NCBI GenBank assembly: GCA_947572385.1
Contig: CANPBX010000010.1
Span: 1-64,000, forward strand
DNA from: an uncultured Clostridia bacterium
Lineage (GTDB): Bacteria > Bacillota > Clostridia > Oscillospirales > Acutalibacteraceae
Length of the DNA stretch: 64,000 bases
Direction: 5' to 3'
The notes under the pieces are model-generated. The model saw only the letters and a program-made list of their open reading frames with translations, did not search any database and had not been told where the DNA came from. The translations under genes and the position numbers were made by a program. Shown here in pieces: positions 1 through 64,000 of the stretch (within the stretch, counting starts at the first letter, position 1; every line of letters starts with the position of its first letter).

Positions 1-92
1 GGGCCCACAATGAGCTGACGGGGGATACGGTAGAAACTGAACTGCTCCGATTCCCCGCCGTAGAAATGATCATAGTCAAAGCGGTCTTTCAT
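1..92 (-). CDS. RepA_N-type replication initiator, N-terminus only (partial)
   Basis: The window edge cuts this minus-strand gene after 30 complete codons. The visible protein begins MKDRFDYDHFYGGESEQF and continues SFYRIPRQLIVG. The pattern FYG-x-E-x-EQF-x-FYRIP is what I know from the N-terminal domain of RepA_N/DUF6017-type replication initiators, found on Firmicute plasmids and integrative elements and sometimes on chromosomes. The ATG at 92 has an AGGAG ribosome site eight bases upstream. The rest of the protein is outside the window, so the DnaD-like C-terminal half cannot be checked. Confidence 0.7.
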   Translation of the reverse strand, partial: MKDRFDYDHFYGGESEQFSFYRIPRQLIVG

Positions 93-137
93 GGGGGAAA
101 CTCCTTTCTGTTATGATGGTATCTAAAAATGGGCATG

Positions 138-168
138 AAAAAAGGGGCGTTCAAAAAGTCTGAACGCC
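138..168 (-). terminator. intrinsic terminator, minus strand
   Basis: An 8-bp hairpin (arms 146-153 and 161-168) is followed on the minus strand by six Ts (138-143). It lies between the tRNA-Ala terminator and the RepA_N gene, so it is either a second, tandem terminator or an attenuator in front of that gene. Confidence 0.7.
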
Positions 169-225
169 TCATGGGGGAGTGTGCTTGCGTGGCCGGGATA
201 TGCCAGTCTACGAAACACACATACG

Positions 226-255
226 AAAAAAGACTTGTTTCTTTTGAAACAAGCC
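226..255 (-). terminator. terminator of tRNA-Ala
   Basis: A 10-bp stem (232-241 with 246-255) with a four-base loop is followed by six Ts on the minus strand. It sits 20 bases downstream of the tRNA 3' end. Confidence 0.85.
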
Positions 256-274
256 TTTTCTCTCGTGTACCCTG

Positions 275-350
<76 letters not shown>

Positions 351-432
351 GAGTTTTTCATCATACAATGATATTCTTTATCGGAGTACACTTTATTCAA
401 TTTTGGTTGATATAAGCGGAATAATGAAGATT

Positions 433-492
433 TGGTGCTCTCAGTGGGGGTATACATTTAACTTCTCGGGCTCCCAGCTGAGCTATACTCCC
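433..492 (-). pseudogene. tRNA-Ala-like fragment (5' half)
   Basis: Read on the minus strand this begins GGGAGTATAGCTCAGCTGGG, nearly identical over about 23 bases to the 5' end of the intact tRNA-Ala 80 bases downstream. The D-arm then decays, and the anticodon and T arms are missing. A complement to the acceptor (TATACCCCC) appears about 37 bases from its start, and the segment ends in CCA. It cannot form a cloverleaf. I read it as a duplicated tRNA remnant on the same primary transcript. Bases 351-432 and 493-534 hold nothing I recognise. Confidence 0.6.
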
Positions 493-534
493 ATACTCAC
501 TTATATTGACTTGCGCTGTGCTCAGCGCTTGATT

Positions 535-563
535 ATAATACCACATTCCTTTTCATTTTGCAA
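535..563 (-). promoter_or_regulatory. promoter for the tRNA-Ala unit
   Basis: Minus strand: -35 TTGCAA (558-563), 17-bp spacer, -10 TATTAT (535-540). It lies upstream of the tRNA fragment and tRNA-Ala. Confidence 0.6.
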
Positions 564-642
564 CCCCTTTTTGCAAAAAAATTCAATTTATTTTTGGGAT
601 AAGCAGGCAGGATGCATTGTCTACCAAAAATAAAATAGTAGG

Positions 643-671
643 TTGACAATGTCGGGTCCATGTGCTACAAT
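643..671 (+). promoter_or_regulatory. birA promoter
   Basis: TTGACA (643-648), 17-bp spacer, TACAAT (666-671). Transcription should start near 678, so the upstream in-frame ATG at 660 cannot be used and the birA start moves to the TTG at 696. Confidence 0.8.
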
Positions 672-695
672 GTGAAAAAACAGGAGGTGGTAGGC

Positions 696-1718
696 TTGGA
701 CATAGCAGACAGAGTTTTGGGGATACTTCGGGAAAGCCCGCAGGATGTCTCCGGGGAGGCCATTGCCGCCAAGCTGGGGGTTAGCCGCAGCGGGGTGTGG
801 AAGGCTGTGAAAAAGCTTCGCGAGGACGGATACCAGGTTGAGGCCGGGACGAACAGGGGCTATAGGCTGGCGTCCGAAAGCGGGGTGTATGTCCCGGGAA
901 ATATCCGCCGGCTGCTTGGGCCGGGGATGGAGGATATCGAGATCGATCTGCGCGAGGAGGTGAGCTCCACAAACACCGTGCTCAAGGAGCTGGCGGAGCA
1001 GGGGAAGCCCGAAGGGCTGGTGCTCATTGCCAAGCGGCAGTCCAGAGGAAAGGGGCGGCTTGGCAGGTCTTTCTATTCGCCGGAGGGGTCGGGGCTCTAT
1101 ATGAGCATACTGCTGCGCCCGGGGCTCGCCGCTGAGGACTCGCTCTCAATTACCACGGCGGCGGCGGTGGCGGTGGCAGGAGCCGTAAGCACAGTTACCG
1201 GGCGGCAGGCCATGATAAAATGGGTCAATGACGTATACCTTGATGGCAAAAAGATCTGCGGAATACTCACCGAGGCAGCCATTGACTTTGAGAATAACGG
1301 CTTGAACTACGCGGTGCTGGGAATTGGGGTGAACGTCCAGGAGCCCCCGGAAGGCTTCCCGCCTGAGATATCCGAGGTGGCGGGGGCGCTGTACAGGCAT
1401 GACGCCCCTGCGGACACCCGCACGAGGTTGGCTGCGGAGATACTAAACCGTTTTTTCGGCTTCTACCGCGCCCTGCCGGAGCGGAGCTATATGGATGAAT
1501 ACAAAAAGCTCTCCCTGCTCACCGGCCTGGACATAACCTTCCAGCAGGGCCGGAGATCCTGGGAGGGCAAAGTGCTGGGCATCGACGACGAGGCCCGGCT
1601 GACAGTGAGGCTGGCCTCGGGGGAGGAGAAGTCCTTCGGTGCGGGGGAGGTCAGCATCGTCAAAAAGGGGCTGCTTGAAAGCATCCAAAGTAAAACGTTT
1701 GAGAATACTATAAATTGA
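696..1718 (+). CDS. birA: biotin--protein ligase / biotin repressor BirA
   Basis: This 340-residue protein attaches biotin, through biotinyl-AMP, to carboxylase carrier proteins. An N-terminal winged-helix segment (about residues 10-60) indicates the bifunctional repressor form. The catalytic signature SRGKGRLGR is at 116-124, and KWVNDVYLDGKKICGI at 175-190 carries the conserved lysine. A short C-terminal SH3-like domain follows. The start is TTG at 696, chosen because the ribosome site AGGAGGTGG (682-690) and the promoter both lie just upstream. The biotin transporter gene bioY follows, matching the role. No TTAACC-type BirA operator is visible at its own promoter. Confidence 0.92.
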   Translation: MDIADRVLGILRESPQDVSGEAIAAKLGVSRSGVWKAVKKLREDGYQVEAGTNRGYRLASESGVYVPGNIRRLLGPGMEDIEIDLREEVSSTNTVLKELAEQGKPEGLVLIAKRQSRGKGRLGRSFYSPEGSGLYMSILLRPGLAAEDSLSITTAAAVAVAGAVSTVTGRQAMIKWVNDVYLDGKKICGILTEAAIDFENNGLNYAVLGIGVNVQEPPEGFPPEISEVAGALYRHDAPADTRTRLAAEILNRFFGFYRALPERSYMDEYKKLSLLTGLDITFQQGRRSWEGKVLGIDDEARLTVRLASGEEKSFGAGEVSIVKKGLLESIQSKTFENTIN

Positions 1719-1755
1719 AAGTTATTAAGATTAGATCATATAGGAGTGAAGCAAA

Positions 1756-2307
1756 ATGGAAAACAACAAAAACACTATACGCCGGGTAGTGATGACAGGC
1801 ATGATGGCCGCGCTGCTGGCGGTGATGTCTCAAATATCCATCCCGCTGCCAACCGGTGTGCCGGTCACCCTGCAGACCTTTGCCGTGGCACTCTGCGGCT
1901 ACCTGCTCGGCCCGGCAATGGGGACCCTGGCGGTGGGGGTATACCTGGCTTTAGGCGCGGTAGGCGTGCCGGTATTTGCAGGATTCAGCGGCGGCTTCGG
2001 CGCGTTTATCGGCATGACAGGCGGCTTCCTGTGGGGCTTCCTGCCGATGGCCTTTCTCTGCGGCCTTGGCGTCATGGCGGGCAAAAAATACATAGCGCTG
2101 CTGCTGGGCGCCGCCGGACTAGCCGTATGCCACCTGGCGGGTGTGTTCCAGTTCTGGCTGGTGAGCGGTATGAGCTTCACGGCATCCTTCCTGACGGCCT
2201 CGGCGCCATACCTGATAAAGGACGCGGTATCACTAGCGCTGGCCTATTTCGCGGCTGTTGGCATTGCCGTCAGCCTGAAAAAAGCGGGCCTTGGTGACAT
2301 AGTATGA
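1756..2307 (+). CDS. bioY: biotin ECF transporter S component BioY
   Basis: This 183-residue integral membrane protein has about six hydrophobic helices. It carries the BioY features PTGVPVTLQTF (about residues 34-44) and GAVGVPVFAGFSGG. BioY binds biotin and works with the shared ECF energising module (EcfT, EcfA/A'), which is not in this window. It starts 37 bases after birA and probably shares its transcript, so uptake and ligation would be co-expressed. An AGGAG site precedes the ATG. Confidence 0.93.
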   Translation: MENNKNTIRRVVMTGMMAALLAVMSQISIPLPTGVPVTLQTFAVALCGYLLGPAMGTLAVGVYLALGAVGVPVFAGFSGGFGAFIGMTGGFLWGFLPMAFLCGLGVMAGKKYIALLLGAAGLAVCHLAGVFQFWLVSGMSFTASFLTASAPYLIKDAVSLALAYFAAVGIAVSLKKAGLGDIV

Positions 2308-2699
2308 AAGTGTTCAGAGGACACCATATGTTCTGCGCGACCCTGTTTTCAGGCAGCGGCTACGACCAGGCATTCACTGAGAACATGGCGCGGACGATAG
2401 AGTATATGCAGAAGGGCGGGCGCTTCCGGCTGGTGGATGGTCACGACGATATATGCAGATGCTGCCCAAACCGTGAGCCCGACGGCTGCTCCCTGGGCAC
2501 AGAGAATGTGTCCGGGCGGGACAGGGCTGCGCTGGAGGTGACCGGACTTGCCCCAGGCCGGGATATGAGCTGGGCAGAGCTGCGGGAATGCCTGGGCCGG
2601 GTGAGTGAGGCGGAGTTTCAGCGCGTCTGCGGGGACTGCCGCTGGCAGGAGACGGGACTGTGCTCCTACGCCCTGCTAAGAGAGCGCGCTATGCCCTGA
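2304..2699 (+). CDS. DUF1284 cysteine-rich protein
   Basis: This 131-residue protein begins with RGHHMFC and contains a CRCCPNREPDGC cluster and a CGDCRWQETGLC cluster. That pattern is known from DUF1284, a family of unknown function that may bind metal or an iron-sulfur cluster. Its ATG overlaps the bioY stop (ATGA), so it is translationally coupled. Its last 11 bases overlap the convergent Fic-like gene. The link to biotin is by position only. Confidence 0.75.
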   Translation: MKVFRGHHMFCATLFSGSGYDQAFTENMARTIEYMQKGGRFRLVDGHDDICRCCPNREPDGCSLGTENVSGRDRAALEVTGLAPGRDMSWAELRECLGRVSEAEFQRVCGDCRWQETGLCSYALLRERAMP

Positions 2700-3372
2700 T
2701 GTACCGTGCGGCCCTGGCTGCTCCCACTTTTCGTGCGCTGCCGGAGCGCACCATAGCTCCAAGCGCCGCCTCAACGGTGGTGGGGCTCACATCCGGCAGC
2801 GCGGCGCAGATCTCGGCCTTGGAGATGGGGACCTCGCTCCCCAATACCAGCGCTTCAATGGCTGCGCGCTTGGTACTGCGCCGTGCAGCTTTTGGCTTGT
2901 CCTGCCCGCAGAGATAGAGCAGGGACAGGAACATCTCAATATAATATAGATACTCGCTGCCGTTCTGCTCCCAGTGGGATCTGGCGCGGTCAAAGGCCCG
3001 CCGGTAGAAGTAGAGGTATCTGTATATCATTTCCTCCAGTTGAAAGTATCTGCACATGGTATATCCGGACTTGCAGAGCATCCCCAGGGCCAGCTCTATG
3101 GCGGCGCGCGTAGAGCTCTTGCCCTCTGGCAGGGAGCACAGCGCGTCCAGCGCCGCGCAGGGGACCAGCAGCAGCGGCTCAGCGCCGGAGGCTTCATATG
3201 CTGCAAGAAGCTGCTTAGGCAGGGCTGCAGGTGGCTCTGCTTTGACCTCCTGCCGGGTTTCCCGGGCTTCGCGCTCATATTTTTCCTGCATACCCTTCAG
3301 GCAGGCGAGCAGTCCTGTTAGGCTTTCCGGCAGGGGGAAGTTATCCAGGAACGAGTAGTCGTACTTATGCAT
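2689..3372 (-). CDS. Fic-family pseudoenzyme lacking the HPFx(D/E)GNGR motif
   Basis: This is 227 residues, against about 330-370 for the Fic family it resembles. The N-terminus (YDYSFLDN, residues 4-11) matches the family start. Residues 66-140 align without gaps, from memory of the family, to the core around the active site. Where Fic enzymes have HPFNDGNGR this protein has LPEGKSSTR (81-89): the catalytic His is Leu and the GNG anion-hole glycines are gone. The C-terminal winged-helix part (KAEICAALPDVSPTTVEAAL) is intact. Roughly 100 residues expected between the N-terminus and the core are missing. AMP-transfer is therefore very unlikely; a DNA- or protein-binding role is possible, or it is decaying. 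The start is ATG 3372 with AAAGGAG; the longer frame runs above the promoter. Confidence 0.65.
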   Translation of the reverse strand: MHKYDYSFLDNFPLPESLTGLLACLKGMQEKYEREARETRQEVKAEPPAALPKQLLAAYEASGAEPLLLVPCAALDALCSLPEGKSSTRAAIELALGMLCKSGYTMCRYFQLEEMIYRYLYFYRRAFDRARSHWEQNGSEYLYYIEMFLSLLYLCGQDKPKAARRSTKRAAIEALVLGSEVPISKAEICAALPDVSPTTVEAALGAMVRSGSARKVGAARAARYIRA

Positions 3373-3396
3373 GGCCCCATCTCCTTTTATGGAAAT

Positions 3397-3425
3397 ATCA
3401 TAACAAAATAACACTGCAAAAGCAA
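3397..3425 (-). promoter_or_regulatory. promoter of the Fic-like gene
   Basis: Minus strand: TTGCTT (3420-3425), 17-bp spacer, TATGAT (3397-3402). It lies 13 bases from the left arm of the inverted repeat. Confidence 0.65.
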
Positions 3426-3437
3426 GGCTTTTCGGAA

Positions 3438-3475
3438 AATATCTGCATATTTCCTGCGGCAAATATGCAGATATT
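3438..3475. promoter_or_regulatory. 15-bp perfect inverted repeat between divergent promoters
   Basis: The arms AATATCTGCATATTT (3438-3452) and its exact complement (3461-3475) flank an 8-bp spacer. The match extends by CGG/CCG outside the arms if two bases are skipped. The repeat lies between the -35 boxes of the two divergent genes, the place for an operator controlling both. It has no T-run, so it is not a terminator. The adjacent AraC protein is the obvious candidate ligand. Confidence 0.7.
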
Positions 3476-3481
3476 CCGTGC

Positions 3482-3510
3482 TTGCTTTTCTTTATGTCCT
3501 GGGGTATAAT
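3482..3510 (+). promoter_or_regulatory. promoter of the AraC gene
   Basis: TTGCTT (3482-3487), 17-bp spacer, TATAAT (3505-3510). It rules out the upstream in-frame start at 3482. Confidence 0.75.
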
Positions 3511-3529
3511 ACAAGGGGAGGTATGGCCT

Positions 3530-4432
3530 ATGGAACTTACCAGCCAGAAAAGGGAGCTAAAGCTGCACGGCGCCTACGGCTTCCCTGTATACGTAGGGCG
3601 CAAGATGATCTCGGCGTACCCTACCGGCTCGTTTCCCTGGCACTGGCACGATGAGGTCGAGTTTACCCTTGCCGCTTCAGGGAGCATGGAATACCGTGTC
3701 AACGACAGCTGCTACCAGCTTTCGGCAGGGCAGGGGCTTTTCTGCAACTCCGGGGCCCTCCACTCGGGCAGCGCCCTCCAGGAGGCCCGGGACTGCGACT
3801 ACATATCCATAACAGTACATCCCCGGCTGCTCTCCGGCTTCGAGGGCAGTGTGATAGGCTCGAAATATGTGTCGCCGCTCCTTGAGAGCCAGGGACTGCC
3901 GTCGCTCCTGCTGTCGCGGGACGTTCACTGGCAGGCCGGCATACTTGAGCATCTGCATAAGATATACGAGCTCTGCGGCGGCAGGGAAAACGGCTATGAG
4001 ATGCTCGTGCAGGCATGCTTTATGCAGGTGTGGGCAGAGCTGTCCGCGCATTGTCCCAGCCGGTCACAGAAGGGGCAGAACGAGGACCCGGAAAAGCTCC
4101 GGCGGCTTCGGGAGATACTTACTTTTCTCCACGAGCATTATGCGGACAGGATAACCCTTGATGATATAGCGGCACACGTGGGGCTGTGCAAGAGCGAGTG
4201 CTGCCGGTTCTTCAAGCGCCAGATGGGTACGCCGCTTTTTGACTATCTCTCAGACTATAGGGTGGGCAAAAGCCTTGCGAGCCTGAAGGAGGGCTCTTCG
4301 GTAGCCGAGGCCGCGGAGGCTTCGGGCTTTGCAGACCCGTCATATTATGCAAAGGTATTCCGGGCCCGCACGGGCCGGTCCCCCAGCCAGTACCGCAGGG
4401 AGGCAGGGGGCATAGACCGCGGGGGCACATAA
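3530..4432 (+). CDS. AraC-family transcriptional regulator
   Basis: This 300-residue regulator has an N-terminal cupin sensing domain with HWHDEVEF, typical of sugar-responsive members. Two C-terminal helix-turn-helix motifs follow: TLDDIAAHVGLCKSECCRFF and VAEAAEASGFADPSYYAKVF, with the closing GRSPSQYR. The start is ATG 3530, nine bases after AAGGGGAG. It faces the Fic-like gene across the inverted repeat. rarA follows 22 bases downstream and could be read through. The effector is not evident. Confidence 0.88.
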   Translation: MELTSQKRELKLHGAYGFPVYVGRKMISAYPTGSFPWHWHDEVEFTLAASGSMEYRVNDSCYQLSAGQGLFCNSGALHSGSALQEARDCDYISITVHPRLLSGFEGSVIGSKYVSPLLESQGLPSLLLSRDVHWQAGILEHLHKIYELCGGRENGYEMLVQACFMQVWAELSAHCPSRSQKGQNEDPEKLRRLREILTFLHEHYADRITLDDIAAHVGLCKSECCRFFKRQMGTPLFDYLSDYRVGKSLASLKEGSSVAEAAEASGFADPSYYAKVFRARTGRSPSQYRREAGGIDRGGT

Positions 4433-4454
4433 ATATATCGGAAGGAGGCGGCCC

Positions 4455-5801
4455 ATGGACCGGCAGACAACATTTTTTGAAGGGGATCCGGCTGATACCC
4501 CCCTTGCGACCCGTATGCGTCCAAGGGACCTGGACGAGTTCGCGGGGCAGCGGCATTTACTGGGGGAGGGCAAGATACTGCGCCAGCTTATCGACCGGGA
4601 CCGGGTGCCCTCCATGGTATTCTGGGGCCCGCCTGGGGTCGGCAAGACCACTCTCGCGCGGATAATCGCACGGCGCACCCAGTCAAACTTCATAAATTTC
4701 AGTGCCGTCACCAGCGGTATCAAAGAGATAAAAGAGGTCATGAACGAGGCCGACCGTACCAGGATGCTGGGCGAACGCACCATACTTTTTGTGGACGAGA
4801 TACACCGCTTCAATAAGGCCCAGCAGGACGCTTTCCTGCCCTTTGTTGAGAAGGGGAGTATCGTGCTCATAGGGGCCACAACGGAAAATCCCTCGTTTGA
4901 AGTGAACTCCGCTCTGCTGTCAAGGTGCAAGGTGTTCGTGCTCCAGTCGCTCAGCACCGGGGACCTTGTCTCCCTTCTGAGCCGCACCCTCACCGACCCC
5001 AGGGGCTTCGGCGGGCAGGATGTGCAGATAAGCGAGGATATGCTGGGGATGATAGCAGGCTTTGCCAACGGCGACGCCCGCACTGCCCTGGGCACACTGG
5101 AGATGGTGGTGCTCAACGCCCAGCGGCAGGAGGACAGGATAACCGTAACCCAGGAGATACTGGAGCAATGCGTAAACAAAAAATCCCTGTTATATGATAA
5201 AAACGGCGAGGAGCACTATAACCTTATCTCAGCCCTTCATAAGTCCATGCGCAACAGCGACCCGCAGGCGGCGGTGTATTGGCTGGCCCGGATGCTGGAG
5301 GCCGGCGAGGACCCGCTGTACGTGGCCCGGAGGCTGATACGCTTTGCAAGCGAGGATATCGGCCTTGCGGACAGCCGCGCTTTGGAGATAGCCGTGGCGG
5401 CGTACCAGGCCAGCCACTTTATCGGCCTGCCGGAGTGCAATGTGAACCTGACCCATGCGGTGATATATATGTCCCTGGCGCCGAAATCCAACGCCGCGGA
5501 AGCCGCGTATATGTCCGCTGCCGCCGACGCCCAGAAAATGCTGGCGGAGCCGGTGCCGCTCATCATCCGCAACGCTCCGACCCGCCTGATGAAGGACCTG
5601 GACTACGGCAAGGGCTACCAGTACGCCCATGACTACGCGGAAAAGCTCACCACCATGCAGTGCCTGCCGGACTCCTTGAAGGACCGCAGGTACTACGAGC
5701 CCACGAACCAGGGCAGCGAGGCCAGATTCGGGGAGAGGCTTAGGCAGATAGAGGAGTGGAAGCGCAGGCACAGGGAGCAGGAGGATGGAGAGAAGCAATG
5801 A
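4455..5801 (+). CDS. rarA: replication-associated recombination protein RarA (MgsA)
   Basis: This is a 448-residue AAA+ ATPase of the clamp-loader type that acts at stalled replication forks. Walker A GPPGVGKT is at 58-65, Walker B LFVDEIHRF at 111-119, and the sensor-1 region reads GATTENPSFEVNSALLSRC. The C-terminal tetramerisation region contains HKSMRNSDPQAAVYWLARML and DLDYGKGYQYAHDY, both family hallmarks. Length is normal. AAGGAGG precedes the ATG. Its stop overlaps the start codon of a truncated reductase gene (ATGA). Confidence 0.95.
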   Translation: MDRQTTFFEGDPADTPLATRMRPRDLDEFAGQRHLLGEGKILRQLIDRDRVPSMVFWGPPGVGKTTLARIIARRTQSNFINFSAVTSGIKEIKEVMNEADRTRMLGERTILFVDEIHRFNKAQQDAFLPFVEKGSIVLIGATTENPSFEVNSALLSRCKVFVLQSLSTGDLVSLLSRTLTDPRGFGGQDVQISEDMLGMIAGFANGDARTALGTLEMVVLNAQRQEDRITVTQEILEQCVNKKSLLYDKNGEEHYNLISALHKSMRNSDPQAAVYWLARMLEAGEDPLYVARRLIRFASEDIGLADSRALEIAVAAYQASHFIGLPECNVNLTHAVIYMSLAPKSNAAEAAYMSAAADAQKMLAEPVPLIIRNAPTRLMKDLDYGKGYQYAHDYAEKLTTMQCLPDSLKDRRYYEPTNQGSEARFGERLRQIEEWKRRHREQEDGEKQ

Positions 5802-5945
5802 AGGCCATCTGCATATCCGCGTCAAATATCCTTCACAGCGGAACAGGCAGCGTCTCAATGGAGATATGCGGCAGAGGACAGGCTCAAAGGGTATATGGAA
5901 AAGTTTTTTGAAGCCCGCGGCGGCAAATGCAGGAAAAAGTATTGA
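5798..5945 (+). pseudogene. NADPH-dependent FMN reductase/flavodoxin-type gene with internal deletion
   Basis: The ATG overlaps the rarA stop and opens a 37-codon frame, MKAICISASNILHSGTGSVS, that looks like the start of a flavodoxin-like FMN reductase. It ends at 5911. In the next frame, just before that stop, a C-terminal-like segment reads RLKGYMEKFFEARG and stops at 5945. The simplest reading is that the middle of a roughly 180-200-residue gene was deleted out of frame. The downstream metK promoter starts at its end. The family call rests only on the short ends. Confidence 0.5.
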
Positions 5946-5970
5946 CAAACAGGGGAACTCGTGATATAGT
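5942..5970 (+). promoter_or_regulatory. metK promoter
   Basis: TTGACA (5942-5947), 17-bp spacer, TATAGT (5965-5970), placed 24 bases before the riboswitch P1 stem. Confidence 0.85.
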
Positions 5971-5993
5971 ATACAGCAGAAAACAGAATAGAT

Positions 5994-6150
5994 CCTTATC
6001 AAGAGCGGCGGAGGGACAGGCCCTGTGATGCCCGGCAACCTGTAGTGGAAACTGCAAGGTGCTAATTCCTGCGGAAGGGAGTTATCCGATGATGACCCTA
6101 CCGAAAGATGAGGCGTGGTATGGACCCTCGTTTTTCGAGAGTCCTATTTT
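5994..6150 (+). promoter_or_regulatory. SAM-I (S-box) riboswitch with terminator
   Basis: The aptamer shows S-box landmarks in order: CTTATCAAGAG, GGAGGGA, the GATGCCCGGCAACC segment, AAGGTGCTAATTCC and AAAGATGAG. P1 pairs 5994-6000 with 6107-6113 over seven base pairs. The expression platform is a terminator hairpin (6122-6130 with 6136-6144) followed by TATTTT. The 3' strand of P1 (GATGAGG) can pair with CCCTCG of the terminator as antiterminator. High S-adenosylmethionine should therefore stop transcription before metK, giving product feedback. Confidence 0.95.
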
Positions 6151-6205
6151 ATTTGCCAAGAAGGGTTTATCCTGCTGATACAATTACTGAAAGGGGAAAT
6201 ACCAA

Positions 6206-7390
6206 ATGAAACTGTTTACTTCAGAATCCGTGACCGAGGGCCATCCCGACAAGGTGTGCGACCAGATCTCCGACGCTGTTTTGGACGCTATAATCGGCCA
6301 GGACCCAAACGCGCATGTGGCCTGTGAGACGACCGCCACCACCGGCGTTATCCATGTTATGGGGGAGATATCCACCAGCTGCTATGTCGACATCGCGAAT
6401 ATCGTCCGGGACGTTGTTAAGGAGATAGGCTATGACAACCCCGAGTGCGGCTTCGACGGCAATACCTGCGGCGTGCTCACCTCAATAGACGCCCAGTCGG
6501 CAGACATTGCCATGGGCGTAAACGAGTCCCAGGAGGCTAAAAACGGCGAGACCGACGAGAACAGCCTTATCGGCGCCGGGGACCAGGGCATGATGTTCGG
6601 CTATGCCTGCAACGAGACCCCGGAGTATATGCCCGCGCCCATCTCCTTCTCCCATAAGCTGGCAAAGCAGCTGGCGGCGGTGCGCAAGGACGGCACGCTC
6701 AAATACCTGCGTCCCGACGGCAAGACCCAGGTGACCGTGGAGTACGGCGAGGATGACTCGGTCAAGCGCATTGAGGCCATTGTAGTCTCCACCCAGCATG
6801 ACCCGGACGTGAAGCTGGATAAGCTGAAGAGGGACGTTATAAAGCACGTCATCAAGCCCATCATCCCCTCTGAGCTGGTCGACAAGGACACAAAGATATA
6901 TATAAATCCCACCGGGCGCTTTGTTATTGGCGGCCCTGTCGGGGACAGCGGCCTTACCGGGCGCAAGATAATCGTTGACACCTATGGCGGCTGCGGCCGT
7001 CACGGCGGCGGCTGCTTCTCCGGCAAGGACCCCACCAAGGTGGACCGCTCGGCAGCTTATGCCGCCCGCTGGGTCGCGAAGAACATAGTAGCCGCCGGCC
7101 TTGCAAGAAAGGCTGAGGTCGAGCTGGCGTACGCTATCGGCGTTGCCCGCCCTGTGTCTATAATGGTCGACACCTTCGGCACCGGCACTGTCTCTGACGA
7201 GGCGCTGGCAGAAGCCGTGCAGAAGGTCTTTGACCTGAGGCCCACTGCCATCATCAAGGAGCTGGACCTACGCCGACCCATCTACCGGAAGCTTGCCGCC
7301 TACGGGCATATGGGCCGTGAGGACCTGGGCGTTACCTGGGAGCAGACAAACCGTACCGAAGCATTGCGCGAGGCTGTTGAGAACGCGTAA
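6206..7390 (+). CDS. metK: S-adenosylmethionine synthase MetK
   Basis: This 394-residue cytosolic enzyme makes S-adenosylmethionine from methionine and ATP. Signatures are [13 protein letters not shown] near the N-terminus, the methionine-loop hexapeptide region [12 protein letters not shown], the P-loop-like [15 protein letters not shown], and the C-terminal [17 protein letters not shown]. Length is normal. AAAGGGG precedes the ATG. It is controlled by the upstream SAM-I riboswitch and followed by its own terminator, so it is a single-gene unit. Confidence 0.98.
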
Positions 7391-7403
7391 AATTTATGAG
7401 CAT

Positions 7404-7439
7404 AAGGGGACCGGGACCTTCCGGCCCCCTTATTTTTTT
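7404..7439 (+). terminator. metK terminator
   Basis: A GC-rich stem AAGGGG-CCGG/CCGG-CCCCTT is followed by ATTTTTTT. Confidence 0.9.
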
Positions 7440-7488
7440 CTCCGTGGAGACGATATTAAACTTATAAGGAGAAAAGGGGGCTCGGACA

Positions 7489-10101
7489 ATGGAGGAAATC
7501 AGAAGCGTCCGCAGGAATCAGATGAGGGCGGCGTTAAAGTACCAGCAGCCGGTGAAGGCGGAGAAACAGGACGGCGCTGCGCCCGGCACAGTTTCGTCAA
7601 AGCAGGGCGCACCAAGCGCCGCCGCGTCCCTGGACTTAAAACAGCTGATGGGCCGCATAAACCAGACGGAGGCTAGGGCGCAGAAGGCCCGCCAGGTGCT
7701 GCAGACCAACGAGGCTACCCTTGCAGAGGTGAAGGACAGCCTGGAGCGGATGGAGGAGCTGGCTAAGGAGGCGGAGTCCCAGCCGGAAAATAAAGCTCTC
7801 CAGGAGGAACTTTCAAAGCTGCGCCAGGAGCTCATGCGCATATTGGGCGGCGGCACTATGGGGGCAAACCTCTTTACAGCAGAGAGAGGCCGGGATGTCC
7901 TCTCCCAGCTTCCAGCCTGGCTCCTGTGGGGCCTGGCAGACGCCCCGGACCCCGGGGAACTTCTGGAAGCCCTGGGCTTGGACCCAACCGCCAGCGGCAG
8001 CGAGATAATGGCGGCCCTCAGCAAGCTCACCCTGGATGACCCGGCAGCGGGGTATCTGGCGGCGGTCTATCTGGGCTCAGTTATAGCAAACGGCGGCACC
8101 GATAAGCTGGACGCTGCACAGGCGGCGGAGGGTCTTCTGCGCCTCTTAAAGGCTATAGAGGGGGGCCAGACCCCGGATGAGGCGGTGTCTGACCTTACTG
8201 ACGGGCTTTTTGACAGCCTTGAGGATTTTCAGAGGCAGTTCATAGACGGCCTTGCGCCCGGCATGAGGTCACTTTTCTCAGGTATGTTTCTGGGCGCTAT
8301 GCCTGACCTTATGGACTTGCTCTCAAACGGCAGCGGCGGGGAGCTGGAACTGCTGTTAAAGCTACTGGCGGCACTTGAGGGCCTGGACGATATGCTGCTC
8401 CCCGGGCTGGGGGAGGGCATAGGCCAGAACCCGGAAGCGGACGGCAAGGCAGTTCCCAAGCCATCCCCGGAGCCTCGGGACATGGGTACTGTTACGGCCG
8501 AGAGCCGCGACCCATCTAGCGTGACCCGTGACAGCACATCAAATACCATAACCATTAGGGGAGAGGAAACCGTAGTCCTGCGCGGGCAGGAGCGGCAGGC
8601 CCCTGAGCTGGAGCTCACCGGCAGGGGGGAGGTTCAGCTGCACAGTGCGGATACGCCCAGGGTGACGGTTGACAGCGCCCAGGCCCAGCTGCGTACCCAG
8701 GGCGGGACGGAGCTGCACCAGCTCAGCTTCAAAGAAAAGGCGGTGCTCACCCTGTCGGGCGGCGGGCTGACCCGCATAGGGGACATAAAGGGCGGGCCGG
8801 ACAATGTGCTGCGTCTGAGGGAGGGTGCGTTCGTGCTTGAGCGGCAGGCCGCGGAGCTGCCGGTGCGGCTGGTGGTAGACGGCGCGGTGATACTGAACGC
8901 CCCGAAGGAGAGCCGGGTATTCGGCGCCGGAGGGGAGGAGCTTGAGCCATATGACCTCCAGTGGAAGGAGATGTTCCCCCAGTGGAACGCGGTTGAGTCC
9001 ATAGTGATAGACGGGCGGCACGCGCAAGTGGCCCTTATGAGGGGGGCACAGCCGGACATTGCAAGGCTTTGGCTGATGAAGGGGGACCCCTCACAGGGCT
9101 ACCCAGCCCACCTGATAGCCCTGGAGGGCCGGGACCGGGCCGGGGAGCTTAGGACAAGATACGTATATCTCCAGTGGAGCAGGATGCAGAGAAGGTTCGT
9201 CCCGGTGTCGATGTTCCCAAACCCATTCACTGTGACCGGAGGGGAGGAGGACATAGACTGGCGCTATGAGGAGGACAGCCGGACGCTCCGGGTGCTCACC
9301 GGAAAGGTGGACGGCCTGTCCGGCGGCATGGGCACGGACGCTGGCGACAGACCCTTCAGCGGGCGGCTGGCCTTCGCAGACGGTATCGGCGCGGTGGAGC
9401 TTACCTTGGACGGCGTTATGTGCATGGTGCCCTCAGGCCGTGCGTGCAGCCTTGGAAGGGGCAACAGGGTCACCCTGATGCTCAAGCGCGGCACGGAGAA
9501 CCTATTTGAGAGCGGCTCGGGCTGCGCGGGAATATCCCTGGGCGACGGCACGGCCCTCTACGTCGACCAGCCCAACTTCCCAGGCCAGCCCGACGGCATC
9601 CTCACTGCAAAGGGCGGCGCCGGCAGCCCCGGCATTGGCAGGGACAGCGGATTCGGGCGGGGCCAGACGGCCCCCATCATGATCCGCGGCGGCAGGGTAA
9701 AAGCCATAGAGGGCAGGCGGTCCGCGGCAAAGAAGGAGGGCTCCGGCAGCGGCTTGGCCGGGCTGAGGGTGTCCGCCAGGGCCCTGCGCCTGGACGCCAT
9801 GGATATCTCAACCAAGGAGGCGGCAAGGGACGCGGTAAAGCAGCTCTCGGCAGGGAAGCGCTGGGTAAACCGGCTGCAGGACGCATACAGGGCGGTGTAC
9901 GGCAAGCTGGAGCAGAGCCTTACGGGCCTTGGCAGTGTGCGGCAGTATACAAAGGTGGTACGGGACGGCAGCGAGGCGGATACCCTTATGTGGGATATGC
10001 GCCAGGAGTTCATGCAGTCCACTGCCGGTCCCCACGGCCAGTGGGACATGGACGACCTGGGCCAGCTTCTGGACGCCATGGAGGATATGATAAACAGATA
10101 G
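7489..10101 (+). CDS. large protein with flagellin-like ends and a beta-rich centre
   Basis: I do not recognise this 870-residue protein as a whole. Residues about 52-118 read like the N-terminal helical core of flagellin: QVLQTNEATLAEVKDSLERM is the equivalent of the usual LIQTAEGALxE-LQRxREL stretch. Residues about 768-870 contain ISTKEAARDAV and a following long helix ending KLEQSL, comparable to the flagellin C-terminal core. The first 60 flagellin residues are absent. Between the ends lie a helical, leucine-rich part (about 125-310), a low-complexity linker (about 320-350) and a long beta-strand-rich region (about 350-750). No signal peptide or membrane segment is seen. GGGGG lies eight bases before the ATG, and a terminator follows. 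Confidence 0.55.
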   Translation: MEEIRSVRRNQMRAALKYQQPVKAEKQDGAAPGTVSSKQGAPSAAASLDLKQLMGRINQTEARAQKARQVLQTNEATLAEVKDSLERMEELAKEAESQPENKALQEELSKLRQELMRILGGGTMGANLFTAERGRDVLSQLPAWLLWGLADAPDPGELLEALGLDPTASGSEIMAALSKLTLDDPAAGYLAAVYLGSVIANGGTDKLDAAQAAEGLLRLLKAIEGGQTPDEAVSDLTDGLFDSLEDFQRQFIDGLAPGMRSLFSGMFLGAMPDLMDLLSNGSGGELELLLKLLAALEGLDDMLLPGLGEGIGQNPEADGKAVPKPSPEPRDMGTVTAESRDPSSVTRDSTSNTITIRGEETVVLRGQERQAPELELTGRGEVQLHSADTPRVTVDSAQAQLRTQGGTELHQLSFKEKAVLTLSGGGLTRIGDIKGGPDNVLRLREGAFVLERQAAELPVRLVVDGAVILNAPKESRVFGAGGEELEPYDLQWKEMFPQWNAVESIVIDGRHAQVALMRGAQPDIARLWLMKGDPSQGYPAHLIALEGRDRAGELRTRYVYLQWSRMQRRFVPVSMFPNPFTVTGGEEDIDWRYEEDSRTLRVLTGKVDGLSGGMGTDAGDRPFSGRLAFADGIGAVELTLDGVMCMVPSGRACSLGRGNRVTLMLKRGTENLFESGSGCAGISLGDGTALYVDQPNFPGQPDGILTAKGGAGSPGIGRDSGFGRGQTAPIMIRGGRVKAIEGRRSAAKKEGSGSGLAGLRVSARALRLDAMDISTKEAARDAVKQLSAGKRWVNRLQDAYRAVYGKLEQSLTGLGSVRQYTKVVRDGSEADTLMWDMRQEFMQSTAGPHGQWDMDDLGQLLDAMEDMINR

Positions 10102-10107
10102 AAAAGA

Positions 10108-10142
10108 GCAGGCCGGGGGTATGCTCCCCGGGCCTGCCTTTA
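10108..10142. terminator. bidirectional terminator
   Basis: The stem GCAGGCC-GGGG/CCCC-GGGCCTGC is followed by a short T-rich run on each strand. It serves the 870-residue gene and the convergent aminopeptidase gene. Confidence 0.85.
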
Positions 10143-10159
10143 GCTTTCCTGCTTAAAGT

Positions 10160-11347
10160 TTAAATAGCAAAATCCCCATCCCGGAAGATATCTACCTCCC
10201 GGCCGTCCTCAGTGGTGCCGACAATGCGCATATCAGGGGTGCCTATCATAAAATCAACGTGTATCGTAGAGTCGTTGAACTCCTTCCGCTGGCCTCCCAG
10301 CCCCCGGCCTAAAGCCAGATGGCAGCTGGCGTTCTCGTCAATAAGCGTGGTGTAGTACACCAGCCCGCTCATGCTGATAGGGGAGTGGTACTCCACAAGG
10401 GCGGCTTCTCCCAGATACCTGGCGTTCTCATCGGTGTTAATAAGGGCCTCGAGCATTTCCTTACCCTCGCCGGCCAGGACTTCTACAACCTTGCCGTTTT
10501 CAAAATGAAAGCCAAAGTTTTCTATGCTCTTGCCGCCCAGCAGCAGCGGACGTGAGGCATAGACAACGCCGTTTGTCCCGAACTTATCGGGGGTGGTGAA
10601 TATCTCCTCAGAGGGGATGTTGGCGTTGAAGACCACCTGCGGCTGGCTGCCGTCATAGCCGAACTTGGACCAGGGGGTGAGCCCAACAGTCAGGTCCGTG
10701 CCGTTAGAGGCGGTATAGTGGAGCTTCGTGAGCTTCAGGGCGTCCACGGCACGGCCCCTTTCCGCGTTCCTGCGGCCCTTCTCCTCCCAGGTCTTCACAA
10801 CGTCGTTATCTTCGTCGATATAGCAGAGCTTCAGCAGTATCTCCCAGAGCTCATTCAGCGCCTCATCTCCGGTCTTGTCCAGTATGTACTCGGCCCACTG
10901 GACGGTGGGAATCATGGCTATCAGCCACTGGCAGTGCTTCTCTCGGCTGGCTTTGCGCATGATATTCCTGACGGCGTCCACATGGGCGAATATAGCGTTG
11001 GAGTTCTTTTCACTTACATCCTCCATGAGCCTGGGGTTTACGCCCTCCAGCCGCGCATAGCAGGCGCCGCCGTCCAGATATCCCTGGTGCATGGCGTGCT
11101 CCCAGTCCTCCACCCGGCGCACATCACTGTCGGGGCGGTATTTTGCGGCTACCTTCATGTTGGGCAGGTCCAGGTAGTGGACGACGACATTGCCCGCCCC
11201 CAGCTTATAGCATTCTTCGGCGAAGATAGAGGTGAAGTCCCAGCCCTCCACCGCGGCCTCCACCAGCACGGTCTGGCCCTTCTGCACATTCAGCCCGACT
11301 CTTGCCAGGGTATACGCGTACTTGCGCTTCATCTTTTCCAGGTCCAT
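10160..11347 (-). CDS. M29-family metallo-aminopeptidase
   Basis: This 395-residue cytosolic aminopeptidase belongs to the thermophilic-aminopeptidase (AmpS/PepS) family, which removes N-terminal residues with two bound metal ions. Expected metal-ligand regions are present: NIPSEEIFTTPD, GEAALVEY, ENASCHLALG and STIHVDFMIG. Length fits the family. AAAGGAGG precedes the ATG at 11347. It is a single-gene unit with its own promoter and the shared terminator at 10108-10142. Confidence 0.92.
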   Translation of the reverse strand: MDLEKMKRKYAYTLARVGLNVQKGQTVLVEAAVEGWDFTSIFAEECYKLGAGNVVVHYLDLPNMKVAAKYRPDSDVRRVEDWEHAMHQGYLDGGACYARLEGVNPRLMEDVSEKNSNAIFAHVDAVRNIMRKASREKHCQWLIAMIPTVQWAEYILDKTGDEALNELWEILLKLCYIDEDNDVVKTWEEKGRRNAERGRAVDALKLTKLHYTASNGTDLTVGLTPWSKFGYDGSQPQVVFNANIPSEEIFTTPDKFGTNGVVYASRPLLLGGKSIENFGFHFENGKVVEVLAGEGKEMLEALINTDENARYLGEAALVEYHSPISMSGLVYYTTLIDENASCHLALGRGLGGQRKEFNDSTIHVDFMIGTPDMRIVGTTEDGREVDIFRDGDFAI

Positions 11348-11379
11348 TAAAAGATCCTCCTTTGGATTTGTGTAGATAC

Positions 11380-11408
11380 ATTATACCGCGGCCCGGACAG
11401 GATGTAAA
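11380..11408 (-). promoter_or_regulatory. aminopeptidase promoter
   Basis: Minus strand: TTTACA (11403-11408), 17-bp spacer, TATAAT (11380-11385). Confidence 0.75.
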
Positions 11409-11417
11409 GCCCGGAAG

Positions 11418-11446
11418 TTGACACGCGGTGGCTATTGTGCTATAAT
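11418..11446 (+). promoter_or_regulatory. promoter of the pyridoxal kinase-type gene
   Basis: TTGACA (11418-11423), 17-bp spacer, TATAAT (11441-11446), a consensus promoter. It excludes an upstream in-frame ATG at 11435. Confidence 0.9.
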
Positions 11447-11482
11447 TGCCCACATACCATTTTTAGAGAGAAGGAGAAACCT

Positions 11483-12316
11483 ATGCCATATAAAAAAATA
11501 CTGACTATACAGGATATCTCATGCGTGGGCCAGTGCTCCCTGACAGTGGCCCTGCCCATTCTGTCGGCTTCAGGGCTGGAGACCTGCATTTTGCCCTCGG
11601 CGGTGCTGTCCACCCATACCGGCGGCTTCAAGGGCTATACCTTCCGGGACCTTACCGACGATATCCCCGGCATAGCGGACCATTGGGAGAGCGAGGGCAT
11701 TAAGTTCGACGCCGTATACTCCGGCTACCTTGGCAGCGCCCGGCAGATAGCGTATGTAAAGGACATAACAAAGCGGCTGGCCTCAGAGGGCGGCCTGAGC
11801 ATAGTGGACCCAGCCATGGCTGACAACGGCAGGCTCTATGTGGGCTTCGACCAGGACTTTGTGGAGGCTATGAAGGGCCTTGTATTCTCAGCTGATATTA
11901 TCCTGCCCAATATAACAGAGGCCTGTATGCTCACCGGCACAGAGTACCGGGAGTCCTATGACAGGGCATATATAGACGCTCTCCTTGGAAGCCTTGAGAG
12001 CGCGGGTGCCTCTACCGTTATACTCACAGGAGTGAGCTTTGCCCCCGGGTCCACCGGGGTGATGGTGGACGAGAAGGGCGTGCGCTCTTACTACGAGCAC
12101 AGGAAAATAGCCAAGGGCTGCCACGGCACCGGGGACATATTCGCCTCGGCCTTTGTAGGGGCCATGATGGGCGGCAGGCCACTTATCGACTCGGCAAAGA
12201 TAGCCGCGGACTACACGGTGCTCTGTATCGAGCGCACCCAGGGGGATCCAGGGCACTGGTACGGGGTGAAGTTCGAGCAGGGACTGCCGGACTATATACG
12301 GATGCTGGGCCTGTGA
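11483..12316 (+). CDS. pyridoxamine/pyridoxal kinase-type PfkB enzyme
   Basis: This 277-residue ribokinase-fold kinase is probably for B6 vitamers and would make pyridoxal phosphate in a salvage route. It shows QDISCVGQCSL near the start, typical of PdxK/PdxY proteins, the substrate region YSGYLGSARQ, ILPNITEACMLTG, and the anion-hole motif GTGDIFASAFVGAM with the catalytic Asp. The start ATG 11483 follows AAGGAGAAACCT. Its stop overlaps the next gene's GTG start (GTGA), so the two form an operon. Confidence 0.88.
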   Translation: MPYKKILTIQDISCVGQCSLTVALPILSASGLETCILPSAVLSTHTGGFKGYTFRDLTDDIPGIADHWESEGIKFDAVYSGYLGSARQIAYVKDITKRLASEGGLSIVDPAMADNGRLYVGFDQDFVEAMKGLVFSADIILPNITEACMLTGTEYRESYDRAYIDALLGSLESAGASTVILTGVSFAPGSTGVMVDEKGVRSYYEHRKIAKGCHGTGDIFASAFVGAMMGGRPLIDSAKIAADYTVLCIERTQGDPGHWYGVKFEQGLPDYIRMLGL

Positions 12317-13149
12317 AGCGGGACTTGGAGCCCTTTGAAAGGGCCGAGCGGAGCATTGTAAAAAAATACCGCCGGGAGCTATGGGGGCCGTTCATTGCGG
12401 CCTTAAAGCGCTACCGGCTTATAGAGGGCGGCGACAGGATAGCCGTGTGCATATCCGGCGGCAAGGACTCCATGCTGCTGGCAAAGCTCATGCAGCTTTT
12501 AGTGCGTGTCAGCGACGTGCCCTTCCAGCTGAAATTCCTTGTGATGGACCCGGGCTATGACCGGCCTAACCGCCAGAGGATAGAGGAGAACGCGGAGCTG
12601 CTGCATATCCCGGCAGATATATTTGAGACGGACATCTTTGATGTGGCCAATAAGACCGGGAAAAACCCCTGCTACCTCTGCGCCCGGATGCGCCGGGGCT
12701 GCCTGTACCGCTATGCCCAGGACATGGGCTGCAACAAGATAGCCCTTGGGCACCACTTCAATGACGTGGTGGAGACAACGCTGCTGGGCATGTTCTACGG
12801 CGGGCAGCTCCAGGCCATGATGCCAAAGCTGCACAGCAAAAACTTTCCCGGCATGGAGCTGATACGCCCCATGTACTGTATACGCGAAGAGGACATATTG
12901 GCCTGGAAGCGCTATAATGATCTGGAGTTTATACAGTGCGCCTGCCGGTTTGCCGAAAACACTGCAAGCGGCATAGGGGAGTCCAAGCGGCAGGAGATAA
13001 AGGGGCTTTTGGCGCGGCTCAGGCAGCAGGACCCGGACATAGAAAAGCGTATCTTCAACAGCATACACTCCGTCTGCCTGGACACCTTTCCGGGCTATAA
13101 GCTGGGCGGGGAGGAGCACAGCTTTCTGGAAAGCTATAACGAAAGGTAA
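12313..13149 (+). CDS. TtcA/TilS-like PP-loop ATPase
   Basis: This 278-residue member of the adenine-nucleotide alpha-hydrolase family has the PP-loop SGGKDSM (about residues 50-56). A CYLCARMRRG motif provides the CxxC pair, and LGHHFNDVVET matches the TtcA-type HHxxDxxET segment. TtcA proteins 2-thiolate cytidine 32 of tRNA using an iron-sulfur cluster; many Firmicute relatives have an unknown target. A further pair (CACRF) may complete a cluster site. It starts with GTG overlapping the kinase stop. The precise substrate is not settled by sequence. Confidence 0.75.
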   Translation: MKRDLEPFERAERSIVKKYRRELWGPFIAALKRYRLIEGGDRIAVCISGGKDSMLLAKLMQLLVRVSDVPFQLKFLVMDPGYDRPNRQRIEENAELLHIPADIFETDIFDVANKTGKNPCYLCARMRRGCLYRYAQDMGCNKIALGHHFNDVVETTLLGMFYGGQLQAMMPKLHSKNFPGMELIRPMYCIREEDILAWKRYNDLEFIQCACRFAENTASGIGESKRQEIKGLLARLRQQDPDIEKRIFNSIHSVCLDTFPGYKLGGEEHSFLESYNER

Positions 13150-13174
13150 AGGGGCGCCCGAGGGCGTCCCTTTT
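13148..13174 (+). terminator. terminator of the kinase/TtcA-like operon
   Basis: A 12-bp stem AAAGGGGCGCCC/GGGCGTCCCTTT is followed by TTTT. Confidence 0.85.
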
Positions 13175-13185
13175 ATGCATTCATA

Positions 13186-15015
13186 TTAAGTTATCAGCTT
13201 TACCTCTCCGTCGATAAGTGTGGCGATACTGTGCCGGGTCTCGTTCTCGAGCTTCAGCTGGGAGGAGCCTATCTCCACAAGGGTGCCGGGATGGGCCACC
13301 CGGAAGGTGAGCCTCCCGGCAGGGCGGTGCTCGAGTCCGTCCTGAAGCTCATCAAGGCTCTTCTGGTGCTGGTTCAGCTTCAGCCGGTTTACCGATATCT
13401 GCATACGCATTTTCGACATACGGCTGAGCTTCGTGGGGCTGGAGGGCTGGCGCTCGGTCTCCTCCAGACGCTTCTCCATCTCCTCGATCTCCTGGGTGAG
13501 CAGGTCCTTCTCATAGCTCTCGCAGGGCAGGCCGCCAAGTACAACGGTGGTGCGCACCTCGGTCTTTGAGCCCACTATATTGGCGTCGACCTCGCGCCCT
13601 GCCCAGACCCTGCCGCCGATAATGGCGCCACGCCCGCTCTGCACGTACACGCCGGCATCGCTGTAGACCTCACAGCTGATTATGCACTCAGAATGCAGAT
13701 TCTCCTTGGCATGCACTATGCAGTTCTCAAGGTATTTTGCGAAGATATCCCTATGGGCGCGTATGACCGCCTGGTTATTCCCCTGCACGCCCTTTGCAAG
13801 TATAAGGTCGCCTCCGGCCTCGATGGTGCTGGACTCCACAACGCCGTCCACTTTGACATTGCCCATGGCCCGCACGGTAAAGCCGCTGCAGACGTCGCCG
13901 GCAATATGCACATCGCCGAGGAAATTCACGCTGCCCGAGGAGTAGTCCACGTTCCCGGCAATTTCCAACAGGGGATTCACCTGGAAGGCTCTGCCCGAGA
14001 ACTCCAGCCCGCCGTCTCTTGTGGCGATAAGGGAGGTGCCGTCCTCATTCAGCGCCGTATTCCTGCCCATAGGCGCCACGGCGGGTATGCCGTCCCTGGT
14101 GGGCAGCTCCTTGTCGGTCACCGTGCGTCCGGCGACCCCCGGAGTGGGCGGGCTTATATGGCAGATAGCCGCGCCCTTCTCCACGTTCTGAGTGGTGCCC
14201 ATGGCGGTAAAGTCCACCCGGTTCATATCGTCAACAGGCAGCTCCTTGCGGGTCTCCCGGGGGTACAGGTCAATGACCGCCCCATCCTTGCCGGGTACGG
14301 CGGCCTTGCCCCGGGCCACTAAGTGCATACGGAAATAGGGGGCCTCCATAGCCGGTATGCCCTCGACGGCATCCATATCCACGCCAAAGGCGACCCCGGC
14401 TGACCCAAGGGCGTTCATGATCATCCCCTTTGTGACGCCCTCGCCATTGCCTGAAGGGGGGTAGGCCAGCAACCAGGCGCTGAGCTTGTCCCCGGCAACA
14501 AAGACCATCGCCTGGGCGTCAAGGTCCGGGGGCTGGGGCGGCTCCTGGTCCTGGGGGCCTTCGGCCATCCCCTGCTCGGCATCTGTTATAGGGGCGGCTG
14601 GCGCCGGCAGGACGGGGGGAGTCATAGCCGAGAGCCTTGAGGCCGCAGAGGACGAGACGGCCATCAGCAGCTTTGTGAGCTCGGACATGGAGGTCTTTGG
14701 GTCGAATATTTGGGGCTCAGCCGTCTTGAAGCTCAGCTCGGGCCGGGGGAGCCAGCCGCCCTGGTCCCGGCAGGCCCGCCAGAGCTCGAAGATAACGTGG
14801 TCCACTGGCAGGCTGAGCAGATAGGGGTCCACGGGCTCGGGCTTAGGGGCCTCCTTTGCCGGGCGCTGTTCCTCAGCCAGCTTCAGGGGCCTGTTGCCGT
14901 GGCCGGGCCTTGGGCGGGGATCTGACGGATCTTTCTCCGGCGATCTTTTCCTGCGCCGGATCTTGAACAGCTTTGAGCCGAAAAGCTTTGAAAGGAAAGA
15001 AATGGGGGCAGCCAT
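13186..15015 (-). CDS. FapA/DUF342-domain protein
   Basis: This is 609 residues from ATG 15015. The C-terminal 350 residues are the DUF342 (FapA) right-handed beta-helix, with strings such as GNVDYSSGSVNFLGDVHI, GNVKVDGVVESS and GGRVWAGREV. A coiled coil follows, with EEMEKRLEETE. The N-terminal part is basic and then proline-rich. DUF342 proteins are named for flagellar assembly but occur in non-flagellated Firmicutes, where their role is unclear. A longer version from TTG 15048 is possible, but ATG 15015 with a GCGAGG site is preferred. It has its own promoter. Confidence 0.85.
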   Translation of the reverse strand: MAAPISFLSKLFGSKLFKIRRRKRSPEKDPSDPRPRPGHGNRPLKLAEEQRPAKEAPKPEPVDPYLLSLPVDHVIFELWRACRDQGGWLPRPELSFKTAEPQIFDPKTSMSELTKLLMAVSSSAASRLSAMTPPVLPAPAAPITDAEQGMAEGPQDQEPPQPPDLDAQAMVFVAGDKLSAWLLAYPPSGNGEGVTKGMIMNALGSAGVAFGVDMDAVEGIPAMEAPYFRMHLVARGKAAVPGKDGAVIDLYPRETRKELPVDDMNRVDFTAMGTTQNVEKGAAICHISPPTPGVAGRTVTDKELPTRDGIPAVAPMGRNTALNEDGTSLIATRDGGLEFSGRAFQVNPLLEIAGNVDYSSGSVNFLGDVHIAGDVCSGFTVRAMGNVKVDGVVESSTIEAGGDLILAKGVQGNNQAVIRAHRDIFAKYLENCIVHAKENLHSECIISCEVYSDAGVYVQSGRGAIIGGRVWAGREVDANIVGSKTEVRTTVVLGGLPCESYEKDLLTQEIEEMEKRLEETERQPSSPTKLSRMSKMRMQISVNRLKLNQHQKSLDELQDGLEHRPAGRLTFRVAHPGTLVEIGSSQLKLENETRHSIATLIDGEVKLIT

Positions 15016-15065
15016 AGCAGTGCCTCGCTTTCTGAAAAGAAGTTTCAAGATAATGTGCTGTCTAT

Positions 15066-15094
15066 ATTATATTCGTTCAATGGCGTTTTGACAA
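15066..15094 (-). promoter_or_regulatory. promoter of the FapA-like gene
   Basis: Minus strand: TTGTCA (15089-15094), 17-bp spacer, TATAAT (15066-15071). Confidence 0.8.
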
Positions 15095-15174
15095 GAAAAA
15101 CTTTGTGATACTGGCAAGAAATTTTCGCCAAAGAGAGATGATGTTCAGCAAGCCGCCGATCGTTGCCACGCAGC

Positions 15175-15204
15175 TTGACTATGCACGTTCACCGGTGCTA
15201 TACT
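15175..15204 (+). promoter_or_regulatory. folC promoter
   Basis: TTGACT (15175-15180), 18-bp spacer, TATACT (15199-15204), 43 bases before folC. Confidence 0.75.
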
Positions 15205-15246
15205 ACATATGGTACTTTATCTTAAAGGAGAAACGAGGGATCACCT

Positions 15247-16533
15247 ATGACATATCAGCAAGCGGTAGAAAAGATAGACTCAAGGCTGCTTTTTGGCATG
15301 AAGCCCGGGCTCGAGCGTATGCGCGCGCTAATGGAGGAGCTTGGCAGCCCCCATGAGAAGGTGAAATTCGTGCACGTCTGCGGCACCAACGGCAAGGGCT
15401 CAGTTTGCACCCTGGTCTCAAGCGTCCTGAGGGAGAGCGGCTATAGGACGGGCCTTAATATCTCCCCGTATGTGCTGAACTTTAGGGAGCGCTTTCAGAT
15501 AGACGGGGAGATGATAACTGAAGAGGGACTCATACAGGAGGTTGAGGAAATCTGGCCCGCCGTTGAGCGCCTGGACGCCCGGGATATAGTCGTCTCCGAG
15601 TTCGAGCTGGTGACTGCGATAGCCCTGCACTGGTTTGCCCTGAAGGGCTGCGATATAGCTGTTCTTGAAGTTGGGATGGGGGGGCTGCACGACGCCACCA
15701 ACGTTATCCCCACACCCGAGGCGGCGGCAGTCATGTCGATCTCCCTGGACCATACCGCATGGCTTGGGGACACGGTGGAGAAGATAGCCCTGGAGAAGTC
15801 CGGCATCATAAAGCGGGGAGGGCGCGTGGTGCTCTACCCCGAGCAGCAGCCGGGGGTGCGGGACGTGATACAGGGGGTCTGCACCGGACGGGGCGCTGAG
15901 CTCCATATACCTGACATGGACCGGGTGACCGTATGCTCAGAGGATATAGACGGCACCAGCTTCGAGGTCGAGGGGCTAAAGCTGCACACGCCTTTTTTGG
16001 GCGGGCACCAGGTAAAGAACGCCGCCGTAGCCCTGGAGCTTGTAAAGATACTGCGCGGGCGCGGCTTTGATATCTCCGACGAAAATCTGGCAGAAGGGTT
16101 TAGGAAGGCATTTATCCCCGCACGGATGGAGGTGCTGTCGCGCAAGCCCCTATGCCTGCTGGACGGCGGACATAACCCCGGCTGTGCCCTGGTGCTGAAG
16201 GACGCACTTGAGCGCTATGTGCCGGGCCGGAAGGTCGCCATAATTGGCATGATGTCCGATAAGGACAGCGCCGCCGCCCTTGAGACGGTGGGCCCGATGT
16301 TCAGCAAAATTATTACCGTGAGGCCTGACAACCCCCGCTCTCTCAGCGCCGGGGACCTAGCCGGCACGGCCTCGAAGTTCTGCCCGGAGGCTGTGCCGGC
16401 GGAAAGCTTCCCCGAGGCCCTGGATATGGCCCTGGAGGATATTGGAGAAGACGGTGCGCTGATAGCCTGCGGCTCGTTCTATATGGCAGGGGAGCTGAGG
16501 CCGCTGCTGCTGGAAAAATTTACCGATAGGTGA
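15247..16533 (+). CDS. folC: folylpolyglutamate synthase / dihydrofolate synthase FolC
   Basis: This 428-residue Mur-ligase-fold enzyme adds glutamate to dihydropteroate and folates. The P-loop GTNGKGSVC is near residue 45. The folate-binding NISPYVLNFRERF and the Mg-binding GMGGLHDATN follow, and LDGGHNPG is the C-terminal ligase signature. Length is normal. AAAGGAG precedes the ATG by about 14 bases. It has a promoter and terminator of its own. Confidence 0.95.
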   Translation: MTYQQAVEKIDSRLLFGMKPGLERMRALMEELGSPHEKVKFVHVCGTNGKGSVCTLVSSVLRESGYRTGLNISPYVLNFRERFQIDGEMITEEGLIQEVEEIWPAVERLDARDIVVSEFELVTAIALHWFALKGCDIAVLEVGMGGLHDATNVIPTPEAAAVMSISLDHTAWLGDTVEKIALEKSGIIKRGGRVVLYPEQQPGVRDVIQGVCTGRGAELHIPDMDRVTVCSEDIDGTSFEVEGLKLHTPFLGGHQVKNAAVALELVKILRGRGFDISDENLAEGFRKAFIPARMEVLSRKPLCLLDGGHNPGCALVLKDALERYVPGRKVAIIGMMSDKDSAAALETVGPMFSKIITVRPDNPRSLSAGDLAGTASKFCPEAVPAESFPEALDMALEDIGEDGALIACGSFYMAGELRPLLLEKFTDR

Positions 16534-16579
16534 CAGGCTTTAACAAAAAGCGCGGCGCGCTCCGTGTAGAATATGCTTG

Positions 16580-16618
16580 AAAAGCCCCTGGGAAAACCCG
16601 CTTTTCCCAGGGGCTTTT
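16580..16618 (+). terminator. folC terminator
   Basis: Perfect 17-bp arms (16580-16596 and 16602-16618), ending in CTTTT. Confidence 0.9.
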
Positions 16619-16671
16619 GGCATATAAGCGGGTGAAACAGGCCAAGCTTTTGAGAGAAAGGAAGTATAAAT

Positions 16672-16989
16672 ATGAATGTTCAGATAAGCTATAAGGAGGG
16701 CGTGATGACCGCTAAGCTCTCCGGCGAAATAGACCATCACAGCGCCCGGGAAATGCGGGAGGCCATAGACGACACCGCCCAGAAGCTGAAGCCCTACTGC
16801 CTGCGCCTGGACTTTACCAACGTGCCCTTTATGGACAGTTCAGGAGTGGGGCTGATACTGGGCCGGGTGCGCATGTGCGGCTTCTGGCGGGGAAGGGTAG
16901 TCCTCTGCGGCCTGTCGCAGAATCTGAATAAAATGGTTGAGCTTTCCGGCATAGCCAGCGTTGCCGCCATAGAGAGGAGGGCGGGCTGA
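16672..16989 (+). CDS. spoIIAA: anti-sigma-F factor antagonist SpoIIAA
   Basis: This 105-residue STAS-domain protein releases sigma-F in the forespore by binding SpoIIAB. MDSSGVG carries the serine phosphorylated by SpoIIAB (about residue 57). It is the first gene of the canonical three-gene spoIIA operon. Its stop overlaps the spoIIAB ATG (TGATG). AAAGGAAG precedes the ATG. I could not identify a clear sigma-H promoter between the folC terminator and the gene. Confidence 0.95.
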   Translation: MNVQISYKEGVMTAKLSGEIDHHSAREMREAIDDTAQKLKPYCLRLDFTNVPFMDSSGVGLILGRVRMCGFWRGRVVLCGLSQNLNKMVELSGIASVAAIERRAG

Positions 16990-17420
16990 TGAAGCCGGTG
17001 AACCAGACACAGATAAGCTTTAGCTCAAACTCTGTAAACGAGGGCTATGCCCGGGCGGCGGTGGCGGCGTTTCTGGCCCAGCTGGACCCGACGGTGGCTG
17101 ACTTATCTGACATACGCACGGCGGTCTCCGAGGCCGTCACCAACGCCATAGTCCACGGCTATAAGGACAAGCTGGGCACTGTGTACATAAGCGTTAAGAT
17201 ATTCGAGGACGGGCGCGCCCAGGTACGTGTGCGGGACAAGGGCTGCGGTATCCCGGACGTGAAGCAGGCCATGGAGCCTCTTTTCACCACAGGCGGCGAG
17301 GAGCGTGCGGGGCTTGGCTTTGCTGTAATGCAGAGCTTCTGCGACAGCGTGCGGGTGAGCTCCACCGTGGGCAGGGGGACCAGCGTGACCCTGACAAAGC
17401 GCTTTACGCCAAGATGCTGA
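16989..17420 (+). CDS. spoIIAB: anti-sigma-F factor / serine kinase SpoIIAB
   Basis: This 143-residue GHKL-type ATPase holds sigma-F inactive and phosphorylates SpoIIAA. The N-box SEAVTNAIVHGY, the G1 box DKGCGIPD and the G2 box GLGFAVM are present. It is coupled at both ends: TGATG with spoIIAA and an overlap with the sigF ATG at 17414. Confidence 0.96.
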   Translation: MKPVNQTQISFSSNSVNEGYARAAVAAFLAQLDPTVADLSDIRTAVSEAVTNAIVHGYKDKLGTVYISVKIFEDGRAQVRVRDKGCGIPDVKQAMEPLFTTGGEERAGLGFAVMQSFCDSVRVSSTVGRGTSVTLTKRFTPRC

Positions 17421-18070
17421 AGGAGGATAACCCCCTGGTGACCGAGAACATGGGGCTTGTACACCTGTGTGCCAGACGCTTCATGGGCCGGGGGATAGAC
17501 TATGAGGACATGGTGCAGGCAGGGTGCCTGGGGCTCGTGAAGGCTGCGGGCAATTTCGACCCGGGCCGGGGCCTGCGCTTTTCGACCTATGCCGTGCCGG
17601 TGATACTGGGGGAGATACGGCGGCTCTTTCGCGACGGCGGTGCAATGCGGGTGTCAAGGGGCCTTAGGGAGCTGGCTCAGCAGGCACAGAAGGTCTCGGA
17701 GCGGCTGGACGATGAGCTGGGGCGCGCACCCACTGTTGGCGAGATAGCCCAGGAGCTGGACGTGACCCCACAGCGGGCGGCGCTGGCGCTGGGGGCGCTG
17801 CGCAGGCCGCTGTCCCTGACCGGCGGTGAGGAGGGCGAGCAGCTGGAGATACCTGTGGAGGCTCCTGAGGAGCAGACGGCTGAGCGGCTGACGCTCTATG
17901 CCATAATCGAGGGCATGGAGGGGCGTGACAGGGAGCTTATAAGGTGCAGGTACTTTAGGGGCATGACCCAGGCCAAGACAGCCCAGGAGCTGGGGATGAC
18001 ACAGGTGCAGGTAAGCCGCAGGGAGAAGAAGCTGCTGGAGTATATGCGGCGGGAGTTCGGTGAAGGATAA
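17414..18070 (+). CDS. sigF: sporulation sigma factor SigF (SpoIIAC)
   Basis: This 218-residue forespore sigma factor shows region 2 with DYEDMVQAGCLGLVKAAGNFDP and RFSTYAVPVILGEIRR. Region 3 follows (APTVGEIAQELDVT), then region 4 helix-turn-helix TQAKTAQELGMTQVQVSRREK. The complete operon shows the organism encodes endospore formation. The frame overlaps spoIIAB by seven bases. Confidence 0.96.
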   Translation: MLKEDNPLVTENMGLVHLCARRFMGRGIDYEDMVQAGCLGLVKAAGNFDPGRGLRFSTYAVPVILGEIRRLFRDGGAMRVSRGLRELAQQAQKVSERLDDELGRAPTVGEIAQELDVTPQRAALALGALRRPLSLTGGEEGEQLEIPVEAPEEQTAERLTLYAIIEGMEGRDRELIRCRYFRGMTQAKTAQELGMTQVQVSRREKKLLEYMRREFGEG

Positions 18071-18108
18071 AAACTAGACTAATTTAGTATATTTTCCATT
18101 TTTAGGTC

Positions 18109-18137
18109 TTGCATATTCCGTCAGGAAATAGTATAAT
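18109..18137 (+). promoter_or_regulatory. promoter of the DUF1858 gene
   Basis: TTGCAT (18109-18114), 17-bp spacer, TATAAT (18132-18137). Confidence 0.75.
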
Positions 18138-18183
18138 AACTAAGAGAAAGGCTGAACCGGCCGGAATATGGAGGAAAATGAAA

Positions 18184-18384
18184 ATGGCATCTATAACCAA
18201 AGACACTATCATCGGGGAGATTTTAGACCTTGACGAGACCACGGCCCCCTTCTTCCTTGAGATGGGGATGCACTGCCTGGGCTGCCCTTCCGCACGCGGG
18301 GAGACCCTGGAGCAGGCCTGCGCCGTCCATGGTGTAGACGCTGAGGAGCTTGTGAGCAAGATAAACGCCCACCTGAGCAAGTAA
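18184..18384 (+). CDS. DUF1858-domain small protein
   Basis: This 66-residue protein contains the DUF1858 pattern: an N-terminal helix ITKDTIIGEILDLD, FFLEMGMHCLGCPSARGETL with a C-x-x-C pair, and a second helix. In other proteins the domain is fused to hybrid-cluster or redox enzymes, so a redox or metal role is possible. I chose ATG 18184, nine bases after GGAGG; ATG 18178 is the alternative. The longer frame starts above the promoter. Confidence 0.85.
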   Translation: MASITKDTIIGEILDLDETTAPFFLEMGMHCLGCPSARGETLEQACAVHGVDAEELVSKINAHLSK

Positions 18385-18396
18385 GCCCGGAACCTA

Positions 18397-18450
18397 CGAA
18401 AGTGAGCCGCGCGGCGAGGGGAGACCTTTAGCTGGGCGGCGGCTTCGTTT
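18397..18450 (+). terminator. imperfect hairpin, possible terminator
   Basis: GCCGC (18406-18410) pairs with GCGGC (18436-18440), and CGAA (18397-18400) with TTCG (18444-18447), followed by TTT. It could end the DUF1858 transcript or be a leader hairpin of trmK. The structure is irregular. Confidence 0.35.
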
Positions 18451-18462
18451 ATTGGAGAGCAT

Positions 18463-19173
18463 ATGACAAATAGGGAAATATTCTCACTTGGCCCAAGGCT
18501 CGCCCTATGCGCTGGGCTCCTGCGCCCCGGGAGGGCGGTGGCGGATATCGGCACGGACCATGGGTACCTTCCCATCTGGCTCATAAAAACCGGCGCGGTG
18601 CAAAAGGCCATAGCCAGCGATATAAACCCCGGCCCTCTGGACGCCGCCAGAAGGCATGGCGAGATGTACGGCGTGGGGGACAGGCTGCGGCTGGTACTGT
18701 GTGACGGCCTTCGCGGTATCGGCCCGGAGGACGCGGAGGACATAGTTATAGCCGGGATGGGCGGCGAGCTTATCCTGCGTATGATCAGTGGCGCCGCCTG
18801 GCTGAAGTTCCCGGGCAAGCGCATGGTTTTGCAGCCGATGAGCGCCGTGGACAAGTTGCGCGCAGGCCTGTGGCAAATGGGCTTTGCTATAATTGAGGAG
18901 CTGGCGGCACAGGAGGGCGGCAAGGTATATTCGGCGTTTTCAGCGGAGTATAGGGGGGAGCTTGGGGATATGGACAGCATTTACCCCTATATGGGCAGAC
19001 TAAAGCCGGGGACGGCGGAGGTAGAGGCGTATGCGGGCAAGGTCCTGCGGGGCCTCAGAAATTCGCTGCTTGGCGCTGAGCATAACGGCCTTCAGGACGA
19101 GGCTGAGCGCCTTCGGAGGATGATCGGGGGGATAGAGAGGGAATATCTTAGACAAGGAGAAGCACATGGCTAG
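18463..19173 (+). CDS. trmK: tRNA (adenine22-N1)-methyltransferase TrmK
   Basis: This 236-residue Rossmann-fold methyltransferase modifies A22 of tRNA. The SAM-binding motif ADIGTDHGYLPIWL is near residue 27, and the catalytic-region motif IAGMGGELI near 87. LQPMSAVDKLRAGL follows, all as in the TrmK family. GGAGAG precedes the ATG. The end overlaps the following nif3-type gene by eight bases, the usual pairing in Firmicutes. Confidence 0.93.
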   Translation: MTNREIFSLGPRLALCAGLLRPGRAVADIGTDHGYLPIWLIKTGAVQKAIASDINPGPLDAARRHGEMYGVGDRLRLVLCDGLRGIGPEDAEDIVIAGMGGELILRMISGAAWLKFPGKRMVLQPMSAVDKLRAGLWQMGFAIIEELAAQEGGKVYSAFSAEYRGELGDMDSIYPYMGRLKPGTAEVEAYAGKVLRGLRNSLLGAEHNGLQDEAERLRRMIGGIEREYLRQGEAHG

Positions 19174-19936
19174 AATTTGCGATATATATGATATTATAAA
19201 CAGCGCGGCGCCCTTTGACAGCCAGATGGCCTTTGACAACTCCGGCCTGCTTGTGGGCGACAGGGCCACTGAGGTCACCCGGGCGCTGCTCTGCCTTGAC
19301 ATCACCCGGGAGGTCATTGACGAAGCGGCGGGAATGAATGCCAACCTGATGATCAGCCACCACCCGGTGATATTCGACCCCATGAGGTCCATGAGCAGCC
19401 AGGACCCGGCCTACCTGCTGGCAAAGAACGGCATAGCGGCCCTCTGCTGCCACACCAACCTTGACCTCTCGCCGGTATGCGGGGTGAACGCGGCCCTGGC
19501 AAATAGGCTGGGGCTCAGGAATATCCGGCCTGAGGAGGTCTTTGGAGAGGACTGCGTGCTGTACTCCGGAGAGCTGGAGCAGCCAATGGCCCCGGAGGAA
19601 TTTGCCCTGTATGTGAAGGGGCGGCTCTCGGCGGGTGCGGTGCAGCTCATTCCCGGGGATGGCATGGTGAAGCGTGTCTTTATGTGCAGCGGCGCAGGTG
19701 AGGATGACTACCCATCATATGCCGCCATGCGCGGGGGCGACGCCTACCTTACCGGGGAAATGAAGCACCACGCTGCCCTGGAGGCCAGAAAGACCGGGCT
19801 TACCTGTGTTGTAGCAGGGCATTACGAGACCGAGCGTGTCTTTGCGGAATACCTGGCGGCGTACCTTAAAAAGCGGGTGCCGGACACTGGCTTCATAGTC
19901 AGCAAAGCTGAGGGCGCGCCGTTCAGGACGGTATAG
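19166..19936 (+). CDS. Nif3-like dinuclear metal centre protein
   Basis: This 256-residue NIF3/YqfO-family protein (sometimes labelled GTP cyclohydrolase I type 2) has metal-ligand motifs MISHHPVIFDP, CCHTNLD and GHYETERVF. It forms a toroidal hexamer in characterised members; the biochemical role is unsettled. The insert domain of long YqfO proteins is absent. AAGGAG lies six bases before the ATG, inside the end of trmK. Confidence 0.93.
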   Translation: MARICDIYDIINSAAPFDSQMAFDNSGLLVGDRATEVTRALLCLDITREVIDEAAGMNANLMISHHPVIFDPMRSMSSQDPAYLLAKNGIAALCCHTNLDLSPVCGVNAALANRLGLRNIRPEEVFGEDCVLYSGELEQPMAPEEFALYVKGRLSAGAVQLIPGDGMVKRVFMCSGAGEDDYPSYAAMRGGDAYLTGEMKHHAALEARKTGLTCVVAGHYETERVFAEYLAAYLKKRVPDTGFIVSKAEGAPFRTV

Positions 19937-19949
19937 AGGAGACAACGGT

Positions 19950-20411
19950 ATGACAATAGGGCCGGCAAAGCTTGAGGATATGGAGGGTATTTCCAGACTC
20001 TACAAAGCGCTCAACACCGATATGTCCCGCCTGCAGCCGGAGATGTTCCGGCCTGCTGGGGAGGACGGCGGGTTTATCCGCTCCGTGCTGGAAAGTGAAA
20101 GAGATGACCTCCTCCTGGCGCGGGAGGACGGGAGGGTCTTTGGCCTGGCCCTTGTGCAGGATAAGGACACGCCGCCATACCCCGCGTTTATCCAGCGGCG
20201 GTATACATACCTGATGGACCTGGTGGTAGACCCGGAGTACCGCAGACAAGGTGTCGGCCGGGCGCTGCTGGGTGCGGTAAAGGACTGGGCCGAAAGCCGG
20301 GATGCCGAATTTATCGAGCTGGGCGTTCTGGCCCAGAACGAAGACGCGATCAGGCTGTATGAAAGCCTGGGGTTTAAAATTTCAAGAAAGATCATGCAGC
20401 TTGATCTATAG
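19950..20411 (+). CDS. GNAT-family N-acetyltransferase
   Basis: This 153-residue protein has the acetyl-CoA loop EYRRQGVGRALLGA (about residues 92-105) and the C-terminal ELGVLAQNEDAIRLYESLGF. The substrate cannot be read from sequence. It lies 13 bases after the nif3-type gene, so it is probably in the same operon. Confidence 0.88.
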   Translation: MTIGPAKLEDMEGISRLYKALNTDMSRLQPEMFRPAGEDGGFIRSVLESERDDLLLAREDGRVFGLALVQDKDTPPYPAFIQRRYTYLMDLVVDPEYRRQGVGRALLGAVKDWAESRDAEFIELGVLAQNEDAIRLYESLGFKISRKIMQLDL

Positions 20412-20437
20412 ACACGATCGGCAGAAAGGAACATAAA

Positions 20438-22174
20438 ATGGCACTAGACGGCGCGTTTCTACGCCATATAAAAAACGAACTTGAAAGCAGGCTGCTGGGG
20501 GCGCGTGTGGATAAGGTCCACCAGCCAAACCGCGAGGAGCTTGTGGTCTCATTCCGCAGCCGGGAGGGCGGGGAGAAGGTGCTGTTTTCGGCAAGGGCCA
20601 ACAGCGCCCGGGTACACCTGACAGGCATACCCCTGGAAAACCCGGCCCAGCCGCCCATGCTCTGTATGCTCCTGCGCAAAAGGCTGCTGGGGGCAAAGCT
20701 CCGCGGCATACGCCAGCCGGAGCTGGAGCGGCTTCTGCACTTTGACTTTGACTGTATGGACGAGCTGGGCGACAGAGTGGTGCTGACCCTCACAATGGAG
20801 ATAATGGGCCGATACAGCAATATTATTTTGACCGGCCCGGACGGGAAGATCATCGACGCCCTAAAGCGCGTGGACGCCTCAATGACCTCCCAGCGCCTGG
20901 TCTTACCCGGGCTGACATATCATCTGCCCCCGCCCCAGGACAAGCTCTGCATGCTCACGGCCTCCCCCCAGGAGCTGAGTATAGCGCTGAAAAACCTGCC
21001 CCGGGACATGGAGCTCTCAAAGGGGCTGCTCAGCGTGCTGCAGGGAGTGTCCCCGGTGGTCTGCAGGGAGCTGGCCCATAGGGTGGGCCGGGGCCGTGAG
21101 CTGACGGTCATGACAATGGATGAGGAGCAGGCGTTCAGGCTTGGCTTCTTCTATCAGAAGCTGCGGGAGACTGTGGAGGACATGAGCGGCGAGCCCCATA
21201 TGGCGGTAAGCCTGCAGAAAAAGCCGATGGACTTCTCCTTCACGGACATACAGCAGTATGGAACTTCCGCTGTGATACGCAAGGGGGAGAGCTTCTCAGG
21301 AATGCTGGACAGCTTCTATCAGGAGAAGGACCAGCAGGAGCGTATGCGTGTGCGCGAGCAGGACCTGCTGCGCCTGCTGGGGAACCACTCGGAGAGGCTC
21401 TCAAGGAAGATAAACGCCCAGAAAGCCGAGCTGGACCAGTGTGCGCAAAGGGACAGCCTGCGCATAATGGGGGACCTCCTCAGCGCCAGCCTGTACAGCA
21501 TCGAAAAGGGCATGGAGCACGTGGAGCTGCCTAACTTCTATGAGGAGGGCCAGCCCATGGTGAAGATAAAGCTGGACCCATCCCTGACCCCCAACCAAAA
21601 TGCCCAGAAATACTATAAGGAGTACCGCAAGCGCAAGACTGCCGAGGAGAAGCTCACCGAGCAGATAGAGCTTGCGGGCCGGGAGCTCACCTACTTGGAG
21701 TCGGTGCTGGACGCGCTGGCACGGGCCGAGACGGAGCGTGACCTGATCGAGATCCGGGCCGAGCTCAAGGAGCAGGGCTACCTGAAGGCGGGCCGCGGCA
21801 AAAAGGAACGCCCGCCGGCGGTCAGCGCGCCCATGAGCTTTACAAGCTCCGACGGCTTCACGATCCTGGTGGGCAGGAACAACCGCCAGAACGACAGGCT
21901 CACCATGAAGCTGGCAAATAATAATGATATCTGGTTCCATACAAAAAATATCCCCGGTTCCCACACGGTGCTGGTGACAGATGGCCGCGAGCCTACCAAT
22001 ACCGCCATGGAGGAGGCGGCTGTCCTTGCCGCCCGCCACAGCAGGGCAAAGGGCTCGTCCCAGGTGCCTGTGGACTATACCCAGGTGCGCAATGTCAGCA
22101 AGCCCCAGGGGGCCAGGCCGGGCATGGTGATATATGTGAATCATAAAACGGTGTTTGTGGACCCGGGGGAGTAG
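20438..22174 (+). CDS. rqcH: ribosome quality control protein RqcH (NFACT family)
   Basis: This 578-residue protein of the NEMF/Rqc2 group binds obstructed 50S subunits and directs addition of C-terminal alanine tails to stalled chains. NFACT-N is at residues 1-180 (MALDGAFLRHIKNEL start), followed by a helix-hairpin-helix and coiled coils to about 440. NFACT-R begins with FTILVGRNNRQNDRLT and contains NDIWFHTKNIPGSHTVL. Older annotations call it fibronectin-binding protein A. Length is normal. Confidence 0.95.
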   Translation: MALDGAFLRHIKNELESRLLGARVDKVHQPNREELVVSFRSREGGEKVLFSARANSARVHLTGIPLENPAQPPMLCMLLRKRLLGAKLRGIRQPELERLLHFDFDCMDELGDRVVLTLTMEIMGRYSNIILTGPDGKIIDALKRVDASMTSQRLVLPGLTYHLPPPQDKLCMLTASPQELSIALKNLPRDMELSKGLLSVLQGVSPVVCRELAHRVGRGRELTVMTMDEEQAFRLGFFYQKLRETVEDMSGEPHMAVSLQKKPMDFSFTDIQQYGTSAVIRKGESFSGMLDSFYQEKDQQERMRVREQDLLRLLGNHSERLSRKINAQKAELDQCAQRDSLRIMGDLLSASLYSIEKGMEHVELPNFYEEGQPMVKIKLDPSLTPNQNAQKYYKEYRKRKTAEEKLTEQIELAGRELTYLESVLDALARAETERDLIEIRAELKEQGYLKAGRGKKERPPAVSAPMSFTSSDGFTILVGRNNRQNDRLTMKLANNNDIWFHTKNIPGSHTVLVTDGREPTNTAMEEAAVLAARHSRAKGSSQVPVDYTQVRNVSKPQGARPGMVIYVNHKTVFVDPGE

Positions 22175-22233
22175 GGGGCATACAGGAGCGGGATTGCCTT
22201 AATAAAATTATTTACAATATGTTACGTGACCTA

Positions 22234-22262
22234 TTGACATTGCCCGCAAAATAGGCTAATAT
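22234..22262 (+). promoter_or_regulatory. promoter of the lysine-riboswitch transporter
   Basis: TTGACA (22234-22239), 17-bp spacer, TAATAT (22257-22262), directly in front of the riboswitch. Confidence 0.8.
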
Positions 22263-22275
22263 ATGTAATTAGCAT

Positions 22276-22440
22276 GATAGAGGCGCGGATGACAAGAGTA
22301 CGGCTGCTGTGGACCCCGGGCATGGGAGGCAGCCGGAAAGGGGATTCCGCCGAGGCTGGGAGGCCTGTGCCTGGGCTCCCTTGCCGGGCTGTGGGAGAAG
22401 ATCTCACAGACTGTCGCCCTTTTTGGGGCGGAGCGCTGTC
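22276..22440 (+). promoter_or_regulatory. lysine riboswitch (L-box) aptamer
   Basis: Landmarks in order: GATAGAGGCGCG, AAGAGTA, GGAAAGGGG, CCGCCGAGGC, CCTGGGC, ACTGTCGCCC and GGAGCGCTGTC. P1 is formed by GATAG-GCGC at the 5' end and GCGCTGTC at the 3' end. Bases just 3' of P1 (TATGAC) can pair with GTCATG of the following terminator as antiterminator. Lysine binding should therefore end transcription. Confidence 0.92.
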
Positions 22441-22467
22441 TATGACCCTTTTTATAGTATATCATTG

Positions 22468-22499
22468 GAGTCATGGCAGGGTATGTCATGACTCTTTTT
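22468..22499 (+). terminator. lysine riboswitch terminator
   Basis: GAGTCATG (22468-22475) pairs with CATGACTC (22487-22494), followed by TTTTT. Confidence 0.9.
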
Positions 22500-22519
22500 G
22501 CATTGAGTGAGGGAAGAAC

Positions 22520-24133
22520 ATGAAGAGATCGAGCATTGTCAAAGGGGTTCTGCTGGCGGCCATTCTGCTGGCAGTGGTCCTGATCCCGCTGCTTATGGGC
22601 AGCGGGGAGCCAGCTGCTGAGGGCGGCGGGTTTTACGGTACAGGCTGGGCGCTGCTGCCGCCGGTGGTGGCAATAGCCCTGGCGCTTATCACCAAGGAGG
22701 TGTACTCCTCCCTGTTTGTGGGAATACTCATGGGGGGCCTACTGTACTCCGGCTATAGCTTCGAGGGCACAGTGCTCCATGTGTTCCAGGACGGCATGAT
22801 CAGTGTGCTGTCGGACGGCTACAATATCGGCATCCTGGTGTTCCTGGTGATACTCGGGGCTATGGTTTCACTGATGAACAGGGCCGGAGGCTCGGCGGCA
22901 TTCGGGCGCTGGACGGCCCGGCACATCAAGACCAGGGTGGGCGCGCAGCTTGCTACCGTAGCCCTTGGGGTGCTCATATTCATCGACGACTATTTCAACT
23001 GCCTGACGGTGGGCTCGGTCATGAGGCCGGTAACTGATAAGCATAAGATCTCCCGGGTGAAGCTGGCATACCTTATCGACGCTACAGCGGCCCCGGTATG
23101 TATCATAGCCCCAATATCCTCCTGGGCGGCGGCTGTCGCCAGCTATGTTGAGGATGGCAGCGGGCTGAACCTGTTTATAAAGGCGATACCCTTCAACTTC
23201 TATGCGATACTCACGATCATTATGATGGTGGGAATGGCCCTTATGAAGACAGAGTTTGGCTCAATGGCTAAGTTTGAGGAGAATGCCAATGAGAAGGGTG
23301 ATATCTTCGGCGGCAAAAACCCCTACGCCAATACCGCAGAAGAGGTTGAGGAGCAGAAGGGTATCGTGCTGGACCTGGTGCTGCCCATTGTAGTGCTCAT
23401 TGTCTCCTGCGTTATCGGCATGATCTATTCCGGCGATTTCTTTAACGGAGCTTCCTTCGTTGAGGCTTTCTCCAACTCCGACGCATCCGTGGGCCTGATG
23501 CTGGGCTCGGTGTTCGCCCTGGCGTTTACCATCATCTACTACTGCCTGCGCAGGACCATGACCTTCCGCCAGACCATGGAGTGCCTGCCAGAGGGCTTCA
23601 GGGCGATGGTGCCCGCAATACTTATCCTGACCTTTGCCTGGTCCCTCAAGGCCATGACCGACTCCCTGGGAGCCAAGGCGTTCGTTGAGGGTGTGGTCAA
23701 GGGCTCGGCCCAGGGCTTCCAGTCCTTCCTGCCAGCGGTCGTGTTCCTTATCGGCTGCTTCCTGGCCTTTGCCACCGGTACCAGCTGGGGCACCTTTGGC
23801 ATTCTTATCCCCATCACGCTGAGTGTCTTTCCGCTCACCGACCCTCTGGGCGTGGTATGCGTCTCCGCGTGCATGGCAGGGGCTGTGTGCGGCGACCATT
23901 GCTCTCCCATCTCAGACACCACCATCATGGCTTCGGCCGGCGCCCAGTGCGACCATGTGGCCCACGTGTCTACCCAGCTGCCCTATGCGGTAGTGGCGGC
24001 GGCAGTAAGCTTTGTGTCCTATATTATCGCGGGCTTTGTGCCAAACGCGCTGATCGTCCTGCCGATAGCGGTCGCGCTCATGATAGGTACTCTCTTTGCG
24101 ATCAAGATAGTGAACGATAGAAAAACGGCATAG
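22520..24133 (+). CDS. NhaC-superfamily transporter, probable lysine importer
   Basis: This 537-residue membrane protein has about 11-12 hydrophobic segments. The motif FIDDYFNCLTVGSVMRPVTD and the C-terminal GDHCSPISDTTIM are typical of the NhaC antiporter superfamily. Homologs controlled by lysine riboswitches were named LysW/YvsH and proposed as lysine transporters. Here the riboswitch directly upstream, with nothing between, supports lysine rather than sodium/proton exchange. The substrate is inferred from regulation, not from residues. Confidence 0.85.
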   Translation: MKRSSIVKGVLLAAILLAVVLIPLLMGSGEPAAEGGGFYGTGWALLPPVVAIALALITKEVYSSLFVGILMGGLLYSGYSFEGTVLHVFQDGMISVLSDGYNIGILVFLVILGAMVSLMNRAGGSAAFGRWTARHIKTRVGAQLATVALGVLIFIDDYFNCLTVGSVMRPVTDKHKISRVKLAYLIDATAAPVCIIAPISSWAAAVASYVEDGSGLNLFIKAIPFNFYAILTIIMMVGMALMKTEFGSMAKFEENANEKGDIFGGKNPYANTAEEVEEQKGIVLDLVLPIVVLIVSCVIGMIYSGDFFNGASFVEAFSNSDASVGLMLGSVFALAFTIIYYCLRRTMTFRQTMECLPEGFRAMVPAILILTFAWSLKAMTDSLGAKAFVEGVVKGSAQGFQSFLPAVVFLIGCFLAFATGTSWGTFGILIPITLSVFPLTDPLGVVCVSACMAGAVCGDHCSPISDTTIMASAGAQCDHVAHVSTQLPYAVVAAAVSFVSYIIAGFVPNALIVLPIAVALMIGTLFAIKIVNDRKTA

Positions 24134-24155
24134 ATCAGAATAACGCGCAACAGGA

Positions 24156-24193
24156 AAATGTCCCGGGAAGCCTTCGCCTCCGGGACATTTTTA
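24156..24193. terminator. bidirectional terminator
   Basis: AAAATGTCCCGG pairs with CCGGGACATTTT. It lies between the transporter and the convergent fucI. Confidence 0.88.
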
Positions 24194-24212
24194 TATGACT
24201 ATACTTTAAAGC

Positions 24213-25997
24213 TTACTTATACAGCGGGCCATACTGTGCGCAGGCCCTGTAGTCGGCGGCCTCCATATCCTCTGTGCCAAAGGCTGCCCAGGCGTGGGGA
24301 CGGAATATCCGCCCGGCCTCAATATTGTGCATATTCACCGGGATGCGCAGCATAGAGGCCAGGGTGATCAGCTCGGCCCCCGCGTGTCCGTAAACAGTGA
24401 CACCATGGTTGGCGCCCCAGTTAGCCATGACGCTGTATACGTCGGTGAATGCACCCTTGCCGGTGAGCCGGGGCACGAACCATGTAGTGGGCCAGCTTGG
24501 GTCCGTGCGCTTATCAATGACGCTGTGTATCTCATCGGGCAGGCCGGCCGTCCAGCCCTCGGCAAGCTGGAGCACGGGGCCAACGCCGTCCAATATGTTC
24601 ACGCGCAGCATTGTAACTGGCATTTCCTCATGGCAGCAGAAGTGGCTGGAGAACCCGCCGCCCCTGAAATACTCGTAGTTGGCCCGGCACCAGTCAGTGG
24701 CCCCGAGACAAGCGCTTATGTCCTCCTCAGTCATATCCCAGAACGGCTTCATGCAGCCCCTTCCCTGGGGATCCTTCGCCGCGCCGGAGCCGTCCAGGGC
24801 GGTCGCGCCGGAGTTGATAAGATGGATAAAGCCGTTCTCCGCTACACCGGCAGGCTTATGTCCCGTGACCCTCTCACAGGCCTCGGGGCTCCAGTAGGTG
24901 CGCACATCGTGGAAGCAGGGGGCGGTATTAGTGATAAGGGTGCCAAGCAGCATAGCCACGCCGTTCAGCGTGTCATTTTCCGTGGCAAAGGGCGTGGGGG
25001 CCTTGGGGCCGTTCCAGTCAAAGGTGGAGGCCATTATAGCCTCAGTGAAGTCCGCGTTGGGCAGCCAGTCGGTCCACTGGCGCTGGCCCTGGAAGCCACC
25101 TGCAATGGCGTTCTTGCCGAGAGCCTCCTCGTGCCAGCCCAGCTCGTCCAGCTTGGGGTTGCCAAAAAGTATATCCCGGACGATCATAGACATCTTGGCG
25201 ATAAATTCCCAGTCTTTATCGGCAGGGACGACCTTGGACTTGGTTATAATATCCGGCAGGTCCTTGCCTTCGTTCAGGTCAAAGCCCAGGGGGCAGTTCT
25301 CCTTTATCCAGCCAAGGGCTTTCGCGTATTCCTCGTGGTCATATATCTCAAGGGTAATGCGGCGCAGGATCTCGGTCATATCCACCCACTCGGGACGGAT
25401 GCCAAAATATTTCTGGAACATATCCGCATTGCAGTAGCTTCCCGCGATACCCATAGCCACGCCGCCCAGGTTGACATAGGATCTGTTCTTCATCCAGCCA
25501 ACAGCCACAGCGCCTCTGGCGAATTTCAGTATCTTTTCGGCTATGTCGGCCGGGATGGAGCTGTCTCCCAGGTCCTGAACATCGTGGCCGTAGATGGAGA
25601 AGGCCGGCAGGCCCTTCTGGGCGTGGGCTGCCATGACGGCGGCAAGGTACACCGCTCCCGGGCGCTCGGTGCCGTTAAAGCCCCATACCGCCTTGATGGT
25701 CTGTGGGTCCATATCAAAGGTCTCTGAGCCGTAGCACCAGCAGGGGGTCACGCTGAGGGTAGCCACAACGTTCTGGGTGGAGAACTGTCCGGCGCATTTA
25801 GCGGCCTCGGCCCCTCCGCCGATAGTCGTGCTGGAGACAACACACTGCACAGGCGTGCCGTCAGGGTATCTCAGGCTGGAGCTGATAAGCTCAGCCGCGG
25901 CTTTCGCCATGCCCATGGTCTGGGCCTCCAGGCTCTCTCGCACGCCTCCCCAGCGGCCGTCAATTACAGGCCTGATCCCGATTTTTGGATAATTCAT
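24213..25997 (-). CDS. fucI: L-fucose isomerase FucI
   Basis: This 594-residue manganese-dependent enzyme converts L-fucose to L-fuculose. The N-terminal [20 protein letters not shown], the central [15 protein letters not shown] and the C-terminal [16 protein letters not shown] are FucI landmarks, and length is typical. It follows fucA by 45 bases on the same strand. No L-fuculokinase or fucose permease is seen here; they must be elsewhere. Confidence 0.96.
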
Positions 25998-26042
25998 GAC
26001 TGTACCTCCATAGTAAATGATCTCGGACCATTTGAGCAGCGC

Positions 26043-26750
26043 TCATTTTTTATGCAAGAGCTCATCGCCGGGGTCGAACTGCTTATACCCTGGGTGCCTC
26101 CCGGTGACCCGGTAGTAGCCCCTAAGGTCGATGAGCTTCTGGATATTTTCACGGCTGATATCATAGCTGCCACCGAGTATCACCGCGTTGATGGTTATCT
26201 TCGCCCAGAGCTCCAGGCTCTCCATGCGGTAGAAGGCTGTAAGCACGTCGCTGCCCACGGCTAAGGCACCGTGGTTTTCAAGAAGCATTACATCGTGCTC
26301 CTCAAGATACGGCTCAATAGCGTCGGGCACCTCGCTGGTGGAGGGCGTGCCGTAGGGAGTCAGCGGCACTGCCCCCATCACCGCCACATCCTCTATCATA
26401 TTGTACATATCCATGGGCTTATGGGCCACGGCAAACCCGGTAGCCCCCGGCGGGTGGGCGTGTATGACGCTCTGGACGTCCGGGCGCCTGTCATAACAGC
26501 GCAGGTGCATTTTGATCTCGCTGGAGGGGCGGTAGCCCTCACCGGCCTCTAAAATATTGCCCTGGCTGTCCAGAAGGACCAGCTTGTCCGGGGTGATGAA
26601 GGACTTGCTGATACCTGTGGGCGTGGCAATTATCCTGCCGTCCGGCAGGCGGGCGCTGACGTTTCCGTCGTTTGCCGCTACCCAGCCGAGCTGCCACATT
26701 TTGTGGCAGATATCACATATCTGATCCTTGATAGCCTGACGATCCTCCAT
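26043..26750 (-). CDS. fucA: L-fuculose-1-phosphate aldolase-type class II aldolase
   Basis: This 235-residue zinc-dependent aldolase splits L-fuculose 1-phosphate into dihydroxyacetone phosphate and lactaldehyde. NDGNVSARL binds the phosphate end. HAHPPGATGFA supplies two zinc histidines, and ENHGALAVG the third His region. Its pairing with fucI makes fuculose-phosphate the likely substrate, although rhamnulose-phosphate aldolase is related. The palindromic region upstream is shared with a divergent AraC gene. Confidence 0.9.
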   Translation of the reverse strand: MEDRQAIKDQICDICHKMWQLGWVAANDGNVSARLPDGRIIATPTGISKSFITPDKLVLLDSQGNILEAGEGYRPSSEIKMHLRCYDRRPDVQSVIHAHPPGATGFAVAHKPMDMYNMIEDVAVMGAVPLTPYGTPSTSEVPDAIEPYLEEHDVMLLENHGALAVGSDVLTAFYRMESLELWAKITINAVILGGSYDISRENIQKLIDLRGYYRVTGRHPGYKQFDPGDELLHKK

Positions 26751-26766
26751 ATGGAGCTCCTCTCCG

Positions 26767-26795
26767 TTGACAGCATATTTGTTCCATGCTATACT
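26767..26795 (+). promoter_or_regulatory. promoter of the AraC gene at 26881
   Basis: TTGACA (26767-26772), 17-bp spacer, TATACT (26790-26795). Confidence 0.8.
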
Positions 26796-26811
26796 ATTTG
26801 TATTATAGTAT
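26791..26811. promoter_or_regulatory. inverted repeat between fucA and the AraC gene
   Basis: ATACTAT (26791-26797) and its complement ATAGTAT (26805-26811) are separated by 7 bp. The left arm overlaps the AraC -10 box. The minus strand carries TATAAT within the same segment, so both promoters may be occluded by one bound protein. Confidence 0.5.
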
Positions 26812-26880
26812 TTTTCAAGCTTTGTTTCTTGGACAAAAGCGCCTGCAAAATAGGAGTATATTCACTTTTTTGAAATCATC

Positions 26881-27792
26881 ATGAATTACAGCAGCCTATA
26901 CGAGAACAAGCCGCGCGGGACCCCTGATTTTCCCATGGAGCTATACCATGTTGACCGCTCCTCCCCGCGCTACCAAATGCCCCTGCACTGGCACCTGGAA
27001 TATGAGCTGATACTTATAAAAAGCGGCAGCTTCACCCTCACTATGGACGGGCGCGCTATGCCTATGGGCCCCGGCGACTGCGCGTGGATAGGGGAGGGCG
27101 TGGTCCACGGCGGCGCGCCAATGGACTGTGTATACGGGTGTGTGGTGGCCGATTTGAGCTCCCTGCTCCATAACACCACCGTATGCGCCAGAAACGCCCA
27201 GGAATTTCTCGCAGATGAAACGGGGTTTAGCGGCATATTCCCAATGGAAAGCCCCCAGGCCCAGCTTGCCGCGCGGCTCTTTGAGTCCCTGGAAAGCCGC
27301 GGGCGGGGCTATGAGTGGACAGCTATGGGGATCTTATGGCAGATGATGGGGAGCATGCTCAGGATAAAAGGGCCTGCAGAGGCCGTTATCAAAAACCGGA
27401 AGCGTATACTTCAGCTAAAGAATGTGCTGACGTTTATCCGCGATAATTATGACCAGCCGGTCACATTAAACGAGCTTGCCAGGGTAGCCGGGATGAACCC
27501 GAAATATTTCTGCCGGGCCTTCGCCCAAATGACTGGTAGGACGCCTATAGAGTACCTGAACTACTTCCGGGTAGAGCAGGCGGGGGAGCGTCTTGCCCTC
27601 ACGGACGAGGCGGTGACGGATATTGCGTTGAGCTGCGGGTTTAATGATATGAGCTATTTTTCCCGTACATTCTCCCGGTTCAAGGGCATGGCGCCCCTGG
27701 CCTACAGGAAAAAGCAGGCCGTGGGAGGCGAGGGGCCGCCTGCCTCCTGCTCTGCCGAAACTCTCCCGGCGTCACACCGGTCTGCTCAGTGA
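26881..27792 (+). CDS. AraC-family regulator, probably of fucAI
   Basis: This 303-residue protein has an N-terminal cupin with LHWHLEYELILIKSG. The C-terminal domain has TLNELARVAGMNPKYFCRAF and VTDIALSCGFNDMSYFSRTF. It is divergent from fucA. No ribosome site stands close to the ATG; the nearest AGGAG is 25 bases upstream, so the start is uncertain. Its last 113 bases overlap the convergent AraC gene, and the C-terminal 25 or so residues are low-complexity. Confidence 0.87.
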   Translation: MNYSSLYENKPRGTPDFPMELYHVDRSSPRYQMPLHWHLEYELILIKSGSFTLTMDGRAMPMGPGDCAWIGEGVVHGGAPMDCVYGCVVADLSSLLHNTTVCARNAQEFLADETGFSGIFPMESPQAQLAARLFESLESRGRGYEWTAMGILWQMMGSMLRIKGPAEAVIKNRKRILQLKNVLTFIRDNYDQPVTLNELARVAGMNPKYFCRAFAQMTGRTPIEYLNYFRVEQAGERLALTDEAVTDIALSCGFNDMSYFSRTFSRFKGMAPLAYRKKQAVGGEGPPASCSAETLPASHRSAQ

Positions 27793-28714
27793 ACACCCGG
27801 TAAAAATATGTTCTGTTCACAAACCCCAGCTCGCTGACAACGGCAGATACGCTCATGTCAGTCTCCGACAGCAGGCGCTTGGCCTCCTGCACACAGATGC
27901 GCTGGCCCAGCTGGGATATGCTCAGTCCCAGCTGTTTCTTTACTATGCGGTTGAGGTAGTCGCCGTTATAGTGCAGGAGCTTTGAGAGCTCCTGTCTTCC
28001 CGCGCGGCCCTTATGCTCCTCCATATAGCGCAGGAGCCTTGCGAGGATGAACTCCTCGGAGCCTGAGTCTATGCGTATCCTTGAAAGATGATAGTTACCC
28101 GGGTCCTCAAGCTCCCCGAACAGGCGCAGGAGCAGGGCCTGTATCCTAAAGGCGTAGCCGGTGTCCCCCGATGCCAGCTCGGCGGCTATCTGGTCCAGGA
28201 GGACCGACGCTGCGGGGGGACTGCCGGCCTGCTTCAAGCTGGCAGTCCCGGCAAAATCCAGGTATTCCCGCTTGAACTCCGTGCAGGTGCTTTTATTCTC
28301 CTGGATAAAGCTCTTTATGGCCTCGGGAGCATACTGCTCCACCTCGGCGCGGATTGGTATCGGAGCAAAGAGGTTTTCCAGGAACTCCTGCCTGAGGTTT
28401 AGGAACACAAGGGTGCAGCCGCTCTCATAGCCCTCCCTATGGGACACGTTGGGGTTGAGGAAGCAGGCGTCCCCGGCCTGATAGCGGAACACACCGTTCT
28501 CCAGGTGCTGTACGAACTCGCCGTCCAGCACGTAGACAATTTCATAGCTTGAGTGGCGGTGTAGGCTCTCGGGAGGGTGGGGGGAGTATTGGCCCAGGCC
28601 AAAGCCGCCCATAAAGCCGAAGTGTGTGCTCCTGCCGCCGGAGATAGCCATGTATGACATTACAAAGGGAGCGTTTGGAGCGGAACCTTTCCCGCCGGGC
28701 CTGAGCTCTGTCAT
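27680..28714 (-). CDS. AraC-family regulator, probably of the GH2 gene
   Basis: This 344-residue protein has a cupin domain with SLHRHSSYEIVYVLDGEF. The C-terminal double helix-turn-helix includes LSKLLHYNGDYLNRIVKKQL and VSAVVSELGFVNRTYFYRVF, then GVTPGEFR. The final 20 or so residues, rich in Arg and Pro, are antisense to the preceding AraC gene and are probably a run-on tail. AAGGAGG precedes ATG 28714. It is divergent from the GH2 gene. Confidence 0.88.
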   Translation of the reverse strand: MTELRPGGKGSAPNAPFVMSYMAISGGRSTHFGFMGGFGLGQYSPHPPESLHRHSSYEIVYVLDGEFVQHLENGVFRYQAGDACFLNPNVSHREGYESGCTLVFLNLRQEFLENLFAPIPIRAEVEQYAPEAIKSFIQENKSTCTEFKREYLDFAGTASLKQAGSPPAASVLLDQIAAELASGDTGYAFRIQALLLRLFGELEDPGNYHLSRIRIDSGSEEFILARLLRYMEEHKGRAGRQELSKLLHYNGDYLNRIVKKQLGLSISQLGQRICVQEAKRLLSETDMSVSAVVSELGFVNRTYFYRVFTEQTGVTPGEFRQSRRQAAPRLPRPAFSCRPGAPCP

Positions 28715-28749
28715 AAGCCTGCCCTCCTTAACTTGAGTATTATTATAAA

Positions 28750-28778
28750 ATTATATACTCTACAAGACTATGAGTCAA
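28750..28778 (-). promoter_or_regulatory. promoter of the AraC gene at 28714
   Basis: Minus strand: TTGACT (28773-28778), 17-bp spacer, TATAAT (28750-28755). Confidence 0.85.
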
Positions 28779-28831
28779 GCTTTTAAGTCTGGATAGGATA
28801 TAGTTTTTGCCATAAGCAAGGTTATTGGACA

Positions 28832-28860
28832 TTGAAGAAAAAACCTGTCTGGATTATACT
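28832..28860 (+). promoter_or_regulatory. promoter of the GH2 gene
   Basis: TTGAAG (28832-28837), 17-bp spacer, TATACT (28855-28860). The weak -35 fits AraC activation. Confidence 0.7.
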
Positions 28861-28910
28861 AAAGCTATTCCAATACTCTTACTCCTGAATTTGAAAGGAA
28901 GGACAGCAAT

Positions 28911-31283
28911 ATGAAAAAAATACCCTTTAACTTTGGCTGGGAGCGCACCATGCAGGAGCGCCTGCCCTGGCTGGAGCCCGACGACATTGTGAAGGTTGAC
29001 CTGCCGGACGACTGCGCCATTGACCTGCACAGAGACCCAAATGCAGTGAGCAAGGCCAGCGTAGGCTTTGTGCCCGACGCCGTGGCAACCTATATAAAGA
29101 GCTTCGACATGCCCGAGGACTGGAAGGGCAGGACGGTGCTTTTAAACCTTGACGGCGCGTATATGAACACCCGGGTAACCTTCAACGGCGATAATATAGC
29201 CATGCACCCCTACGGCTACACCCCGCTGGTGGTGGATTTGACCTCCAGGATTCGCTCCGGCGTTAAGAACGAGCTCAGTATCCGCACCAGCGCAAACCAG
29301 CCCTCCAGCCGTTGGTACTCAGGCACAGGCATATACCGCGGCGCGGAGCTCTGGATCGGCGAGCCCTGCTACCTGGACCCCCGGGACCTGTTTGTCACTA
29401 CGCCTGTCGCCGGGACAGACCGCGGCGAGGTGCTTGTAAGCGCCGGCATTACCAATACCCTTCAGGAAGACAGGGAGGCGGTGCTCTCCGTCAGGCTGGA
29501 ACGGGAGGGCAAGGTCTGCGGGGAGGGCTCGGTAAAGGCAGACCTTAAAGCCCGCGGCAAGACCAACTGCCAGCTTACCATAAGCATTGACTCCCCGGCG
29601 CTCTGGGATGATATCACCCCAAACCTGTATAAAGCCACTATCCTAGTAGAGGCCGAGGGCCAGGAGCCGGATGTAAATACCGTGAATGTTGGCATCCGCA
29701 GGATCGAAGTCAGCGCTGGGGACGGCTTTAAAGTGAACGGGCGCAAGACCAAGCTCTATGGCGGCTGTATCCACCACGACAACGCCATGATAGGGGCCCG
29801 GGCCATGCCCAAGGCTGAGGAGCGCAAGCTGCGGCTGCTGAAGGAAGCGGGCTATAACGCCGTGCGCACCGCCCATAACCCGCCGTCAGAGGCGTTCCTT
29901 GACGCCTGCGACAGGCTGGGGCTCTTTGTGATAGACGAATTCTTCGACTGCTGGCGCACCGGCAAAAACCGCAGCGACTATAGCCTATGGTTTGAGGACT
30001 GGTGGCAGAGGGACACAGAGTATACCATCAGGCGCGACCGCAACCATCCAAGCATCTACTGCTGGTCCTTCGGCAACGAGATACCCGAGACCAACGGCTA
30101 CAGCGACTGTGAATACTGGACAAAGCTCCAGGCCGACTATATCCGCACCCTGGACAGCACCAGGCTTGTGACCTGCGGCGGAATGTTTATGCCCAAGTGC
30201 ATTACCGTGGACGGCTCCATGGCCGGACCGCCTCAGAAGCCAGACTTATATGTGAGTGATGAGGAGCATTTCCGGCTCTTTAAGAGCATGATAGATGATC
30301 TTGACATAGTATCGATCAACTACCAGTTCCAGAACTATGAGAGGTTCCACGAGCTGTTCCCGGACAAGCCCCTCCAGGGCACCGAGACCCAGGGAAGCAA
30401 GAGCTGGGGCAACTGGATGGCGGTAAAGGGCAACGAGCACGTTATCGGCGACTTCATCTGGACATGTATAGACAACTTGGGCGAGGCCGGAGCCGGACGC
30501 TGCTTCTATAATGAGGACGAGATGAAGCACGGCCTTACAGCCTACTGGCCCTGGCTCAGCTGCTTCCAGGGGGATCTGGCCATGGACGGCGAGTGGCTCC
30601 CGAGGGCGTATTACCGCAATGTTATATGGGGCAATGATAAGGGAGTACACCTGTTCGTAAACCATCCGGAGCACGCCGGGCAGCCCCAGTACGGCACAGG
30701 CTGGCACTGGTATGACGTGCGCCCAAGCTGGACATACGACGAAAGCTACAACGGCAAGCCCATCGACGTGGAGGCCTACGCCGACTGTGACGAGGTGGAG
30801 TTTTTTGTCAACGGTAGATCCTGCGCCAAAGTCAGGCCCGAGGAGATGAGGGCAAAAGCCAGCGTCACATACCAGCCCGGGGAGATAAAGGCCGTAGCCT
30901 ACCGTGGCGGAGAGGCTGTGGCTGAAGACGCGCTTGTTACCACCGGCCCCGCGGCCCAGGTGATTTTGGAGCCTGAGACCGCCGGGCTGTGCGCCGACGG
31001 CATGGACCTGTGCTATGTTTCCGTCACCCTTGCAGACAGGGAGGGCCGCAGGGTCTACGATCAGGATGCCGAGCTCACCGCCGCCGTCAGCGGCCAGGGC
31101 ACGCTGCTTGGCTTCGGTTCCAACGATCCCTGTACCGAGGAGGATTACGGTACTGGCAGGAGAAGGACCTGGAACGGCCGGGCAATGATCGTCCTGCGTG
31201 CCGGGACAGAGCCAGGGGAGATCGAGCTGACAGTTTCCGGAGGAGGCTTCAAAGCCCAGAGGCTGAGTATCGATGTGAAATAG
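28911..31283 (+). CDS. glycoside hydrolase family 2 (beta-galactosidase-like)
   Basis: This 790-residue GH2 enzyme has, in order: an N-terminal jelly-roll (GTGIYRGAELWIGEP), an immunoglobulin-like domain, and a TIM barrel starting near residue 270. The acid/base glutamate is in SFGNEI and the probable nucleophile in GTETQGSK. A DUF4982-like domain (VEFFVNGRSCAKV) and a C-terminal Ig-like domain follow. There is no signal peptide, so it is intracellular and acts on imported oligosaccharides. Substrate could be beta-galactoside or beta-glucuronide; beta-galactosidase is the more likely given the domain set. Confidence 0.9.
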   Translation: MKKIPFNFGWERTMQERLPWLEPDDIVKVDLPDDCAIDLHRDPNAVSKASVGFVPDAVATYIKSFDMPEDWKGRTVLLNLDGAYMNTRVTFNGDNIAMHPYGYTPLVVDLTSRIRSGVKNELSIRTSANQPSSRWYSGTGIYRGAELWIGEPCYLDPRDLFVTTPVAGTDRGEVLVSAGITNTLQEDREAVLSVRLEREGKVCGEGSVKADLKARGKTNCQLTISIDSPALWDDITPNLYKATILVEAEGQEPDVNTVNVGIRRIEVSAGDGFKVNGRKTKLYGGCIHHDNAMIGARAMPKAEERKLRLLKEAGYNAVRTAHNPPSEAFLDACDRLGLFVIDEFFDCWRTGKNRSDYSLWFEDWWQRDTEYTIRRDRNHPSIYCWSFGNEIPETNGYSDCEYWTKLQADYIRTLDSTRLVTCGGMFMPKCITVDGSMAGPPQKPDLYVSDEEHFRLFKSMIDDLDIVSINYQFQNYERFHELFPDKPLQGTETQGSKSWGNWMAVKGNEHVIGDFIWTCIDNLGEAGAGRCFYNEDEMKHGLTAYWPWLSCFQGDLAMDGEWLPRAYYRNVIWGNDKGVHLFVNHPEHAGQPQYGTGWHWYDVRPSWTYDESYNGKPIDVEAYADCDEVEFFVNGRSCAKVRPEEMRAKASVTYQPGEIKAVAYRGGEAVAEDALVTTGPAAQVILEPETAGLCADGMDLCYVSVTLADREGRRVYDQDAELTAAVSGQGTLLGFGSNDPCTEEDYGTGRRRTWNGRAMIVLRAGTEPGEIELTVSGGGFKAQRLSIDVK

Positions 31284-31329
31284 AAATAGCACACAGGCTT
31301 CCGGAACGCTCCGGGTCTGATCTTAACAG

Positions 31330-31373
31330 CAAATAAAAGGATAGCAGACAAAAACCATGGGTCTGCTATCCTT
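31330..31373 (-). terminator. deoB terminator
   Basis: Perfect 13-bp arms (31337-31349 and 31361-31373) are followed on the minus strand by TTTTATTT. It may also slow readthrough from the GH2 gene. Confidence 0.85.
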
Positions 31374-31397
31374 GCTTAATTTTACCGTGCAGGGAAT

Positions 31398-32585
31398 CTA
31401 AACGAGCCTGTCCAGCAGAGAGCTCCCGATCGTCCCTTTCGGCATGGGGACTCCGAAGTTTTCAGCCACGGTAGCCCCGATGACCCCAAAGGATCTCCCT
31501 GTATCGAGCTGCCCGCCCCCGGCCATTCCAGGGGAATACATCAGCAGCGGCACCCGCTCCCGGGTGTGGTCTGTCCCTCTGAAGGTGGGGTCATTCCCGT
31601 GGTCGGCAGTTATCATAAGAAGGTCGTCCTCTCTCAGCAGAGGCAGGATCTCTCCCAGCTTTACGTCAAAGCGCTCCAGCTCTTCGGCATAGCCGTATGG
31701 GTCCCGCCGGTGCCCCCAAAGGGCGTCAAAGTCCACCAGGTTTACAAAGCATAGCCCGGTAAAGTCCGAGCCCGTCAGCTCAATAGTCTGCTCCATGCCG
31801 TGGACCGAGCTCTTGGAGCGCTTGGCCATAGTAAGGCCCTCGCCGTTGAAGATATCATAGATCTTGCCAACTGATATCACATCCAGGCCAGCCTCTTTGA
31901 GCGCGTCCAGGCAGGTCCTGCCATAGGGCTTCAGGGCGTAGTCGTGGCGGTTGCTGGTGCGCTTAAATTCGCCGCGCCTCCTGCCCACATAGGGCCGCGC
32001 TATCACCCGGCCCACCCGCCAGTCCTCACGCATGGTGAGCTCCCGGGCCAGCTCGCAGTAACGGTACAGGGTCTCAAGGCCCATTGCTTCCTCGTTGCCG
32101 CAGATCTGCAGCACCGAGTCGGCGGAGGTGTACACGATAAGGTGTCCCTTCTCAAGCTCCTCCTCGCCCAGCTCATCCAGTATCTCCGTGCCGCTGGCGC
32201 TCTTATTGCCGATGATCTTACGCCCGGTGAGCCGCTCCAGCTCCGCGATAAGCTCAGGGGGGAAGCCGGTATCAGTGAAGGTGCGAAAGGGCGTGGTGAT
32301 ATGCAGGCCCATCATCTCCCAGTGGCCCGTCATGGTGTCCTTGCCGTTACTGGCCTCCTCCAAAACCATGCGGTAGCCAAGGGGGCTGCCATAGGGCGGG
32401 AGCCCCTGGAGGGGATGGAGATCGGCAAGCCCAAGGCGGCAGAGATTTGGTATGCTGAGCCCCGCGGCCTCGGCAATATGCCCCAGGGTGTCGGCACCGC
32501 CATCGCCAAACTCACCGGCGTCCGGCATTGCCCCTATCCCCAGGGAGTCTATCACAATGATAAAAACGCGCTTGTACTTTTTCAT
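31398..32585 (-). CDS. deoB: phosphopentomutase DeoB
   Basis: This 395-residue alkaline-phosphatase-superfamily enzyme interconverts (deoxy)ribose 1- and 5-phosphates in nucleoside salvage. Metal and active-site segments are [17 protein letters not shown] near the start, [13 protein letters not shown] with the phosphothreonine, [19 protein letters not shown], and [20 protein letters not shown]. It follows deoD by eight bases. Confidence 0.97.
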
Positions 32586-32593
32586 ATCCGGCC

Positions 32594-33307
32594 TCAGGCA
32601 AGCTCAAGGGCCAGCTTCATCATGTCGGTAAAGCTGTTCTGGCGCTCCTCAGCAGAGAGGGCCTCGCCGGAGTCGGGGGAGTCTGAGATCGTCAGCAGGC
32701 AGAGGGCCCTTTTGCCGGCGCGGGCGGCATTCATATAGAGGGCAGCGGCCTCCATCTCCACAGCCAGGATCCCCATCTTCTGCCATTTTTTCAGGCTATC
32801 TTTGTCGTCGGAGTAGAACACGTCCGAGGAAAGGATGTTCCCAGCGACAGTCTTTATCCCCAGCCTTTCACCGGCTTCAGCCGCGGCCCGGGCCAGGTCA
32901 AAGTCAGCAATGGGGGCAAAGGTGCCGGGAAGGCCGTACTGGTGGGCATAGTTGGAGTCGGTGCTGGCGCCAACGCCTATCACCACATCACGCAGGCCAG
33001 CGCGGGGGTTTAATGTGCCCGCAGAGCCGATACGGATCAGCTTCTCCACGCCGTAGAAGTTGAAGAGCTCATAGGTATAGATACCCACGGAGGGCATACC
33101 CATGCCGCCGCCCATGACGGTGACGCGCCTGCCCTCATGATCGCCGGTATAGGCCAGCATATTGCGCACGGTGTTCACGCACACCGCGTCTGTGAGGAAA
33201 TTCTCAGCGATGAACTTAGCACGCAGGGGGTCACCGGGCATGAGGACGGTTTTGGCGATCATATCCGGTGTGGCGGCGTTATGAGGGGTAGGTGTTAGGT
33301 TAGGCAT
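32594..33307 (-). CDS. deoD: purine-nucleoside phosphorylase DeoD
   Basis: This 237-residue hexameric (trimer-of-dimers) phosphorylase releases purine base and pentose 1-phosphate, which DeoB then uses. [15 protein letters not shown] binds phosphate, IRIGSAGTL lies in the active site, and VEMEAAALY contacts the nucleoside. AAGGAGAG precedes the ATG. It is first in a deoD-deoB operon. Confidence 0.97.
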
Positions 33308-33340
33308 AGCTATCTCTCCTTTGGCAATTTATTTAAGCTG

Positions 33341-33369
33341 ATTCTACCATATTTCCCGTTTTGAAGCAA
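33341..33369 (-). promoter_or_regulatory. deoD-deoB promoter
   Basis: Minus strand: TTGCTT (33364-33369), 17-bp spacer, TAGAAT (33341-33346). Confidence 0.7.
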
Positions 33370-33536
33370 GACTATATTGGCCTTTACCGGTGCAAAACAT
33401 ACCCATACACTGATAAGAAGCAATATTTTCCCGGTTTGGTTGCATATTTTCTGAAAAAATTTTTAAAACCCTTCAATTTCTCTTTTTTGTACGATCGAGG
33501 CTGGTACGGGGGTATATGTTAATGTATTTTGTGGTA

Positions 33537-33565
33537 TTGCACAAACGGCAAAAAGCTGGTACAAT
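33537..33565 (+). promoter_or_regulatory. promoter of the ABC ATPase gene
   Basis: TTGCAC (33537-33542), 17-bp spacer, TACAAT (33560-33565). Bases 33370-33536 hold no gene. Confidence 0.7.
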
Positions 33566-33613
33566 ATATTCAGTAAAGAACAAGGCCGGAGGGCCGGAAA
33601 TGGAGTGACTGAA

Positions 33614-34291
33614 ATGAGCGTTCTTAAAGCTGAAAATGTGACATATGTGTACCAGAGCAAGTACCAGCAGGTGAAGGCCCTCGACGAGGTCTCCTGCGAC
33701 TTTGAAGAGGGGAAGTTCTACGCCATAGTGGGACAGTCCGGCTCGGGCAAGACAACTCTGCTGTCCATGCTTGCGGGCCTTGGCACCCCAAACGAGGGGG
33801 AAGTTGTGGTCAACGGCCAGTCAGTTAAGGACTTCGGCAGCGAGCGCCACCGCCGGGAGAATGTGTCCGTTATCTACCAGGCCTTCAACCTGTTCCCAAG
33901 CCTCAATATTTTAGAGAATGTCATGTACCCCATGATGATACAGAAGTCCCAGACCGGCAAACCAAAGGAGCGGGCAAAGGAGCTTTTAGCCGCTGTGGGC
34001 CTTGAGGACGTGGACCCAAGGAAGCTCCCCGCAATGCTTTCCGGCGGACAGCAGCAGAGGGTGGCTATAGCCAGGGCCCTTGCCAGCAACAGCCCGGTGC
34101 TGCTTGCGGATGAGCCCACCGGCAACCTGGACTCTGAGAACGGGCAGATGGTGATAGACCTCCTCAAGCGTCTGGCGAAGGAGGAGAACCGCTGCATTAT
34201 CGTCGTCACCCACGACCAGGGAATCGCAGCCCAGGCCGACGTTATCTACCATATGCGCGACGGCAGGCTGAATGAGGAGAAGATAGGCTGA
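33614..34291 (+). CDS. orphan ABC transporter ATP-binding protein (MacB/LolD type)
   Basis: This 225-residue ATPase has Walker A GQSGSGKTT, the signature LSGGQQQRVAIARAL, Walker B VLLADEPTGNLD and an H-loop VTHDQ. NVSVIYQAFNLFPSLNILEN is typical of the lipoprotein/MacB subfamily. No FtsX-type permease gene adjoins it, and a terminator follows directly, so its partner is elsewhere or lost. I chose ATG 33614, eight bases after GGAG; GTG 33605 is the alternative. Confidence 0.9.
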   Translation: MSVLKAENVTYVYQSKYQQVKALDEVSCDFEEGKFYAIVGQSGSGKTTLLSMLAGLGTPNEGEVVVNGQSVKDFGSERHRRENVSVIYQAFNLFPSLNILENVMYPMMIQKSQTGKPKERAKELLAAVGLEDVDPRKLPAMLSGGQQQRVAIARALASNSPVLLADEPTGNLDSENGQMVIDLLKRLAKEENRCIIVVTHDQGIAAQADVIYHMRDGRLNEEKIG

Positions 34292-34313
34292 CCTTCAGGA
34301 AAATAAAACGGTG

Positions 34314-34347
34314 AAACCCCCGGAGCTTTAAAGCCCCAGGGGTTTTT
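34314..34347 (+). terminator. terminator of the ABC ATPase gene
   Basis: The stem AACCCC-CGG-GC/GC-CC-GGGGTT is followed by TTT. Confidence 0.8.
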
Positions 34348-34370
34348 ACTTCTCCCGTAAGAACGCTCCC

Positions 34371-35237
34371 TCAGCAGAATACAGCCATACACACAGCTGC
34401 CGCCACCATCATGCACAGGCCCAAAAGGGATTTCCGGCTGAGCTTCTCCCTGAAAACTATGTATGAGAACAGGACCGTCACCACAATGCTCAGCTTGTCG
34501 ATGGGGACGACTATGCTGACGATGCCGTTCTGTATGGCGTAGTAGTAGCACAGCCAGGAGCAGCCTGTAGCCAGGCCGGACAGGGCTATAAACAGCAGCT
34601 CGCTCTTGTTTATGGCCCTGAGCCCCGCCCATTCTCCCTTGACGAAGACCATGGACCAGGCCATTATGAGCACTACAACCGTCCGCAGGGCTGTGGCTAG
34701 GTTTGACTCAACGCCGCTGATACCGACCTTGGCAAGTATCGAGGTCAGTGCCGCGAACAGTGCTGAGAGAACCGCGTACACCAGCCAGCCGGAGCGGGCA
34801 GACTTCTCCTCACCGGACTTTTTCTCCACCATCAGGAAGATTCCCGCTGCCAATACAGCCGTGCATGTGAGTTTAACAGCCAGGCGCTCGGTCTCGCCAA
34901 AGCATATTATCGCCAGCAGCACAGTGAGGATGATGCTGGACTTGTCTATGGGCACCACCCGGTTTACGTCTCCCAGGGACAGGGCCTTGAAATAGCAGAG
35001 CCATGAGGCTCCTGTGGCAAGGCCGGACAGGGCCAGGAATAGAAGTGACCGGGGCGATAGCTCAGCGATAGTATTCCCCGAGCCCACAATAAGGACCATC
35101 ACCCAGGAGAATACTGCCACCACTACGGTCCGCAGGGCGGTCGCAACGTCCGAGCCGGTCCGCTTTATGCCGCATTTTGCCAGTATCGCCGTGAGCCCCG
35201 CAAATAGCGCCGAGCCCACAGCCGCAGCTATCCACAT
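34371..35237 (-). CDS. EamA-family (DMT) transporter with near-identical halves
   Basis: This 288-residue membrane protein has ten hydrophobic segments in two EamA repeats. The halves share long strings: ALFAGLTAILAK and ALFAALTSILAK, ALRTVVV twice, LSGLATG-x-SWLCY twice, and VVPIDK twice. Members export metabolites such as amino acids; the substrate is unknown. The gene starts 11 bases after the LTA-synthase-like gene, so the two form an operon. AGGGGGA precedes the ATG. Confidence 0.88.
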   Translation of the reverse strand: MWIAAAVGSALFAGLTAILAKCGIKRTGSDVATALRTVVVAVFSWVMVLIVGSGNTIAELSPRSLLFLALSGLATGASWLCYFKALSLGDVNRVVPIDKSSIILTVLLAIICFGETERLAVKLTCTAVLAAGIFLMVEKKSGEEKSARSGWLVYAVLSALFAALTSILAKVGISGVESNLATALRTVVVLIMAWSMVFVKGEWAGLRAINKSELLFIALSGLATGCSWLCYYYAIQNGIVSIVVPIDKLSIVVTVLFSYIVFREKLSRKSLLGLCMMVAAAVCMAVFC

Positions 35238-35248
35238 GCAAAATCCCC

Positions 35249-36793
35249 CTAGGAGAAATTCTCGATATAGTATTTTGAATACTTCTTTGTCTCTTCTTCA
35301 AGGGCCTCAAAGCCCATTGTTTCGCAGAGGGAGGGCTCGCCGCTGAACATATCCACCCCCAGCCCCAGCCGGCTGCCCTCTATCTCAAAGCCCATAGAGG
35401 ATAGGATGGTGGGGAACATGTCGAGGGTGGTGAAATCCCTGTTGGCGGTGCTGCCGGAGGGCTCCTTGGCGCTGTTTATGAAGCAGTTGTACACAGTACG
35501 GTCGTAGTAATCCTCAACATCCTCGACCAGAAATTTGTCCATGCGTGGGTGGTCGCCGGTGATGACGATAACGCTGTCCTCATAGAAATCCTGCTCCATG
35601 CACCAGCCGAGGAAGTCCATAAGCTGTCTGTCGGCGCAGGCCACCACATTAGCCGTGGGCACATCGTAATCGCTTTTGCACAGGCTGCACACATAGCCGC
35701 TTACATAGTGGGTGTCCACGGTGAGCATGGTGAAGTTGAAGGGCTCCCCGGATTCGGCCAGCTTTGTCAGCTCGTCCCTTGCTATTTTATATAAATGCAA
35801 ATCCTCATAGCCCCACCACACGAAATAGTTCCGGGGGATATACTCCAGATTCTGGGCGGTGTACAGGTCGAAGATTTTATAGTCGCCGTGCTGCTCGAAG
35901 TAGGTCCTGCGCCCGGCAAAGCCGGAGTTGGAGCCGCAGAGGAATTCGTTTTGATAGCCCTTTTCCTTCAATACGTCCCCGAGGGTGGTGAGCCCACCGG
36001 CAAACTCCTCCCACTTGCCCATGGAGTTGCGCTCGGTGGGGAAGGAGTAGGGCACCCCGGAGGTGGTGGCAAGAAGGGCGCCCATGGTCCAGGTAGTGCC
36101 GTTTATGGCATGGAAGCCGCCCAATTTGTCTGAGCCTGAGAAGCTTATGTTTTCATCAGCCAGCCTTGTAAGGCCGGGAATATAGTTTACGTCCGGCTGG
36201 ACGCCGCCTGAGGCAGTGTCGGCGTAGGCTGTCTCCATGCTCTCAAGATATATGCAGATAAGGTTTTTGCCCTCCCCTTTTATGTCAACAGACAAAGGGT
36301 CCACATAGTTTTCCTCATACAACAGGGAGGGGGACATGCGCAGCCGTATGTATTCTATCACCTTAAAGGTGTGCTCAGTAAAAAGGAGCGCCGCAAGCAG
36401 GAAAATCCCGCCCGCTGCCATGAGCAACCTGCGGGAGAGCTTTATAATGTCCATGTCACCGAGCTTATCTGAGCGGTATACCACCGTGTACCTGCGCTGT
36501 AAAAACAGCACTGTTGCAAGGGCAAAGAAGTACAGCAGCAGTAATGTTATCTGGGTGCCGCTGGCGTGTATGCACTGGGCCACCATGTCCAGGTTCGAGC
36601 CCTTTAGGGGCGTAGTGAGGGTGTAGAGCAGCTCCCCGAACTGTATGCGCAGGGTTCTGTCCATCCAGCCCACCGCCGCATACAGCACGGCCCCCAATAT
36701 GAACAGCAGACTCGTAAACGCAAGCCAAAGGGTACCGGGCCAGGTATGCCCCTTACGACCGGCCTGCTTCCTGACTATATTTAAACATCCCAT
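35249..36793 (-). CDS. LTA synthase-like sulfatase-fold phosphoglycerol transferase
   Basis: This 514-residue protein has several N-terminal membrane helices and an extracellular sulfatase-type domain. That domain carries YLESMETAYAD with a metal-binding Glu, the candidate nucleophile Thr in NGTTWTMGALLAT, TVDTHYVSGY, and TGDHPRMD with metal-binding Asp/His. Such enzymes transfer glycerol-phosphate (LtaS) or modify glycans (OpgB/MdoB-like). It is somewhat short for LtaS. It is divergent from the DUF2142 gene. Confidence 0.87.
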   Translation of the reverse strand: MGCLNIVRKQAGRKGHTWPGTLWLAFTSLLFILGAVLYAAVGWMDRTLRIQFGELLYTLTTPLKGSNLDMVAQCIHASGTQITLLLLYFFALATVLFLQRRYTVVYRSDKLGDMDIIKLSRRLLMAAGGIFLLAALLFTEHTFKVIEYIRLRMSPSLLYEENYVDPLSVDIKGEGKNLICIYLESMETAYADTASGGVQPDVNYIPGLTRLADENISFSGSDKLGGFHAINGTTWTMGALLATTSGVPYSFPTERNSMGKWEEFAGGLTTLGDVLKEKGYQNEFLCGSNSGFAGRRTYFEQHGDYKIFDLYTAQNLEYIPRNYFVWWGYEDLHLYKIARDELTKLAESGEPFNFTMLTVDTHYVSGYVCSLCKSDYDVPTANVVACADRQLMDFLGWCMEQDFYEDSVIVITGDHPRMDKFLVEDVEDYYDRTVYNCFINSAKEPSGSTANRDFTTLDMFPTILSSMGFEIEGSRLGLGVDMFSGEPSLCETMGFEALEEETKKYSKYYIENFS

Positions 36794-36834
36794 TTCCCAT
36801 TCACCGCTCCCGTTTAATATACCCTATCAGTGGA

Positions 36835-36863
36835 AGTATACCACATATTCCTCTTGCAGTCAA
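36835..36863 (-). promoter_or_regulatory. promoter of the LTA synthase-like gene
   Basis: Minus strand: TTGACT (36858-36863), 17-bp spacer, TATACT (36835-36840). Its -35 box overlaps the -35 box of the opposite promoter. Confidence 0.85.
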
Positions 36864-36882
36864 CAAACTGTAATGCTATAAT
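36854..36882 (+). promoter_or_regulatory. promoter of the DUF2142 gene
   Basis: TTGCAG (36854-36859), 17-bp spacer, TATAAT (36877-36882). It interleaves with the divergent promoter. Confidence 0.85.
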
Positions 36883-36922
36883 ATGTCAGAGGAAACTATT
36901 TAAATGAGGGGCGTTGGAGAAG

Positions 36923-38894
36923 ATGAAAAAGGTGGACTTCCGCAGGCAGGGCATATTACTGGCGGCGGTGCTGGTGATGTCCCTGTCGGTCTGGCTGATA
37001 AACTGGGCCCGCACGCCGGAGCTGAATCCCGAGAGCTTCCCTGGGGACGGACAGCCTGTGCCCAGAAGCCAGTGGCAGCTATATAACTACAGGGAAAAAG
37101 GGGAGGCCCTGATGGTGGAAGAGGACGGCCCATACATACTGCTGAAGGGCCTTGAAGGGGAGATACAGTCGGTGTCCGTAAGGCTGAGCTCCCAGCTTCC
37201 CCCAAGGACTGTCATAACCCTCCACTATCCCGACGCTTCGGGGGAGCTGAGCCTTGACAGGATGGAGGAGAAGGAGTCTAACGAGGGTATGCTGGAGTAC
37301 CTGTTCACGCTCCCCTTAAAGGAGTACAGCTTCCTGCGCCTGAGCATTCCCGTCGACTTTATTCCGAAGGAGATACTGGTCTCTCCAAGCCCTATCGAGT
37401 CCCTCACCCATGTTATACCACCCTTTAGGGCCAGGGATTTTGCAATACCCTTCCTAGTTTTCTTGGCTTTGGGCGAGCTGGTACTGAGGTTTTGGCCCGG
37501 TATCTCCCCCAGACTCCAGGCCCCTTGGGGAAGAAAAAAGCAGCTTTCCCTAAAGCTCCTGGAGCTGGCGGCGGCAGGTACTGCAGCCGGGCTTCTGGCC
37601 TGGCCTGTGTGCCGTTTCAGGGGGATACCCTATACCTGGCAGAATATGGCCTATTTCTTCCTGCTGGGGGCCATGGCCTGGGGGCTCTGGCTGCTGAGAG
37701 GCCAGGCGGAGACGTACCCCCAGCGGGTCTTTGCCTTGTTGAGCCTTACAATCGGGCTCATGATTATCACGGCCTCGCCACTCACGGCCTATATCCCCGG
37801 GGACGGCGGCATACACTACCGGCACGCCCTAAGCCTCTCCTACGGCGGAGAGGCATATATCACCAAGGCCGAGCGCAGCCTTATGGGGCTCATCGACTTC
37901 CCGGCCTATGCCAGCAACGAATATAATGGGATATACTTCCAGCATATGCGGTCCTATGTGCTGGAGGGTGCGCTGTACATAATGGAGGAGAGCCCCCTGA
38001 GCTTTCCGTCACCCCTATATGCGCCCGGCGCCCTGGGCCTATGGCTGGGCCGCTTCTTCGGTATGCACTTTGTGGTGGGTTATGCCCTGGGGCGGATCGT
38101 AAACCTCATGGCATATACCATGCTTATATCCTTTACCATTAAGCTGGCCCGGCGGGGGAGGGTGCTGCTCTGCGTCACGGGCCTTATGCCCTCCGCGCTG
38201 TTCCAGGCCTCTACCTACAGCCCTGGCGGCATAGCCATGGCCCTGGCGATGCTGTACACAGTCCTTCTGTTCCGGCTTCCCGAGAAAGATAAGAGCCTCC
38301 GCGCCATGCTCATAAAGTCCGGGCTTATAGCCGCCATAGTTTTGGCAGCGTTCATGACACCGGCTGTATCTATGGGAAAGGGGCTGGCGCTGACGGCTGG
38401 GGACCAGCTCGCGGGCCTCCTCTCCGACCCTCTGGGGACACTAAAGATATTTGCCAGGTTCATATTAAGGGACCTCCCCGCATCCGGCTTCCTGACGCAG
38501 ATGGGCAGCTTCCCGAGACTTGTGGTGAGCGCTCCCGGGGCGATGGTGTTCATGGCCGCCTTAGGCGTCACCGCCCTCACGGAGCCTGAGGAGGAGCCTC
38601 TGCCGGAAAAGGGCAGTATCACCCTGAAGGGCTGGCCTGCTGGCAGGGCTCTGCTTTGCCGCAGGGGTACTCATACTCTGCGCGAGCCTTGTACTCACCC
38701 CGGTAAATGCGGGCAAGATATCCGGCTTTCAGGGGCGCTGGCTGCTGCCGGTGCTGTTCCCACTGCTGTATATCCTGCGCCTGCCCCAAATAAAAAGCAC
38801 CTTCCACAAAGGAAGGTACCTTTACGCTATGGTAGGCCCGGCGGCGCTGATCACAGTCATGCAGCTTTGGCGAATACTCCGGTGCTATAGATAG
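36923..38894 (+). pseudogene. DUF2142 membrane protein, frameshifted near its C-terminus
   Basis: The protein is about 650 residues with many membrane helices, of the DUF2142 family, which is often found in polysaccharide or wall-polymer clusters. The first frame is good to about 38630. It then runs into an Arg/Pro-rich nonsense tail ending at 38890. In the next frame the expected continuation appears: helices, then the family motif GFQGRWLLPVLFPLLY, ending at TAG 38892-38894. One extra C in the TGGCCTG at 38634-38638 explains this. It is either a real frameshift mutation or a sequence error. ATG 36923 is preferred; TTG 36914 is possible. Confidence 0.75.
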
Positions 38895-38896
38895 GC

Positions 38897-40375
38897 TCAG
38901 AACTGAAAGTAAACAAAGTCCTGGGGGTCATACCCGCTGCCGTAGGAGCCGAATATGATCATGGCGCAGATCAGGAAGAAGTAGACGCAGTACCGCAGCG
39001 CGACTCCACGGTCGAGCCTCTCCCAAAGGGACTTCTCACAGATAAACCAGTCTGCAAAGAGCATTCCCACCGAGAACACCCCCAGCATACACAGCGCCCG
39101 CAGCCCAAGGCCCAGCCCGCCCCCGGCGGAGAGCAGTCCCGAGAGCCCCAGCTCCGGCAGGCGGGCTATCCACCCAAATATGCTGGAGTAGACAGCCATG
39201 GCGTCCGTAAGGGAGTTGGCCCTGAATAGCACCCAGGCAAGGCAGGTGAGGGAGAAGGTGACAACGACCCTCACTGCCGTGAGCCACCAAGCCTTTTGCG
39301 GCACATGGAGCAGCTTGAACACCCTGTCCCTAAGGGGCCTGAGGAGTATCGAAGCCGCCTGATATGATCCGTTTAGCAGCCCCCAGGCTATAAACGTCAG
39401 CGCCGCCCCGTGCCAGAGCCCGCTGACCCCAAAGACGATCAGCAGGTTCAGTATGCGCCGCCAGCGCCCGCAGCGGCTCCCGCCCAGGGGGAAGTAGAGG
39501 TAGTCCTTAAACCATGAGGAGAGGGAGATATGCCAGCGCCGCCAGAAGTCCTGGATGGAGGTGGCAAGATAGGGGCAGCGGAAATTCTCCATGAGCTCGA
39601 ATCCCAGCATTTTGGCTGAGCCCCGGGCAATGTCCGAGTAGGCCGAGAAGTCGCAGAATATCTGTATGGCGAAGGCCCCGGTAGCCAGTATAAGCTGTGG
39701 GCCAGTGTGCTCGCCGGGGGAGTTATAGACGGTGTTGACGACGACCGCAAGGTTATCCGCCAGCACCATTTTTTTGAACAGCCCCCAGAGCACCGGCAGC
39801 ACCCCGGCACGGATATTTTCAAAGGAGAAATCATGCACCTCTTTTAGCTGGTGGAGAATGTTCCCCGAGCGCTCGATGGGACCCGCCACAAGCTGGGGGA
39901 AGAAGGAGACGAACAGGGCGTAGTCCGCAAAGTTCCTCTCCGCGGGCACATCCCCCCGGTATACGTCCACTGTATACCCCAGGGCCTGGAAGGTGTAGAA
40001 GGATATGCCCACCGGCAGCAGCACGTCTAAAAGCGGGGCGGATATCCCCAGCCCAAGCATTCCCGAGAGCCGGGTGAACAGGCTGGAGGCGAAGTTATAA
40101 TACTTGAAAAAGAACAGTATGGAGAGGTTGGAGACGAAGCTCAAAGCCAGCCAGAGCCGCCTTTTTCCAAGAGCCCTGCCCGACACAAGCAGCCCGCAGG
40201 CGTAGGTTATCACTGTGGACAGCAGCATCAGGAGGGCGTACTTAGGGTTCCAGCACATATAGAAACAGTAGCTGGAGAGCAGCAGCAGGTAGTTCCGGCA
40301 TTTGGGCGGCAGGATATAGTAAAGCAGCACATTAAGGGCCAGGAACAGTATATACTGGAGGGAGTTGAAATTCAA
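38897..40375 (-). CDS. MBOAT-family O-acyltransferase
   Basis: This 492-residue membrane protein of the AlgI/DltB group moves acyl groups across the membrane to wall or extracellular polymers. The catalytic histidine motif is SGLWHGAALTFIAWG, and FFPQLVAGPIER and FWRRWHISLS are family signatures. It starts with TTG in a TTGA overlap with the SGNH gene, with AGGAGGG six bases upstream. MBOAT plus SGNH is the usual two-part O-acetylation machine. Confidence 0.93.
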   Translation of the reverse strand: MNFNSLQYILFLALNVLLYYILPPKCRNYLLLLSSYCFYMCWNPKYALLMLLSTVITYACGLLVSGRALGKRRLWLALSFVSNLSILFFFKYYNFASSLFTRLSGMLGLGISAPLLDVLLPVGISFYTFQALGYTVDVYRGDVPAERNFADYALFVSFFPQLVAGPIERSGNILHQLKEVHDFSFENIRAGVLPVLWGLFKKMVLADNLAVVVNTVYNSPGEHTGPQLILATGAFAIQIFCDFSAYSDIARGSAKMLGFELMENFRCPYLATSIQDFWRRWHISLSSWFKDYLYFPLGGSRCGRWRRILNLLIVFGVSGLWHGAALTFIAWGLLNGSYQAASILLRPLRDRVFKLLHVPQKAWWLTAVRVVVTFSLTCLAWVLFRANSLTDAMAVYSSIFGWIARLPELGLSGLLSAGGGLGLGLRALCMLGVFSVGMLFADWFICEKSLWERLDRGVALRYCVYFFLICAMIIFGSYGSGYDPQDFVYFQF

Positions 40376-41484
40376 TTTTTACCCTCCTTGTCATCTTTAT
40401 CAGCCGTGGCGTTGGCGGCGGTGGAGTCATCCTTATACTTGGGCTCGGCCTTTAGCGTGCCCTCTAGGCGGCTGCGAAAGAGCTCTCCACGGCTCCTCCA
40501 CAGCTCCGGGTCATGGGGAGCGGCGGGGGAGGCCCACCGGGTAAGCTGGCCCCCAAGCCAGCGGCTGAACTTCTCAGCACCCCGGCAGTTCAGGTGGAAG
40601 CTGTCGAAAAGATCAGTCTGCAGGTCGAAGCCGTAGGAATCAAAGCTATCGTTAAAGTCCACAAGCTCCGCTCCCAGCCCCTGGAGGTCAGACCCTATCC
40701 TTTCCCTCCATTTATCAGGCAGGCGGCCCGTAGAGGGGGTGATATAGAACACTGGGCGGATGCCCCGCTCTCTGCAGAACTCCAGTATTTTCTTCGCAAA
40801 CAGGAGGTTTTCCTCATAGGCCCCGTTATCGAGCTTCTCTGAGATCCTGCGCTCGGTGAAGCCCTCCAGCGGGCATATCTCCTCAAGGTAGGTATACCCG
40901 CAGAGCGGGTCGGCCTCCTGGGGCTTAAGGTCACCGGGGCCAAGCTCTACCCAGCGGCCGTGATAGGCGTAGAGGGGCCAGAGCAGACCTATGAGGGTGT
41001 CGCCATCGGTATAGTCCATGGTGGGCTGCAGGCGGTTTTCCGTCCAGGGCATGAAGGCGAGGTTGGGCTTATAGTACCGATCGGTGTCCGAGAGCCAGTT
41101 GAACGCAAGGCCTGTGCATTCGATGAACACCGTGGACGGCGACTGCGTCCTGCAGCACTCCCGCAGGTAGTAGTAGGTGGCGGGCATGGGCTGTTCCGGC
41201 CCGGCCATCACATATGAGGTGATCCCGGACTCCTCGTACAGCACCCCGGGGACGATGTCACAGTATGCCAGGGACGAGCCCATAAACAGCACATCCACAG
41301 TATTTGGCTCCTCTTTAAGGTACATCTCCCAGGTAGCTCCGTACTCGTGCCGCTTTGGTGTGAGCAGGCGGGAAGCCCCAACACAAAAAAGCCCCAGGGC
41401 CAGCAACAGGCATAAAAACCCGGCAAGCTCGGCTTTGAGGCTTATTTTTTTATTATCATTATTATGAGAGCTTTGGATTTTCAT
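40372..41484 (-). CDS. SGNH/DltD-like acyltransferase partner of MBOAT
   Basis: This 370-residue protein has an N-terminal membrane anchor (about residues 17-38) and an extracellular SGNH-hydrolase-like domain. MGSSLAYCDIVPG holds the candidate nucleophile Ser, and FDSFHLNCRGAEKFS the D-x-x-H-like pair. It probably completes acyl transfer started by the MBOAT protein. The ATG at 41484 has no ribosome site and sits at the predicted transcription start. A longer frame to 41538 runs through the promoter and is rejected. Confidence 0.82.
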   Translation of the reverse strand: MKIQSSHNNDNKKISLKAELAGFLCLLLALGLFCVGASRLLTPKRHEYGATWEMYLKEEPNTVDVLFMGSSLAYCDIVPGVLYEESGITSYVMAGPEQPMPATYYYLRECCRTQSPSTVFIECTGLAFNWLSDTDRYYKPNLAFMPWTENRLQPTMDYTDGDTLIGLLWPLYAYHGRWVELGPGDLKPQEADPLCGYTYLEEICPLEGFTERRISEKLDNGAYEENLLFAKKILEFCRERGIRPVFYITPSTGRLPDKWRERIGSDLQGLGAELVDFNDSFDSYGFDLQTDLFDSFHLNCRGAEKFSRWLGGQLTRWASPAAPHDPELWRSRGELFRSRLEGTLKAEPKYKDDSTAANATADKDDKEGKN

Positions 41485-41490
41485 GGAAAG

Positions 41491-41520
41491 ATTATAGCAT
41501 AGAGGGGGAGGCTTTGTCAA
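41491..41520 (-). promoter_or_regulatory. promoter of the SGNH-MBOAT operon
   Basis: Minus strand: TTGACA (41515-41520), 18-bp spacer, TATAAT (41491-41496). The -10 box contains the eutH stop codon. Only six bases separate it from the SGNH ATG, so the mRNA may be leaderless. Confidence 0.8.
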
Positions 41521-42583
41521 GCTCTGGCTTCTGCACACAGAGCGCCAGCAGCACCGCCGCCACAGCCCCGCTGAGCTTCCCGGCTATAAGTGCCCCCAAA
41601 AGCTCTGGCTCCGTGCTTATCACAAAGCCCATATGCGCCGCAAGAAGGCTTGTCCCGCTGACAAGGAAGGCCCCGCTTGCGACCTTGCCCCGGCTGTCCA
41701 TATCCTTGTACATGGACAGGGTGGGCATGGCGCTCACCAGCCCTACCAGCATCCCGGTAAGGCTCTGGGGCTTCATCCCCAGGCGCTCTCCCAGCCAGGC
41801 AAAGGGCCGCACTAAAAGCCTCCTTAAAAGCTCGGCCGCCGGTAAGCTGCCCAGCATGACTACCCCTATGGACGCCACCACGGACATTGCCTCCTGGATC
41901 GGAGCCATCCCCGGGAGTATCCCGAAGCCTGTCATACTCTCCACAGCAGCCAAGGCAAGGCCGATGGTGACGATCCACCGTATGCCCTCGGCTAAGATAC
42001 AGAAGCCCTTTATCATCTTTCCCGGGGATATTTTGAGCCCGACGAGCAGCAGGAGGGCCAAGAGGAAGACAGGGATATTCTGGTGCAGGCAGGAGAGCAG
42101 GGGGATCCCGGAGAGCAGCCCTCCTGCCACCAGGCCCACAGGCATTGCGGAGAGGCCCAGCATTATCCCCCGGGCAAAATAACCACGGTCGGCCTTTGGT
42201 ATCATGCCCATGCCCACGGGTATGGTAAACACGACTGTGCAGCCGAATATTGCCGATACCACCAGGCCAGCATAGCTGCCAATAGCCGGGTCCTCACAGA
42301 GCTCCTTTGCAAGCTGGTAGCCGCCCATATCTATGGCCAGAAGGCTCCCGAACATGGCAGGGTCAACGCCTATCAGCTGATAGAGCGGCACTATGACCCC
42401 GCCAAGCGCCTTTGCCAGCACAGGGGACAGGCATATCATCCCCGCCATGCTGAGCCCCATGGAGCCAAGGAGCATGAAGCCGGTCTCGAACTTGTCCCCA
42501 TAGCCCCACTTGTTGCCCCTAAGCCTGTCGAAGCCCCCCAGCAGGGCCCCGGCAGCCATTATGATCATCAGTATATCATTCAT
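41492..42583 (-). CDS. eutH: EutH-type ethanolamine permease
   Basis: This 363-residue membrane protein has about ten helices. DRLRGNKWGYGDKFETGFM near the start, GVDPAMFGSLLAIDMGGYQLA and PIQEAMSVVASIG are EutH features. EutH carries ethanolamine. No other eut gene (eutBC, microcompartment shell, regulators) is present, so the role is unproven. No ribosome site precedes the ATG, and a 10-bp tandem repeat lies directly upstream. Confidence 0.85.
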   Translation of the reverse strand: MNDILMIIMAAGALLGGFDRLRGNKWGYGDKFETGFMLLGSMGLSMAGMICLSPVLAKALGGVIVPLYQLIGVDPAMFGSLLAIDMGGYQLAKELCEDPAIGSYAGLVVSAIFGCTVVFTIPVGMGMIPKADRGYFARGIMLGLSAMPVGLVAGGLLSGIPLLSCLHQNIPVFLLALLLLVGLKISPGKMIKGFCILAEGIRWIVTIGLALAAVESMTGFGILPGMAPIQEAMSVVASIGVVMLGSLPAAELLRRLLVRPFAWLGERLGMKPQSLTGMLVGLVSAMPTLSMYKDMDSRGKVASGAFLVSGTSLLAAHMGFVISTEPELLGALIAGKLSGAVAAVLLALCVQKPELDKASPSML

Positions 42584-42623
42584 ATGATTTAAGATAGTTT
42601 AAGATAGTTTGAGATGATTTAAG
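42584..42623. repeat. four-unit 10-bp tandem repeat
   Basis: Four units of the form (A/G)AGAT(A/G)(A/G)TTT lie between the aminopeptidase P stop and the eutH start; two units are identical. Confidence 0.7.
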
Positions 42624-42628
42624 ACCGA

Positions 42629-43885
42629 TCAAAACACAAAAGACCGTTTCATCATGTCCTCTATCTCAGGTATGGTCCTGGGGGTCATGGCAGAGAGGTT
42701 TTCACAGCCGGCCTCTGTCACCAGGCAGTTGTCCTCGAGCCTGAAGCCGATGCCGAATTCCTCGTGATATATGCCGATGTCCACGCAGAACACCATGTTG
42801 GGGGCTATGACCTCAGGGGTATCAACGGCGTCGTGGACGTCGTAGCCCACATGATGGGCCCCGCCGTGCCACATATACCTGCCGATATCCTTCACATCCT
42901 CCAGAAGCCCGGCCTCCTTCATAAGCTCAGCGCAGTACCTGTGGGACTCGCCGTCCACCTCAGACATCTTCATCCCGGGCCTGATAATGCTGAACATGTG
43001 GTTGGAGGTGTCAAGGGCCATCTCGTAGAGCTGCCTCTGGCGCTCGTTGAACCTGCCGTTGCAGGGCCAGCCCCTTGACACGTCGGTCATCATATGGTCG
43101 TGCCATGCGCCCACGTCGTTGAGCACCATGTCGCCGTCCAGAGCCTGGCCCTTGTAGGAGTAGTAATGTATGCAGAAATTGTTCTTCCCGGCGGAGATAA
43201 TTGAAGGGAAGCCCGGGCCCTGGGGACCGTACTGGCCTATGGCATAGTCGAATACAGCCTTGTACTGGTACTCATACATCCCGGGCTTGGAGGCCTTCAT
43301 CATAGAGGTTATCCCCGCGCAGGTCATCTCCTCAGCCTTCCTCATGGCCTCCAGCTCACAGGGCTGCTTTATGGTGCGCAGCCTTCTTATAAGTATGTTG
43401 GCGTTCTCCGGCTTCATAAAGGGGTAGTCCCTGGATATGCGCCCAAGGAGCATATGTGAGGGCTCGTCCCGGTCAGAGGGAGATACCCGGAACAGGTCGA
43501 GGTATATATGCTCATACCTGCCGCTTGTGCAGAGCCTGTGCAAGTCGGCCTCAAAGCTTCCGGTAAAGGCAATATCCTCAATGCCGGAGATACCGGCGGC
43601 TTCATCTGGCTTTATCCGCTCCCCGGTCCAGCGCTCGGCCATCATGTCCGGGGGGAGTATGTAAGCCTTTTCAGTGACCGCGCCCCCCTGCCCCTTGCAG
43701 GCTATAAAGGCCAGCTCCTGCTGGTCCAGGCCTGTGAGGTAAAGGAAGTTGCGGCTGGTGAAAAATGGGTAGAACTCGTCGTTGGTCTTGCGCACCGGTG
43801 AGCCGGAGAAGAGCACCAGCAGGGAGCCCTCCTTCATGCCGGCATAGAGCCGCTCCCGGTTTCCGCGATAGTATTCCTTAGTCAT
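42629..43885 (-). CDS. Xaa-Pro aminopeptidase (M24B, aminopeptidase P)
   Basis: This 418-residue metallopeptidase removes an N-terminal residue preceding proline. The N-terminal creatinase-like domain begins in the usual way, including FLYLTGLDQ. Metal ligands lie in LNDVGAWHDHMMTDVSR (two Asp), GGAHHVGYDVHD (His) and the two C-terminal Glu regions IGFRLEDNCLVTEAG. AGGAGGC precedes the ATG. It follows the cellulase gene by 29 bases. Confidence 0.93.
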   Translation of the reverse strand: MTKEYYRGNRERLYAGMKEGSLLVLFSGSPVRKTNDEFYPFFTSRNFLYLTGLDQQELAFIACKGQGGAVTEKAYILPPDMMAERWTGERIKPDEAAGISGIEDIAFTGSFEADLHRLCTSGRYEHIYLDLFRVSPSDRDEPSHMLLGRISRDYPFMKPENANILIRRLRTIKQPCELEAMRKAEEMTCAGITSMMKASKPGMYEYQYKAVFDYAIGQYGPQGPGFPSIISAGKNNFCIHYYSYKGQALDGDMVLNDVGAWHDHMMTDVSRGWPCNGRFNERQRQLYEMALDTSNHMFSIIRPGMKMSEVDGESHRYCAELMKEAGLLEDVKDIGRYMWHGGAHHVGYDVHDAVDTPEVIAPNMVFCVDIGIYHEEFGIGFRLEDNCLVTEAGCENLSAMTPRTIPEIEDMMKRSFVF

Positions 43886-43914
43886 ACTTTGCCTCCTGTG
43901 AAAAATTATGTAAA

Positions 43915-45468
43915 TTAAAAGCTGTCAAACACAAATTTACCCGACTGGCTCAAGTCGCTCCCGGTCCACTCCTTGTCCCCGCTCGTACCGGGCTTCAGGG
44001 CCGCGGAGGTCTCGCTCTTGTCGCAGAGGGACCAGTTGGCCCAGCTTATGCCACGCTTATCCAGGAAATCGAGCCACTGCCGGGACTCATCTATAAACAC
44101 CCCGCCGCTTCCGTCCGCGGCGCTTGTGCCCCACTCGCTGACGAACAGGGGGAGCCCGGCCTTTAAAGCGCTGTCAGCCCGGTCCCGGAGCCACTGTCCA
44201 TGGGTGCCGGCGTAGAAGTGGAGGGTATACATCAGGTTATCCCCAACGACCGGGTCGGCCGCCGCCAGGTGTACGTCCTGGCTCCAGGTGCTGCTGCCGA
44301 TCAGTATTATGCCCTTTTCCGAGTGCCTTCTGATAGTCTTTACCAGCTCTTCGGCATAGGGCTTGATATCCCTGGCCCAGTCCGCGCCGCCGTTTGGCTC
44401 GTTGCATATCTCATAGAGCACGGCGGGCTCGTCCTTATAGCGCTCGGCTATTTCGTCAAAGAAGGCCTTGGACTCATTGAGATGGTCCATAGGGTTGCCG
44501 TCGGAGAGTATATGCCAGTCTATGATCACATACATATCCTGCTTTATGGCCCTGTCAACAGCCCCGATCGCCTGCTGCTTCACAGTCTCCGGCTGGCTGA
44601 GGTATCCCCCCTCGCCGGTGTACATGGCTACCCTGAATAGATCAGCCCCATATTTTGCTGTGTTCCTTATGGACTGCTCACTGGTGTACTGCCCGAACCA
44701 GTGGAGGCCGTGGCTGCTCATGCCGTGCAGGGCAACGGGCTCGCCGTCTTCATTGCAGAGCTGTGTGCCCTTCACCTGGAGCCAGCCGTTTTCGCTGACA
44801 CCGCCGGAGATAGTCTCGACCGGCCCCGGCTCAGGTGGGCCCACAGGCTGACCGTCCATATATTTCAGCGCCCGCATGACTATGGCACAGGCCTCGGCAC
44901 GGGTGAGGCCGGACTTGGGCTTGAAGCGCCCCTTATCGTCCCCGGCAAATATCCCGCAGGAGTACCCGGCCAAGACGCTCTCGTAGTACCTGCCGTTAAG
45001 CTGTGAGAAGTCTGTCATCTTAGCGGACTCGGTGTTGTAGTCCCCGCGCTCGTCCGGCAAAAGGGCGCGCATGAGTATCTTTGCAGATAGCTCCCTGGTG
45101 ATGGGCTTTTCAAATTTCTCCCCGGCGGGCGGTATCTCGTCCCAGTCGTACCAGCCGCGGCTGAGCCCCGCGGACATAAATGTCGAGGCCCAGTGCCCGG
45201 AGCCTGAAGGTCCGCCGGTTATACCGGCGCAGCGGGCCACGATAGTTACGAACTGGGCGGCGGTGATGGTATCGCCGGGATGGAACCTGCCGTCGCCGCA
45301 GCCGCTTATAAGGCCCCTGGCTGCCAGCTCCTTCACGTCGTTTTTATACCAGCTCCCGGCCTTTACGTCGGGGAAATCAGGCGCGGCGGCATTTGCAGGG
45401 GCTCCTGAGATAAACACCAGCGCCAGGGACATTACGGCGCTCAGGGCCCTTGTAAGTATTTCGCTCAT
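43915..45468 (-). CDS. secreted SLH-domain GH5 endoglucanase
   Basis: This 517-residue protein has a signal peptide (about residues 1-28, ending near ANAAA). Two or three S-layer-homology repeats follow (FPDVKAGSWYKNDVKELA, and a segment with LTRAEACAIVMRAL) and would attach it to the cell wall. Residues about 215-500 are a GH5 barrel with acid/base Glu in YEICNEPNG and nucleophile Glu in FVSEWGTS. It probably cuts beta-1,4-glucans at the cell surface. The start ATG 45468 is seven bases after GGAGG; the ATG two codons upstream is too close. Confidence 0.93.
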   Translation of the reverse strand: MSEILTRALSAVMSLALVFISGAPANAAAPDFPDVKAGSWYKNDVKELAARGLISGCGDGRFHPGDTITAAQFVTIVARCAGITGGPSGSGHWASTFMSAGLSRGWYDWDEIPPAGEKFEKPITRELSAKILMRALLPDERGDYNTESAKMTDFSQLNGRYYESVLAGYSCGIFAGDDKGRFKPKSGLTRAEACAIVMRALKYMDGQPVGPPEPGPVETISGGVSENGWLQVKGTQLCNEDGEPVALHGMSSHGLHWFGQYTSEQSIRNTAKYGADLFRVAMYTGEGGYLSQPETVKQQAIGAVDRAIKQDMYVIIDWHILSDGNPMDHLNESKAFFDEIAERYKDEPAVLYEICNEPNGGADWARDIKPYAEELVKTIRRHSEKGIILIGSSTWSQDVHLAAADPVVGDNLMYTLHFYAGTHGQWLRDRADSALKAGLPLFVSEWGTSAADGSGGVFIDESRQWLDFLDKRGISWANWSLCDKSETSAALKPGTSGDKEWTGSDLSQSGKFVFDSF

Positions 45469-45501
45469 GAACATACCTCCCCTTTATTTACTGCGGCTTC
45501 T

Positions 45502-45530
45502 ATCATAGTACCGGGAGGCCCGGTTGTCAA
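45502..45530 (-). promoter_or_regulatory. promoter of the cellulase gene
   Basis: Minus strand: TTGACA (45525-45530), 17-bp spacer, TATGAT (45502-45507). Confidence 0.85.
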
Positions 45531-45560
45531 GTGGAGGGCATGAGTTTTTTCATGTCCCTA

Positions 45561-45607
45561 TTGACTTTTATACAGGGGATATGGTATGATAAGTTATACA
45601 AATCATA
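45561..45607 (+). promoter_or_regulatory. AbrB-type gene promoter with inverted repeat
   Basis: TTGACT (45561-45566), 18-bp spacer, TATGAT (45585-45590). The -10 is the left arm of an inverted repeat TATGAT/ATCATA (45602-45607) with an 11-bp spacer, a possible autoregulatory site. Confidence 0.6.
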
Positions 45608-45630
45608 CTTTTTTACAGGAGGGCAAAGCT

Positions 45631-45849
45631 ATGGGCAGGCCGGAGGGAAAGTACGCCTGGACAGTGACAGTGGGGGAGAAGGGGCAGATAGTGATACCAA
45701 AGCAGGCAAGGGAGGTCTTCGGTATCAAACCGGGGGACACTCTGATAGTCCTGGGGGACAGGGAGAGGGGGCTTGCCATACCGCCCAAGGCCCAGTTTGC
45801 AGAATTTACCTCAGCCGTATTTGGCACTGAGGCCGGGGATGAAAAGTGA
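45631..45849 (+). CDS. AbrB/SpoVT-type swapped-hairpin regulator
   Basis: This 72-residue protein has the SpoVT/AbrB fold: VTVGEKGQIVIPKQAREVFGI followed by KPGDTLIVLGD. It binds DNA as a dimer in known members. The start ATG 45631 follows AGGAGGGC. Its last 11 bases overlap the acyltransferase ATG, so the two are co-expressed. Confidence 0.88.
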   Translation: MGRPEGKYAWTVTVGEKGQIVIPKQAREVFGIKPGDTLIVLGDRERGLAIPPKAQFAEFTSAVFGTEAGDEK

Positions 45850-46917
45850 GGCGGCATTATTGAGAAAAGCTTATCTTGACAACCTTAGGGCGGGTACGGT
45901 CTGGCTGGTGGTGGCGTACCATGTGTGCTACCTTTATAACGGCGTGGGGATACTGGGGAATATCCCGGGCTCGCCAAATATCCCCGTTATGGACGCCGCC
46001 GCAAGTATTGTCTATCCATGGTTTATGGTGCTGCTGTTCACCATAGCGGGAATGAGCGCCCGGTACGCACTTAGTAAGCGCACGGCGGGCCAGTTTATCA
46101 GGGAGCGGGCCGTAAAGCTGCTGGTGCCCTCCACGCTGGGGCTTTTAACACTCCACTGGGTGACCGGCTGGCTGAACATCAAGCTGGGCGGCGGGCTTGA
46201 GTACATCCCTGGGCCGCTTGTCTATCCCATCTCCGCTCTCAGCGGCACCGGGCCCCTATGGTTTATACAGATGCTCTTTGTCTTCTCCTGCCTGCTGGTG
46301 CTTTTAAGAAAGCTGGACAAGGGGGACAGGCTATGGCGGCTGGGGGGAAGTGCGGGATGACGGCGCTGGTACTGCTGTGGCTGCCCATATTCCTGGGGGC
46401 GCAGGTGCTGAATATGCCGGTGCTCACCGTGTACCGCTTTGGGATATACTTTATAGCCTTTTTGATAGGCTACTGCATTCTGTCCCACGACAGCGCCCAA
46501 GAGAAGCTGTCAAAAAACTGTCTGCCCCTGGCGGGTGCGGCCGTTGTGTTCGGCATAGCTTATATGATGCTCTTTCACGGCAAAAACTTTGCAGAGCCCC
46601 AGTGCCTCAAAAATCATGTGACCAACATCTATCTCTGGCTTGCAGTGCTGGCGGTCATCGGCTGCGGAAGGAAGTTTCTGGACCGGGAGACCAGGCTCAC
46701 AAGGCTGATAGTCCACTCGAGCTATGGCATTTATATCCTGCACTACCCGGTGCTGCTGGCAGCAGGGTATCTGCTGTGTACATACTTGCAGCTTCCGGCG
46801 GCGTTGAACTATCTGATCGCCCTGCTGGCAGGGGTCATCATTACCCCCGCGCTGTACTGGCTGATAAAGCGGGTGCCGGTGATACGCTGGCTGGTGCTGG
46901 GGGCCAAAGGGCAATAG
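45839..46917 (+). pseudogene. acyltransferase 3 family protein split by a frameshift at a G6 tract
   Basis: The first frame (45839-46360) has DNLRAGTVWLVVAYHVCYLY with the family His and the helices up to GPLWFIQMLF. It stops after the run GGGGGG (46342-46347). The other frame resumes directly, with MTALVLLWLPIFLG and the C-terminal helices including HSSYGIYILHYPVLL, and ends at 46917. Adding one G to the run restores a single protein of about 358 residues, normal for the family. It could be a sequencing error, a mutation or phase variation. Confidence 0.8.
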
Positions 46918-47302
46918 ACGCGGCCTCGGGATAGTTGGACATGAGGGTCATGGCGTTCTCTGCGCTGAGATCCTCTGGGGAAACTACGGAGAGGCTCGCC
47001 TCGATGAAGGGACCGCCAAAAATATCGAGGCGGGTCGAGACCAGCTGTATATCCATATTTGTAAGGGCGCCGACTATCCTCTCCCGGGTATCGCCGCCCT
47101 TGTTCATATGAAGGAAGACCTTGCCCGCGTTGCTGCCGTTATGTATCCGCCAGCTTTTGTGGAAGAAAAACCGTATGCCCAAAAGCAGCGTGCTCCCAAT
47201 ACCAAGGGCCCGCATCCCGCGCTCATGGCCTGTTACCAGGCCGCAGAGGGCCGATAAATATGCGCGGAAGATAGTCGGCCGGTGTAAGCTGTATTCGCTC
47301 AT
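46841..47302 (-). CDS. hypothetical protein
   Basis: I do not recognise this 153-residue protein. The middle contains a short hydrophobic stretch (GIGSTLLLGIRFFF) and a region with NAGKVFLHMNKGGDTRERI that looks like an alpha/beta fold. The last 25 residues are Pro/Ala/Ser-rich and are antisense to the end of the acyltransferase gene. A good AAGGAG eight bases before ATG 47302 supports translation. Confidence 0.6.
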   Translation of the reverse strand: MSEYSLHRPTIFRAYLSALCGLVTGHERGMRALGIGSTLLLGIRFFFHKSWRIHNGSNAGKVFLHMNKGGDTRERIVGALTNMDIQLVSTRLDIFGGPFIEASLSVVSPEDLSAENAMTLMSNYPEAASIALWPPAPASVSPAPALSASTARG

Positions 47303-47443
47303 GATAAACGCTCCTTGAGGGTGTTTCCCGTTATTGCACACATATCAACGGCGTATTTCAAGCGGCATATTCTAAAGCCGGGCAGCAATATTATTTATCT
47401 GGCTACGGCCTAAAGGAAAATACTGGCGCCCCCAATATGGTGC

Positions 47444-47477
47444 TTGACTTTTTCCCGAAAACCGGGTAATCTATAAT
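47444..47477 (+). promoter_or_regulatory. mgtE promoter
   Basis: TTGACT (47444-47449) with a 17-bp spacer to TAATCT (47467-47472). An overlapping TATAAT (47472-47477) is at 22 bp, so the former pairing is preferred. Confidence 0.65.
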
Positions 47478-47478
47478 A

Positions 47479-47699
47479 TATATGGGGCGCGGCCCCAGAT
47501 CAAGATAAAGCAGAGGTGAGCCAGGTGAACGGTCCACGAAGTAATGACAGCGCTGAACCCCGAGAACCCTACAGCGGCTCGCCTGTCAACATATATATAG
47601 TAAACATGTGCTGATTCGCGGGCGCGGCTCAATGGCTCCTGCGGGGCCGGTGCTGTATGCTTCTCATTTTACTCTAAAAAATGAAGGAGGTACACACCG
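47479..47699 (+). promoter_or_regulatory. structured mgtE 5' leader, not a recognised M-box
   Basis: The 220-nt leader can form an 8-bp helix GGTGAGCC (47515-47522) with GGCTCGCC (47576-47583) enclosing a conserved-looking core. CGGCCCC (47490-47496) can pair either locally with GGGGC (47484-47488) or over long range with GGGGCCG (47643-47649), which is switch-like. Near the gene CATTTT can pair with AAAATG beside the AAGGAGG ribosome site. None of the M-box landmarks I know is present. An ion- or metabolite-responsive element is an inference from position. Confidence 0.5.
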
Positions 47700-49058
47700 A
47701 TGGAAAACGATAGGATGACAGAACAGCTCCGGCGGCTTGAAGGGCTGCTGGAGGAGAGGAAATTCAGTGAGGCGGGGGCTATGGTGAAGGATATGAACCC
47801 TGCCGACGCCGCCGTGTTTCTGGACGAGCTTCAAGAGCAGAAAATGCCCCTTATGTTCCGGCTGCTGCCAAAGGAGCTGGCGGCTGATACCTTCGCCTAT
47901 ATGTCACCGGAGAGCCAGGAGGTCCTGGTGCGGGGCTTCAGCGACCGGGAGATGGAAGAGGTGATGGAGCAGCTGTTTTTGGACGACACGGTGGACATGA
48001 TAGAGGAGATGCCCGCCAACGTGGTGAAGAAGATACTGCGCCACGTAGACAGCGAGACCCGCCGGATGATAAACCAGGTGCTGAACTACCCAAGGGACAG
48101 CGCCGGGAGTATCATGACTATGGAGTACGTGGATCTGAAGCGTGGCATGACCGTCGAGCAGGCATTTGAGCGCATACGCCGCACGGGGGTGGAGAAGGAG
48201 ACCATCTATACCTGCTATGTCACCGACAGCAGGAGGAAGCTCCTGGGCATAGTCACAGTAAAGGATCTGCTGCTGGCAAAAAAAGACGAGGTTATCCGCA
48301 GCATAATGGAGACCAATATAAAGTACGTCAGCACCCATACCGACCAGGAGGAGGCTGCAAGGGCCCTGAGCAAGTACGACTTCCTGGCCCTGCCGGTCGT
48401 AGACGCCGAGGAGAGGCTGGTGGGCATAGTCACGGTCGACGACGCCATAGACGTTATCCAGGAGGAGGCCACTGAGGATATCGAGAAGATGGCGGCTATT
48501 GCCCCGTCAGACAGGCCGTATATGAAAACCGGCGTGTTCGCCACCTGGCGCAAGCGCGTGCCCTGGCTCCTGTTCCTTATGATATCCGCCACATTTACGA
48601 GCGGCATACTGGCCTCCTTTGAAGGGGCGCTGGCTGCCAGCATGGTGCTCACAAACTTCATACCCATGCTCATGGACACAGGCGGCAACTCCGGGGGCCA
48701 GAGCTCGGCTACCATAATCCGAGGGCTGTCCTTGGGAGAGATACAGTACAGGGACGTGCCGAAGGTGCTGCTCAAGGAATGCAGCGTGGCTATGCTCTGC
48801 GGCGGGACGCTGGCCCTTGCGAACTTTGTGAAGCTGCTGGTCATAGACAGGGTCTCCCTGACGGTGGCGGCGGTGGTGTGCGTAACGCTTGTAGCCGCCA
48901 TACTGGTGGCAAACCTGGTGGGCAGCAGCCTGCCCATATTGGCAAAGCGCCTGGGGCTGGACCCGACTGTTACCGCAAGCCCGCTTATCACCACTATCGT
49001 GGACGCGGTCGTGCTGATGATCTACTTCAATGTTGCCAAGGCAGTTCTGGGAATTTAA
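47700..49058 (+). CDS. mgtE: magnesium transporter MgtE
   Basis: This 452-residue magnesium channel has the N-terminal superhelical domain (AAVFLDELQEQKMPLMFRLL), two CBS domains (about residues 135-255, with VTVKDLLLAKKDE and VTVDDAIDVIQEEATEDIEK), and a five-helix pore. The pore contains the ion-selectivity region PMLMDTGGNSGGQSSATIIRGL. The cytosolic domains gate the channel by intracellular magnesium. GAAGGAGG precedes the ATG. It is a monocistronic unit behind the structured leader. Confidence 0.97.
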   Translation: MENDRMTEQLRRLEGLLEERKFSEAGAMVKDMNPADAAVFLDELQEQKMPLMFRLLPKELAADTFAYMSPESQEVLVRGFSDREMEEVMEQLFLDDTVDMIEEMPANVVKKILRHVDSETRRMINQVLNYPRDSAGSIMTMEYVDLKRGMTVEQAFERIRRTGVEKETIYTCYVTDSRRKLLGIVTVKDLLLAKKDEVIRSIMETNIKYVSTHTDQEEAARALSKYDFLALPVVDAEERLVGIVTVDDAIDVIQEEATEDIEKMAAIAPSDRPYMKTGVFATWRKRVPWLLFLMISATFTSGILASFEGALAASMVLTNFIPMLMDTGGNSGGQSSATIIRGLSLGEIQYRDVPKVLLKECSVAMLCGGTLALANFVKLLVIDRVSLTVAAVVCVTLVAAILVANLVGSSLPILAKRLGLDPTVTASPLITTIVDAVVLMIYFNVAKAVLGI

Positions 49059-49070
49059 TATTTTTACCCC

Positions 49071-49099
49071 TTGCACAATATTTTTTTCCATGATATAAT
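49071..49099 (+). promoter_or_regulatory. promoter of the oxidoreductase/nucleoside hydrolase operon
   Basis: TTGCAC (49071-49076), 17-bp spacer, TATAAT (49094-49099). Confidence 0.8.
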
Positions 49100-49113
49100 T
49101 TAACTGAGCACCA

Positions 49114-49141
49114 AATACCGGCCAAATTTCCGGCCGGTATT
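49114..49141 (+). promoter_or_regulatory. 10-bp hairpin in the 5' leader
   Basis: AATACCGGCC (49114-49123) pairs perfectly with 49132-49141. It starts about eight bases after the predicted transcription start and is followed by AT-rich but not T-only sequence. It is a possible attenuator, mRNA stabiliser or operator. Confidence 0.6.
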
Positions 49142-49180
49142 ATTATAATAAAATAAAAACAAATTATGGAGGAATGTACT

Positions 49181-50302
49181 ATGTCTAAGATAGTTAATGT
49201 GGCTATCGTGGGCTGCGGCGGCATGGGCGGCGGCCACGCTGTAGCCATTGCCACAGGCAGCGGCCAGGCCCTCTGGATGACCGACGGCTCAAAGGGCCGC
49301 GAGCTTGCCCCCGGCGATACCGATCTAAAGACGAAGATGGCCCTCTCCGGCACATTTGATGTAAAGGAGGAGCGCCAGGAATGGGCCCGCAGACAGGGCT
49401 TTAACACATATAACAGCTTCGAGGAGATACTTGATGACCCACAGGTAGACGTGGTGCTGGTGGCTACGCCCAACGACAGCCACAAGGAGCTGAGCATACG
49501 GGCTATGAAGGCCGGCAAGCATGTGCTCTGTGAGAAGCCGGTCATGATGAACAGCAAGGACTTTGAGGATGTGCTTGAGGTCGCAAAGGAGACCGGCAAG
49601 GTGTTCTATCCCCGGCAGAACCGCCGCTGGGACAAGGACTACCTCACCATGAAGAAGCTCTTTGAGGAGAAGACCCTGGGCGAGGTGTTCCATATAGAGT
49701 CCCGCTACCACGGCAGCCGCGGCATACCCGGCGACTGGCGCGGCATCAAGGAAAAGGGCGGCGGCATGATGTTCGACTGGGGCGTACACCTGCTGGACCG
49801 CATGGTGATGATGGTCCCCGGGAAGATAAAGACTGTATATGCCCGCATGACCCACGTCACCAACGACGAGGTCGACGACGGCTTCATCATGAATATGACC
49901 TTCGAGAGCGGCATTACCGCCACGGTGGAAGTGGGCACCTGCAACTTCATCGGCCTGCCCCATTGGTACATGACCGGCACCAAGGGCACCGCCATCATCC
50001 AGGATTTCCAGGACAAGGGCCATATGGTGCTTCTGCGCAGCTGGGAGGACAAGGACGCCACCCCGATCCTCATGGGCGAGGGCCTCTCCAAGACCATGGC
50101 CCCCCGCAGCAGCGAAACCATGGACGATATGCCCCTGCCGGACTTTACCTATGACCGCAACGAGCTCTATTCCAACGTCTGCGACGTTGTGCTGGGACAG
50201 GGCGAACAGATAGTGAAGAATGAGGAGGCCCTGCGTATCCTGAAGCTGATGGAGGCCGCGCTGGAGTCCGACAGGAGAGGTACATCCGTTGAATTCGAGT
50301 GA
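49181..50302 (+). CDS. Gfo/Idh/MocA-family oxidoreductase
   Basis: This 373-residue NAD(P)-dependent sugar or inositol dehydrogenase-type enzyme has the Rossmann motif AIVGCGGMGGGHA near residue 8, and GKHVLCEKPVMM with the catalytic EKP lysine. GGGMMFDWGVHLLD holds the Asp/His that act on the substrate. The start ATG 49181 is eight bases after GGAGG; the ATG at 49166 has no site. The next gene overlaps its end, suggesting a pathway acting on a ribosyl or sugar compound. Confidence 0.9.
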   Translation: MSKIVNVAIVGCGGMGGGHAVAIATGSGQALWMTDGSKGRELAPGDTDLKTKMALSGTFDVKEERQEWARRQGFNTYNSFEEILDDPQVDVVLVATPNDSHKELSIRAMKAGKHVLCEKPVMMNSKDFEDVLEVAKETGKVFYPRQNRRWDKDYLTMKKLFEEKTLGEVFHIESRYHGSRGIPGDWRGIKEKGGGMMFDWGVHLLDRMVMMVPGKIKTVYARMTHVTNDEVDDGFIMNMTFESGITATVEVGTCNFIGLPHWYMTGTKGTAIIQDFQDKGHMVLLRSWEDKDATPILMGEGLSKTMAPRSSETMDDMPLPDFTYDRNELYSNVCDVVLGQGEQIVKNEEALRILKLMEAALESDRRGTSVEFE

Positions 50303-51194
50303 GCTTATCAGGGCGCTGGGCGTACCCGAGGGGCCTGTAGACGTGGTGCTCGACACCGACACCTACAATGAGATAGACGACCAGTTTGCCATAGCCTACA
50401 TGATGCGCTCCCCGGAGCTGCGCGCCAAGGCCATCTACGCCGCCCCGTTCTTTAATGAGAACTCCTCCGGCCCCGAGGACGGTATGCTCAAGAGCTACGA
50501 CGAGATATTCAAGGTGCTGGAGCTGCTGGGGGAGAGGGCCGAGGTATATAAGGGCTCGCCGGAGTATCTGCCTGATGAGGTCACGCCGGTAAGGTCCCCC
50601 GCCGCCGAGGACCTCTGCCGCAGGGCAAAGGACTATAGCCCGGAGCGGCCACTCTACGTTGTGGCTATAGGCGCAATTACAAATATAGCCTCGGCCCTGC
50701 TTATGGACCCAAGCATAAAGGACAGCATAGTTGTGTCCTGGCTGGGGGGCCACGGCATGGACTTCCATGACACTAAGGAGTTCAACCTGATACAGGATGT
50801 TGCCGCCGCCAGGGTGGTAATGGGCAGCGGGGTGCCCTTTATACAGCTCCCCTGCTACGGCGTGGTGACATCTTTCTCCACCAGCCGCCCGGAGCTTGAG
50901 TATTGGCTAAAGGGCAAAAACCCCCTTGCCGACTACCTCTGCCGCAACACCATAGAGGCCGCGGAGAGCTACGCCTCCGGCACAGCCTGGAGCCGCGTTA
51001 TCTGGGACGTGACGGCGGTGGCCTGGCTCTTGAACCGGGAGGACCGTTTCATGCTCTCGCGCCTGCAGCCGGTGAGCCTGCCCGCCTATGACGGACAGTA
51101 CGAGCGCTGCCCCACGGCGCACCTTATGCGGTACGTCTACCATATCGACCGGGACGCCCTGCTCACGGACCTGTTTAAAAAGCTCACAGGCTGA
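50289..51194 (+). CDS. inosine/uridine-preferring nucleoside hydrolase-like protein
   Basis: This 301-residue protein has the calcium-binding DTDTYNEIDDQFA near the N-terminus, as in nucleoside hydrolases that cleave the N-glycosidic bond. It also carries VAIGAITNIASALL and WDVTAVAWLL with the second Asp region. The substrate is uncertain because this branch has many uncharacterised members. It starts with TTG 50289 inside the oxidoreductase 3' end, with GGAGAGG upstream. Confidence 0.85.
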   Translation: MNSSELIRALGVPEGPVDVVLDTDTYNEIDDQFAIAYMMRSPELRAKAIYAAPFFNENSSGPEDGMLKSYDEIFKVLELLGERAEVYKGSPEYLPDEVTPVRSPAAEDLCRRAKDYSPERPLYVVAIGAITNIASALLMDPSIKDSIVVSWLGGHGMDFHDTKEFNLIQDVAAARVVMGSGVPFIQLPCYGVVTSFSTSRPELEYWLKGKNPLADYLCRNTIEAAESYASGTAWSRVIWDVTAVAWLLNREDRFMLSRLQPVSLPAYDGQYERCPTAHLMRYVYHIDRDALLTDLFKKLTG

Positions 51195-51209
51195 GCCTGG
51201 AGAGCACAC

Positions 51210-51247
51210 AAAAAAGCCCGCCGTTCAGCCGAGAACGGTGGGCTTTA
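51210..51247 (-). terminator. terminator of the 6S-like RNA
   Basis: AAAGCCCACCGTTC pairs with GAACGGCGGGCTTT, followed by Ts on the minus strand. The inverted copy could also end the nucleoside hydrolase mRNA. Confidence 0.88.
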
Positions 51248-51416
51248 GTTTACAGGAAAACCCGCTTGACCGTAATGTGCGTCTCAATAACCTGCCTACA
51301 AAGGAAACAGGTGGGTGCCCTCCCGCATGGTTCACGCTCCCTTCTTCCAACCGCGGTCAAAGCCGGGCCGGGAGGTCTGCAATCCGCAGGCGGAGGGGGG
51401 CTCCCTAATTGATGAG
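51210..51416 (-). ncRNA. ssrS: 6S RNA-like transcript (ssrS candidate)
   Basis: This ~207-nt minus-strand unit has its own promoter and terminator and no reading frame. Strings fit my memory of 6S RNA: CCGCGGTTGGAAG, GGGAGCGTGAACC, and GGGCACCCACCTG closing a hairpin with CAGGT. ACCTCCCG pairs with CGGGAGG around the centre, consistent with a long rod. 6S RNA binds the housekeeping RNA polymerase. It lies just downstream of the DUF1292 gene on the same strand. Covariance-model confirmation was not possible. Confidence 0.65.
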
Positions 51417-51422
51417 TGTAGG

Positions 51423-51450
51423 GTTATATGTGCACAATTCGCGCATCAAG
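51423..51450 (-). promoter_or_regulatory. promoter of the 6S-like RNA
   Basis: Minus strand: CTTGAT (51445-51450), 16-bp spacer, TATAAC (51423-51428), just past the DUF1292 stop. Confidence 0.55.
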
Positions 51451-51474
51451 CAGGCTGATATGAGGAGCTCTATT

Positions 51475-51774
51475 CTACTCCTCGGGCTCGTCGTAATAGG
51501 CCTCGTTGAAGCGGGTCTCGAAGATCTCAGCCAGCTTATCCAAAAGCTCGTCGTCCTCGAGCTCCTGCAGCTGCTCTTCGCCGTCCTCCTCTATGACCTC
51601 GAAGATATAATAGGTCTCGGCGTCCGAGGCCATATCCTCAGGGTCCTGCCGGGTAGGGACCAGGGCCATAAAGTGGCCGTCGTCGGTCTCCAGCTCGTCA
51701 ATGATCTCAAACTCATGCTCCTGGCCCTCGTCGTCTATGAGGGTGATGAGGTCTGCTTCAAATCCAGTATCCAA
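51475..51774 (-). CDS. DUF1292 (YrzB-family) acidic protein
   Basis: This 99-residue, strongly acidic protein has LITLIDDEGQEHEFEIIDELE, YYIFEVIEEDGEE and a Glu/Asp-rich C-terminus, as in DUF1292. The family is widespread in Firmicutes and of unknown function. It starts with TTG 51774, eight bases after AAGGAG. Confidence 0.92.
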   Translation of the reverse strand: MDTGFEADLITLIDDEGQEHEFEIIDELETDDGHFMALVPTRQDPEDMASDAETYYIFEVIEEDGEEQLQELEDDELLDKLAEIFETRFNEAYYDEPEE

Positions 51775-51800
51775 AGTAACAGCTCCTTTCCGATACGCCT

Positions 51801-51829
51801 ATTGTACATAAAAACCTCCGGAAAGTCAA
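51801..51829 (-). promoter_or_regulatory. DUF1292 promoter
   Basis: Minus strand: TTGACT (51824-51829), 17-bp spacer, TACAAT (51801-51806). Confidence 0.85.
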
Positions 51830-51940
51830 GCTGAATTTTGCCGCCGGGAGATAATTTGCCCAGATCCCCTGCAAATTAGCCGCGTTCTGAGAGCTTTGTA
51901 ATATCTGGCAGAAATTTTTCAAAAAATTTCAAAAAAGCTA

Positions 51941-51969
51941 TTGACAAATCCGCGGGGGCGGTGTATAAT
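51941..51969 (+). promoter_or_regulatory. promoter of the ~590-nt RNA gene
   Basis: TTGACA (51941-51946), 17-bp spacer, TATAAT (51964-51969): an exact consensus at both boxes. Confidence 0.9.
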
Positions 51970-51975
51970 AAAGCC

Positions 51976-52564
51976 ACAACAGAAGAAGATATACAAAATC
52001 TTCAAGTCAGTTGCAGGCCGGATGGGTCGGAAGTAGCGAGCTGGAATGGCAAAGCCTAAAAGCTCAGTGAAAACGGCGGGGAGAGGATATCAGCCGCAGG
52101 GCAAAGAAAAAGCCGGCAGGTAGCTCCAGGACGGAGTGAAAGATAAAAAGACAAGGCCGGATGCAGGCGGCAGCCAGTAAGGCGGCAAAATTATTGACGG
52201 AAAGGCGGGCGAGTCCAATGGACAGCAGTATCGAATCACAGCACGGCGGGCTCGCGGCCCGCAAATGAATATAGATGAAGCCCTAAACAACAGAACATAA
52301 GAAAGGCAGGTCAATATTATAGTTGGACATATTGAAGTCCCGCAATGACCAGCAGGCATGGACCTGACCGGATCCCGCAAATTACATAGCTTAACAAAGC
52401 AGGTCGTAAAATAAAAATGCGGACAGGTGGATCAGGACTGATATGCCGGAAAAGGAAGATATCCCAATGGGCTGTTGAGTGTTCTTTGAAAAGTTCACAG
52501 AAAGTGTTAAACTTCATCGATAAATAAGAGGTCTCCGGGTCGCTACCGGGGACCTTTCTTATTT
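51976..52564 (+). ncRNA. large orphan structured non-coding RNA (~590 nt)
   Basis: A consensus promoter and a strong terminator bound about 590 bases with no credible reading frame and no ribosome site. The sequence is purine-rich with A-rich joints and many short GC hairpins. Examples are GAAGAT/ATCTTC at the 5' end, a GAGCT...AGCTC arm with an inner GGC/GCC, GCTCC/GGAGT, GTCC/GGAC, GCGGGC/GCCCGC (52246-52262) and TCAATAT/ATATTGA. It is not RNase P RNA, tmRNA, SRP RNA or a riboswitch by motif. Size and lineage fit the ROOL class or another ornate large RNA, but I cannot confirm by sequence. Confidence 0.65.
52522..52564 (+). terminator. terminator of the large RNA
   Basis: AAATAAGAGGTC-CCGGG pairs with CCGGG-GACC-TTTCTTATTT around the loop TCGCTA. 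Confidence 0.88.
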
Positions 52565-52595
52565 GCATTTTTATCCGCTTTCCAGAAAGTTCACC

Positions 52596-52624
52596 TTGAA
52601 TTTCTGCTGGATATGATGTATAAT
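52596..52624 (+). promoter_or_regulatory. promoter of the HD-domain gene
   Basis: TTGAAT (52596-52601), 17-bp spacer, TATAAT (52619-52624). Confidence 0.85.
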
Positions 52625-52658
52625 ACAGCATATATACCATATTTTAGGAGGCATCTGA

Positions 52659-53141
52659 ATGGCAAAGCACTGGGACTCCGACGCTTTCTGGCGTCACTAT
52701 ACCGACCTTATCAGCGGCTCCAATTTGGGGAGCATGGCCGGATACCCTCAGCACGGGAATACCTGCCGGCTGCTGCACAGCGTGGCTGTTGCATATTATA
52801 GCTGCCGCTTGGCGGCACTGCTGGGCGGAAGGTTCCATATGAGGGACATGGCAAGAGGCGCCCTTTTTCACGACTACTTCTTTTATGACGCCCAGGACGG
52901 AGACCCTGCCCATAAAAAGCATTGGTCCCGACACCCTGACATAGCCTGGCGCAATGCCGCAAAGGAGCTGGAGCTCACCGGCATTGAGGCGGACATAATA
53001 CGTACCCATATGTTTCCCTTGACTCCCCGCCCCCCAAAGTATCGTGAAGGCGCAGTAGTCACACTGGTGGATAAGGGCTGCTCGGTGTATGAGTTCTTCA
53101 AGAGAAAGCGCCCCTACCCAAAGCTTGCGGGAAGGGTGTAG
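52659..53141 (+). CDS. HD-domain phosphohydrolase-like protein
   Basis: This 160-residue protein has metal-site motifs of the HD superfamily: CRLLHSVAVAYYSCRL, then GALFHDYFFYDAQD (the HD pair), then RTHMFPL and VTLVDKGCSVYEFF. It resembles the short predicted HD hydrolases of Clostridia. The substrate is unknown. AGGAGG lies eight bases before the ATG, and the gene has its own promoter and terminator. Confidence 0.88.
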   Translation: MAKHWDSDAFWRHYTDLISGSNLGSMAGYPQHGNTCRLLHSVAVAYYSCRLAALLGGRFHMRDMARGALFHDYFFYDAQDGDPAHKKHWSRHPDIAWRNAAKELELTGIEADIIRTHMFPLTPRPPKYREGAVVTLVDKGCSVYEFFKRKRPYPKLAGRV

Positions 53142-53151
53142 ATGGATCTTG

Positions 53152-53177
53152 CCGTCCGGTTTTCCGGGCGGTTTTTG
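53152..53177 (+). terminator. terminator of the HD-domain gene
   Basis: CCGTCCGG pairs with CCGGGCGG, followed by TTTTTG. Confidence 0.88.
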
Positions 53178-53227
53178 TTTGCTGACTGCTCTTAAGGAAA
53201 AGGCCGATGTCATCCAAGCCGCAGCAC

Positions 53228-53256
53228 TTGCATTTTTTGGGAAAAAGAGTTATAAT
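53228..53256 (+). promoter_or_regulatory. promoter of the GtrA-LCP operon
   Basis: TTGCAT (53228-53233), 17-bp spacer, TATAAT (53251-53256). Confidence 0.8.
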
Positions 53257-53358
53257 ATACCGGTTATATCATGCAGGGACAGGCCCCGGGGCGTTTTTTC
53301 TCCCGGATCCCGGGCAAGCTATATCTGCCAGGGGCTATTTCCTAAGGAGGCGGCAAAG

Positions 53359-53808
53359 GTGCGAACACTCTTTGAAAAGTACCGTGAGCTGATACTTTAC
53401 GTGGTATTCGGCGGTCTCACCACACTAGTGGATTGGGTGAGCTACTGGCTCATGACGGACGGTATGCACGTGCCCTACATGACGGCTGCATTTTTATCCC
53501 AGCTGATGTCGATCGTCTTCGCCTACGTGACTAACCGGCGCTTTGTATTTGAGAGCAGGGTGCGCGGGGCAGGAGCGGTGGCCCTGGAGATGGCTAAGTT
53601 TTTCGGGGCCAGAGGAGCGTCGCTGCTGCTGAACATGCTTGTGATGTTCGTGGGAGTGGATCTGCTGCATGTGAACGACAAGCTTATAAAGGTGATAGCC
53701 AGTGTGCTGGTGATCATCGCAAACTACATTTTCAGCAAGCTCTTTGTGTTCCGCGGTCCGGGGCATGAGGGCGGCGGGGAGGACCCTAATGGCAAAGAGA
53801 AAAAATGA
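53359..53808 (+). CDS. GtrA-family membrane protein
   Basis: This 149-residue protein has four membrane helices with the GtrA pattern: ILYVVFGGLTTLVDWVSYW, FAYVTNRRFVFES and ANYIFSKLFVFRG. GtrA proteins help move lipid-linked sugars across the membrane for wall-polymer or glycan decoration. The start is GTG 53359, eight bases after AAGGAGG, because the longer frame runs upstream of the promoter. It overlaps the next LCP gene by 20 bases. Confidence 0.9.
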   Translation: MRTLFEKYRELILYVVFGGLTTLVDWVSYWLMTDGMHVPYMTAAFLSQLMSIVFAYVTNRRFVFESRVRGAGAVALEMAKFFGARGASLLLNMLVMFVGVDLLHVNDKLIKVIASVLVIIANYIFSKLFVFRGPGHEGGGEDPNGKEKK

Positions 53809-54964
53809 GCAGGCCTTTCAGGATGTTTCCAGCTATTCTAACGGTGAAGGCAAGAAGCGGCGCAAGGGCCGCAGGGTGAGGATCGCGCTCCAGTGCGCGG
53901 CGTGTTTGCTGTGCGTTATAATGATACTGTTCGGCTCGGCGCTGATATACATATCGATGGATGTTATCAGCGAGCTGAGCACCACCACCATCACTAAGGA
54001 CCCGGCCCTTCTGGGTATCAACGATAACCCGGTAGTAGACTATGCCCAGGACGACAGCATCATAAATATCGCCATGTTCGGCGTGGACTCCAGAAACAGC
54101 GAGTTCAGGGGGCTCTCAGACGTCACTATGATACTCACCGTCGACAATAAGCACGATACTGTAAAGATGACCTCTATTCTCAGGGACAGCCTGGTCTATA
54201 TTGAGGGCGACGGCTACGGCGGGGCGTACTATAACACCAACAATAAGATGAACGCAGCCTACTCCTGGGGAGGCCCTGAGCTTGCCATCCGTACCCTGAA
54301 CCAGAACTTCGGCCTGCGCATCGAGGATTATGTGACCATAAATTTTGTGAATATGGCGGCTATCGTTGACGCCTTCGGGGGCGTGGAGATGGAGGTAACT
54401 GCCGAAGAGATAGACGAGATAAACCTGAATCTCCGCAACCTTATCTGGGAGGTCGAAGACCAGAAAAACCAGGACTACTATAATGGGATCGAAAATACGA
54501 ACTATCCCCAGGTGGTAGACAGCGATTTCATGTACGCCACCGGCGATGTGGATACCTACCTCTTGAACGGCAACCAGGCGGTGTCCTATGGGCGCATAAG
54601 AAATATAGGAAGCGACTTTGGACGGGTTGAACGCCAGCAGAAGGTGCTCACCGCCCTGATAAGCCGGGTGAAGACCTTCGGCGTGGCCGAGTACCCGAAC
54701 CTGGTGAAGAAGCTGGCCCCATATGTGGATACGAGCCTCTCCATAAATGATATTATAGGTATGCTCCCCATACTCGCCACTGACCTTTCTGTGGAGCGCA
54801 TATCCGTGCCGGACCCCGACGCAGAGACGGACCTGCAGGATATTAAGTACGACCTGGTGTATAATTTGGAGAACGCGGCGAAGCGTATGAGCGCCTTCAT
54901 GTTCGAGGAGGGCTCGCCGTACTGGGAGGAATATAAGGACATAGTAGAGGCCTCCAAAAAGTAG
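53789..54964 (+). CDS. LytR-CpsA-Psr (LCP) family protein 1
   Basis: This 391-residue membrane-anchored enzyme has a basic cytosolic N-terminus, one membrane helix (about 32-54) and an extracellular LCP domain. The domain carries IAMFGVDSRN, SILRDSLVYIEG with the catalytic Arg/Asp region, NAAYSWGGPELAIRTLNQNF and AVSYGRIRNIG. LCP enzymes attach teichoic acids or capsules to peptidoglycan. The ATG at 53789 is six bases after GGGGAGG. Confidence 0.93.
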   Translation: MAKRKNEQAFQDVSSYSNGEGKKRRKGRRVRIALQCAACLLCVIMILFGSALIYISMDVISELSTTTITKDPALLGINDNPVVDYAQDDSIINIAMFGVDSRNSEFRGLSDVTMILTVDNKHDTVKMTSILRDSLVYIEGDGYGGAYYNTNNKMNAAYSWGGPELAIRTLNQNFGLRIEDYVTINFVNMAAIVDAFGGVEMEVTAEEIDEINLNLRNLIWEVEDQKNQDYYNGIENTNYPQVVDSDFMYATGDVDTYLLNGNQAVSYGRIRNIGSDFGRVERQQKVLTALISRVKTFGVAEYPNLVKKLAPYVDTSLSINDIIGMLPILATDLSVERISVPDPDAETDLQDIKYDLVYNLENAAKRMSAFMFEEGSPYWEEYKDIVEASKK

Positions 54965-55002
54965 CGCAGTCAAAACAAAGGATATTATAAGGGAATCAGT
55001 AA

Positions 55003-56226
55003 ATGGGACAGAAAAAAGATAACAGGGCGGCAGGCCGCCACTCCGCGCCAGCAGGACGGGAAAGGCCCCGGCGCGAGGCCCTAAAGGACAATTATTACTA
55101 TGAGGACAGGCAGTTTGAGGATGTGTCCAGCTACTCCTCTGAATCCCGCCGGCAGCTGGACCGGGCAGCTGTAAAGCGGGCAAAAATGGCTCCCCAAAGG
55201 CAGGGGCCCGCGCGCAGGGGGAGGCCCGCCCCCAAGCCAAAGCGCCGGATAAATGCCGGGGCGGTCATAGCGTGGATGGCGTTCCTGCTGGTGGTAGGCG
55301 GAGTGGGGCTGTTTATCTATATGTTCTCAGGCCTGAAGGTCACTGACCTGGACGGAGACCTGGCTGTATCGGAGGGACAGGCTGGGGTAAAGAATATAGC
55401 GATGTTCGGCGTGGACAGCAGGGACGGAGAGAACGTAGGCCGTTCGGACGCGGTGATGGTGCTGAGCATAGACAGCCGGAGCCATACTTTGAAAATGTCT
55501 TCATTTATGAGGGACAGCAATGTGTATATCGAGGGCTACGGCTACGATAAGCTCACCCATGCCTACGCCTACGGCGGGCCGGAGCTTGCAGTGCGCACCA
55601 TAAACCAGAACTTCGGGCTTGACATAACAGACTATATTACAGTGAATTTCTACGACATGACGGAGATAGTTGACGCCTTTGGAGGCGTGGAGCTGGAGAT
55701 CACCGGGGAGGAGATGCTGGAGGTGAACCGCAACCTCTTCAACCTCAGCCGCGAGGCCGAGAACGAGGGCTCGAAGGCTCCTATCAGGCATGACGACTAC
55801 TTCACCGCTACCGACGGCACGCATAATATGATCGACGGGGAGTTTATCGGCGGCAAGTACCTCCTCAACGGCGCCCAGGCTGTGGCTTACTCCCGCATCC
55901 GCTACATCGGCGGCGACGGCGAGCGTACCAGCCGCCAGCATGAGGTACTAAAAGGGCTGCTGCAGCGGGCCAAGCAGCGCACAGTATTTAGCTGGCCCTC
56001 TATAGTCCACGGTGTAGTGCCCCACTGCGAGACCTCCATGGGCTTTATGGATATTGTGAAGCAGGTGCCATTTGCTTTCGGGCATATCAAAATTGAGAGT
56101 GCCACCTTCCCCGGCGCGGCAGAGGGGGCATATGACACCAAGAACGAGAACGAGCAGTATGTTATGGGCTTCGACGAAGACCTTATGAGAGAAAACCTGC
56201 ACCGGTTTATTTACGGTGACAAATAA
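55003..56226 (+). CDS. LytR-CpsA-Psr (LCP) family protein 2
   Basis: This 407-residue paralog of the preceding gene has a longer, very basic N-terminal tail (about 90 residues), one membrane helix (about 85-107), and the same LCP landmarks: IAMFGVDSRD, SFMRDSNVYIEG, HAYAYGGPELAVRTINQNF and AVAYSRIRYIG. Both proteins share FEDVSSYS/FQDVSSYS in the cytosolic tail, which points to duplication. A 38-base gap separates them. Confidence 0.93.
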   Translation: MGQKKDNRAAGRHSAPAGRERPRREALKDNYYYEDRQFEDVSSYSSESRRQLDRAAVKRAKMAPQRQGPARRGRPAPKPKRRINAGAVIAWMAFLLVVGGVGLFIYMFSGLKVTDLDGDLAVSEGQAGVKNIAMFGVDSRDGENVGRSDAVMVLSIDSRSHTLKMSSFMRDSNVYIEGYGYDKLTHAYAYGGPELAVRTINQNFGLDITDYITVNFYDMTEIVDAFGGVELEITGEEMLEVNRNLFNLSREAENEGSKAPIRHDDYFTATDGTHNMIDGEFIGGKYLLNGAQAVAYSRIRYIGGDGERTSRQHEVLKGLLQRAKQRTVFSWPSIVHGVVPHCETSMGFMDIVKQVPFAFGHIKIESATFPGAAEGAYDTKNENEQYVMGFDEDLMRENLHRFIYGDK

Positions 56227-56240
56227 AAGGAGGACAATAC

Positions 56241-57173
56241 ATGAGTGAACCTGTACTGGTCATTATGGCTGCAGGCCTTGGAAGCCGCTACGGTGGGGGA
56301 GGCCTCAAGCAAGTGGACCCGGTGGGTCCCTGCGGGGAGAGGATAATTGATTTCTCCATGTACGACGCCTATAGGGCCGGCTTCCGCAGGGTGGTCTGCG
56401 TTATAAAGCGCGGCATGCTGGAGGATTTCAAGAAGGAGATAGCCGCCCCCATTGAGAAGTACATGCAGATAGACTACGCTTTCCAGGAGCTCACCGACAT
56501 ACCCGAGGGATGCGATATACCCGAGGGCAGGGAGAAGCCATGGGGCACCGGCCACGCTGCTCTCTGCGGGGCCAGGCTCTGCGGGGACGCGCCATATGCA
56601 GTGATAAATGCCGACGATTTTTATGGGCGGGAGGCCTATGGGAAGCTCTATGATTTCCTGAAGTCCGCCGATCTTGAGGGCCCGGTACAGGATCTGTGCA
56701 TGGTGGGCTATCAGGTGAAAAACACCATCTCCGAAAACGGCTGCGTGGCCCGGGGGGTCTGCGCCACTGAGGGCGGTATGCTTGCACAGGTGGTGGAGCG
56801 CACCAAGATAGGACGCACTCCCGACGGAAATATCGGCTACAGTGAGGACGACGGCGAGACCTGGGTGCATATCCCCCCCGAGACCCCGGTGTCCATGCAG
56901 TTCTGGGGCTTCACCCCCGGCTTCACAAAATCCCTTGAAGAGGAGTATGCCCGTTTCTTTAGGGAAGACCTCCCGAAGGACCCCTTAAAGGGAGAGTTCT
57001 TCCTGCCGTTTGCCGTAAACGCCATGCTCCAGCAGGGCAGGGCAACGGTCAGGGTGCTTGAGACCGCAGGCAAGTGGTACGGCGTGACCTACAGGGTGGA
57101 CCGCCAGTCTGTGGTGGAAGCCCTGCAGGAGCTCACCGGCAAGGGGGAATACCCCACGCCGCTTTGGGGATGA
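56241..57173 (+). CDS. sugar-phosphate nucleotidyltransferase
   Basis: This 310-residue nucleotidyltransferase starts VLVIMAAGLGSRYGGGGLKQ, with the nucleotide-binding GLGSRY, and has a metal-binding Asp in AVINADDFYGREAY. GKPWGTGHA-like KPWGTGHAALCGA contacts the sugar or base. It activates a sugar 1-phosphate, perhaps for the wall polymer handled by the GtrA and LCP proteins. The substrate is not determined. It starts 14 bases after the second LCP gene. Confidence 0.88.
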   Translation: MSEPVLVIMAAGLGSRYGGGGLKQVDPVGPCGERIIDFSMYDAYRAGFRRVVCVIKRGMLEDFKKEIAAPIEKYMQIDYAFQELTDIPEGCDIPEGREKPWGTGHAALCGARLCGDAPYAVINADDFYGREAYGKLYDFLKSADLEGPVQDLCMVGYQVKNTISENGCVARGVCATEGGMLAQVVERTKIGRTPDGNIGYSEDDGETWVHIPPETPVSMQFWGFTPGFTKSLEEEYARFFREDLPKDPLKGEFFLPFAVNAMLQQGRATVRVLETAGKWYGVTYRVDRQSVVEALQELTGKGEYPTPLWG

Positions 57174-57194
57174 TCAGATAATATAGTCCGCAGA

Positions 57195-57220
57195 CGCCGC
57201 TCATCTGGGCGGCGCTTTTT
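57195..57220 (+). terminator. terminator of the GtrA-LCP operon
   Basis: CGCCGC (57195-57200) pairs with GCGGCG (57209-57214), followed by CTTTTT. Confidence 0.85.
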
Positions 57221-57324
57221 ATGCCGTGGGAACAGTTACACATAGAACTTGGTCGAATTTTGTGAAACTTTACAAAGCTGAGGTCTTTATTACGCGATCT
57301 TTCCAAAAAATAACTAAAAACCAC

Positions 57325-57352
57325 TTGAAATTTTTTTCAGATATGGTATTAT
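57325..57352 (+). promoter_or_regulatory. glg operon promoter
   Basis: TTGAAA (57325-57330), 16-bp spacer, TATTAT (57347-57352). Confidence 0.65.
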
Positions 57353-57358
57353 AAGAGC

Positions 57359-57372
57359 AGGGAGATCTCCCT
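57359..57372. promoter_or_regulatory. 14-bp perfect palindrome at the glg transcription start
   Basis: AGGGAGATCTCCCT lies six bases after the -10 box, at the predicted +1. Position and symmetry suit a repressor operator. Confidence 0.6.
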
Positions 57373-57453
57373 CCTAGTATGGCTGGCTGTAGAGCGGCGC
57401 ATTTGCCCGCAGGACTAGAAGGCCGGTCGAAAGAAAGGAACGTGACTGCAGCT

Positions 57454-59484
57454 ATGAATACTGAACTGACCGGTGAAAAGAAGGTCCCTGCTGGCGCGCA
57501 GGCAAAGGATGACCCGGAGCAGGTGCCACTATTCCTGTTTCACAGCGGCAAGAACCGGCGCCTATATGAGTATATGGGTGTGCATAAGACCACCCGTAAT
57601 GGGAAAAGGTGCATGGTGGCAAGGGTCTGGGCTCCAAAGGCCCGGGCAGTGTCCTTGGTAGGCAATTTCTGCAACTGGGACAGCGCCAAGTATCCCATGA
57701 AAAAGGTGGACGACAGCGTCTGGGAATGCTATACGGACTTTGAGTTTGAGCCTTATGAGATGTATAAGTTCTATATTAAGACCGCCTCTGGCGAGGACGC
57801 CTATAAGGCGGACCCATTTGCCTGGCACACGGAGACCAGGCCCGGCACGGCCTCGCGATGGTACGAGCTGGAGGGCTACAGCTGGGGAGACTCCCTGTGG
57901 CAGAAGAAAAAGGAGACGGACAAGCACTACTCCCAGCCTGTGAACATATATGAAATGCACGCGGGCTCCTGGCGCAAATACGCGGACGGCTCAGTGTTTT
58001 CCTATGATAAGCTGGGGGATGAGCTCATACCATATGTTAAGGAGATGGGCTTCACCCATATTGAGTTCATGCCCCTGACGGAATACCCCTACGACGGTTC
58101 ATGGGGATATCAGGTGATGGGTTATTTCGCACCCACCTCCCGCTACGGACAGCCAAAGGACCTTATGAGGTTCGTAGACCGCTGCCATCAGGCGGGGATA
58201 GGCGTAATAATGGACTGGGTACCTGCCCACTTCCCCAGGGACGCGGCGGGCCTTGCCAAATTTGACGGCACTCCCTGTTACGAGTACGAGGACCCCAGAA
58301 AGGGCGAGCATAAGGAGTGGGGCACGCTGGTGTTTGACTACGGCAAGCCGGAGGTCATAAGCTTCCTGATGTCCAGCGCCGTATTCTGGCTCAAGGAGTA
58401 TCACGTGGACGGCCTGCGTGTTGACGCGGTGGCCTCGATGCTGTATCTGGACTATAACCGCCGGGACGGTGAATGGGTCCCCAACAAGGACGGCGGGAAG
58501 GAGAACCTGGAGGCGGTCGCTTTCCTCCAGGCGCTCAACGAGGCGGCCTTCGCTGAGGTGCTGGACCCGATGATGATAGCTGAGGAGAGCACCTCATGGC
58601 CTATGGTCTCAAAGCCCACCTTCATGGGCGGACTGGGCTTCAACTACAAGTGGAATATGGGCTGGATGAACGATATGCTCAGATATATGTCTATGGACCC
58701 GCTCTTTAGAAGCGGCAACCATAACAGCCTGACATTCTCATTCTTCTACGCCTTCTCCGAGAACTTTATCCTGCCCATCTCCCACGATGAGGTGGTGTAC
58801 GGCAAGGGTTCGCTGATAAATAAAATGCCAGGCACCGACGAGCAGAAGGCCGCGGGCATGAGGTGCTTTGTGACCTATATGATGGGCCATCCCGGCAAGA
58901 AGCTCCAGTTTATGGGTACGGAGTTCGCCCAGAAGGACGAGTGGAACTACGAAAGGGAGCTTGAGTGGTATCTCCTGCAGTATAAGGAGCATAAGGACGC
59001 CCAGGACTTCTTTAAGGCCGTGAACCACTTCTACCTTAGCCGTCCCGAGCTTTGGGAGGTGGACTTCTCCTGGGAGGGCTTTGAGTGGATAAGCAACGAC
59101 GACTATACCCAGAGCGTCATTGCCTTCAGGCGCAGATCCAAGGAGGGCAAGGAGCTTGTGTGTGTCTGCAACTTTGTGCCGGTCCAGCGTGAGCACTATA
59201 AAATAGGCATTCCCCAGTGGGGGACCTGGAGCGAGGTGTTCACCTCTGACGACAGCGCTTTCGGCGGCGGCGGCGTCACCAACGGCAAGAGCATAATGAC
59301 CATCGACGAGCCAATGCACGGTTGTGAGCAGTGCGTAGAGCTGACGCTGCCGGCAAACACAGTGTTCTTCCTTGAATGCACAAGGCCCGGCGTGAAGCCA
59401 AAGCCCAAGGCGGTCAAGAAGGAGAAGCCCAAGCCGGCTATAGTTACAGATACCGGTAGGCGCGCGGATACAGCCAGCGCGTAA
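57454..59484 (+). CDS. glgB: 1,4-alpha-glucan branching enzyme GlgB
   Basis: This 676-residue GH13 enzyme makes alpha-1,6 branches in glycogen. A CBM48 domain is near residues 65-160 (WAPKARAVSLVGNFCNW). The catalytic regions are DWVPAHFPRD, GLRVDAVASML (nucleophile Asp), MMIAEEST (acid/base Glu) and PISHDEVVYGKGS. The tail after about residue 640 is Lys/Pro-rich. I chose ATG 57454; the only Shine-Dalgarno-like site (AAAGGAA) is rather far at 13 bases, and a GTG at 57442 is too close. It is first in the glg operon. Confidence 0.96.
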   Translation: MNTELTGEKKVPAGAQAKDDPEQVPLFLFHSGKNRRLYEYMGVHKTTRNGKRCMVARVWAPKARAVSLVGNFCNWDSAKYPMKKVDDSVWECYTDFEFEPYEMYKFYIKTASGEDAYKADPFAWHTETRPGTASRWYELEGYSWGDSLWQKKKETDKHYSQPVNIYEMHAGSWRKYADGSVFSYDKLGDELIPYVKEMGFTHIEFMPLTEYPYDGSWGYQVMGYFAPTSRYGQPKDLMRFVDRCHQAGIGVIMDWVPAHFPRDAAGLAKFDGTPCYEYEDPRKGEHKEWGTLVFDYGKPEVISFLMSSAVFWLKEYHVDGLRVDAVASMLYLDYNRRDGEWVPNKDGGKENLEAVAFLQALNEAAFAEVLDPMMIAEESTSWPMVSKPTFMGGLGFNYKWNMGWMNDMLRYMSMDPLFRSGNHNSLTFSFFYAFSENFILPISHDEVVYGKGSLINKMPGTDEQKAAGMRCFVTYMMGHPGKKLQFMGTEFAQKDEWNYERELEWYLLQYKEHKDAQDFFKAVNHFYLSRPELWEVDFSWEGFEWISNDDYTQSVIAFRRRSKEGKELVCVCNFVPVQREHYKIGIPQWGTWSEVFTSDDSAFGGGGVTNGKSIMTIDEPMHGCEQCVELTLPANTVFFLECTRPGVKPKPKAVKKEKPKPAIVTDTGRRADTASA

Positions 59485-59565
59485 AACTTCCAGGCAAGAA
59501 AGCACCGTTTCCCATCGCGGAGGCTTTTCGTAATATATAAAAACGAGAATATAGGAGGACGAACA

Positions 59566-60777
59566 ATGTTACCCAAACAAGAGGTCGTAGCCATGCTGCT
59601 TGCGGGCGGCCAGGGCAGCAGGCTGGGTGTGCTTACAAAGGACATCGCCAAGCCCGCCGTGCCCTTCGGGGGAAAGTACCGCATTATAGACTTCCCCCTC
59701 TCCAACTGCGTCAATTCCGGCGTTGAGACTGTAGGCGTGCTTACCCAGTACCAGCCCCTGGAGCTCAACGAGTACATCGGCTCCGGCCAGCCCTGGGACC
59801 TGGACAGCATGAACGGCGGCGTGCATGTGCTCTCTCCCTATGAGAAGCGAAAGAATACCGACTGGTATAAGGGCACGGCTAACGCCATTACACAGAATAT
59901 CCCTTTCATTGACAGATATAATCCCGACTATGTGCTGGTCCTCTCCGGAGACCATATCTATAAGATGGACTATTCCAAGATGATAGCCTTCCACAAGGAG
60001 AAGGAGGCCGCTGTAACTATAGCTGTGCAGCAGGTGCCTATGGCTGAGGCCAGCCGCTTCGGGATCTTGAACACCAACGAGGACGACTCCATTTATGAGT
60101 TTGACGAGAAGCCCGCAAAGCCCAAGAACGACCTTGCAAATATGGGGATCTACGTATTCAGCTGGGATAAACTCAGAAAGTTCCTCTTAGCTGACGAGGA
60201 GGACCCTATGAGCTCAAACGACTTTGGCAAGAATGTGCTGCCCGCCATGCTGAATGCCGGCGAGCGCATGTACGCCTACCGCTTCAACGGCTACTGGAAG
60301 GACGTGGGTACCATTGACAGCCTCTGGGAGTCCAATATGGACATCCTGGACCCCAATGTGCCCCTGGACCTTAGCGACCCCGACTGGCGCATCTACAGCC
60401 GCAACCCTGTAATGCCGCCACACTATATCGCCAAGGGGGCCCATGTACAGAACTCTACTGTTGCTGAGGGCTGTAATGTATACGGAAACCTTGAGTTCTC
60501 CGTGCTCTTCGCTGGGGTATATGTAGCCCCAGGCGCGGAGGTGTACTCATCTATAATCATGCCCGGCGCCCGCATTGAGGAGGGAGCCAGGGTACAGTAC
60601 GCTATAGTTGCCGAGAACGCCGTAGTTGGCGCGGGGGCTGTGGTGGGCCAGAAGCCGGAGGATGTTGAGAACAAAGACGAGTGGGGCGTGGCGGTAGTCG
60701 GCCCTGGCTGCAAGGCGCCTCCAGGCGGCAGCGTAGCGCCCAAGGAGATGCTGGACGCTGAGGAGGCCGGCAAATGA
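59566..60777 (+). CDS. glgC: glucose-1-phosphate adenylyltransferase GlgC
   Basis: This 403-residue enzyme makes ADP-glucose, the donor for glycogen. [17 protein letters not shown] is the ATP-binding loop, [16 protein letters not shown] follows, and [15 protein letters not shown] holds the catalytic Asp. The C-terminal left-handed beta-helix contains [23 protein letters not shown] precedes the ATG. In Firmicutes the active enzyme is a GlgC/GlgD heterotetramer, and glgD follows. Confidence 0.97.
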
Positions 60778-60823
60778 GTAAACTGCTGAATAATATGACT
60801 GAAACGAAAGGGAGATGGTCCAT

Positions 60824-61939
60824 ATGATGCGCGGCAATGAAGTTATCGGCATCCTCTTTGCATATGTGCACGAGGAGCGTGTAAGAGAACTGACGGAGAA
60901 CCGGGTGATGGCCTCCATACCCTACGGCGGCCGCTACAGGCTGGTGGATTTCGCCCTCTCCAACCTGGTGAACTCTGGGGTAAATAAGGTGGGAGTTATC
61001 ACCGAGCAGAACTACCAGTCCCTTATGGATCACCTGGGCTCAGGCAAGACCTGGAACCTGTCCCGCAAGAGGGAGGGCCTGTTCCTTCTGCCGCCGTTCG
61101 GGGCGGAGATCAGCCGTACCGACGGCCTGATATCAAGCCTTGCCTCTATCCACCGCTTTTTAAAGAACTCCAAGGAGGAATACGTGCTCATTTCCAACTG
61201 TGACACGGTCTCCAACATAGACTACAGGGACGTGTTCCGCTTCCACTCCGAGAAGAACGCGGACATCACGGTCATCTACCGCCACGGTACATCCCCTGAT
61301 ACGGACAAGAACGTGGTCTACACAGTGGATCCCGAGGGCTATGTGCTGGATATACTTATAAAGCGCGGAAGCGACCAGAACTGCAATTACGGCATTGGCA
61401 AATGTATTATACGCCGTCAGAAGCTGATGGATCTGGTGGACGACTGCATGAGCCGCAACCTGTATGATTTCGACAGGGACATTATGCAGCGCAACCTGAA
61501 GGATATGAAGATCTACGGCTACGAGTACACCGGCGCGGCCTACACAATTAGCTCCTTCAAGGACTATTTCGAGGCCAATATGGCCCTGATGGACCCGAAG
61601 GTCCGCACCCAGTTGTTCCCGGCGGAGCACCCCATCTACACCAAGGTGAGGGACGATATGCCCGCAAAGTACGGCCTTGGCTCCTCGGTGGAGAACTCTA
61701 TCGTAGCCGACGGCTGTGTTATAGACGGCGAGGTCGAGAACTGCGTGCTCTTTAGAGGAGTGCGGGTGAAGAAGGGTGCAAAGCTCCGCAACTGCGTCAT
61801 TATGCAGGACTGCGTCATTGGCGAGGGCACTAAGCTTGAATATGTTGTGGCGGACAAGAACGTAGAGTTCGATATGAACCGCAATATGTCCGGCTCCTCC
61901 AGCTACCCGGTCTATGTGGCAAAGGGGAGCAGGGTCTGA
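60824..61939 (+). CDS. glgD: GlgD, regulatory subunit of ADP-glucose pyrophosphorylase
   Basis: This 371-residue GlgC paralog lacks the GGxGxRL ATP loop: the equivalent stretch reads EVIGILFAYVHEERVREL. It keeps PYGGRYRLVDFALSNLVNSG and the C-terminal beta-helix (CVIMQDCVIGEGTKLEYVV). GlgD is usually inactive alone and boosts GlgC. The start ATG 60824 is nine bases after AAAGGGAG; ATG 60815 abuts the site. Confidence 0.95.
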   Translation: MMRGNEVIGILFAYVHEERVRELTENRVMASIPYGGRYRLVDFALSNLVNSGVNKVGVITEQNYQSLMDHLGSGKTWNLSRKREGLFLLPPFGAEISRTDGLISSLASIHRFLKNSKEEYVLISNCDTVSNIDYRDVFRFHSEKNADITVIYRHGTSPDTDKNVVYTVDPEGYVLDILIKRGSDQNCNYGIGKCIIRRQKLMDLVDDCMSRNLYDFDRDIMQRNLKDMKIYGYEYTGAAYTISSFKDYFEANMALMDPKVRTQLFPAEHPIYTKVRDDMPAKYGLGSSVENSIVADGCVIDGEVENCVLFRGVRVKKGAKLRNCVIMQDCVIGEGTKLEYVVADKNVEFDMNRNMSGSSSYPVYVAKGSRV

Positions 61940-61979
61940 GTCAGCGGAAAAAACTTGAGGCAGAAAGGAACTACCGATT

Positions 61980-63407
61980 ATGAAGATTTTGTATTGTGCA
62001 AGTGAGGCCCTGCCTTTCTCCGCAACAGGAGGACTGGCGGACGTATCCGGCTCACTGCCGCAGGCCCTGCGGGCCAGGATGGTGGGCTGCCGGGTGGTGG
62101 TGCCGCTGTATGATAATGTATCACAAGAGCTGCGGGACAAGATGAAGTTCGTCACGAGCATTTCCGTGCCCGTGGCCTGGAGGCGGCAGTATTGCGGCAT
62201 TTTTGAGGCGAAGATAGGGTCTGTGACCTATTACCTCATAGATAACCAGTATTACTTCAAGCGCGGCAGTCTCTACGGCCACTTTGACGATGCGGAGCGC
62301 TTTGCCTTCTTCTCAAGGGCTGTTTTAGAGATGCTGCCATATATCGACTATAAGCCCGACGTGATACATGCCAACGACTGGCAGTGCGCTCTGGTGCCCG
62401 TGTACTACAGGCTCTTCTATGCCAACAATGACTGGTACTCCGGCATCAAGACCCTCTTTACCATCCATAACATCCAGTACCAGGGGCAGTACGGCAAGGA
62501 TATCCTGGAGGATGTCTTCGGCATTCCGGCCTATGAGAGCCAGCTCCTGGAGTTCAATAAGGATGTAAACCTGATGAAGGGCGCTATAGAGTGTGCCAAC
62601 TGGGTGTCGACTGTCAGCCCAACATACGCCCAGGAGATCCTGGACCCATGGTTCTCCCATAAGCTGGACCCCATACTCAAGGAGCGCTCCTGGAAGCTGT
62701 CCGGCATATTAAACGGTATAGACACAGTGGGCTACGATCCCGCGACCGACAAGGACCTTTTTGCAAACTACAGCAAAGGGGACAAGGCAAATAAGGCGGT
62801 AAACAAGGAGAAGCTGCAGGAGCGCCTGTGCATTGAGGTAGACCCAGAGGTGCCGCTGATAGGCATGGTCACCCGCCTTGTGTCCCATAAGGGCCTTGAC
62901 CTGGTGAAGGACGCTGTGGACAATGTTATGGAATACTCCAATGCCCAGATAGTCATTCTGGGAAGCGGCGACCTGGAGTATGAGAACTACTTCAAGTGGA
63001 TGCAGGAGAAGTACCCCGGACGCTTCGTGCTCTGCCTGGGCTTCGTGCCGGAGCTTTCAAGGAAGATATACGCCGGAGCCGACATCTTCCTCATGCCCAG
63101 CAAGTCCGAGCCCTGCGGCCTGTCCCAGATGATAGCCCTGCGCTATGGAACTATACCGGTGGTCCGTGAGACCGGCGGCTTGAAGGACTCCATCACAGAC
63201 AGCGGCGACGGCAAGGGCAACGGCTTCACGTTCATGACCTATAACGCGGGCGATATGCTCCACAGCCTGCACCGCGCCATCTACGCCTACAACTCCGACA
63301 AAAAGGGCTGGGGCGTGCTGGTAGACCGTGCCATGAGCTGTGACAACAGCTGGAGCCGCTCGGCAGGCGAGTATATCAAGCTGTACAAACAGATAATGGA
63401 GAGCTGA
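61980..63407 (+). CDS. glgA: glycogen synthase GlgA
   Basis: This 475-residue GT5 enzyme extends glycogen from ADP-glucose. The N-terminal YCASEALPFSATGGLADV corresponds to the KxGGL donor motif, with Ala at the usual Lys position. FTIHNIQYQGQ, the C-terminal LMPSKSEPCGLSQM and VRETGGLKDSI bind the donor. AGAAAGGA precedes the ATG. It is last in the glgBCDA operon; glycogen phosphorylase is not in the window. Confidence 0.96.
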   Translation: MKILYCASEALPFSATGGLADVSGSLPQALRARMVGCRVVVPLYDNVSQELRDKMKFVTSISVPVAWRRQYCGIFEAKIGSVTYYLIDNQYYFKRGSLYGHFDDAERFAFFSRAVLEMLPYIDYKPDVIHANDWQCALVPVYYRLFYANNDWYSGIKTLFTIHNIQYQGQYGKDILEDVFGIPAYESQLLEFNKDVNLMKGAIECANWVSTVSPTYAQEILDPWFSHKLDPILKERSWKLSGILNGIDTVGYDPATDKDLFANYSKGDKANKAVNKEKLQERLCIEVDPEVPLIGMVTRLVSHKGLDLVKDAVDNVMEYSNAQIVILGSGDLEYENYFKWMQEKYPGRFVLCLGFVPELSRKIYAGADIFLMPSKSEPCGLSQMIALRYGTIPVVRETGGLKDSITDSGDGKGNGFTFMTYNAGDMLHSLHRAIYAYNSDKKGWGVLVDRAMSCDNSWSRSAGEYIKLYKQIMES

Positions 63408-63431
63408 TAATACAGATAAGCAGTAATAAAG

Positions 63432-63462
63432 GAGCCTGGGCGGTTTGCCCGGGCTCTTTTTG
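63432..63462 (+). terminator. glg operon terminator
   Basis: GAGCCTGGGC pairs with GCCCGGGCTC, followed by TTTTTG. Confidence 0.9.
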
Positions 63463-63560
63463 TTTACATTCCGAACATATAAGTATTAAAACATTATTAT
63501 AAAACGCTCCTTACCTTCCAAGTGACCGGGCCGTCTAATAGGTGAAAGGAGTGGAAAGTG

Positions 63561-64000
63561 ATGGAATACCTTGATTTTAACGATAGCGCCGCCGTAGGGG
63601 AATATGAGGCCTTTTTAAGCAGCAGGAGAGCTCATTTCTTACAATCGACCCTATGGGCCGAGGTAAAGCACCGCTGGAGACATGAGGCTATAATATCCAG
63701 GGACAGCCACGGGAATATCCGGGCCTCGGCGCTGGTGCTGGTAAAACGGTTTCCGCCTCCCTTCAAGCCGTTTCTATACTGTCCGAGGGGGCCGGTCTGT
63801 GACGTCACAGACCAAGAGTCCCTGAAGGATATCCTTCAGGGACTAGAGGAACTTGCCGGCAGGTATCACGCCTACTCCTGCAAGCTGGACCCGCCCATAG
63901 ACGAGACGGACAGCCGGGCCGTGTATGCACTGCGTAATGCCGGGCTGAGGTTTACCGCCTGGCAGCCGGACGACCTGACAATACAGTGCCGCAATAACTA
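63561..64000 (+). CDS. FemX/FemAB-type peptidoglycan bridge ligase (partial)
   Basis: The right window edge cuts this gene after 146 codons. The visible N-terminal GNAT-like domain starts MEYLDFNDSAAV and includes HFLQSTLWAEVKHRWRH, VLVKRFPPPFKPFLYCPRGP and NAGLRFTAWQPDDLTIQ. These are features of lipid II glycyl/alanyl-transferases that use aminoacyl-tRNA to build the peptide cross-bridge. AAAGGAG lies nine bases before the ATG. Confidence 0.85.
   Translation, partial: MEYLDFNDSAAVGEYEAFLSSRRAHFLQSTLWAEVKHRWRHEAIISRDSHGNIRASALVLVKRFPPPFKPFLYCPRGPVCDVTDQESLKDILQGLEELAGRYHAYSCKLDPPIDETDSRAVYALRNAGLRFTAWQPDDLTIQCRNN

Follow-up and report, generated by a model that had tools for sequence, protein, structure and literature searches.

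The window, the 64,000-nt stretch of DNA analysed here, carries a strongly promoted stand-alone RNA gene of about 590 nt whose conserved content, judged from its letters, is chiefly a set of predicted ribosome-loading sites with tiny open reading frames (ORFs) and not one ornate fold. The gene and its relatives are read here as a new class, stand-alone 'minigene array' RNAs that would load and hold ribosomes, and perhaps, by analogy, as a translational counterpart of 6S RNA, whose gene is adjacent. That this long RNA has the loading sites as its working parts and occupies and holds ribosomes, as a decoy or parking RNA, has in our judgement about an even chance of being right. The class extends over several groups of Clostridia. 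If ribosomes do bind, the RNA does to them what 6S RNA does to RNA polymerase, and the prediction is sharp, site by site.

The RNA gene and its neighbourhood

The locus comprises the gene with its internal sites and three neighbours:

51255..51459 (-): 6S RNA (RF00013), conserved neighbour beyond DUF1292; 61.1 bits
51475..51774 (-): DUF1292 (PF06949) gene, divergent neighbour; Pfam match
51941..51969 (+): promoter TTGACA-17-TATAAT; 12 of 12 consensus positions
51976..52565 (+): RNA gene, ~590 nt; start approximate, ~7 nt past the -10 box
52199..52217 (+): GGAAAGGCGGGCGAGTCCA, an extended Shine-Dalgarno that complements the 16S 3' tail; -18.0 kcal/mol, computed for the 24 nt preceding the start codon
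52218..52268 (+): sORF 1, MDSSIESQHGGLAARK*, 16 codons; start codon in 22 of 22 intact genus RNAs
52246..52262 (+): hairpin GCGGGC-UCGCG-GCCCGC in sORF 1; alternative partner, the Shine-Dalgarno strand 52199-52217
52448..52466 (+): second loading site GGAAAAGGAAGATATCCCA; -10.6 kcal/mol
52467..52478 (+): minigene AUG GGC UGU UGA (MGC*); later sites of relatives read MDC*, MGS*, MY*, MD*
52527..52557 (+): intrinsic terminator, 12-pair stem
52659..53141 (+): HD-like gene, downstream; 20.4 bits, slightly below the Pfam cut-off of 22

The original prediction, made from the sequence alone, had described an exact consensus promoter, a strong terminator and a 6S-like neighbour around a strongly promoted stand-alone RNA gene of no described class, and all of these are borne out. 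Promoter-like sites agreeing at 9 or more of the 12 positions number 8 in the whole stretch, compared with a shuffled mean of 2.0, and the gene is a single copy in its own genome (BLASTN). At the gathering threshold none of the 4227 families of Rfam release 15 matches the RNA, and its four matches up to E 10 are unrelated and at chance level. ROOL, OLE, GOLLD and HEARO are large RNA families of the same size class. Kinship to ROOL or OLE, to whose length the original prediction had likened that of the gene, is not supported by the covariance search, in which no model matched the RNA, these four included; a ROOL/OLE-type RNA was rejected accordingly, and the conservation seen here, unlike theirs, sits in initiation sites. 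The 6S model (RF00013) finds only the neighbour at 51255-51459 (-) and not the RNA itself. The predicted fold is stabler than that of dinucleotide shuffles (z -2.93; 1 of 100 shuffles equally stable). The earlier statement that the gene has no open frame holds for + strand ORFs of at least 40 aa, none of which lies inside, but fails for shorter ones: a 16-codon ORF with a strong Shine-Dalgarno begins at 52218 and a 3-codon ORF at 52467.

Conservation in relatives was also confirmed. BLASTN with the RNA matched 14 of 99 genomes, including the window's own and all of the same genus (one further match, at L016, lies where there is no such RNA), and the closest relatives aligned over nearly the full query at 92, 85 and 80% identity (G010, G018 and G022). 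Among 26 genus loci located by the DUF1292 protein in 29 genomes, an exact TTGACA-17-TATAAT promoter lies divergent from DUF1292 at 21, and TATACT replaces TATAAT at 2 more. The RNA is missing beside DUF1292 at L088, L089 and L097; L089 has a weaker promoter match, in apparent coding sequence, and the other two have none. A GtrA-type-looking gene sequence follows DUF1292 in L088 and L089. The 22 genus RNAs range from 431 to 1244 nt (L080, cut by a contig end, is left out; no terminator was found for L084, and for L096 it was placed manually).

An RNA of this kind stands divergent from DUF1292, with 6S RNA beyond, at 23 of 26 genus loci; other genera of the family have it there at 11 of 30 loci, a second family has it there too, and Lachnospiraceae have relatives outside that neighbourhood. 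One set of 12 loci, which includes L192-L195, has 6S RNA within ~1 kb in 11; in another set it accompanies 5 of 16 loci, and it lies beside 0 of the 4 Lachnospiraceae loci of that set. Rfam reports at the relatives' loci (16 + 12) are limited to 6S, tRNA and RNase P, with none on the RNA itself. In one genus an RNase P RNA lies ~1.5 kb past the 6S RNA (L134, 2871-3216, -).

Putative loading motif and reading frames

The feature common to RNAs of the class is a putative ribosome-loading motif, approximately AAAGRGGUGAGUCCRAUG, which is complementary to the tail at the 3' end of 16S rRNA. It is near-invariant in the 22 genus RNAs as GAAAGGCGG(G)UGAGUCC followed by the start codon, an imperfect complement of the 16S 3' end, GCGGCTGGATCACCTCCTTTC. 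This tail was read without mismatch in 10 copies from 7 of the 29 genus genomes; it is taken from genus relatives, and the 16S rRNA of the window's own genome, G000, is not assembled. The stretch UGGAUCACCUCCUUUCU we take to be the whole of the 16S rRNA beyond helix 45. In the pairing test, sites were picked by the letters beside the start (G[AG]?GUCC[ACG] before AUG, AAG or AAA) and not by energy. The 66 such sites in 36 RNAs pair at a mean of -16.93 kcal/mol, compared with -8.97 (sd 1.29) for shuffled tails, and the 41 sites in 24 RNAs collected by DUF1292 alone at -16.51, compared with -9.02, with 0 of 500 shuffles as good in either case; the chosen letters themselves pair with the tail, and the part to their left alone is equalled by 15 of 500 shuffled tails for the 66 sites and by 18 of 500 for the DUF1292-selected ones. 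The computed complementarity of the sites to the 16S tail exceeds chance. The best-Shine-Dalgarno starts of 48 long ORFs in the window have the same energies (-9.9 to -21.4 kcal/mol). In the window's RNA no more than two sites were scored, and the second is weak. Exact complements of 13 short conserved strings, GGAAGUAG and GAAAACGGUGGGGAG among them, were sought in the 16S rRNA of L099 and L100, and none was found. The Acutalibacter RNAs also share the blocks GGAAGUAG and GAAAACGGYGRGGAG in their 5' half (window 52020-52130 and equivalents), which the loading-site reading does not explain.

At the first site, the 22 intact genus RNAs have AUG (19), GUG (2) or UUG (1), and the ORF runs for 16 to 24 codons. 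Over all first sites, an ORF of 14-26 codons is found in frame at 36 of 45, compared with 10 and 13 of 45 in the other two frames; for the DUF1292-selected RNAs the count is 29 of 33, compared with 9 and 9. The 'first' site in these counts is an earlier spurious AUG in L050, and a minigene in L126, L147, L151, L034, L035, L053 and L054. Nearer the 3' end, 12 of the 22 genus RNAs have a later ORF no longer than 3 codons; with the limit at 4 codons the number is 13, and 9 have none. The early stops are specific to the AUG frame: of 61 later sites, 42 open an ORF no longer than 4 codons in that frame, compared with 9 and 15 when the other two are read. The excess is found in the DUF1292-selected RNAs, where the motif was not used (31 of 37, compared with 3 and 10), in the motif-found RNAs (11 of 24, compared with 6 and 5) and in the arrays read afterwards, L192, L193 and L196 (11 of 13, compared with 1 and 3), of which L196 belongs to a genus already sampled. 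The minigenes end in UAA in 29 of 42 cases. A strong Shine-Dalgarno with an early in-frame stop, the mark of a minigene, is thus found in the class by these sequence counts, and in the window at one site, with a Shine-Dalgarno of -10.6 kcal/mol. In L039, one member of the family, three copies 67 nt apart (RNA positions 601, 668 and 735) have the same kind of initiation site and open 8-codon ORFs, MEGEYLPL, MESEYLPL and MEGEYLLL.

How these counts were made bears on their reading. Scoring admits only A/G/U-UG as a start, and the counts include sites related by descent, which makes the p value computed for the frame counts too small. AUG was part of the pattern that picked up the 16 RNAs lying outside the family's DUF1292 loci, so only the DUF1292-selected counts are free of that choice. 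Scoring by energy only gave an early-stop excess in other genera of the family (16/35) and in Lachnospiraceae (17/21), and none in Acutalibacter (14/65), Ruminococcus (2/10), the Mgla group (3/19) or the third group (1/8). It was dropped as too loose in Acutalibacter; the sharper site criterion that replaced this version, with its excess in two of six groups only, requires CC[ACG] before the start and was picked after the sites were seen. Left out of the frame counts were L080 (contig end) and L124 and L125 (judged not homologous), and, from the nonredundant counts, the close relatives L032, L040, L045, L054, L073 and L074. The later-array count leaves out L194, a near copy of L193, and treats the 17-codon sORF of L193 as a later site. 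The RNA ends of L058, L062, L068, L084, L096, L134, L142 and L148 were set by hand.

Some copies of the motif have no start codon. Among 112 copies defined by regular expression, the codon is AUG in 74, GUG in 3, UUG in 1, AAG in 12, AAA in 5 and another triplet in 17, these last including 4 ACA and 3 off-by-one hits on real sites. Few near-start codons are as poorly usable as AAG, and the AAG and AAA copies may therefore be built for binding without starting. An early in-frame stop follows in 10 of the 17 AAG/AAA copies, and the letters after the codon may therefore be in part an RNA motif and not a mark of translation.

In the Acutalibacter lineage the first site is likely switched, its Shine-Dalgarno strand pairing with the 3' portion of the sORF that it opens. 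The hairpin in that part of sORF 1 has changed on both sides in 5 of its 9 pairs, with 12 both-side-changed cells compared with 4.1 in shuffles (0 of 500 as many). For the masking pairing with the Shine-Dalgarno strand, 95.1% of cells are paired and 6 cells have changed on both sides, compared with 2.1 (0 of 500); its covariation score is not above shuffles (105 of 500). A masking string, GG[AG][CT]UC, was looked for in 11 other-genus RNAs and found at only three chance-like places in two of them. In the Acutalibacter lineage the masking structure would keep the first site inaccessible until opened by a ribosome.

Relatives beyond the genus

DUF1292 was found in 56 of 60 genomes sampled from other genera of the window's family. 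The best 30 places, one from each of 30 other genera, were searched over up to 1 kb on the side divergent from DUF1292. Start-site motifs number 48 there, compared with 2 on the opposite strand, and at least two sites occur at 11 of the 30 loci, compared with 0 of 30 on the control strand. The RNA was not seen at the other 19 of these loci; the searched stretch was only 14 bases long in L145 and 602 in L152.

A scan of GTDB species genomes for the motif returned 45 stretches, which were judged by promoter and sequence context to be 30 RNAs of the class and 15 chance or unrelated matches. The 30 RNAs fall into Acutalibacter/Neglectibacter (14), Ruminococcus (4), the Oscillospiraceae 'Mgla' group (5), a third group (3) and Lachnospiraceae (4). 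In Lachnospiraceae the motif GAAAGGCGGUACGGUCC is repeated, with copies 55-67 nt apart in L034 and L053 and up to eight of them in L196. Most copies open tiny ORFs (MKM*, MKT*, MRT*, MGT*), and in some AAG or ACA replaces AUG. One Lachnospiraceae genus has all matches of the genome in a single array in 4 of 5 genomes (6, 6, 4 and 2 matches) and none in the fifth.

Across 157 genomes of the order the motif pattern gave 62 matches in 41 genomes, compared with 9 for the reversed pattern; many of the matches are single and are probably ordinary gene starts. In the family f26, 6 of 13 genomes have three matches each; five of these genomes have all three in a single array, and one has them split between two contigs. 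Of four such loci, L192-L195, the three that were read, L192-L194, again have the promoter, a longer first ORF and minigenes such as MYR*, MK*, MY*, MR* and MT*. In one genome (G557) RRGTGAGTCCRAWG occurs six times, on six contigs, so certain lineages may use it as an ordinary start-of-gene sequence. A GUACGG variant matched in 9 of 150 genomes of the family of G363, outside G363 never more than twice, and the two matches of G459 lie on two contigs; in the genus of G363 arrays were seen in 4 of 5 genomes. An early pattern with a spacer one base shorter was discarded: it hit 9 places, spread over 8 of 300 genomes, none with a DUF1292 neighbour by tblastn; some resemble gene starts, and two (L020 and L026) resemble copies of another repeat. 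Two promoter-led copies in G175 (L026, 1443-1640, and L020, minus strand, ~120-330), with GGAAAGGCGGUGGGUCCCGUGAAC and a short ORF MNSEQTSHFHGGLPC..., look like a repeat or mobile element sharing the initiation motif.

Proposed mechanism and alternatives

The sequence shows a promoter, a terminator, conservation, complementarity to 16S rRNA, early stops and synteny with 6S RNA; from this anatomy we infer that the RNA is transcribed, binds and titrates ribosomes and is put to physiological use. Loading sites with near-immediate stop codons point to ribosome capture rather than protein production. Each site would pair with the 16S 3' tail and mostly set an AUG at initiation distance, and starting at the predicted AUGs would rely on the GGUGAGUCC letters. 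The first site would usually open an ORF of ~16-20 codons and the later sites ORFs of two to four, on which ribosomes would initiate, terminate almost at once and, tethered by the long Shine-Dalgarno pairing, re-initiate or stay; AAG and AAA copies would hold 30S subunits without starting. The net effect would be that ribosomes are kept on the RNA, which would then do in translation what 6S RNA, encoded beside it and a decoy for RNA polymerase, does in transcription. Its place there suggests a possible shared role in slow or starved cells. A bolder form of the proposal sees a ribosomal 6S counterpart, a strongly expressed decoy with up to eight stacked 16S-pairing sites that stop after two to four codons or have no start (AAG), inherited beside 6S RNA so that one locus stores or throttles both machineries; this form is possible and is put forward tentatively.

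Work on E. coli summarised in PMC8708949 bears on this mechanism. There, ribosomes on strong-Shine-Dalgarno two-codon minigenes re-initiate without dissociating, two-codon ORFs are the most toxic, and minigenes ended by UAA are more toxic than those ended by UGA or UAG; the RNA is believed to be protected by the ribosomes that occupy it. With a ribosome covering 34-38 nt (PMC8708949), the neighbour spacing of 55-67 nt in L034 and L053 would leave room for one ribosome per site.

The main rival, which we consider unlikely though worth serious attention, is that the RNA is the mRNA of a 15-25-residue peptide (M[DE]..E.Q in many) whose later minigenes load ribosomes for nuclease protection only. 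It would explain the narrow length of the in-frame first ORF (29 of 33 DUF1292-selected within 14-26 codons), the AUG, GUG or UUG start in 22 of 22 genus RNAs, where the motif alone marks the site, and the recurrence of E.Q after the start; protection of mRNA by a minigene has itself been proposed for the txe leader, whose minigene has two codons (PMC8708949). However, the peptide diverges fast, with 5 replacing and 2 silent changes counted by eye among the four closest sequences, similar frames in Lachnospiraceae (KDTFESQQ, KEITI) begin with AAG, and the scored AUG sites of L147, L034 and L053 open two- to four-codon ORFs only. A structured noncoding RNA, in which the repeated GUGAGUCCRAWG element is a binding site for a protein or a further RNA and its likeness to an initiation site is secondary, is improbable. 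The flanking letters kept in copies without AUG, the covarying hairpin in sORF 1 and the stable predicted fold all fit it, but neither the pairing with the 16S tail, nor GUG and UUG in place of AUG, nor stops specific to the AUG frame would be expected of such an RNA.

The sites might instead pair with the 16S 3' end so as to help or slow the maturation of 30S subunits, any translation being incidental, an account that is quite improbable; the consensus does pair over the entire UGGAUCACCUCCUUUC stretch and AAG copies exist, but early stops in the AUG frame would be left without explanation. Very unlikely is a leader RNA attenuating the downstream HD-domain gene. A terminator and short ORFs do lie upstream of that gene in the window, but it has a promoter-like sequence of its own at 52596-52624 and was found at only 11 of 14 genus loci; by tblastn it is found at 0 of the 16 motif-found loci outside the genus, of which 10 have DUF1292, and at 0 of 4 of the loci L192-L195, where DUF1292 is found at 4 of 4 and 6S RNA at 3 of 4. 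A leader-peptide attenuator would have a constant regulated gene downstream, and the HD gene is not one. The genome G000 encodes CsrA, which would be needed for a CsrB-like sponge acting through GGA motifs, but GGA occurs 19 times, a count reached by 231 of 1000 mononucleotide shuffles (16.2 on average, sd 3.1), and CsrA is patchy: it turned up in no more than 16 of 29 genus genomes and was not found in G007, G008, G012 and G021, which have the RNA; the sponge, which has scarcely any chance of being correct, was rejected.

The proposed minigene-array RNA shares elements with several known systems. 6S RNA, which acts as a decoy by mimicking a natural binding site, is likewise a strong-promoter stand-alone RNA and is encoded by the adjacent gene; the target proposed here, in contrast, is the ribosome, by mimicry of an initiation region, and the RNA does not match the 6S covariance model. 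Dual-function sRNAs are RNA genes with a small ORF and resemble it in having one sORF of ~15-25 codons, but the rest of the RNA here carries further candidate initiation sites, and the sole pairing partner seen is 16S rRNA. Two-codon minigenes include those of the lambda bar type. Like the txe leader minigene mg2 (PMC8708949), the sites here combine a strong Shine-Dalgarno, an AUG, one or two more codons and often UAA, but several lie in one dedicated stand-alone RNA, whereas those are single elements in an mRNA leader. The open-access full-text literature, which leaves most subscription papers aside, yielded no report of a stand-alone tandem-minigene RNA; strong Shine-Dalgarno sequences, minigenes and decoy RNAs are each known, and their combination in a dedicated gene is new as far as seen. 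Elsewhere in the window, Rfam gives ordinary matches to a SAM riboswitch at 5993-6114 (+) and a Lysine riboswitch at 22270-22446 (+).
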